Assembly (NCBI GenBank): GCA_903887045.1
Contig: CAISOD010000243.1
Location: 1 to 33,180, forward strand
DNA length: 33,180 nt
Direction: 5' to 3'
From: an uncultured Gammaproteobacteria bacterium
Lineage (GTDB): Bacteria; Pseudomonadota; Gammaproteobacteria; Pseudomonadales; Pseudohongiellaceae
Below the pieces are notes generated by a model, which saw only the letters and a program-made list of their open reading frames with translations, was not told where the DNA came from and ran no database searches. The stretch's first letter is position 1, and each line of letters starts with the position of its first letter. Positions 1 to 33,180 of this stretch are shown here, piece by piece. The position numbers and the translations under genes are program-made.

Positions 1-927
1 ATGATGATGCTGGAAGAGGGCAAGCTGCGGCTCGACGATCCTGTTTCGCGCTTCATTCCTGAGTTCAAAAATCAACAGGCCGCCGTGCTGCAGGCCGCGG
101 CCACCGACGACACGCCGCTGAAGTTCTACAGCGTGCCTGCTGTGCACGACATCACCATCAAGGAACTGCTGACGCATACCTCGGGTCTGTCGAGTGGGCC
201 GATGGGTCAGAGTGTGGTGACAAAAGAAGGGCGCCGACGTCCGGAAGATACTTTGCAGACTTATCTGCCGCGCGTTGCCAGATCGCCGCTGGAATTCCAG
301 CCGGGCGAGCGCTGGATGTACAGCGCCTCCGATGGGTTCGATGTGCTGGCCCGTGTGGTGGAAGTGGCGTCCGGCATGCCGCTGAACCAGTTTCTGCAGC
401 AGCGCATCTTCACACCGCTCGGCATGACCGAAACCAGCCACTGGCCAAGCGACGACCAGATGCCGCGCCTCGTCAGCGCCTATGCCTTCACGGATGGCAA
501 GATGGTGAAGAACCAGAACTCGATGTCGATGTCGTCCAAAGTGTATTTCGCCGGTGGTGGTGGACTGGTGTCGACTGTCGATGACTACGCGAAGTTCGCG
601 CAGATGCTGGCCAACGGTGGCGAGCTGAATGGCCAGCGCCTGCTGAGTCCGCGTACGCTGCAGTTGATGGCCAGTGTGCACATCCCGGCGTCGTTGCCGG
701 GGCGTAATGCCGGCGAAGGCTACGGCCTCAGTGTGCGTGTCATCGAAGACGCCATTGCAGGCAACCATCGCATTTCTGATGGTAGCTTTGGCTGGAGCGG
801 TGTCTACGGTACCCACTTCTGGGTGGACCCGCAGGAAGACCTCATTGCGGTGATGATGATCCAGACCCCAATCCGTGACATGCGGCCGGAATTCGAGAAT
901 GCAGTGATGCAGGCGATTGTCGAATAG
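1..927 (+). CDS. Serine hydrolase, beta-lactamase/class C-like family (5' truncated by window edge)
   Basis: Motifs such as LLTHTSGLSSG, YSASDGFDVLARVVEVASGMPLNQFLQQRIFTPLGMTET and GGGGLVSTVDDYAKFAQML are typical of the family. The expected upstream SxxK motif is absent, so the true start lies outside the window. Confidence 0.9.
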   Translation: MMMLEEGKLRLDDPVSRFIPEFKNQQAAVLQAAATDDTPLKFYSVPAVHDITIKELLTHTSGLSSGPMGQSVVTKEGRRRPEDTLQTYLPRVARSPLEFQPGERWMYSASDGFDVLARVVEVASGMPLNQFLQQRIFTPLGMTETSHWPSDDQMPRLVSAYAFTDGKMVKNQNSMSMSSKVYFAGGGGLVSTVDDYAKFAQMLANGGELNGQRLLSPRTLQLMASVHIPASLPGRNAGEGYGLSVRVIEDAIAGNHRISDGSFGWSGVYGTHFWVDPQEDLIAVMMIQTPIRDMRPEFENAVMQAIVE

Positions 928-940
928 TCCACTTCGCAGA

Positions 941-977
941 CGTGATCAGCCGCCAGCGCGCGCTGCCGCTGATCACG
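941..977. terminator. Hairpin between convergent genes, possible bidirectional terminator
   Basis: Perfect 10-bp inverted repeat cgtgatcagc (941-950) / gctgatcacg (968-977). The 17-nt loop holds a second small palindrome, cagcgcgcgctg. It overlaps the stop codon of the minus-strand gene. Confidence 0.5.
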
Positions 978-3006
978 CCACCGCGACTTCCACCTGACAG
1001 TCGTAGAAGGTCGGCGCCCGGCCGATATCGGTGAGGCGCTGACTGGTCAGCTCGTTGACATTGGTGCCATCGACGCCGTATTTGCGCCACCACACGCCCA
1101 ACCCCACCACCAATCCCGGCCGCGCTCGCGTGGTTACGCTGGCTTTGCAGCGGTATTCGCCACGGTCGTTGAAGACGCGCACCATGGCGCCATCGGCGAT
1201 CGCTCGCGTGTTGGCATCCAGCGGGTGGATTTCCAGCAGCGGTTCGCCTTCCATGTCGCGCAGGCTGATGACATTGACGAAGCTGGAGTTGAGAAAGTTG
1301 CGGGCTGGTGGCGAGATCATTGCCAGGGGATAGCGCTGGCACAGTGCAGCATCCGACGCTTCCACTGGCGCCACATGGTCGGGCAGACCGTATGCGGCTG
1401 TTGTTACCTGCACCTTGCCGTTCGCAGTGGGAAAGCCGCCTTCAGCAAAAGGAGCCTCTGGCAGCGGCAGTTTGCACCAGCCCTGCTGACGCAGTGCGTC
1501 ATAGTCCACGCCGGGAAAAGCGCAGCGAGCGAGTTGTTCATCACTGTCGCTGAAACAGGCTTCGGTAAAGCCCATGTGGCGGGCGAAATCGCGGAAGATG
1601 CTGGCGTTGGAGCGCGCCTCGCCCAGCGGCGCAATGGCTTGATTGTTGATCGTCACCCAGGTGTGACCATAGGAGAGATGAATGTCGGCATGTTCAAGCT
1701 GGGTGGTGGCGGGCAGCACATAGTCGGCGTAATCGGCGGTATCAGTCTGGAAGTGCTCCAGTACAACCGTGAACAGATCTTCGCGGGCGAAACCGGCTGC
1801 TACCTTGCGGGATTCCGGTGCCACTGCCAGCGGATTGCTGTTGTAGACCACGACGGCATCAATGCGTGGACCGAACTCCGCAGAGGCAGGTCGCAGCAGG
1901 TCGTCGCCGATGGTGCTCATATTGATGGTGCGGGGTTGGCGGGCGCCGAGCAGATCGGGGCGCTCCAGTGCCTTGCTGTCGCGGTGCGGTTTGAACCAGC
2001 CCGAAGACGACAGCAACAGGCCGCCGGCCTTGTCGCGCCAGGCGCCGATGAGGCAGGGCAACAGTGCGATCAGTCGCACAGCATTGCCACCGCCCTTCAC
2101 GCGCTGCATGCCGTAATTCAACCGTATCGCGGCCGGCTTCAGCGTGGCGTAGTCACGCGCGAGGTCGGCGATGTCGCTGGCTGCCACACCGCATTCGGTT
2201 GCAGCCCGCTCCAGCGTCCACTCCATCGCGCGTTCACGCAGCGCCGGCCAGCCGTCGACATGACGCTCGATGTAGTCGTGATCCAGCCACTCATGCACCA
2301 CCAGCTCGCGCATCAGCGCCAGTGCCAGCGCGCCATCGGTGCCGGGGCGCAGCGCCAGATGGCGATGGCATTTGTCGGCAGTGTCGGTGCGGCGCGGGTC
2401 TATGCACCACAGGCGCGCGCCTTTGCGTTTGGCAGCCTGCGCGAAGGTCCAGAAATGCAGGTTCGAGGTGATGGAGTTGCTGCCCCAAATGATGATCAGT
2501 TTGCTGTCAGCATAGTGTTCCAGGTGCATGCCGACTTTCGCGCCATAGGTCATGTCCATCGCCTCGCCGCCGGCGCTGGAGCAGATGGTGCGGTCCAGCA
2601 ACGACGCGCCCAGCTTGTGGAAAAAACGCGCGGACATGCTGTCGCCCTGTACCAGGCCCATGGTGCCGGCATAGCTGTAGGGCAGGATGGCTTCAGGATT
2701 TTTGTTGGCGATGGCGGTCAGGCGTGCAGCGATGTCGCTCAGCGCTTCCTCCCAGCTGACGCGCTCGAACTGCCCGCTGCCCTTGGGCCCGATACGTCGC
2801 AGCGGGTACAGCACTCGGTCCGGGTGATAGGTGCGTTCGGGATAACGAGCTACTTTGGTACACAGGGCGCCATGCGTTGGCGGATGTTCGGGGTCACCTT
2901 GCACACGTACTGCCTTGCCATCCTGCACGGTGATGCGCAGTGCACAGGTATCGGGGCAGTCATGGGGGCAGGCCCCGCGGTATTCGTTTTTGCCGGGGTT
3001 GCCCAC
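973..3006 (-). CDS. Molybdopterin-dependent oxidoreductase (formate dehydrogenase/DMSO reductase superfamily)
   Basis: N-terminal [4Fe-4S] motif CPHDCPDTC...GALCTK, then ICSSAGGEA, IIIWGSNS, IDPRRT and a C-terminal molydopterin-binding region. GTG start directly abuts the upstream kinase stop. Confidence 0.93.
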   Translation of the reverse strand: MGNPGKNEYRGACPHDCPDTCALRITVQDGKAVRVQGDPEHPPTHGALCTKVARYPERTYHPDRVLYPLRRIGPKGSGQFERVSWEEALSDIAARLTAIANKNPEAILPYSYAGTMGLVQGDSMSARFFHKLGASLLDRTICSSAGGEAMDMTYGAKVGMHLEHYADSKLIIIWGSNSITSNLHFWTFAQAAKRKGARLWCIDPRRTDTADKCHRHLALRPGTDGALALALMRELVVHEWLDHDYIERHVDGWPALRERAMEWTLERAATECGVAASDIADLARDYATLKPAAIRLNYGMQRVKGGGNAVRLIALLPCLIGAWRDKAGGLLLSSSGWFKPHRDSKALERPDLLGARQPRTINMSTIGDDLLRPASAEFGPRIDAVVVYNSNPLAVAPESRKVAAGFAREDLFTVVLEHFQTDTADYADYVLPATTQLEHADIHLSYGHTWVTINNQAIAPLGEARSNASIFRDFARHMGFTEACFSDSDEQLARCAFPGVDYDALRQQGWCKLPLPEAPFAEGGFPTANGKVQVTTAAYGLPDHVAPVEASDAALCQRYPLAMISPPARNFLNSSFVNVISLRDMEGEPLLEIHPLDANTRAIADGAMVRVFNDRGEYRCKASVTTRARPGLVVGLGVWWRKYGVDGTNVNELTSQRLTDIGRAPTFYDCQVEVAVA

Positions 3007-4617
3007 TCAACGCTCAGCCAGGCTTTTGTTGCGCACTGCATGGGCATTTTCAAGAACTGTCGCCAAATCCGTCAGCTGCATCGGCTTCGCCATGAATTCA
3101 TTCATGCCTGCTTGCAGGCAACGTTCGCGATCTTCCCTCATGGCGTTCGCCGTCACGGCAACGATGTAGGGCTGGTGGTGCTGCGGCAACTCAGTGCGGA
3201 TTCTCAGCGTCGATTCCAGGCCATCCATCTCCGGCATCTGCATATCCATCAGAATGACCTCATATGCTTTCGAGCGTGCCATTTCGAGGGCTTCGCGCCC
3301 ATTGATGGCAGTGTCAGCTACATAACCCAGCTTCTTCAGCATCAACCCGGCGAGCCGCTGGTTTACCAGATTGTCTTCGGCGAGCAGTATCGTCAGCGGA
3401 TGGGCTTCCGACTGCAGCGTATTGGCAGATACCTGCGCTTCCATTGGAAGCGCTTCCGATATGTCTGCCGTAATGGTGAAGTGAAACTCTGAGCCCTTGC
3501 CAAGCTCGCTCTCGACCCAGATACGTCCGCCCATCAGATCGGTCAACCGCTTGCAGATCGCCAGCCCAAGCCCGGTTCCACCATATTTGCGTGTTGTTGA
3601 GGCATCAACCTGGGTGAACGCATCGAACACGGTTGGTAGACGGTCTGGTGGAATGCCGGTGCCGGTATCGGCGACAACAACATGCAGTTCGCAACGGGAT
3701 TCCTGCAGCAAGGTGGCGGATACTGTGACGGTGATGGTGCCTTTTCGGGTGAACTTCACTGCATTGGACAGCAGGTTGAGCAGCACCTGGCGAAAGCGGG
3801 TCGGATCCGTCGCGATCCAGGAGGGCACATCGGCCTCTACACTGAAGGACAGCGATACATTTTCCCTGTCAGCTATTGGCATCAATACGACTGACTGTCT
3901 GACGCATTCCCGCACATCAAACACTGCCTTTTCGAGATCAAGCTTGTCTGCCTCGATTTTGGAAAAATCCAGGATGTCGTTCAATATCGTCAGCAGCGAG
4001 CGCGAGGATCCATGGATGGTATCGACCAGCTCGCGCTGCTCGATTGACAACTGCGTATCAAACAACAGGCTTGCCATGCCGAGAATGGCATTCATTGGCG
4101 TGCGTATTTCATGGCTCATTATTGCCAGGAATTCGCTTTTTGATTTGTTGGCGGCAACGGCACGCTGAACTTCGAGCCGGTCCGTGATGTCATTCGAGAT
4201 ACCGCCCAGCGCGATTGTGTAACCGGTCTCATCCTTAATGGGGAAGATCACCTCGATGAAAGAGCGCTGGCGGCCCTGGATTTCGAGTTCGAAGAGAGAA
4301 CTTTGCGGCTCACCCGATTCAAATATGGCGGCTGATACCCGCTCGATTGCTTCTGCCTCCTGGGCAGAAAGAAGTTCTGCTTCCTGCTTGCCGATAATCT
4401 CAGCGGGCGTACGCCCCAACAACGAAGCGTGCAGCGGGTTGCTCAGGAGAAAGCGGCGGTCCCTGCCTTTGAGATAGATGACTGCGGGTGTATTGTCGGC
4501 AACAGCCTGCAGCAGGGTGCAGGTGGTACGCAGTCTCTCGTTTTCAGCTTCAAGCCTGGCGATACGCGCCTGCAACACCGGGACCAAAGATTCATTACCG
4601 AGCCCTGAATCCGGCAT
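3007..4617 (-). CDS. Hybrid sensor histidine kinase: coiled coil-PAS-HisKA-HATPase_c-REC, no transmembrane segment evident
   Basis: PAS region AVIYLKGRDRRFLLSN; H-box FLAIMSHEIRTPMNAILGMASLL; N-box NLLSNAVKF; G-boxes DTGTGIPPDRLP and GGTGLGLAICKRL; receiver LLAEDNLVNQRLAGLML...ILMDMQMPEMDG...KPM. Confidence 0.95.
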   Translation of the reverse strand: MPDSGLGNESLVPVLQARIARLEAENERLRTTCTLLQAVADNTPAVIYLKGRDRRFLLSNPLHASLLGRTPAEIIGKQEAELLSAQEAEAIERVSAAIFESGEPQSSLFELEIQGRQRSFIEVIFPIKDETGYTIALGGISNDITDRLEVQRAVAANKSKSEFLAIMSHEIRTPMNAILGMASLLFDTQLSIEQRELVDTIHGSSRSLLTILNDILDFSKIEADKLDLEKAVFDVRECVRQSVVLMPIADRENVSLSFSVEADVPSWIATDPTRFRQVLLNLLSNAVKFTRKGTITVTVSATLLQESRCELHVVVADTGTGIPPDRLPTVFDAFTQVDASTTRKYGGTGLGLAICKRLTDLMGGRIWVESELGKGSEFHFTITADISEALPMEAQVSANTLQSEAHPLTILLAEDNLVNQRLAGLMLKKLGYVADTAINGREALEMARSKAYEVILMDMQMPEMDGLESTLRIRTELPQHHQPYIVAVTANAMREDRERCLQAGMNEFMAKPMQLTDLATVLENAHAVRNKSLAER

Positions 4618-4619
4618 TG

Positions 4620-5714
4620 TCAGCTCCGCGAAATGTCCGGCGTCAACAAATCAGCCATTCCCATGGCGCCCAACAGCTGGGCTTGTACGCCGGCGGAGGC
4701 CTGGTTCACCACATCAACCAGAGCACTTCTGGGGAACGTGCCGGGCTGCACCAACACCGATTCAATGCCGGACGGGGCGAGTTCGTAACGATAGGTCTCG
4801 GCCAGGCGGTTCTCCCGATATTCAAACGCTGCCAGTAACGCATCAAGATCCTGTGAAAAGCCCGCGCGGAAATCCGTCGTTGTTTCCAGCGAGTCAAGCA
4901 CCAAAAGTCTGGCACCAGCATCCTCAATGGCTTGTTTGATTTCGCTTGAAGGCTCCCACTGATGCAGTACCACGCTGATACCGGCCCTTTCCAGCGCACT
5001 GGTCAGGGTTGAATAGTCGTCGGCCGTCCAGTCGATGTCCTGCTTGACGAAGTAATCATCTACAAACACGCCGAGGTCGCTGGTCAGGTACACGAACTGG
5101 TCTGTCAGCGCGTACAGTACCGGATCGGCCACTTCGACAAAGCGTCGCTCGAAATCGTTCTTCAACTGCAGGTAATCGGCTTTCTGTTTTTGCAGGTTGC
5201 CAGTGATCGTTGCCGCATGATGCGGATACAAACGCGCAAGATCGCTGCCGACAATATCCAGCACACGTATCACGTTCGACGGACTCAACCAGAAGTACGG
5301 CGACACCATGCCACTCACCGGCGACTCTGTCACAGCCACCCCATCCAACTCATGCGACCACGGCTTGCTGGCATCTATATCAATCACGCGGATATTCACT
5401 TCCCGCACCGCCGTGTACAGCGGGTCAGCATTCCAGATTTTTCCCATCGTGATGACGGCATCGGCAGTTCTGAACTGTTCTGCAAAGCGATCAACCTGGC
5501 GGGTGAACAAGGTACTCTGTGCCGACATGCTGCGGGGTTCGTCTGGCACCAGTGTGAGTACCACATCAGTACCTTCGACCAGTGGCCTGGCCAGCGAATA
5601 GAGCGGTGCCATCGAGACCAGTACCGTTGGTATCTGTTGGGCGCCAGCGATGGTCGGCAGGCCCACTGCAGTCAACAACAGTGCAGCCATCAACAGCGTA
5701 AACAGCGACTTCAC
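4620..5714 (-). CDS. Divergent ZnuA-like metal ABC transporter substrate-binding protein
   Basis: Signal peptide (MKSLFTLLMAALLLTAVGLPTIAGAQ). ZnuA-like fold features: VLVSMAPLYSLARPLVEG, SPYFWLSPSNVIRVLDIVGSDL, ISVVLHQWEPSSEIKQAIEDAGARLLVLDSL. Start overlaps the permease stop by 4 nt. Confidence 0.75.
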   Translation of the reverse strand: MKSLFTLLMAALLLTAVGLPTIAGAQQIPTVLVSMAPLYSLARPLVEGTDVVLTLVPDEPRSMSAQSTLFTRQVDRFAEQFRTADAVITMGKIWNADPLYTAVREVNIRVIDIDASKPWSHELDGVAVTESPVSGMVSPYFWLSPSNVIRVLDIVGSDLARLYPHHAATITGNLQKQKADYLQLKNDFERRFVEVADPVLYALTDQFVYLTSDLGVFVDDYFVKQDIDWTADDYSTLTSALERAGISVVLHQWEPSSEIKQAIEDAGARLLVLDSLETTTDFRAGFSQDLDALLAAFEYRENRLAETYRYELAPSGIESVLVQPGTFPRSALVDVVNQASAGVQAQLLGAMGMADLLTPDISRS

Positions 5715-6619
5715 AACTTCGCCTCTCTGAATCCCGGCACCACGTTACGGATAATCGTAGTGAGGATGAAGAAGAACGCCGCCAGTATCACGATAGCGCC
5801 GCCGGACGGCACCGGGATATCCCACTGCATCGGAATCCAGATACCACCGATGCAACTCAGCGTCGCCAATACCATCGTCGTATAAACAAAACTGCGCAGC
5901 GTACGGCACAGATTGCGGGCAGCTGCCGCCGGAATCAGCAGCAATGCCTCCACGAGTACGGCACCAATGATCTTCACGCAAGCCACCGTGATCAGCGTGA
6001 CAAGCACGATGAACACATACTCGATTGCCTGCACGTTGACACCGCGCACCTGTGCCAGCGAGGGGTTCAAACTGCCAAGCAGCATCTTGTTGTACAGCGG
6101 CAAGCCAACAACCAGCGTAATAATCGTGACCACCAGCAATACATTCATGTCGAGATCACTGACGGTAAGTATCGAGCCGAACATAACACTTTCCAGAATG
6201 TGGGTGTTGACGCGTGCCGACACATAAAGGACCAGTGAAGCACCGACCGCGAGCGAGATCGAAAGGAATACGCCGATCAAGGTATCGGCCGACATACGCG
6301 TGCGGGGCTTGGTGTAGTTGAGCACGATGCCGAACAGCAAGCAGAAGCTGAACATCGACACGTAGGGTGCTGTGTACGATTCGCCTATCAGAACGCCTAT
6401 CGCAACCCCGGTGAGCGCCGCGTTGCCGATGGCCTGTGAGAAGAACGCCATGCGCTTGGCCACGATCATGGTACCGACACAGCCGAGCAGTGGGCCGATC
6501 ACGATTGAACACAGCAGGGCGTTGACGACAAATTCGTAATAAAAAATCGACGGCAAGGCACCGGAGTCACTCAGTGCCATCAGGGTTTCACGCAACCAGG
6601 TGTAGAACGCCGTCATCAC
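5711..6619 (-). CDS. Metal (Zn/Mn-type) ABC transporter permease
   Basis: Polytopic ABC-3 family protein: GPLLGCVGTMIVAKRMAFFSQAIGNAALTGVAIG and KIIGAVLVEALLLIPAAAARNL. ATGA overlap with the ATPase gene. Confidence 0.93.
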   Translation of the reverse strand: MMTAFYTWLRETLMALSDSGALPSIFYYEFVVNALLCSIVIGPLLGCVGTMIVAKRMAFFSQAIGNAALTGVAIGVLIGESYTAPYVSMFSFCLLFGIVLNYTKPRTRMSADTLIGVFLSISLAVGASLVLYVSARVNTHILESVMFGSILTVSDLDMNVLLVVTIITLVVGLPLYNKMLLGSLNPSLAQVRGVNVQAIEYVFIVLVTLITVACVKIIGAVLVEALLLIPAAAARNLCRTLRSFVYTTMVLATLSCIGGIWIPMQWDIPVPSGGAIVILAAFFFILTTIIRNVVPGFREAKL

Positions 6620-7335
6620 GCAGCACTCCTGTTGGTTTGTGCATGGAAGACGCCGCGTTGCATGTCGCCAGTCAATGTGGTGGCAGTGGAACCATGGGCC
6701 AGCACCACTTTGTCGATCACGGTAATCGTATGGGCGAGGCGCGCAACCTGCGCGAGATCATGGTTGATCCACAGCACGGTAGTGCCTTCGCTATTCAGTT
6801 CGAGGATCAACTGTTCGAACAGGCGGGCTCCACCCTCATCAAGACTGGTCATCGGCTCGTCGAGTACCAACAGGTCAGGATTCGGAATCAGTGCCTGGGC
6901 GAACAACAAGCGTTGACGCTCGCCACCCGACAGCGAACCCAGCATCAGGCCGCGCTTGGCAGTAAGGCCCACACGTTCAAGTGCACGGTCGATCGCGGCC
7001 TTCACGGTCTTTTTGGGACTCATGAACGCCGGCTTGTCCTGGCTGATCACTGTCATGAAGTTGTCGATTGTCAGTGGCAAGGTGCGTTCCATCTCGATCA
7101 GCTGGGGCACGTAGCCAATGGTGCCTTTGACTCCGTCGTTCCATTCAAAGCGGATGTTGCCCTTGTGTGGCATCTGGCCAAGCAGGCAGCGTGCAGTCGT
7201 CGTCTTGCCGCCGCCATTGGGGCCGACGAAGCAATGCAGGGCTCCGGCAGCAATGCTGAATTGCATGCCGCTGAGAATGTGGTGTGCCCCGAGTTGCAGG
7301 GAAAGGTTGTCGACGTGGATGGCGGGGCCTGGCAT
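6616..7335 (-). CDS. Metal (Zn/Mn-type) ABC transporter ATP-binding protein
   Basis: Walker A GPNGGGKTT, signature SLSGGERQRLLFAQAL, Walker B LLVLDEP, and H-loop INHDL. Confidence 0.95.
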   Translation of the reverse strand: MPGPAIHVDNLSLQLGAHHILSGMQFSIAAGALHCFVGPNGGGKTTTARCLLGQMPHKGNIRFEWNDGVKGTIGYVPQLIEMERTLPLTIDNFMTVISQDKPAFMSPKKTVKAAIDRALERVGLTAKRGLMLGSLSGGERQRLLFAQALIPNPDLLVLDEPMTSLDEGGARLFEQLILELNSEGTTVLWINHDLAQVARLAHTITVIDKVVLAHGSTATTLTGDMQRGVFHAQTNRSAA

Positions 7336-7353
7336 GGGAGACTCTGGCAGTTG

Positions 7354-8259
7354 TTATTGTTTGGTGGTGCTTTCAATGGCGGCTTTCAGCGATTCGAGGT
7401 TGTAGCGCATCTCGTCTTCGAACAATGTCGGGGAGTATTCACCATCAGAGATGTGCGAGAACGAATACACTTTCACTCCGGTGCCAGCCTGGATGGTGTC
7501 CGCCAGTTTGCCGGCAAAGAATTTTTCGGCAAACAACACGTTGACGCCGGCAGCCTTGATGTCGTCGATCGTCTGCGCCAGCTGACGGGCAGTAGGTTCA
7601 ACGCCATGGCGCGGCTCGATCACTGCACTGATCTGCAAGCCGAACTCCTGCATCAGGTAACCATAGGCGCCGTGCATCGTGGCAGCCTTGAAGTTCGATG
7701 AATCCAGCAGCGAAATTTTCGCCGTGTACTCGGCCTTAAGCTGACGCAAGCGAGTGGCGTAAGCTCGGCTGTTCTTGCGGTATTCCTCGGCATTGGCCGG
7801 GTCCAGTTCGCCGAGGCTGCGAGCGATTTCATATACCTGCTGGATAGCAGTGATCGTTGAGATGAAAGTATGGGCATTGACACTCTGGTCGGCCGCACCT
7901 GCTGTCGGGATCAGCGATACGCCATCGTTGGCGTAGATCAGTGGCGTATCCTTGCCGCCTGCTGCCTGCATGATTTCAAACGCCCATTGGTCGTGGCCGA
8001 TACCGTTGACCACCAGCACGTCGAGCGACTGCGCGCGCTTCATGTCATCCGGCAGCGGATTATAGTTGTGCGGGTTATAGCCGGCCCCTATCAACGGCAC
8101 GATGTCGGCCTTGTCACCGACGATGTTGGCGACAAAGCTGTAGTACGGATGCAGAGTGATACCGACAGTCATCCGCTCGCCATTCTTGAAGGCGGCGAAG
8201 GTGGGGGCGCTGAACAGCAGGGCTGTCAGGGCCAGCAAAAGAATCAATTGTCTTGTCAC
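7354..8259 (-). CDS. Metal ABC transporter substrate-binding protein (ZnuA/AztC-like)
   Basis: Signal peptide, candidate ligand motifs ITLHPYYSFVANI, NPHNYNPLPDD and MHGAYGYLMQEFGL, then VLFAEKFFAGKLADTI. Confidence 0.92.
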   Translation of the reverse strand: MTRQLILLLALTALLFSAPTFAAFKNGERMTVGITLHPYYSFVANIVGDKADIVPLIGAGYNPHNYNPLPDDMKRAQSLDVLVVNGIGHDQWAFEIMQAAGGKDTPLIYANDGVSLIPTAGAADQSVNAHTFISTITAIQQVYEIARSLGELDPANAEEYRKNSRAYATRLRQLKAEYTAKISLLDSSNFKAATMHGAYGYLMQEFGLQISAVIEPRHGVEPTARQLAQTIDDIKAAGVNVLFAEKFFAGKLADTIQAGTGVKVYSFSHISDGEYSPTLFEDEMRYNLESLKAAIESTTKQ

Positions 8260-8273
8260 CGATTTACTCCCTG

Positions 8274-8909
8274 CTACTGTGCATTCAAACGTTCCACTTC
8301 ATCCTTGCCCTGATACGGCACCACCTCCCGCCAGCCATGCAACACGAGCGACGCCACCTTTGAGGTTTCCGGTACCGGCGCAAAGCGGTCGGCATTCCAC
8401 CAGATTGTCGCCGGCGACACCTGCACACCGCCAGCATGCTTGTGGTCGATCACCAACAGGTAGGCACCCTGTTCCGCAAGTGTTCCTTGCGAACCGTGAT
8501 AAAGCGTCAGTCCCTGCGCTTCGCCTTCCTGGATCACGTTCTTCAAGACCCATTGCACCGAGCCGTTACGCTCCCAGCTAAGATCGCGATAGAACGGCGG
8601 CAAAAGGTTTTCCTGGAATTCTTTGTCATCGGGCCAGTAGCCGTTGTAGTACACCAGCCAGTTCACTTCGTCGGCAGCTACCAACAGTTCGTTGTAGATG
8701 GCCTGATCAACACCGGTAAGGCCGGAGAATGCGCTGATCTGCCAATCAAGAATGGTCTGCGTCTTTTCTTCGATGCCGTATTCTTCCGCATACAGCCACG
8801 TCAGGCTGGCCACACCAATTGCTGCAGCTATCAGCATGACGGTTTCCCAGCGGGTATTGCTGGGCGGAATCAGATGGGCAGTGGTAGCAGTCACAGCGGC
8901 AGCAGTCAT
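8274..8909 (-). CDS. Single-TM protein in the metal-transport operon, possibly DUF6162 family
   Basis: One TM helix (TVMLIAAAIGVASLTWLYAEEYG) and a position just upstream of a ZnuA-like gene. Family recalled from genomic context, not verified. Confidence 0.6.
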   Translation of the reverse strand: MTAAAVTATTAHLIPPSNTRWETVMLIAAAIGVASLTWLYAEEYGIEEKTQTILDWQISAFSGLTGVDQAIYNELLVAADEVNWLVYYNGYWPDDKEFQENLLPPFYRDLSWERNGSVQWVLKNVIQEGEAQGLTLYHGSQGTLAEQGAYLLVIDHKHAGGVQVSPATIWWNADRFAPVPETSKVASLVLHGWREVVPYQGKDEVERLNAQ

Positions 8910-8924
8910 GGTGAGTACGCAGGG

Positions 8925-9773
8925 TTATTGTGGCAGGTCGGTGGCTTGTACCCACAGGATGGCATCCTGCGACAGTGGTTTGCCGTTGTATTCATTCTCA
9001 GGCCCGACCGACAGCGCAGCAAAACCCCACCAGCCGGCCTTCGGAAGCGTGAACGAGAACTGGCCATTGGCATCGGTCAGGATCACGATCGCTGCCAGCG
9101 ACGGATGGGGGGCGTCGATTTTGCCATCGGCGACGAAGGTGTTGTTGGCGACATCGAGATCATGGTTGAGATATTCCACTTCCACCTGCGTGTAAGGCAC
9201 AGGGCTGCCGTTACCGAGCACGACACCGCGGAAAACCCCGCCGGTCCAGTTGGCGTAGGTTTTGTTCAATGAGTGGATTTCAGCCGGCAGGCCGAGCGTT
9301 TCGCTCCAATTGCCGGGCACGCCGCCCACATTCACCATCACCTTGGCGAACTGCTGGATATAGAGACCTTCAGCTTCCTCAAGGTATGGCGTTGGTTCCA
9401 CCACGATCTGGTAGTCGCCGAGTGAACGCACGACATTGCGTGGCACCGTGGCTTTCCATGCACTCACCGGGCCTTGTTCGCCGGCCCATTGGATCGGTTC
9501 GAGATATCGGGCCAGATCAACCTCTTCGATTTGCTCATTGGGAGCCGAACGCTTGGCGTAGTAAAAGCGTTGCGGCTTGTCCATCGCCATCGACGGGCCG
9601 CCGTTGAAGGCGTGGGTGAAGACAAGATGAAACGGCAGATCAGTGGCGCGCACCAGTGCGGTTTGTGGCGTGTATACCACCAGAAAGTGCGCGAAAGCCG
9701 GAATAGCAACGGCGCCGAGAGCAACACCCAGCAACAATGGCAGGGCTTTCAGCTGAAAGGATCTTGGTTGCAT
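8925..9773 (-). CDS. DUF4198-like periplasmic protein (NikK/CbiK-like context)
   Basis: Signal peptide ...LGAVAIPAFAHFLVVYTPQ, internal FHLVFTHAFNGGPSM, C-terminal LTDANGQFSFTLPKAGWWGFAAL. ATG at 9773 (MQPRSFQ) preferred over the ORF-track start at 9803. Confidence 0.8.
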   Translation of the reverse strand: MQPRSFQLKALPLLLGVALGAVAIPAFAHFLVVYTPQTALVRATDLPFHLVFTHAFNGGPSMAMDKPQRFYYAKRSAPNEQIEEVDLARYLEPIQWAGEQGPVSAWKATVPRNVVRSLGDYQIVVEPTPYLEEAEGLYIQQFAKVMVNVGGVPGNWSETLGLPAEIHSLNKTYANWTGGVFRGVVLGNGSPVPYTQVEVEYLNHDLDVANNTFVADGKIDAPHPSLAAIVILTDANGQFSFTLPKAGWWGFAALSVGPENEYNGKPLSQDAILWVQATDLPQ

Positions 9774-9783
9774 TGACGGAGCC

Positions 9784-10095
9784 TCAGGTGATGTCGTCGC
9801 CAAGTACAGTCAGGGCATGTTCGGCGCCGGCCTCAAACACCACCGAGAACCCGCCAGCCGGACGTTTGAAGGTAATGCTGCCCTTGGCGTCGAGCTTGCC
9901 TTGCTCCAGCACTTTGCCCTGCGCGTCCACCATGCGCACGCCAACCCCAGTGGCCGAGGCGCCATCAGAGAAGCCGCCTTCGCAGGTCAGGGTGTCATCG
10001 CCGTTGTCGAAACAGTCAAACAGCGGAGTGTGGGCAAACAAGGGTTGGCTGCTGGCCAACAACCACACTGCGGTGAATGTGCATGCAAGTTTCAT
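9784..10095 (-). CDS. Small secreted protein (103 aa), first gene of the metal-transport operon
   Basis: Clear signal peptide MKLACTFTAVWLLASSQPLFAHTP; beta-rich body (VRMVDAQGKVLEQGKLDAKGSITFKRP) with two cysteines. Closely followed by the DUF4198-like gene. Confidence 0.7.
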   Translation of the reverse strand: MKLACTFTAVWLLASSQPLFAHTPLFDCFDNGDDTLTCEGGFSDGASATGVGVRMVDAQGKVLEQGKLDAKGSITFKRPAGGFSVVFEAGAEHALTVLGDDIT

Positions 10096-10137
10096 GGACT
10101 TTTCCCTCGGGATGGTCGGATTACGACTTGGACGGAC

Positions 10138-10192
10138 TATAAATGGGTTTGCTGCCGCGATGTTAAGAGTTAACAGTTTACGAACGGTTAAC
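10138..10192 (-). promoter_or_regulatory. Candidate promoter and 24-bp operator-like dyad for the metal-transport operon
   Basis: Minus strand TTAACA (10161-10166) - 17 bp - TTTATA (10138-10143). Imperfect dyad GTTAACAGTTTACGAACGGTTAAC at 10169-10192 lies just upstream of the -35 hexamer. Confidence 0.4.
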
Positions 10193-10243
10193 GCATGTCA
10201 CATCGGTGTCATTTTCCGCTGAGTGCAGTGAATATGGCCTGAA

Positions 10244-12208
10244 TCAGCTTTTGGCTTTCAACAGATCGGCCGGCAGATTGACCGAACCGGCCGCGGCCGA
10301 GCGTCGCAGGGCGAGCAGCGTCACGTCGTCGGCCAGATTGTTGTTCTGGTAGTTGGTGATGTCGAGGATCGCTGCTTCACACAGGTCGCGGTTGCTGCTT
10401 TTCAGATGCCGTTGCAAAAAAGATTTGATGCGCGGAATGCCGTAGAACTCGCCAGCAGGAGAGCGCGCTTCCGGAAAGCCATCAGTGTAAAGCAGCAGGG
10501 TATCGCCCGGTTTCAGCGTGAACTCGGCATTGCGGTATTCCTGTTCTTCCAGCATGCCGACAATGGTGCCGGTAGCATCGCCCACGTTGCTGACAGTGCC
10601 GCTCATGCTGATCAGGTAGGGTGGCAGGTGCCCGCCGTTGGCGTAGATCACCTTGCCGGTAACAATGTCGTAGCTGCCAAGGAACAGCGTGACAAAAGCG
10701 CTGCCTTTCTGGCCTTCACGCAGGCGTTCGTTGGTTTCGCGCAGGATTTCACCAGGACTGCGTCCGCTCTGCGCCAGATCGCGCACGATGGTGCGTGTCA
10801 CCGCCATCACCAGCGCTGCCGACATACCCTTGCCGCTTACGTCGGCGATGACGAATATCAGGGTTTTCGGATTCACCAGGAAGTAGTCGAAGAAGTCGCC
10901 GGCAACGTGATGTGCCGGCTGGTTGAAGGCGTAGAGCTCGAATTCCTTGCGGTCGGGGAATGGCGGAAATTCGGAAGGCAGCAGTGAGCGTTGGGTCTCG
11001 CGCGCCATCTGCAGTTCGCGCTCCACCAGTTTCTGTGCAGTTTCCTGCTGGCTCTGCAATTCGATCTGCTTCTTCAGGTTTTTCAACATGCGGTTGAAAC
11101 CCATGCTGAGACGGCCGAGCTCATCGGTGGAGCGGATGTTTGCAATGTGGGTGTCGAGTTTGCCGCGCGCCACTTCAGAAACAGCGGCTTCCAGCGTCTT
11201 GATCGGCCGTGTGATGCGCGAACTCATCACCCACACCAGAACGAAGGTAAGCCAGATGGTCAGACTGAGGCCGAGCAGGGCGATCTGGATCTGTTCGCGG
11301 ATCGGGGCAATCAGGTCGCTCTCGGACGCCAGAGTGGCGAGATGCCAGCCTGATGAGGGAATCGGGGTGTAACTGATCCACAGGTTGCCTGGCAAGATGG
11401 TGCCATCGAGGTAGAGATTGTTGACCACTCCCATGCCGCTGGCGCCGGCCATGATGCGGTCGGTGATGCGCTGGAAATCCGGGTTGACATAGGATGCCGC
11501 CAGTTCGACCAGGCCGGAGTTCAGCACCTGCACGCTATCGTAATGTGCAATGAAGCGGCCGCTGGCACTCATGATCATGAAACGTGAAGGCTCCATACGC
11601 GCCTTGAGTCGCTGGCTCAACAGATCAAGTCGCAGGTCCAGCGAAACAACGCCGATAAAAGTATCACCGGCAATGATAGGCACTGCGTAGGTGACGATGG
11701 CACGGGTGCCGGTGCCGCTGTCGTAAGTGGGGTCGCTCCAGTTGGAATCGCGGCTCATGCGCGTGCTCTGGTACCACGAAGCGCGGCCGCTGGTGTAGTC
11801 GCCGATTACACTGCTGAGATCAATGCGTTTGCGATCACGCTCGTAGACATAAGGCGCGAACAGGCGCTGATCTTCGTGCCAGGCAAAGGGTTCGAATGCC
11901 ACCCCGGCGCCATACACCAGCGGGTTGCGTGCAAGCATGTCCTCCAACAGGTGGTAGATGGCGGCAGTGTCGAGCGTGGGTTGCAGACCGAGGAAGTGGG
12001 CGGTGTCTTCGGCAGTGGCCGCGAGCGAGGCAAGATCGCTGTCGATGCCGCTGGCGAGCAGGCTGATTTCGCGCTGGTGCTGTTCCTGCAGCGTCGATAC
12101 CGCCGAATCGTAAACGCGCCGCAGTGTCAGCCCCATGACGACACCGGCAATCAACAACAGCGGCAGGATGATGGAGACAATCAGTTTCCACCGGATCGAG
12201 AAGCTCAC
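10244..12208 (-). CDS. SpoIIE/PP2C-type serine phosphatase with dCACHE-like sensor and HAMP domains
   Basis: GTG start overlapping the cinA stop (GTGA), with GGAG upstream. N-terminal [28 protein letters not shown], cache-like region, second TM, HAMP, then [35 protein letters not shown] and [11 protein letters not shown]. Confidence 0.92.
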
Positions 12209-13503
12209 GCGCGGTGCTCCTCGCGATAAGCGCGACCGGCGGGCACGAACGGATAGGTTACCAGCGGATCGCTGCCAAGCAGGCGCCGGCGCAACATGTC
12301 GAGCGCGACGGCGCAGCTCATTGTGCGTACCAGATTGCGTGAGCGCTGCGAGAGTTGTACCACCTGCACCCAGCTTTGAATGCGGTCGCACAGCGCAATT
12401 GCCACTGTGCCCACCGGCTTGTCGTTGCTGCCGCCATCGGGGCCGGCGATCCCGGTAATGGCGAGCGCATAGTCGCTGTCGAGCCGTGTGCGGGCACCGA
12501 TAGCCATTGCGATCGCGGTTTCTGCCGAGACGGCGCCAAACTGTGCCAGGAGGGCAGCATCGACACCCAGCAGGTGTTCTTTCGCGGCATTCGAATAACT
12601 GACAACGCTGTGCTGCAGATAGGCAGAGCTGCCGGCGAAGTCCACCAACTGGCTGCTCAACATGCCGCCGCTGCACGATTCGGCGAGCGCCAGCGTCGTA
12701 CCGGGGCGAGCCAGCAGCAGCAGGTGCACTTCTTCGGCAATGCTGGCGCAGCGGGTGGACACGATGGCAGTGCCGAGCAGCGTCTGCAGTTGTTGCACGT
12801 AGCCGTCCTGCTGCGCGATGGCAGCATCGCCACGGGCAAATATCTTGATTTCGACGTGCGGCGGCGATGGCCGGTAGCCCAGCGTGATCCCGGTCGGCAG
12901 TGATAGTGTGTCTATGCTATTGGCCAGTGTTGATTCGCCATGGCCCAAAGTCAGTAGTTTGACCAGGCGCGTCGCCTCACCCCGGCTGAATTGCTGGTGG
13001 AGGAAGGGCACGAATTGTTCGCTGACCATCTGCTTGAATTCCACCGGTACGCCGGGAGTAAAGAACAGCCAGGCGCGATTGAGCTGCATGCGGAAACCCG
13101 GCGCTGAGCCGGCTGGGTTGTCGATCAGCACGGCGCCTTCCGGCAACAAGCACTGTTTGAGATTGTTGGCCGCCATCGTGCGACCGCGTTTGCTGAACCA
13201 GGCTTCAAGATGTGAGCGCCATTGCCGGTGTTCGACCAGGGCAACGCCGGCGGCGCGTGCTGCGGCTTCGGCGCTGAGGTCGTCGCTGGTGGGGCCGAGA
13301 CCGCCATTCACGAGGATGAGGTCGGCCGTAAGGCTGCGTTCGCGGAAAAGGGAAATGAGGTCGTCCATGCGGTCGCCCACCGTGCTGCGACGGGACAACT
13401 CAATGCCAAGACCCATCATGCAGTCGGCAAACCAGGCTGCATTGGTATCCACTATCTGTCCCGACAACACTTCTTCGCCGGTACTGATCATTTCGAGGAG
13501 CAT
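12205..13503 (-). CDS. cinA: CinA family protein (competence/damage-inducible, NMN amidase type)
   Basis: [32 protein letters not shown] and [12 protein letters not shown]-terminal amidase: [32 protein letters not shown] and [19 protein letters not shown]. Confidence 0.95.
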
Positions 13504-13631
13504 TTTGCGGGGCTGTCTGGCTCAGCAGTAGACGGCAATGATAGCCGATAAGGCGAAGCTAGACCCGCCATGAATGGGGGGTCTGACAGCGCTGTTAAGG
13601 AGTGGGTAAGCCGGGGGTGGGAGGCGGTGGT

Positions 13632-14495
13632 TTACTGCTTGTCCTTGGCTTCTTTCGACTCTTTCGAATCCTTCGAGTCTTTCGACTCTTTCGACTCTTT
13701 CGATTCTTCCAGTTCGGCGGCTATGCTCAGCAGACGTTTGCCGGCTTCAATCGATACGTCTTGCGGAATTTCCAGTGACCCTAGCCACTGCGCCTTGTCG
13801 TCCTCGTCCTTGCCGTTCGACAGTGCGCTCATACCGGTGGTGGTATGCAGGCAGCGGATGCGCTTGAATTTTTCAGGATCAGCGACAGTTTCATCTTTCA
13901 GCACGATGCTGCATTCGTACAGCACCCAGGTACCTTCGACTGACTGCCAGAAAAAGTCGGTGCCGTTACGGCTGGCCTTGAGCTCGGAATCGGCTTTTTC
14001 CTTCTCGGTGGTCAGATCCTTCAGTTCCTTGCGGCTCTTGACCAACGCATTGTTGAGGGCCAGGTTGTCGGCGGCCTGCTGCTGGGTCTTTTTCTTCAGG
14101 TCGGCGACCTGGCGTTTCAGGCGCTCGGGATCGAGCTGCTTGAGCTCTTTCAACTCATCAAGGGCGACTTTGAGTTCGTCGCGCGTCTTTTTGAGCTGGT
14201 TGTTGAGAACGTTGTCTTTCTTGTCGCCATCAATCAGCTGCTCGAGCTTTTCCAGCTGGATCTGCTGCCGCAGCGCTTCGAACTCTGCTTCAACGCCGGC
14301 AAAGTGATCAAACTGCCGCTCAAGATGCTCGAAATCTTTCTTGTGCTCGAGCAAATCCTCACGCAGCTTGATTTCAACCTGCTTGGATCGCTCCAACTGC
14401 TCAAGCAGCTGGATGCGCTCCTCTTCGAGTTTGGAGACTTCGGCTTTCAGGACACTGCTGGTGCGGAGTTCTTTCAGGCTTAAAACTTGGGCCAT
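13632..14495 (-). CDS. Coiled-coil protein of unknown family with charged tandem-repeat C-terminus
   Basis: Long heptad-like region, a short globular segment (FFWQSVEGTWVLYECSIVL), and the tail ESKESKESKDSKDSKESKEAKDKQ. Confidence 0.8.
   Translation of the reverse strand: MAQVLSLKELRTSSVLKAEVSKLEEERIQLLEQLERSKQVEIKLREDLLEHKKDFEHLERQFDHFAGVEAEFEALRQQIQLEKLEQLIDGDKKDNVLNNQLKKTRDELKVALDELKELKQLDPERLKRQVADLKKKTQQQAADNLALNNALVKSRKELKDLTTEKEKADSELKASRNGTDFFWQSVEGTWVLYECSIVLKDETVADPEKFKRIRCLHTTTGMSALSNGKDEDDKAQWLGSLEIPQDVSIEAGKRLLSIAAELEESKESKESKDSKDSKESKEAKDKQ
13650..13710. repeat. 9-nt imperfect tandem repeat encoding (E/D)SK units
   Basis: Consecutive ttcttt/cttcga-type 9-mers (e.g. gactctttc repeated) read as ESK/DSK in the minus-strand CDS. 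Confidence 0.85.
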
Positions 14496-14659
14496 GGGGT
14501 GATCTGGTCTGCGACGGACTGTTGGGAAGAACAGCTGGAAGCGAAATGTGATGAGATGGAAAAAGCGGCGCGAAGTCTACCATGCAGCCCGCTGTGCGAG
14601 GCAAGCTCCGACATCAGGTAATTGAGGAAAACTGTCGCAAACGCAGGATAAGAGGCAGA

Positions 14660-15304
14660 TTATTTCTCCATTTCGGCGATTTTGTCCTTCATTTGGGCGA
14701 TCAGACCGTCGATGCCGTCCTTGGTAAAAATCGAACGGTAGGTGTCACGGTACGAGCTCACCATGCTGACGTTCTCGACTTCAACATCGTAGATGAACCA
14801 GCCGTCATTGCGTTTGCGCAGCTTGTAATTGACCGGGATGTTGCCGGTGCCGGAGAGGATTACCGAGTCAACGCTCGCGCGGTTCTCGTTCACTTCCTCC
14901 TTGCGGAACTCGACGACTTCATTGGTGTAAACCTTGATGCGACCTATATAGGTACTTTCAATGGTCTGCAGCAGCAGGCCCTTGAACTCTTGCTGCTGGG
15001 CAGGAGAGATGTTCTTCCAGTTGGTCGACAGCACGCTCTGCGCCATGGCGACGTCGTCAAAAGCCCGGCGGATTTCGGCACTGATGGCGGCGCGGTCGTT
15101 CTCGAGGTTGTAGTCGGGTTTGCGCAGTACGGCCAGGATGTTTTCGACCACGGTTTTCACTGCAGCAGTAGGGGTGCCCTGGGCATGGACAGCGGGTACT
15201 GTCAGCAACAGGGGCAGCAGCAGGCCGGTGGCCAACAGCAGACGCCTGCTCAGGCCGGTACTGCGGGCAAGGCGGGAGATAGTACGAGTGACGTTAGTAG
15301 GCAT
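14660..15304 (-). CDS. mlaC: MlaC-like phospholipid-binding periplasmic protein
   Basis: Signal peptide then VVENILAVLRKP, AIMAxx-like ARRAFDDVAMAQSVLSTNWKNISPAQQQEFKGLLLQTIESTYIGRIKVY, and WFIYDVEVENVSMVSSYRDTYRSIFTKDGIDGLIAQM. ATG at 15304 preferred. Confidence 0.92.
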   Translation of the reverse strand: MPTNVTRTISRLARSTGLSRRLLLATGLLLPLLLTVPAVHAQGTPTAAVKTVVENILAVLRKPDYNLENDRAAISAEIRRAFDDVAMAQSVLSTNWKNISPAQQQEFKGLLLQTIESTYIGRIKVYTNEVVEFRKEEVNENRASVDSVILSGTGNIPVNYKLRKRNDGWFIYDVEVENVSMVSSYRDTYRSIFTKDGIDGLIAQMKDKIAEMEK

Positions 15305-15468
15305 GCTGAATCCTCTGTGTTGCCAACCAGACGTGGATCTACTGGTGGTCCCGGATGATTGGCGGCAATTATAACGCCGGACACCGAATGCGGCCTTAAC
15401 GGCGGGGGCTGGGCGGCAAAATGCCAACCAGCTGAAAAAGCACCAGGTGTCTGAACGACTTGCGATCT

Positions 15469-16185
15469 TTACTGGTCGATCTTGCCTTGACGGTTCTGTA
15501 CCCAGGCACTGCGGAAAAACACATAGGGATCGAGGGCGCTCTCATAGAACGCTTCGTAGGTGTCCTGATCGAGCGATAGGTCTACCTCGGCAGCAGCCAG
15601 GTTGATACCGATGATCTCGCCCGTCACCAGATTCTGATAGAAAGGGTTCACGCGGTTGTTGGTGATGCTGCCGGCCATATCGCGCAAGCTGGTAGGGCCG
15701 TACAGAGGCACTACCAGATAAAAGCCGTGGCCGACGCCGTAGCGGGCCAGTGTTTGACCCACGTCTTCCTCATCCTGCAAAAGGCCGAGGTGGGTAGCTG
15801 GATCGAGCAGGCCGCCCAGGCCTGCAGCGGTATTCAGCACGAATCGACTGGCTTCGATGGCAGCATTGCGCGGCTCGCCCTGCAGCAGGGCACAGGCTGC
15901 CGACACTGGTGCCAGCAAGTTGGTGAAGAAATTGGCCATGCCGTTGCGCACGGGTACCGGCAGTACCCGCAGGCCGCGTGCAATGGGTTTCAGCACGCCG
16001 CGGTAGAGTTTGTCGTTGACGGCAAAGCTGGCACGATTTAGGGATTCGAGAGGGTCGGCGATGGCGGGAGCTGCGCTGGCTTCCTCGTCGAATTCAAAAA
16101 ACTCTTCATCTTCCTGCGACTGTGCAGGCAATGCGATCAGCGCGGCAAGCAATGGCAACAACTTGATAAGACCTTGCTTTTCCAT
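15469..16185 (-). CDS. mlaA: MlaA/VacJ family protein, apparently without a lipobox
   Basis: DPLESLNRASFAVNDKLYRGVLKPIARGL, NGMANFFTNLLAPVSAACALLQGEP, RFVLNTAAGLGGLLDPA, GVGHGFYLVVPLYGPTSLRD. Confidence 0.93.
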   Translation of the reverse strand: MEKQGLIKLLPLLAALIALPAQSQEDEEFFEFDEEASAAPAIADPLESLNRASFAVNDKLYRGVLKPIARGLRVLPVPVRNGMANFFTNLLAPVSAACALLQGEPRNAAIEASRFVLNTAAGLGGLLDPATHLGLLQDEEDVGQTLARYGVGHGFYLVVPLYGPTSLRDMAGSITNNRVNPFYQNLVTGEIIGINLAAAEVDLSLDQDTYEAFYESALDPYVFFRSAWVQNRQGKIDQ

Positions 16186-16222
16186 AAGGGGATTCCGGGG
16201 TGGAGAGGGCGTGCCGGCAGTG

Positions 16223-16675
16223 CTACTCGCTGCTGCCGCTGAAAATGTATTTGCTGACCAACTCTTCCAGGCTAACGGCTGATTCGGTTTCAGTGATCTG
16301 CATGCCGTCGGACAAAAGATCCGGAAAGCCGCCAGCAGTCAGCTTGATGTATTTCTCGCCTATGATGCCCTGCGTACGCACGGCAGCTATGGCGTCCTCC
16401 TGCACCGGCACACCTTCATTGATGCGCAAAGTAACAATGGCTTGATAGTTGTCTGGATCAAATTCGATTTTGCTGACGGTGCCGACACGCACGCCGGCCG
16501 CTTCGATGATGCCGCCGGGGCGCAGGCCGGAGATGTTGTCGAAGCGCGCCATCAGCGTATAGCCCGGCTGCTGACGGAAGTTGCCGCCGCCTATAGTCAC
16601 CGCCTGATAGCTGAAGGCGGCAAGGCCCAGCATGACGAAGATGCCGGTGAGCAGTTGCAAGTTGAGTCTTTTCAT
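16223..16675 (-). CDS. mlaD: MlaD, MCE-domain protein
   Basis: N-terminal TM, then YTLMARFDNISGLRPGGIIEAAGVRVGTVSKIEFDPDNYQAIVTLRI and RTQGIIGEKYIKLTAGG. Confidence 0.95.
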   Translation of the reverse strand: MKRLNLQLLTGIFVMLGLAAFSYQAVTIGGGNFRQQPGYTLMARFDNISGLRPGGIIEAAGVRVGTVSKIEFDPDNYQAIVTLRINEGVPVQEDAIAAVRTQGIIGEKYIKLTAGGFPDLLSDGMQITETESAVSLEELVSKYIFSGSSE

Positions 16676-16694
16676 GGGGTTCTCCTTCCAAATC

Positions 16695-17480
16695 CTAAAT
16701 CAGTGCGCCGATCAGAAAATCGCTGAACAGCACTGCAATCGACGACATTACGACAGCATCCGTGGTGACCGAGCTCACACCCTCGGCGCCCTGCGAGCCG
16801 GCCTTGCCGAGATGCATGTAGAAGCCGCGTGCACAACAAATCAGCGTGATCAGCAGGCCGAAAATCACTGATTTGACGAGGCCAAGCCGCACGTCTACCC
16901 ATTCAATGGCGTCGGTCATGCCGTTCATATATGAGCCTTCGGGGAGGCCGAACATGTAGACGCCGACGAAATACCCGCCGAACAGGGCGACGAAATCGAA
17001 CACCATCGTCAACAATGGCACCGACAGCAGGCCTGCAACCAGCTTTGGTGCTATCAGGAATTTGCCGGGCGAGATTGCCATGCATTCGAGTGCATCGACC
17101 TGTTCCGTGATGCGCATGATGCCGAGTTCGGCAGTGATCGACGAACCGGCGCGGCCAACCACCATCAGCGAGGTCATCACCGGCCCGAGTTCGCGGATAA
17201 CGCTGAGCGCCACCCCGGCGCCGAGCAGATCAACCGCACCGAAACGTTCGAGTATGTTGTAGAACTGCAGACCCAGCACCATGCCGATGGTGACACCGGA
17301 CACGATGATCAGCGTCAGTGAGCGTGCGCCGATGAAATACATCTGTCGCACGATTGGGTACAGCCGGTACGGCGGTTGCAACAGTTCCCAGAACACGATC
17401 AACAACAGGTTGAAGGTGCGGCCGGTCTGTTCCAGAGAGCTGATAACAATCGCGCCAATATTTTCAATGGATTTCAACAT
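16695..17480 (-). CDS. mlaE: MlaE family ABC permease
   Basis: GARSLTLIIVSGVTIGMVLGLQFYNIL, ELGPVMTSLMVVGRAGSSITAELGIMRITEQVDALECMAISPGKFLIAPKL. Confidence 0.96.
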   Translation of the reverse strand: MLKSIENIGAIVISSLEQTGRTFNLLLIVFWELLQPPYRLYPIVRQMYFIGARSLTLIIVSGVTIGMVLGLQFYNILERFGAVDLLGAGVALSVIRELGPVMTSLMVVGRAGSSITAELGIMRITEQVDALECMAISPGKFLIAPKLVAGLLSVPLLTMVFDFVALFGGYFVGVYMFGLPEGSYMNGMTDAIEWVDVRLGLVKSVIFGLLITLICCARGFYMHLGKAGSQGAEGVSSVTTDAVVMSSIAVLFSDFLIGALI

Positions 17481-18287
17481 CTATACCCCTCCTGTCAGGC
17501 GGCGCAGGTGGGTGTCGGTGTCCACTATCGTTTCGCGCGGCTTGCGGTTGAGCATGCCCTGGATTTCCGGATTGGTGGACGCAGTGATCTGTTGCGGCGT
17601 GCCGGTTTCGATGATGAGGCCGTTCGACATCACGGCGATATGGTCGGCAATCTTGAAGATACTGTCGAGCTCGTGGGTGACGACGACAATCGTCATGCGC
17701 ATCGTGTTTTTCAGCGTAATGATCAGCTGGTCCAGCTCGGCGGCGGTGCTCGGATCCAGACCGGCGGATGGCTCATCAAAGAACAACAGTTTCGGGTCCA
17801 TGATGATGGCGCGCGCCAGTGCGGCGCGCTTGGTCATGCCGCCCGACAGTTCGGCCGGCATCAGGTGTTCGGCCGGCAGCATGTTGACCATGTCGAGCTT
17901 GATGCGGGTCATGATCTCGATGGTTTTTTCATCGAGATTGGTGTGTTCGCGCAGCGCCAGCTGGATGTTCTCCGCCACCGACATCGACGAGAATAGTGCC
18001 CCGCCCTGGAAGGCGACACCCATCTGTATGCGTACTTTGTTGATTTCACGCAGTGAAGCGCTGGCGATGTCGGTGCCGAGTATGTGCACGCTGCCGCTGG
18101 TCGGTTTTTTGAGGCCGAGCAGGCAGCGCAACAGTGTGGTCTTGCCGGCACCACTCTGGCCCATGATCACCATGATCTGGCCCATCGGGATGTCAAGATT
18201 GACGTCACTCAGGATGCGGCGCTGGCCGTAATCGACCACAAGATTGCGGATCGAAATGGCGTTTCGCTGTGAGTTGTCGGTGGACAT
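17481..18287 (-). CDS. mlaF: MlaF family ABC ATPase
   Basis: Walker A GQSGAGKTTLLRCLLGL, signature AELSGGMTKRAALARAI, Walker B LLFFDEPSAGLDP, H-loop VTHEL. ATG at 18287 (MSTDNSQ). Confidence 0.96.
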   Translation of the reverse strand: MSTDNSQRNAISIRNLVVDYGQRRILSDVNLDIPMGQIMVIMGQSGAGKTTLLRCLLGLKKPTSGSVHILGTDIASASLREINKVRIQMGVAFQGGALFSSMSVAENIQLALREHTNLDEKTIEIMTRIKLDMVNMLPAEHLMPAELSGGMTKRAALARAIIMDPKLLFFDEPSAGLDPSTAAELDQLIITLKNTMRMTIVVVTHELDSIFKIADHIAVMSNGLIIETGTPQQITASTNPEIQGMLNRKPRETIVDTDTHLRRLTGGV

Positions 18288-18291
18288 GCGC

Positions 18292-18645
18292 TTACTGTAT
18301 TGCTCCAGCGTGGGTTGTGACCTGGGCCTTGAACTGCTCGGCACTTGAGTACAGATTGAAAATCTTGTCGAGTCGCGTCAGGGTCAGTACCTGCAGCGCC
18401 GTGGTACTGATGTTCAGCAGTCCATAGGGCAGCTTCGACGATTTGGCGGTCTGAAAGCCTTCAACCAGGGAGGCAATACCCGAGCTGTCGATGTAGCTGA
18501 CCTGCGCCATGTCGATCAACAGCGGCTTGCCGTCCTTCAGGGTGCCGAGAATTTTTTCGCGCAGCTTCGGCGAAAAATGCATGTCGACCTCGCCGCTCAG
18601 TGCAAGCAAGTCGAACCCCGTTTCCGATTTGAGAGTAAGTTCCAT
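18292..18645 (-). CDS. STAS-domain protein (MlaB-like or anti-sigma-antagonist-like)
   Basis: GFDLLALSGEVDMHFSPKLREKI, LLIDMAQVSYIDSSGIASLVEGF. ATG at 18645 (MELTLKSE); 4 nt from the mlaF start. Confidence 0.92.
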   Translation of the reverse strand: MELTLKSETGFDLLALSGEVDMHFSPKLREKILGTLKDGKPLLIDMAQVSYIDSSGIASLVEGFQTAKSSKLPYGLLNISTTALQVLTLTRLDKIFNLYSSAEQFKAQVTTHAGAIQ

Positions 18646-18664
18646 ACCGCCTTCCGCCACTCCG

Positions 18665-18670
18665 ATTATA
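18665..18670 (-). promoter_or_regulatory. Candidate -10 element for an internal promoter upstream of STAS-mlaFEDAC
   Basis: Perfect TATAAT on the minus strand in the 88-nt gap between the kinase and STAS genes. No convincing -35. Confidence 0.3.
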
Positions 18671-18733
18671 AAAAGCCCAACAGCAAAAATCCGTAATTTG
18701 GTGTCCGGTACAACTGCCACCGGGCCCCGTAGA

Positions 18734-19189
18734 TCAGTTCCGACCAAGATGCTTGCGCATCTGCAATACATTGCCGGAGCTGCCGGGGGAGTCCAGCAAC
18801 ACCACTTCGTCCATCACCTGATTGATGATGTGGCAACCCAGCCCGCCCGGACGTATTTCGTCCAGCGGACGCGAGCGCATTTCGCCGGCACAGGATTTGT
18901 GCTTGGCGAAATCGGTTAGCCGGAACACCAGGTGGCATTGGTTGCTGGTGGTGGGTTCATCGCCCGGTACCAGATCCACTTCCAGCACAATGTCGCCCTT
19001 GTCGTTGGGGCCATAGGCATGCTGGATGATGTTCATGCAGGCCTCGCCCACCGCCAGCACCACGTTGTTGAGCACTGCCTCCGACCCACCGCAGTGCTTG
19101 AGTGCTTCGCGCAGTTTCAATCGCACGCTACCCATCTGCTCGGCGCAGGCGGGAAACTGGTAAGCCAGTAAGCGCTGGGTAGCTGTCAT
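18734..19189 (-). CDS. RsbW-like serine-protein kinase / anti-sigma regulatory factor (HATPase_c_2)
   Basis: N-box NNVVLAVGEACMNIIQHAYG, LTDFAKHKSC, G-box GGLGCHIINQVMDEV. ATGA overlap with the upstream phosphatase remnant. Confidence 0.88.
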   Translation of the reverse strand: MTATQRLLAYQFPACAEQMGSVRLKLREALKHCGGSEAVLNNVVLAVGEACMNIIQHAYGPNDKGDIVLEVDLVPGDEPTTSNQCHLVFRLTDFAKHKSCAGEMRSRPLDEIRPGGLGCHIINQVMDEVVLLDSPGSSGNVLQMRKHLGRN

Positions 19190-19823
19190 GGCGCGAGGGA
19201 AACTCCCTGGTCTTCGATTAGCAAGATGGTCAGGTCGTCGAAACTGTAATCCAGTCGCGACGCTTCGTACGCAAACTGCTGGAGCCGCTGCTGTCTGGGC
19301 AAGTGGCTGTATTTGGCGATCAGAGTCTGCACATTTGCCGGTTCGTCCTGTAGGTTCAGTACTCTGGCAAGGCCTTCAGACAGGCCGTCAGTATACAAAT
19401 AGAGGCTGCCCCCTGTCAGTGAGAATGTCACCTCGCCAAACTGTTGCTGCGGCAGGATGCCAAGCGGCAGGCCGGTAGAGGCATATTACGGGCTGCAATA
19501 TTGAGACCCAGGATCGGATGGTGCTCGGCAAACTTGGGCAGGAAGCTTTCCTGCAGGCTGCGGGCGAGATTCAGCTCCTGCTGCAGCGTTTCGGTAACAA
19601 CAAGCTCGCGCGCCATCTTGGCGTTGCGGATTGCCAGTGTGGCGGAAGCCGCCAGAATGCCGAGCAATTGACCGTCCACCTCGTCGAACTGGCCCTCTGG
19701 ATTGTCCAGTGTCGGGATCTTGTTGATCAGTTCGATGGCGCCAAGGCTTTCGCCCTGCACCGACAGCTGCGCGCATAGTATGGAGCGGGTGCTGAAGCTC
19801 GTTTGCGCATCAATGCCAGGCAA
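19186..19823 (-). pseudogene. Decayed RsbU-like GAF-SpoIIE (PP2C) phosphatase: GAF fragment and C-terminal fragment in different frames, catalytic core missing
   Basis: Fragment 1: FSTRSILCAQLSVQGESLGAIELINKIP...ETLQQELNLARSLQESFLPKFAEHHPILGLNIAARNMP. Fragment 2, another frame: TGLPLGILPQQQFGEVTFSLTGGSLYLYTDGLSEG...YSFDDLTILLIE. The segment between AARNMP and GLPLGIL, carrying SGDF and DVSGKG motifs, is absent. Confidence 0.82.
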
Positions 19824-19850
19824 GCAATTGGGACGAAGCGGGACATCACG

Positions 19851-19874
19851 TGGGATGCACTATGGGATGCACTT
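19851..19874. repeat. 12-bp tandem duplication
   Basis: tgggatgcacta followed directly by tgggatgcactt, near the truncated 5' end of the phosphatase remnant. Confidence 0.8.
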
Positions 19875-20036
19875 TCAGACGGAGAAAACAGAACACAGCA
19901 GGGGCTGGGGGTGAGCATTCACGGACATCCTCTGTCACAGGAAGGTGCAGGCGATGGTAACGCGACGATTTTGGCACGTAACAGCGCACGCACGGGCTGC
20001 ACAACTACCTCCGTGCGCCAGAGCGAAGGCCTGAAA

Positions 20037-21365
20037 TCAGATCGTAAGATGACCAGTGCTGTCGCCGAAACTGTCCTGCGGTACGCCGATCTTGTCGAGC
20101 AAGCTGACAAGCAGATTCGACATCGGCGTCTTGTCAGGGAACTTCAGATGACGGTTGCCTTCCAGCGTGCCGCCGGCGCCACCGGCCAACAGGATAGGCA
20201 GTGGATCATGATTGTGTGAATTGCCGTCGCTCATGCCACTGCCGTACATCACCAGCGAGTTGTCGAGCAGCGTGCCATCGCCATCGGGCACCGCGTCGAG
20301 TTTGTCGAGGAAGTAGCTGAACAACGAGGCATGGTAACGGTTGATCAGGGCGAAACGCGCCTTGTTGTCTTCGTTGTTGGAGTGATGCGACAGCGTATGG
20401 AAACCGTCGCGTACACCGCTCTTCGGATACACAGCGCCAGACAGTTCGCACGCCATCATGAAGGTGGAGATGCGGGAGATTTCGGTCTGCCACGCCAGCA
20501 CTTGCAGGTCGTACATCAGCTTGATGTGTTCTTCGACGTCATTGGGGATGCCGTTTGGTTTGTTCGGCACCGCAATGTCGTCCGTGATGCGGGCGGCAGC
20601 TTGTTGGATGCGGCGCTCGATTTCACGGATGTCGGTCAGGTACTGGTCAAGACGCGTGCGGTCGGCAGCCGACAGTTGTTTGTCGAGGGTAGTGATCTGG
20701 TCGGTGACCGAATCGAGCAGGCTCAAAGACTGCTGGCGGCGGGCAGCCCGCTGGGCGCCGTCCGCCCCGTCGCCGAACAGGTTTTCGAATACCACCTGTG
20801 GGTTGTTCTGCATCGGCAGTGGCGAAATTTCGCTCTGCCAGGACAGTGTGTTGCGATAAGCGCAACTGAGGCCTTCGCCACAACTGACGCTGGCGTCTTC
20901 GATCATCAACTCCAGCGATGGCAAAGGAGTGTCCTGACCAAGATGCTGGGCAGCAAGCTGGTCCACTGTGATGCCGAGGAACGGTTGGGCACCATAGATG
21001 GCTTTGGCTCCGCTCAGATAGGAGGCAGAAGAACGGTTGTGGTTGCCGGTGGCGCCGCCCGGGCCATAGGCGAGGGCGTGCGACAGGTTGCTGACCACGT
21101 TGAGCTTGCCGCGCAGATGTTCAAGCGGCTTGAGGATTTCACTGAATTCGAAGTCTTTGCCTTCGGTCGCTGGCGTCCAACGCGACATGGTGGCGCCGTG
21201 CGGGAAGTAGATGGCACCAAATCGGGTTTTGGGCGCGGCGCCGGATTGGGCGAAAGCCACGGTAGCGGGCAACATCGCATCCAATAACGGCAGTGCCAGC
21301 ACAGTGCCGGCACCACGCAACAGGGCGCGGCGGTTCAGGTGCTTCTTGGTCAGGAAAGTGGCCAT
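20037..21365 (-). CDS. DUF1552-family exported protein
   Basis: Twin-arginine-like start KKHLNRRALLRGAGTVLALPLLDAMLP; FGAIYFPHGATMSRWTP, FSEILKPLEHLRGKLNVVSNLSHA, SLVMYGSGMSDGNSHNHDPLPILLAGGAGG. Next to DUF1592 as is usual. ATG at 21365. Confidence 0.88.
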   Translation of the reverse strand: MATFLTKKHLNRRALLRGAGTVLALPLLDAMLPATVAFAQSGAAPKTRFGAIYFPHGATMSRWTPATEGKDFEFSEILKPLEHLRGKLNVVSNLSHALAYGPGGATGNHNRSSASYLSGAKAIYGAQPFLGITVDQLAAQHLGQDTPLPSLELMIEDASVSCGEGLSCAYRNTLSWQSEISPLPMQNNPQVVFENLFGDGADGAQRAARRQQSLSLLDSVTDQITTLDKQLSAADRTRLDQYLTDIREIERRIQQAAARITDDIAVPNKPNGIPNDVEEHIKLMYDLQVLAWQTEISRISTFMMACELSGAVYPKSGVRDGFHTLSHHSNNEDNKARFALINRYHASLFSYFLDKLDAVPDGDGTLLDNSLVMYGSGMSDGNSHNHDPLPILLAGGAGGTLEGNRHLKFPDKTPMSNLLVSLLDKIGVPQDSFGDSTGHLTI

Positions 21366-21390
21366 GGATACTTCCTCCGGGCGCGGCGCC

Positions 21391-23682
21391 TCAGCGTTGT
21401 GCAGTGGTCTGCTGTTGTTCGTTGGTGCCACCACCCTTTACGCGGCGGGTGAACTGCGGGCTTTGTACTATGCCTTCAACCAGCGCACTGAAGCGATTGT
21501 CGTCGCTGGCAGCATTGCGCATGATCGAGCGTACCGTCGGCATATCGTGGTATTCCACCGGTCTGCCGAGGGCGTAAATCATCAGCTTTTGCGTCAGTGT
21601 GCGGACAAACAGGTCTGAATGTCCACTCAGCGCCTTGCGTAAATCGTTCGGGCTCGCCACTGGAGTCCCATCGGCCAGAACGCCGCGTGGATCGACGTTG
21701 GAATCGCCGTCTTTGGTACGCCATGCACCCACCATGTCGAAGTTCTCCAGCGAGAAACCCACCGGATCAATCACGCTGTGACATGAGGAGCACACCGGGT
21801 CCGTGCGATGCGCTTCAAGGCGTTCGCGTACCGAGGTGGTGAGTTTGACGGTACCGTCGCCATCAAGGTTGGTTTCAACACCTGGTGGAGGTGCCGGTAC
21901 CGGAGCATCCAGCAGGTTTTCGAGAATCCAGCTACCGCGGATCACAGGCGAAGTGCGAGAGGCGGTGGAAGTTACAGTCAGGATACTGCCCTGGCCGAAC
22001 AAGCCGCGACGCGGGCTGTCCTCTGGCAATTCGATGCGGCGGAAATAGGAGCCGCGGACGTCTGGAATGCCGTAATGACGGGCAAGACGTTCGTTGACAA
22101 AGGTATAGCCGGTATCAAGCAGTTCGGTCACCGGGCGGTCTTCCGCGATGATGGAGCCGACCAGCATCTGGGTTTCCTGCAGGAACGCCTGGCGCAGGTT
22201 GTCATCAAAACCGGGCGCTTCCGGCGTTACACCGGCAAGCTGGCGCAAAAACAGCCACTGCCCGGCAAAGTTCTCGACCATGGCCTGGGCTTTCGGATCG
22301 GCCAGCATGCGGCGTACTTGGGCTTTCAGTACAGCGGGCTCGTGCAGCGTGCCTTTCTCGGCGGCAGCCAGTAGTTCGTTGTCGGGAATGCTGCTCCACA
22401 GGAAGAACGACAAACGCGACGCCAGTGCGATGTCGCTAATGGTGTATTCCTCGCCGGGTTGCAGGTCGGCAGGCTCTTCCTCAAAACGGAAAAGGAAGCG
22501 CGGATCGACCAGCACGCGAGACAGCGCCTGCTGCACACCGGTTTCAAAATCACTGCCGTTACGGGCGTTATCGTAGAACTCCATCAAGGGAGCAATGTCC
22601 TGCTCGCCAACCGGCGTGCGGAATGCCTTGGTGGCGACGTCAGTCATGATGCGCTCGGCACACTGGCGCTCGTCATCATTGGTTTGAGGCAGACAGCTGA
22701 ACACCCGTTCCCGGCTGGCGGTCTTGCCAGGGCCACTGGCGTTGAAGGGGCCGTTGATTTCCACGCTGTTGATGGCACCGCCGAGCTCGTATTTCCAGTA
22801 AATGTCATTGACGCCAGCCGGGCGACGTTTGTCACGCAGTGCTGCAGTCAACGTATGGACTCCAGCCGTTAACGGCAGCCGGAAAGACCGTATGTCTTCC
22901 ACCTGCAAGCGCTGACCATCAAGGGTGATATCTACTTCGATGTTGGGGTCGCGGCCAAAACCACCACCGCCCCGAACAGAAAACGAGTATTCAGCGTCGA
23001 GCGGGAAATTGTGTTCAACACGCAAACCGCCGCGGGTACCCAAAGGCATGCCTTCGATATGCCGATCCTGTCGCAAATTGCCGGGCACACGGTAGGTGGC
23101 GGCACTTTCGGTTGCTGTCATCTCGCCGACGGCGGCACGACTGATCTTCATGGCGGCGTTGGTGTAGCCCTGGATCAAGGCTGGCGATATCGCCAGACCG
23201 GCGGCCACATTGTCGAAGCCTTCGGTGGCATCATCGGACGGCAGCATGGCGGCCACATTGACGTCGAGATCGAAAAGGTCGCGGATTGCATTGCGGTATT
23301 CGCTGCGGTTGAGGCGATGCAGGCCCGGAGCAGCAGCCAGTGGCTGCACACTACTGTCGAGGCGGCCCTCCAGTTCGGCGATGAATCCGGCTATCGCCGC
23401 AGGTTGCGGCTGCTTTTCACCTTTCGGCGGCATCATGCCGGCGTTGAGTTTGCGGATGATGAGTTCCCAGGTTCCGGCGTTGTGCTCTACATCGTCGAAA
23501 TTCAGCTCTTCCATGTTCAGGCTGCCGGCCCAGTCTTCGAAGTTGTGGCAACCGGTGCAATACTGCTGCAGCAAATCAGGAGTTGTCTGCGCCAGGCACT
23601 GGCCTGCCGCGCAGGCCAGTGCCAGAGCGGAGTATCGCAATGAGCTTAGTAGCAGTGGATGCATGGACAGCCTGCGCATCAA
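21391..23682 (-). CDS. DUF1592-type protein (DUF1587/1595/1592/1588/1585 architecture) with c-type heme motif
   Basis: Signal peptide, CTGCH (23545-23559), LHRLNRSEYRNAIRDLFDLDVNVAAMLPSDDATEGFDNVAAGL, LASRLSFFLWSSIPDNELLAAAEKGTL, RGLFGQGSILTVTSTASRTSPVIRGSWILENLL, CSSCHSVIDPVGFSLENFD. Confidence 0.93.
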   Translation of the reverse strand: MMRRLSMHPLLLSSLRYSALALACAAGQCLAQTTPDLLQQYCTGCHNFEDWAGSLNMEELNFDDVEHNAGTWELIIRKLNAGMMPPKGEKQPQPAAIAGFIAELEGRLDSSVQPLAAAPGLHRLNRSEYRNAIRDLFDLDVNVAAMLPSDDATEGFDNVAAGLAISPALIQGYTNAAMKISRAAVGEMTATESAATYRVPGNLRQDRHIEGMPLGTRGGLRVEHNFPLDAEYSFSVRGGGGFGRDPNIEVDITLDGQRLQVEDIRSFRLPLTAGVHTLTAALRDKRRPAGVNDIYWKYELGGAINSVEINGPFNASGPGKTASRERVFSCLPQTNDDERQCAERIMTDVATKAFRTPVGEQDIAPLMEFYDNARNGSDFETGVQQALSRVLVDPRFLFRFEEEPADLQPGEEYTISDIALASRLSFFLWSSIPDNELLAAAEKGTLHEPAVLKAQVRRMLADPKAQAMVENFAGQWLFLRQLAGVTPEAPGFDDNLRQAFLQETQMLVGSIIAEDRPVTELLDTGYTFVNERLARHYGIPDVRGSYFRRIELPEDSPRRGLFGQGSILTVTSTASRTSPVIRGSWILENLLDAPVPAPPPGVETNLDGDGTVKLTTSVRERLEAHRTDPVCSSCHSVIDPVGFSLENFDMVGAWRTKDGDSNVDPRGVLADGTPVASPNDLRKALSGHSDLFVRTLTQKLMIYALGRPVEYHDMPTVRSIMRNAASDDNRFSALVEGIVQSPQFTRRVKGGGTNEQQQTTAQR

Positions 23683-25325
23683 CGTATCTCCTTGCCCTGG
23701 GCAGTGAGCAGTTCTGAAATCAGGGCCATCGATTCCGGCTTTTCTTCGGCCGGATGGGTAGCGAGGAATACACCCTTGGCCCAGTCGAGCGCGGTGCGTT
23801 TTTCATTGTCTTGACTGTTGAGGTCGGCACCCTGGTCAACAAGGTAGCGGATGATGCTGTTGCTGCCGCGGTTGGCCGCTCCCATCAACGCAGTGACGCC
23901 CATGGAATTGGCCTGATTCACGTCCATACCCAGCTCGTGGCACAGCTTCACTGCTGCCAACAGTTGTTCTTCGCTCTCGGTGAAGGTTTGTGCCACTACC
24001 CAGTTGACGCCGGCAGCTGCCATCAGCGGCGACGTGCCCTGGAAAGTACCGATCATCGGGTCGGCCTTGTGTTCGAGCAGCAGCTTCATCACGGTAACGT
24101 CGCCAGCGTAGGCGGCGGCAAGGAAAGGGGTCTGGCCGGTAAAGTCGACCCACTCGAGCGTGCCGGTGATCTCCAGCAGGAAACTACGGACTGGCGGGGT
24201 TTCCCTTGTGCGCACATTGGGGTCGGCACCTTTGTCGAGTAGCAGTTTGATGAATTCCAGTACCGGCGCGCGATCGATGCCATTCTCATAAGTGCCGTTG
24301 TGGACATACAGATTGCGCACGTTGACTGCTTCCCAGATCGGGCTGCGGCCGTACCAGTCCTGACTGTTGATTTCCACGTCGTCCTGCTCCAGCAGGAAGG
24401 TAGCCATGGCCATGTTGTTGTTCGATATCGCCATCAACAGCGGCCACATATCGTTGGCTTCACGCATGTTGAGTTCAGCGCCATTGTCGAGCAGCAGTTC
24501 GGCAACGTCGACATGACCGTGGCGGGCGGCGTAAAGCAGCGGACTCATGCCGCCCAGCAAGGGATCACGGCGACCTCGATCAGCCGGGGTGCCGCCGCGA
24601 ATGATGCCGATACCGAAACCGAAGCCCTGCTGTGAATTGGGAAGTACCCACTTGGGTTCGCCTATTCTCAGCGTTTGTGCGTTTACTTCTGCGCCATTCG
24701 CCAGCAGCAGTTTGACAACGTCGGCATGGCCGGAACGGGATGCAAACATCAGTGGCGTCTGGCCGTAGGTCGCGTCCGCCGCGTTGACATCGGCGCCATG
24801 TTCGATCAATGCACTGACAACGCCGGCGACGCCCACAGCCGCGGCACTCATCAGCATGCTTTCGCCGCTCGGTTCCAGTGTGTTGGCGTCCGCGCCGGCT
24901 TCCAGTAGCGCGGCGACCATGGCAGTGCCGCCGTTGGCGACCGCAAGGCTGAGAGCAGTGATTCCATCGGGAGTCTTGATGTTGGCATCGGCACCGGCTT
25001 GCAGCAGTTTGCGAGCGGCTGCAACTTCATCGACGCGGGCCAGCCACAGCAGTGCGGGCGTATCAAACTGGCCTCGCGCATTGGGATCCACGCCTTCTGC
25101 CAGTAGCGCAGTGACGGTGGCAATATCATGTTTCATTGCTGCATCAGGCAGGCGATGATCGCCATCAGTGGCCAATGCTGGCTGAACATGCGCCAATGCA
25201 AGGATGCACAGGCCTCTGGTTAAACCACTGGCAAGGCGACTGGCAAGGCGACTGGAAAGACCGTTGGCGAAACTGTTGATAAAACAACGCTTCAGCATGC
25301 GCTGGTGAAATATCCCCTGGGACAT
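23679..25325 (-). CDS. Exported ankyrin-repeat protein
   Basis: About ten ankyrin-type repeats (e.g. GQTPLMFASRSGHADVVKLLLANGAEVNAQ, GITALSLAVANGGTAMVAALLEAGADAN). N-terminal signal-like segment. ATGA overlap with the DUF1592 gene. Confidence 0.92.
   Translation of the reverse strand: MSQGIFHQRMLKRCFINSFANGLSSRLASRLASGLTRGLCILALAHVQPALATDGDHRLPDAAMKHDIATVTALLAEGVDPNARGQFDTPALLWLARVDEVAAARKLLQAGADANIKTPDGITALSLAVANGGTAMVAALLEAGADANTLEPSGESMLMSAAAVGVAGVVSALIEHGADVNAADATYGQTPLMFASRSGHADVVKLLLANGAEVNAQTLRIGEPKWVLPNSQQGFGFGIGIIRGGTPADRGRRDPLLGGMSPLLYAARHGHVDVAELLLDNGAELNMREANDMWPLLMAISNNNMAMATFLLEQDDVEINSQDWYGRSPIWEAVNVRNLYVHNGTYENGIDRAPVLEFIKLLLDKGADPNVRTRETPPVRSFLLEITGTLEWVDFTGQTPFLAAAYAGDVTVMKLLLEHKADPMIGTFQGTSPLMAAAGVNWVVAQTFTESEEQLLAAVKLCHELGMDVNQANSMGVTALMGAANRGSNSIIRYLVDQGADLNSQDNEKRTALDWAKGVFLATHPAEEKPESMALISELLTAQGKEIR
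25227..25262. repeat. 12-bp tandem repeat in the ankyrin protein's signal-peptide region
   Basis: actggcaaggcg x2 then degenerate actggaaagacc; reads SRLA-SRLA on the minus strand. Confidence 0.8.
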
Positions 25326-25552
25326 GGCAACTCCGGGTTTTTGCCGGTAATTTCGGCTTTATTCTGCTTTTCCGAACCTCGTTCTTATATGCCCCGCGCT
25401 CCTGGCAAGTCAAGGAAACCGGCCTGCTTGTCACAATCCTTCCCCGATTCAGTTGAGTCTGCCAGACCACGGTTTCCGGTTTGGACAAGTAGGGCAAAAT
25501 AGACTCGTGGAGCCGCTACTTCAGCGGTGTTTTCACCCGCAGGAGTACCACC

Positions 25553-26155
25553 TTGTTCGCTTCTCTGTCCGTGCGCCGGTTCACCGGGGCCGCCCTCAAT
25601 GACTACCTCGATGCCGTTGCCCGTCTGCGTATGGAAGTGTTCCGTGATTTTCCCTACCTGTACGACGGCACCATGGACTACGAGCGCAAGTACCTGCAGA
25701 CCTACGTGCGGTGTCCGCAGGCCGTGGTGGTGATTGCTTTTGCAGGCACGGAAGTAGTAGGGGCGTCCACGGCGATACCGCTGCAGTTTGAAGAAGAAAA
25801 TTTCAAACAGCCGTTCATCAGTGCCGGCTTCGAGCCGGCCGCAGTGTTCTACTGCGCCGAATCGGTACTGCATAAGGATTATCGTGGACACGGTCTTGGT
25901 GTGCGCTTTTTCGAGGAGCGCGAAGCCCATGCGCGCGAGCTCGGCGGCTTCAGCCATTATGCATTCTGTTCGGTAGTGCGGCCCGACGATCATCCGCTGC
26001 GCCCAACGGGTTACCAACCACTCGACCACTTCTGGCACAAGCGCGGTTATCGCAAGCATCCCGCGATCACAGCACAGTACGTGTGGAAGGATATCGACCA
26101 GGATACAGAGACTTCCAAGACCCTGGAGTTTTGGTTAAAGTCCGGCGGCCATTAA
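25553..26155 (+). CDS. GNAT-family N-acetyltransferase
   Basis: YCAESVLHKDYRGHGLGVRFFEEREAHARELGGFSHYAFCSVVRP matches GNAT motif A/B organisation. TTG start with GGAG upstream; a later ATG is possible. Confidence 0.8.
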   Translation: MFASLSVRRFTGAALNDYLDAVARLRMEVFRDFPYLYDGTMDYERKYLQTYVRCPQAVVVIAFAGTEVVGASTAIPLQFEEENFKQPFISAGFEPAAVFYCAESVLHKDYRGHGLGVRFFEEREAHARELGGFSHYAFCSVVRPDDHPLRPTGYQPLDHFWHKRGYRKHPAITAQYVWKDIDQDTETSKTLEFWLKSGGH

Positions 26156-26170
26156 GTCCGAGGGGACACC

Positions 26171-27400
26171 ATGAATCGCTCCAACCCGCTTTTGCGTCGC
26201 AATTTCCTGCAGTTTCTTGCCGCCAGCCCACTGATGACTTCGGTCGAAGTGTTTGCTGCCGAAGTAGAAGAAACGTTGGGCCAGCAACTGAAAGATCCGA
26301 CCGAGGTGCTCAACGTCTTCGAAATGCAGGCGATAGCACGCGAAAACGTGCCGAACTCACACTGGGGCTACCTCAGCTCTGGCACCGACAGTGACGGCAC
26401 GCTGCACGCCAATCAGCTCGGTTACAGCCGCTTCCAGATTCGCCCGCGTCGCCTGGTCGACGTGTCGGAAATCGACACCAAAATCAACTTCCTCGGCGCT
26501 GTTGCCAATTCCCCGGTAATGCTGAGCCCGATCGGCAGCTGTGGCGGCTTCCACAAAGACGCCGAAACCGGCGCCGCCCGTGCCTCTGCTGCCAAAGACA
26601 GTTTCATGATCATCTCCACCCAGGCTTCGGATCCGATCGAGCAGGTGATGGAAGCGCGTGGCGGCAAAGGCATGTGGTTCCAGTTGTATTCCACCAACGT
26701 GTGGGAAAACACTGTGGCGATGTTGCAGCGCGCCGAACGTGCCGGCTGTACCACTGTGTGCTTCACCATCGACCTGCCTGGCGGTCGCAATGTCGAAACC
26801 CAGGAACTGTGGACCCGCAAGGACACCCGCTTCTGTGAAGAATGCCATTACGACGGCAAGCAGAAGCCGATGTTCGAAGGTCTGGCACGCAGCGGTCTGG
26901 TGGATCCTGCAATGACATGGGACGTGATCAAACGCATGAAAGATGCCACCAAAATGAACGTGGTGGTCAAAGGGCTTGAAGTGGCAGAAGACGCCGCCGC
27001 TGCAGTTGCGGCCGGAGCCGATGGCATCATCGTTTCCAACCATGGTGGCCGTGCTACCGATACCGGCCGCGGCACCATTGAATGCCTGCCGGAAGTGGTC
27101 AAGGCCGCGAACGGAAAAGTGCCAGTGATGGTCGATGGCGGCATCCGCCGCGGTACCGATGTGTTCAAGGCCTTGGCACTTGGCGCTTCTGCTGTTGGCA
27201 TTGGTCGCCCGTATTGCTGGGGCCTTGGCGCCTTTGGTCAGGCCGGAGTTGAACGCGTGATCGATATCTACAATCGCGAGTTGGCAATCTGCATGCGCGG
27301 CAGCGGTACTGTCTCGCTGGCCGCCATTACCGATGCCTATGTACAAGACGCCGGGCAACGTTTCATCGATCCTATTGGGCGCTTGTCGACTTCCGACTGA
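26171..27400 (+). CDS. Exported FMN-dependent alpha-hydroxy-acid dehydrogenase/oxidase with internal CxxCH motif
   Basis: Tat-like LRRNFLQFLAASPL; MLSPIGSCGG, FQLYSTNVWENT, VVVKGLEVAEDAAAAVAAGADGIIVSNHGGRATD, PVMVDGGIRRGTDVFKALALGASAVGIGRPYCWGL. CEECH at 26834-26848. Confidence 0.93.
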   Translation: MNRSNPLLRRNFLQFLAASPLMTSVEVFAAEVEETLGQQLKDPTEVLNVFEMQAIARENVPNSHWGYLSSGTDSDGTLHANQLGYSRFQIRPRRLVDVSEIDTKINFLGAVANSPVMLSPIGSCGGFHKDAETGAARASAAKDSFMIISTQASDPIEQVMEARGGKGMWFQLYSTNVWENTVAMLQRAERAGCTTVCFTIDLPGGRNVETQELWTRKDTRFCEECHYDGKQKPMFEGLARSGLVDPAMTWDVIKRMKDATKMNVVVKGLEVAEDAAAAVAAGADGIIVSNHGGRATDTGRGTIECLPEVVKAANGKVPVMVDGGIRRGTDVFKALALGASAVGIGRPYCWGLGAFGQAGVERVIDIYNRELAICMRGSGTVSLAAITDAYVQDAGQRFIDPIGRLSTSD

Positions 27401-27414
27401 TTCCCAGCCACCCC

Positions 27415-27439
27415 GGGGCGTGCTTTTGCATGGCGCCCC
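27415..27439 (+). terminator. Candidate terminator/attenuator hairpin
   Basis: ggggcg-tgc-tttt-gca-(tgg bulge)-cgcccc; no following T-tract. Confidence 0.3.
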
Positions 27440-27538
27440 CTGCCCAAAGTTTCCACTTTTACGGCGTTGACAGCTCTCAGCGGTCAAATGCACGATGCTC
27501 CATACAATAAAAAGCAGGCTACACATGAGGGGGGCGAC

Positions 27539-28474
27539 ATGTCGGATTGCAACCGCAGGGATTTCATGGCGTTGTCTGCACGAATGACGGCAGGAATGAC
27601 GACCATCGCCGCCGTAGCCCGCAGCGAGAATGTACAGGCGGCCGACACTTCCGGCCTCATCGTGTGCATGCACGGGGTGACATCAAGCGAGTTTGATTTC
27701 CGCACCTGCATGGAAGGCTGGGCCAAGGCCGGCATCAAGGCAGTGGAGCCGGATCTGGTGAAGGCGCGCCAGCATGAAGAAGCCAACGGCAAGGGCAGCG
27801 CCCGCAAGCTGCTCAACGATCTTGGCCTTGCCGCCTACTCCTCCACCAATCAGTTGAACCTCGAAGCGACCAGCGAAGCCCGCGTGCAAGCGGTAGAAGA
27901 CCTGAAATGGAAAGTCGAGATGGCAGCATCGCTTGGCGCCACTCGTATCGTCATTCCATCAGCGGCGAGTGCGCAACACACGCTGGCCGATTATGAGCAG
28001 GTGTACGCCAATCTTTACGAAGTCGGTGAAATCGCCAAACCACATGACATAGCGCTGATGGTGGAGTTCACCCGCAACTCACGCCTGATCAACAACGTGC
28101 GCACCTCGCTTGATGTGGTGCGCAAGGTGAATCATCCGAACATCAAGTTCATGCTCGATCTGTATCACTTGTGGGCCGGCCCGTCGAAGTTTGAAGATCT
28201 CGACATGATCCAGCCCGGCGAAATCCATCATGTGCATATCGCCGACACGCCGCGGCAGCCGCCGGTGGAAGTAGCCGAGCAGAAAGACCGCGCGTTTCCG
28301 GGCGAAGGCATCGCGCCGCTGCAGAAAATTCTCAACAAACTGGTAGCGCTCGGATACAACCGTGCGCTGTCGCTCGAGCTGTTCGATATGACGGTGCGTC
28401 GTACCGATCCCACGGTAACGGCCACCAAGGCATTACAAACAATCACGCCACTCATTCAAGGCATCAGCGCCTGA
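27539..28474 (+). CDS. Sugar phosphate isomerase/epimerase-like TIM-barrel protein with Tat-like signal
   Basis: CNRRDFMALSARMTAGMTTIAAVA N-terminus; LGATRIVIPSA, IALMVEFTRNSRLINN, NIKFMLDLYHLWAGPSKFEDLDMIQPGEIHHVHIAD, GYNRALSLELFD. Confidence 0.85.
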   Translation: MSDCNRRDFMALSARMTAGMTTIAAVARSENVQAADTSGLIVCMHGVTSSEFDFRTCMEGWAKAGIKAVEPDLVKARQHEEANGKGSARKLLNDLGLAAYSSTNQLNLEATSEARVQAVEDLKWKVEMAASLGATRIVIPSAASAQHTLADYEQVYANLYEVGEIAKPHDIALMVEFTRNSRLINNVRTSLDVVRKVNHPNIKFMLDLYHLWAGPSKFEDLDMIQPGEIHHVHIADTPRQPPVEVAEQKDRAFPGEGIAPLQKILNKLVALGYNRALSLELFDMTVRRTDPTVTATKALQTITPLIQGISA

Positions 28475-28487
28475 GACGGAGACAACA

Positions 28488-29612
28488 ATGAAGACAATCG
28501 CGATCAGAACGCTTACCGCAGCCGCTTTCAGCTGCTTGCTGTTATCAACAATGCCTGCAATCGCGCACCACTCGTTCTCCGCCGAGTTCGATGCGGCGCT
28601 CAGTGGCACCTTCACCGGCGTTGTCACTGAAGTGCGCTTCAGCAACCCGCATGTGCGTTATCGCATCGATGCCAAAATGCCAGACGGCAGCATTGAGAAC
28701 TGGGAAGTCCAGGCCGGCAGCGTTACCTCACTGCGGCCGCAGGGCTGGGTTGCCGACAGCGTGAAGGTAGGAGACACAGTTACTGTTGAAGGTCAGTTAG
28801 GCCGCAATGACGCGAAGAAGGTGTTTGTGCGCGGTATCACGTTGGCAAGCGGCAAACGCTTCGGCGGTACCGAAGGCAACAATTCCAACACCGCCCGCGC
28901 TGCAGCTCCCAACGATCGCACCACCGTCACTGCCGATCCGAACAAGGACTATGGTTATGGCAAGCAAAACGCCGCGGCACCATTCGACATCAGTGGCGCG
29001 TGGCGCCAGGGTTACAAGTTCCGCGTCACGGTAGACGATCTTGAACCTAAACCAACGCCGTTTACCGAAGAAGGCAAACGCCTGCGGGAAGCCAATACCA
29101 AGTACGATGACCCGGCTCTGCGCTGTATTGCGCTTGGACTGCCGCGTATTTTCGGCAATCCCTACAATCTCGACATCCACGATGCCGGCAACCACTACCT
29201 GTTCACCTATGTTGAACACAACTCGCCGCGCCGCATCTGGATGGACGGCCGTACCGCTCCGGAGAATACCGCGCCGAGCTCAAACGGCTTTTCTGTCGGT
29301 CATTGGGAAGACAGCAACACTCTGGTAATTGAAACCACCCATCTGGCGGCGGGTTGGCTCGATGGCTCCGGCTTGCCCATGTCGGGTGAGGGTACGCGCA
29401 CCGTTGAGCGCATCACCTTCACTGCTGATCATCTTTCGGCTGATCGCACGATGACGATCTACGATCCCCTCTACACCCAGCCTCTGCTGCGCACGCGCGG
29501 CTGGGCCCGTGGTGACACTGTTGACGTAAGCGAGCAGGATTCCTGCGATCCGGCCAGCTACTACTCGGATATCAAGGAAGCAGGGTTGCTGGATAAATAT
29601 CTGGCGCCTTGA
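28488..29612 (+). CDS. DUF6152-like exported protein with C-terminal extension
   Basis: Signal peptide then AHHSFSAEFDAALSGTFTGVVTEVRFSNPHVRYRIDAKMPDGSIENWEVQAGSVTSLRPQGW; C-terminal NTLVIETTHLAAGWLDGSG, VERITFTADHLSADRTMTIYDPLYTQPL. Confidence 0.78.
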   Translation: MKTIAIRTLTAAAFSCLLLSTMPAIAHHSFSAEFDAALSGTFTGVVTEVRFSNPHVRYRIDAKMPDGSIENWEVQAGSVTSLRPQGWVADSVKVGDTVTVEGQLGRNDAKKVFVRGITLASGKRFGGTEGNNSNTARAAAPNDRTTVTADPNKDYGYGKQNAAAPFDISGAWRQGYKFRVTVDDLEPKPTPFTEEGKRLREANTKYDDPALRCIALGLPRIFGNPYNLDIHDAGNHYLFTYVEHNSPRRIWMDGRTAPENTAPSSNGFSVGHWEDSNTLVIETTHLAAGWLDGSGLPMSGEGTRTVERITFTADHLSADRTMTIYDPLYTQPLLRTRGWARGDTVDVSEQDSCDPASYYSDIKEAGLLDKYLAP

Positions 29613-29634
29613 TTCGATCTTTACAAACATCCAA

Positions 29635-29667
29635 CGCAATGCCGCACCTTCGATGGGCGGCATTGCG
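29635..29667 (+). terminator. Strong hairpin, candidate terminator or attenuator
   Basis: Perfect 11-bp stem cgcaatgccgc (29635-29645) / gcggcattgcg (29657-29667) with an 11-nt loop; no clear T-tract. Confidence 0.5.
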
Positions 29668-29730
29668 CCTGTGTTAACTGTATCTTCAACGGACATTAAC
29701 CGTACGCCAACGCGCGGCACGTAAAGTCTT

Positions 29731-29761
29731 CTCAGTTTGTATTTCGCTTTTTCGAACTGAG
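29731..29761 (+). promoter_or_regulatory. Hairpin covering the Shine-Dalgarno of the TonB-dependent receptor gene
   Basis: ctcagtt (29731-29737) pairs with aactgag (29755-29761). The GAGG at 29759-29762 lies 8 nt before the ATG at 29771. Confidence 0.45.
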
Positions 29762-29770
29762 GCTTACCCG

Positions 29771-32700
29771 ATGAATTCTGTTGTTTCCCGTACGCTCCCT
29801 TTAAACGACGCATCCACTTCCGCTCCACACTCCGCACAACTCAAGACTTTGCCGTTGATGGTGCGCCATGCGCTCGTCGGCATTTTGCTCACCGCAGCCA
29901 CTGGCGCTGCAGCACAATCACCAGCTGCCGGCAACGCACCCGCAGTGGACGAAGTTATCATCACCGGCTCCAACATCCGTCGTACCCAGAATGACAGCAC
30001 GGTGCCGATCTCGGTGATCGGTGCAGAAGCGATGGAAGTGCGTGCGGCCTTGCTGCCGGTGGAACTGCTCACCTCGCTGCCTTCAGTCGTCAACCTGCCC
30101 GAAAACGAAACCCGTCTCGGCTCCTCTGGCGCGCGTGGCGACAACGCCAACATCAACCTGCGCAACATGGGCGCTACGGCCACACTGGTGCTGGTGAATG
30201 GTCGCCGAATGACGATCAACCCGATGACAGCCGGTCTCTCGCAGGCAGTGAACGTGAATCAGTTGCCAACCCAGGGCGTTGATCGAATCGAAGTACTGCG
30301 CGATGGCGCCTCGTCGATCTACGGTTCTGATGCCGTGGGTGGCGTGATCAACTACATCATGAAGCGCGAGTTCGATGGCATTGAAGCGTCGATCCAGCAA
30401 GGCGGCACCGAGCAAGGTGGCGGTGCCAATACCCAGCTGGCACTGACATTCGGCTCTACCAATGTGCTCGATGGCCGCGGCCGTTTCATCGGCAGCATCG
30501 ATGGCATCTACCGCGACAGCATCAACCTGGTTGATCGCGATTTCAGTCGCACCTCGTTCAATTCTGACCGCGCGCCGGCGCCGTGGAACAACATCGGCGG
30601 CGCCTTTGACGGCCGTTCGGCGCGCGGCTACTGGCCTACGTTCCGCGTTGGCACAGCAACTGCCAACAACTTCTTCCGTCCGGTCAATGGCGTGCCGGCG
30701 TTGACTACGGTAGCGCCAAACCGTACCACCAATCCTGAAGCTTTCCTCGATCTCAACCAGTTCGGTTTCGCTTCGCCTGAAGTGATGCGCGGCAACATCT
30801 ATTTCGCCGGTGAATATGATCTGACCGAGAGCATCAGCGCCTTCGCCGAACTCGGCTACTACCAGGCTAATTCCACCATGCAGCGCCAGCCGCTGGCTCT
30901 CAATGGTCCAACCACCGACAAGAACCTGGTGCTGCCCATCGACAGTCCTTACAACCCTTATGGTTCACGCTTCTATCATGCAAGCGGTCAGGCCAATGCC
31001 GACGGTACCCAGCGCATTACCGGCGCGCCGCGCACAGTCAGCATTACACAAGCGACGATCGCGGGCCTCAGCCCGGAAGTGATCGAGACCAACTCGGATG
31101 CATTCCGCTTCGCCACCGGTTTGAAAGGTTCCATCAACGACAACTGGAACTGGGAAGCGTCATTGTTCTACAACGAAGTCAACGGTGATGACCAAGCCTA
31201 TCCGGATGTGCGCGAAAGCCTGCTGCAGGCTGCCGCCAACCGCACTGATGCCAGTGCCTATAACCCCTTCGGCTACACCTTCAAAGTGCTCAATGGGGCA
31301 GTAGTGGCTGACGCGCCTTACAACAATCCGCAGGCAACCGTGGATTCCTTCAGCGCCATCTATGCGCGTACCGCACAGAGCACCATCACCAGCGCCGACG
31401 TGCGCGCCAACGGTACCTTGTTCAGCTGGTGGGGTGGCGATATCCAGATGGCCGTAGGTGCCGAACATCGCCGCGAAGATCTGGCTGACATCCGTCCTCC
31501 GTTCCATGGCGAGAACCCGGCCAGTTCGGGTCTCGACACTACCGGCAATGACTTCCTGCTGCATCCACCACGCCCTGATGTGCTTGGCGATCGCGATGTG
31601 ACCAGCGTGTACGCCGAACTGATGGTGCCGCTGGTAAGTGAAGAGAATGAAATCCCGCTGGTGCACCGTTTGGAGCTCAACCTCTCTGCGCGCAACGAGA
31701 GTTACAGCGATTTCGGCGACACCATCAAGCCGAAGATCGGCTTGAACTGGAAGCCGGTTGAAGCGGTGATGCTGCGCGCTTCCTACAACGAAGGCTTCAT
31801 GGCGCCGAGTCTGGCTGCGCTCTATACCAGCCCGCGCTGGTCCATTACTGCCGGCGCCGGCGATAACGATATCTACCGCAACCCGGCGCTCAACGAAGGT
31901 CCCTACGTCATGCGCACCTACTTCGGCGGTAACCCGAATCTGCAGGCGCAGGAGTCGGAAGGCACCACCTTCGGTTTTGTGGTCGAAGTTCCTTTCATTG
32001 AAGGCCTGAGCGTCAACGCCGATTGGTGGAGCATTGATCGCACCAACTTGCTGGGCCAGCGCAGCACCAACCAGATCAACGACAGCGATGCGTCACTGTT
32101 GCGCGCCTACACCCAACAACAGTTGGCAGCCGGTGTGCCGATCAACCAGATCGACCTCGGCAGTGGCACTCCCAACTACAAGGGTGATATGGATGTTGTG
32201 CGTTTCGCACTTACCCCGGAAGACATCACCGCGTTTGCCAACTACAACGCCGCCAACCCGGGCAATCGCGTAGCCGCCGCCGGCCGTATCTTCTCGCGCA
32301 ATCAGCCCTTCCTGAATCTGTCAGCGAGTGAACACAGCGGTATCGATTTCGGTTTCCGCTACGAGTTGCCTGACATGGGATTCGGCGATGTGGTGTTGAG
32401 TTCGGAATTCGCCTACCTCGACACGGCGCAGACGACACTTTCGCCAGCCAACGTGGCACCTATCGTCAGCAACCAGCTGTACGCCTCCGGTGCCGCCAAG
32501 TTGCGCAGCACCACCAATCTGTTCTGGCGTAATGGCAACTGGAATGCCGGACTTGGGATTTATCATGTAGGCGAAACCCACGATGGTGGAGCCACTACCA
32601 CCGCTGCCATCTGGCAGAGCCTGGGTTACCCCGACTACATCGAGCCATTCTTCACGCAGGGCAACACAATCTACCGCCGCGTGGTCGACCGCTTCATCAG

Positions 32701-32899
32701 CTACAACCTCAACGTTGGCTACACGTTTGACGAGGCCCAGAGTGAATTGCTGCGTGATACCAAAGTACGCATGTCGATCATCAATCTGACTGACAAAGAA
32801 CCACCACTGGCTGCCGACAACTTCGGTTACGATCCCGGCGTGAGCCAGTCGCTTATGACAGGCCGTAGCTGGAATGTCGAAATCACGAGGAAATTCTGA
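29771..32899 (+). CDS. TonB-dependent outer-membrane receptor
   Basis: Signal region then VDEVIITGSNIRRTQNDSTVPISVIGAEAM (TonB box/plug), GVDRIEVLRDGASSIYGSDAVGGVINYIMKREFDG, MLRASYNEGFMAPSLAALY, C-terminal GRSWNVEITRKF ending in F. Confidence 0.96.
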   Translation: MNSVVSRTLPLNDASTSAPHSAQLKTLPLMVRHALVGILLTAATGAAAQSPAAGNAPAVDEVIITGSNIRRTQNDSTVPISVIGAEAMEVRAALLPVELLTSLPSVVNLPENETRLGSSGARGDNANINLRNMGATATLVLVNGRRMTINPMTAGLSQAVNVNQLPTQGVDRIEVLRDGASSIYGSDAVGGVINYIMKREFDGIEASIQQGGTEQGGGANTQLALTFGSTNVLDGRGRFIGSIDGIYRDSINLVDRDFSRTSFNSDRAPAPWNNIGGAFDGRSARGYWPTFRVGTATANNFFRPVNGVPALTTVAPNRTTNPEAFLDLNQFGFASPEVMRGNIYFAGEYDLTESISAFAELGYYQANSTMQRQPLALNGPTTDKNLVLPIDSPYNPYGSRFYHASGQANADGTQRITGAPRTVSITQATIAGLSPEVIETNSDAFRFATGLKGSINDNWNWEASLFYNEVNGDDQAYPDVRESLLQAAANRTDASAYNPFGYTFKVLNGAVVADAPYNNPQATVDSFSAIYARTAQSTITSADVRANGTLFSWWGGDIQMAVGAEHRREDLADIRPPFHGENPASSGLDTTGNDFLLHPPRPDVLGDRDVTSVYAELMVPLVSEENEIPLVHRLELNLSARNESYSDFGDTIKPKIGLNWKPVEAVMLRASYNEGFMAPSLAALYTSPRWSITAGAGDNDIYRNPALNEGPYVMRTYFGGNPNLQAQESEGTTFGFVVEVPFIEGLSVNADWWSIDRTNLLGQRSTNQINDSDASLLRAYTQQQLAAGVPINQIDLGSGTPNYKGDMDVVRFALTPEDITAFANYNAANPGNRVAAAGRIFSRNQPFLNLSASEHSGIDFGFRYELPDMGFGDVVLSSEFAYLDTAQTTLSPANVAPIVSNQLYASGAAKLRSTTNLFWRNGNWNAGLGIYHVGETHDGGATTTAAIWQSLGYPDYIEPFFTQGNTIYRRVVDRFISYNLNVGYTFDEAQSELLRDTKVRMSIINLTDKEPPLAADNFGYDPGVSQSLMTGRSWNVEITRKF

Positions 32900-33180
32900 T
32901 GCTGGCGCCCTTGCCTCCGAACAAGTTCTCTCGCCGCAAAATACTGGTAGGCATGGCGGGTGTTGCCGGCATGGCAAGCACCGGCTTTGCCGCCGAGAGT
33001 GTAGACACAGAGGCAATGCGCGCCGAGTACCGCAAGTGGCTGGAGTCACTGCCCTCAGCACCGAAACCGGTGTTGGCAGACCATGGTCTGGTGGCAACTG
33101 AACTCGGGCGCTGGCACATCATGGAAGCCAATCAGGGCGTGTGTGTCGATGCCGAACATTTCTACGGCATCGGCAATCAT
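32899..33180 (+). CDS. Tat-exported protein of unknown function (3' truncated by window edge)
   Basis: NKFSRRKILVGMAGVAGMASTGFAAES twin-arginine signal. ATG overlaps the TonB receptor stop (TGATG); open to the window end. Confidence 0.75.
   Translation, partial: MLAPLPPNKFSRRKILVGMAGVAGMASTGFAAESVDTEAMRAEYRKWLESLPSAPKPVLADHGLVATELGRWHIMEANQGVCVDAEHFYGIGNH

Follow-up and report, generated by a model that had tools for sequence, protein, structure and literature searches.

The locus described here raises the question of whether a partner-switching gene pair, an RsbW-like kinase and a STAS protein, can act directly on the lipid transporter beside whose genes it is encoded. It lies in a 33,180-nucleotide stretch, hereafter the window, of contig CAISOD010000243.1 (assembly GCA_903887045.1) from an uncultured gammaproteobacterium of the Pseudohongiellaceae. 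The original prediction was that the STAS protein could be an MlaB whose phosphorylation switches the lipid ABC transporter, instead of, or besides, an anti-sigma circuit.

Organization of the locus

The minus-strand order first noted, a PP2C-phosphatase remnant, an RsbW-like kinase, a STAS protein, mlaF, mlaE, mlaD, mlaA and mlaC, was confirmed; a second phosphatase gene lies beyond mlaC. The assignments, each with Pfam support, are as follows.

19186..19850, minus strand: GAF-PP2C (RsbU-like) phosphatase gene, decayed (Pfam GAF_2, weak, and SpoIIE fragments)
18734..19189, minus strand: RsbW-like serine kinase, 151 aa (Pfam HATPase_c_2, 1e-21)
18292..18645, minus strand: RsbV-like STAS protein of 117 aa, put forward as the MlaB equivalent (Pfam STAS, 4e-15)
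17481..18287, minus strand: MlaF-type ATPase of the kinase-associated clade (Pfam ABC_tran)
16695..17480, minus strand: MlaE permease (Pfam MlaE, 1e-73; TIGR00056 above cut-off)
16223..16675, minus strand: MlaD, an MCE protein (Pfam MlaD, 1e-21; TIGR04430, 143.4 bits, cut-off 135)
15469..16185, minus strand: MlaA outer-membrane lipoprotein (Pfam PF04333, 2e-56)
about 14660..15304, minus strand: MlaC periplasmic lipid carrier (Pfam PF05494, 1e-39)
10244..12208, minus strand: dCache-HAMP-PP2C (SpoIIE) phosphatase, 654 aa (Pfam)

The tight spacing claimed for these genes was also borne out on the minus strand: the kinase ORF and the end of the phosphatase fragment overlap in ATGA (19189-19186), the end of the STAS gene (18292) is separated by a 4-nt gap from the mlaF ATG (18287), and the mlaF stop codon TAG (17481) directly abuts the mlaE ATG (17480). 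For the STAS gene ATG 18645 is the best start codon, the ORF-finder start at 18771 being too early, and mlaC starts at about 15304, the listed TTG at 15427 again being too early. A separate promoter between the kinase and STAS genes was considered and rejected, promoter-like matches in the region being no more numerous than those in shuffled sequence. The phosphatase/kinase/STAS/mla arrangement is far beyond chance; the kinase-STAS pair adjoins mlaF in related genomes of the genus, in three genomes of the sister genus and widely elsewhere.

The STAS protein, the kinase and the MlaF clade

The STAS protein is RsbV/SpoIIAA-like in sequence and fold and falls outside the MlaB family. It passes the RsbV/SpoIIAA-type profile TIGR00377 (60.7 bits, cut-off 53.45) and falls short of the 90 bits required by the curated MlaB equivalog NF033618 (score 20.7 bits); its AlphaFold model (pLDDT 93) has RsbV 6m36_B as best match. 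The STAS fold, the DSSG phosphosite and a C-terminal helix (residues 101-114) are all present, the helix being absent from MlaB and possibly at odds with MlaB-like docking on MlaF. In being the sole STAS protein tied to the mlaFED transporter it does resemble an MlaB, and we infer that it would work like MlaB although it is none by curated profile. The candidate phosphoacceptor is Ser54 (codon AGC, 18486-18484) of the YIDSSG motif, at the N-terminus of helix 2. This position is Ser in all 91 kinase-linked STAS proteins compared. The idea that Ser is exclusive to them was rejected, kinase-free MlaB often having DSAG; among the sampled STAS proteins only Thr (DTAG) is restricted to kinase-free ones. 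Ser alone is thus no proof of phosphorylation, as many canonical kinase-free MlaB proteins also carry it there.

The kinase has the N-box residues E49 and N53, the GGLG motif and the HATPase_c_2 fold of RsbW/SpoIIAB kinases, with E49, N53, D93 and PGGLG conserved across 26 diverse homologues. Its G1 box is DFAxHK-like and not the canonical DxGxG, the first Gly being replaced by Ala in most homologues, with D93 invariant. The kinase family profile matches RsbW 6m36 (2e-20) and the predicted model resembles SpoIIAB and RsbW; the curated RsbW equivalogs reject the protein, which scores 58.8 bits with NF003144, where 145 are required, and 54.8 with TIGR01924, where 155 are.

Profiles assign MlaE, MlaD, MlaA and MlaC to the Mla system, and this MlaE is the only one found in the genome. 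The ATPase, at 208.9 bits, does not reach the 441-bit threshold of the curated MlaF equivalog NF008809 and is placed by the tree in a sister clade of MlaF. The 36 kinase-linked MlaF proteins form one clade (support 100/99) separate from 58 others, with a clear gap in full-length score (at least 400 bits within the clade, at most 291 outside it). The E. coli MlaF C-terminal extension contacts MlaB (PMC7367683). The extension has a median length of 38 aa in the kinase-associated clade against 41 aa in MlaB-binding MlaF, and of 29.5 aa (range 22-39) in MlaF without a separate STAS protein; that of the window carries HLRRL near its end.

Conservation and co-inheritance

A genome survey for kinase-STAS-mla adjacency, whose failure had been named as a refutation of the proposal, found that adjacency strongly conserved. 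Intact PP2C-kinase-STAS sets occur beside MlaE/MlaF genes across Gammaproteobacteria and in Alpha- and Betaproteobacteria and Terriglobia, with Solimonas sp. SE-A11 and Paramagnetospirillum caucaseum among the carriers of an intact module, and when loci were searched by the kinase alone, 69 of 80 carried MlaE or MlaF beside the STAS gene. In a class sample of 370 gammaproteobacterial genomes the set carrying the kinase family is identical to the set carrying the STAS family, 56 genomes (about 15%, from 31 families). The MlaF clade occurs in 58, of which 55 are shared with that set and just three are others; the sampled genomes share ancestry, so that the Fisher p value overstates their independence. 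Of the 56 STAS genes, 46 lie within 2 kb of a clade MlaF gene and four more within 3 kb. Seven genomes have the module elsewhere, leaving the mlaFED operon of the clade without a STAS gene of its own, and in three of the seven the canonical mla operons retain their own MlaB. The kinase, the STAS protein and one MlaF clade are co-inherited even where they are no longer neighbours. Persistence of the clade MlaF without a kinase-linked STAS protein in genomes G570 and G428 indicates that its dependence on STAS is not absolute. The predicted MlaB-like role for the STAS protein is supported by conserved adjacency, by co-inheritance and by the survival of the STAS gene beside mlaF after kinase loss, but the protein itself is not an MlaB by curated profile. 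No sigma factor was found, judging by eye, among the 22 most recurrent gene families around 67 relatives.

The sister genome G007 presents a decayed module in which kinase and phosphatase are wrecked and the STAS gene is intact: the STAS protein outlives the kinase beside mlaF. Its DSSG motif has become DTAG, the form that E. coli MlaB has, a single case in an assembly that is 90% complete.

The phosphatases

The GAF-PP2C gene of the window is a true remnant and the cognate phosphatase is dead. Compared with an intact 420-aa relative it consists of two pieces in different frames, 19850-19482 (residues 97-219) and 19485-19204 (residues 326-419); residues 1-96 and about 220-325 are missing, the latter being the heart of the catalytic domain, and the copy has no intact SpoIIE/PP2C domain. 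The gene is intact in relatives G010, G006, G003, G002 and G011 and has been lost several times across the genus and sister genus. In relatives the sensor domain of the PP2C protein varies between GAF, HDOD and response-regulator receiver.

About 2.5 kb downstream of mlaC, the dCache-HAMP-PP2C gene has a distribution that tracks the kinase and not GAF-PP2C loss. It is present in 13 of the 13 genus and sister-genus genomes examined with a live kinase, and missing where the kinase has decayed (G007) or there is no module. The suggestion that it arose only after GAF-PP2C loss was rejected, as it occurs both with and without an intact GAF-PP2C.

A probable partner switch with the transporter as output

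The kinase-STAS pair is probably a partner-switching module acting directly on the lipid ABC transporter. This reading is supported by the adjacency, the co-inheritance, the MlaF clade and its extension, the separated mlaFED operons that lack STAS, the G007 decay, the 91 of 91 Ser residues, the lack, by inspection, of a recurrent sigma family near the module and the E. coli MlaB mutants, in which much of the binding to MlaF is lost on T52E substitution and all ATPase activity on T52A substitution (PMC7367683, PMC5016091).

Signalling might instead run in the opposite direction, with the transporter as sensor and MlaF competing with the kinase for STAS, thereby setting how much kinase is free for a sigma factor or other regulator encoded elsewhere. 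The close likeness of the pair to RsbW/RsbV, whose kinase also binds a sigma factor, favours such a flow, and joint inheritance of STAS and MlaF fits it equally; yet no sigma or other regulator gene is recurrent beside the module, the varied PP2C sensors suggest the phosphatase as input and STAS-MlaF as constant output, and in G007 the STAS gene stays with mlaF after kinase death, so that we consider it unlikely. More doubtful still is ordinary anti-sigma partner switching, merely co-transcribed with mla, in which STAS never touches MlaF: the RsbV-like nature of the STAS protein and the genomes where module and mla genes are separate would suit it, but it leaves unexplained why 55 of the 56 genomes also have the MlaF clade, why that clade is single and keeps its C-terminal extension, why the separated operons lack STAS and why STAS survives the kinase. 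Least probable is a kinase that has become vestigial or degenerate, if only in lineages such as that of the window where the phosphatase is gone, with STAS as a constitutive MlaB-like subunit, for which the repeated PP2C losses, the atypical G1 box and the final loss of the kinase in G007 could be adduced, but against which stand intact kinase ORFs under purifying selection in PP2C-less genomes (dN/dS 0.11-0.29), the invariant E49/N53/GGLG and the dCache-PP2C kept with every live kinase.

For the partner switch acting on the transporter we infer a scheme covering binding, phosphorylation, direction of the switch and the substitute phosphatase. By analogy with E. coli MlaB, the unphosphorylated STAS protein would dock on MlaF, and assembly and activity of the MlaFED complex should depend on it. 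The RsbW-like kinase would phosphorylate Ser54, the first Ser of DSSG; as this residue is at the centre of the predicted docking face, phospho-STAS would leave MlaF and transport would stop. A PP2C with a GAF, HDOD or receiver sensor domain, as in relatives, would dephosphorylate STAS and turn transport on. In the species of the window, where the cognate GAF-PP2C is a pseudogene, the dCache-HAMP-PP2C is the likeliest substitute.

We also lean, with rather less assurance, towards a wider view: that widespread lipid ABC transporters, of the MlaFED type and the MlaE-MlaF-MCE-lipoprotein type, are gated post-translationally by a dedicated kinase and PP2C whose common target is an exchangeable STAS subunit, signalling thereby switching transport directly and without transcription. 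One STAS protein may serve two transporters sharing one MlaF (loci L087 and L093), and the module may act in trans.

Comparison with known systems

The same set of PP2C, GHKL serine kinase and DSSG STAS protein forms the B. subtilis switches RsbU-RsbV-RsbW and SpoIIE-SpoIIAA-SpoIIAB, and the folds predicted for the kinase and STAS protein of the window match the RsbV/RsbW complex 6m36 and SpoIIAA/SpoIIAB. Unlike those switches, the cluster has no sigma-factor gene that we could see; what constantly adjoins it and is inherited with it is an MlaF-type ATPase together with MlaE. In other partner switches the output is either not a sigma factor or not known: Vibrio SypE-SypA and Bordetella BtrV (PMC8256260) are of this kind. 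So are Pseudomonas HsbR-HsbA and SiaABCD. In all four, as proposed for the module here, an RsbV-like STAS protein is phosphorylated by an RsbW-like kinase, alongside a PP2C, and has a target other than a dedicated sigma factor. Their outputs are biofilm, secretion, FlgM or diguanylate cyclase. We know of no ABC transporter subunit among them, and a search of the open-access literature found no report combining partner switching with Mla or MCE. If the proposal is true, partner switching, best known for control of gene expression, gains a new kind of output, and in these bacteria PP2C sensor domains would relay the signals that turn outer-membrane lipid homeostasis on or off.

As in E. coli MlaFEDB, a STAS protein that is a polypeptide of its own goes with MlaF, MlaE and MlaD, the MlaF C-terminal extension is retained and a hydroxyl residue stands at the position of MlaB T52. 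Unlike E. coli MlaB, encoded after mlaC, the STAS protein of the window is encoded upstream of mlaF, is RsbV-like with an extra C-terminal helix, and has dedicated kinase and phosphatase genes, none being known for E. coli MlaB (PMC7367683, PMC5016091). The regulation of MlaB and Mla is a stated open question for which phosphorylation has been proposed and no kinase is known (PMC5016091; PMC7367683). The gene set described here offers a candidate cognate kinase and phosphatase for a putative MlaB-like STAS protein in about 15% of the sampled gammaproteobacterial genomes, making that question directly testable for binding, phosphorylation and transport in a matched protein set; if our reading is true, the module would provide the kinase that has been proposed but is missing for the E. 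coli pump.

Gene order and loss of the cognate phosphatase

The gene order originally predicted for the minus strand, running from a phosphatase remnant to mlaC, is confirmed, with Pfam/NCBIfam matches backing every gene.

19850-19186, minus strand: phosphatase remnant
19189-18734, minus strand: RsbW-like kinase
18645-18292, minus strand: STAS protein
18287-17481, minus strand: mlaF
to 14660, minus strand: mlaE, mlaD, mlaA and mlaC, in that order
12208-10244: dCache-HAMP-PP2C protein, candidate substitute phosphatase

A coiled-coil-like protein conserved in related genomes lies between mlaC and cinA (13632-14495). The window is a contig from a draft assembly of 313 contigs (99.7% complete). 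Only one MlaE occurs in that genome, so this is its sole mla operon as far as is visible; profile searches of the genome found no second RsbW-like gene of comparable score.

The adjacency expected in relatives holds, since kinase, STAS and mlaF are neighbours in 10 of 10 examined genus genomes and in three genomes of the sister genus, the kinase being degraded in one of the ten. The kinase of this module is absent from the other genera of the family, some of which have a longer MlaE and others no MlaE. Compared with an intact 420-aa relative, the window phosphatase is missing residues 1-96 and about 220-325, its leftover pieces lie in different frames, and it is dead. The GAF-PP2C gene is intact in several genomes, overlapping the kinase or shortly preceding it, and has been lost several times. 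In genomes that have lost it the kinase ORF remains intact, and its dN/dS of 0.11-0.29 (synonymous sites partly saturated) indicates purifying selection. A dCache-HAMP-PP2C gene is present in all 13 genomes of both genera with an undecayed kinase gene and absent from genome G007, three MlaE-less sister-genus genomes and nine other family genomes; this distribution tracks the undecayed kinase and makes the protein a good but unproven candidate to substitute for the lost cognate phosphatase in the window's species. One genome of the genus (G005) carries two kinase copies on separate contigs (loci L003/L044 and L017/L032; 71% and about 69% identity to the window kinase), which may reflect a mixed bin rather than duplication.

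Co-inheritance with an MlaF clade

Across 370 genomes sampled from the class, the STAS and kinase genes (E below 1e-30) occur in an identical set of 56 genomes, from 31 families by listing. The kinase-linked MlaF subfamily is found in 58 genomes, 55 with the STAS gene and three without, one of these three being cut at a contig start; a single genome has STAS without the subfamily (Fisher 8e-61, a value that ignores shared ancestry among the sampled genomes). Metagenome assemblies make up most of the genomes analysed. Subfamily members score at least 400 bits, all other MlaF at most 291, and the subfamily forms one clade (support 100/99). The kinase-linked rows of that tree were selected via the kinase, so the clade test is biased on its own; the genome-wide count is free of that bias.

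Seven genomes (G712, G469, G410 and those of loci L122, L124, L132 and L143) carry PP2C-kinase-STAS away from the mla genes. All seven have an mlaF-mlaE-mlaD operon that lacks a STAS gene and whose MlaF belongs to the kinase-linked clade, and the simplest reading is that the separated STAS serves this MlaF in trans; the canonical mla operons of the G410, L132 and L143 genomes carry their own MlaB. These exceptions strengthen the STAS-MlaF case. Retention of the kinase-linked MlaF in two genomes that lack the module (G570 and G428) counts against strict dependence. The separated module often faces two genes, one FHA-like and conserved, the other for a PrpC-like phosphatase (L124, L132, L143, L122 and L258).

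Deletions and stops have destroyed both the phosphatase and the kinase gene of G007, and the intact STAS gene adjoins mlaF. A STAS protein serving the kinase alone should be free to decay, so its survival points to a role on the transporter, suggestive only as coming from a single genome, 90% complete. Its YIDSSG motif has become YIDTAG, as found in E. coli MlaB. The STAS alignment included MlaB of E. coli and SpoIIAA of B. subtilis as reference sequences.

Spread and architectures

When 84,980 species genomes were scanned using only the kinase as query, 69 of the 80 best loci had MlaE or MlaF beside STAS; four of the remaining 11 are cut by contig ends. By record title these loci come from Gamma-, Alpha- and Betaproteobacteria and from Terriglobia, and Y[IM]DSS[GA][IV]A is common to all STAS proteins of the module. 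The commoner architecture is PP2C-kinase-STAS-mlaE-mlaF-long MCE-auxiliary lipoprotein; the window type, PP2C-kinase-STAS-mlaF-mlaE-mlaD-(mlaA)-mlaC, recurs in L098, L148 and L157, with PP2C at the opposite end of the cluster in L157. Two loci (L087:8004-14877 and L093:5030-13265) combine one mlaF with a pair of mlaE genes and a pair of MCE genes, all following kinase-STAS; they are possible intermediates, and their single ATPase may energize two lipid transporters. Several loci have PP2C fused to the kinase, and PP2C input domains differ among loci (GAF, HDOD, response-regulator receiver). Three environmental gammaproteobacterial loci (L086, L132 and L138) bear public titles of Klebsiella pneumoniae (MAG) that look wrong.

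In another class (family f55; L159, L160 and L163-L167), a more distant kinase-STAS pair, with a DSSG or DSAG motif, has a long MCE gene and a divergent MlaE nearby; the association of kinase-STAS with MCE transporters may predate Gammaproteobacteria. Loci L261-L264 and L266 hold weaker kinase homologues accompanied by PP2C and STAS, with no mla genes in the retrieved stretch; these probably form separate partner-switching systems that have other outputs.

Predicted interface and proposed mechanism

In the E. coli complex a helical face of MlaB, with T52 near its centre, contacts MlaF, and the MlaF C-terminal extension packs against it; the T52E substitution much lowers binding to MlaF, and ATPase activity is completely lost in T52A (PMC7367683, PMC5016091). 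Kinase-linked MlaF retains this extension, at a median of 38 aa against 41 in MlaB-binding MlaF; in MlaF of systems without a separate STAS it is mostly shorter (22-39, median 29.5). The STAS model (pLDDT 93) places the first Ser of DSSG (Ser54) at the start of helix 2; its best match is RsbV, with MlaB weaker, and it includes a C-terminal helix absent from MlaB. The kinase model resembles SpoIIAB and RsbW, and the kinase retains the N-box and GGLG with an atypical G1 box.

The genes, their conservation, co-inheritance and decay pattern are established, and the folds are predicted. By analogy with the E. coli mutants and the RsbV/SpoIIAA precedent, we propose that unphosphorylated STAS would bind MlaF and be required for its activity, and that the kinase would phosphorylate Ser54 and so break the contact. 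PP2C would reverse this on signal, a step that in the window's species lacks its cognate enzyme. A sigma factor elsewhere in module genomes may be an additional partner.

Partner switching and MlaB are each already known, and MlaB phosphorylation was proposed earlier with no kinase named (PMC5016091, PMC7367683); in one open-access library we found no report joining partner switching with Mla or MCE systems. By curated profile the STAS protein falls outside the MlaB family, so the original prediction of an MlaB would apply as a functional likeness to MlaB regulation, and what would be new here is a partner switch whose output is a lipid ABC transporter.
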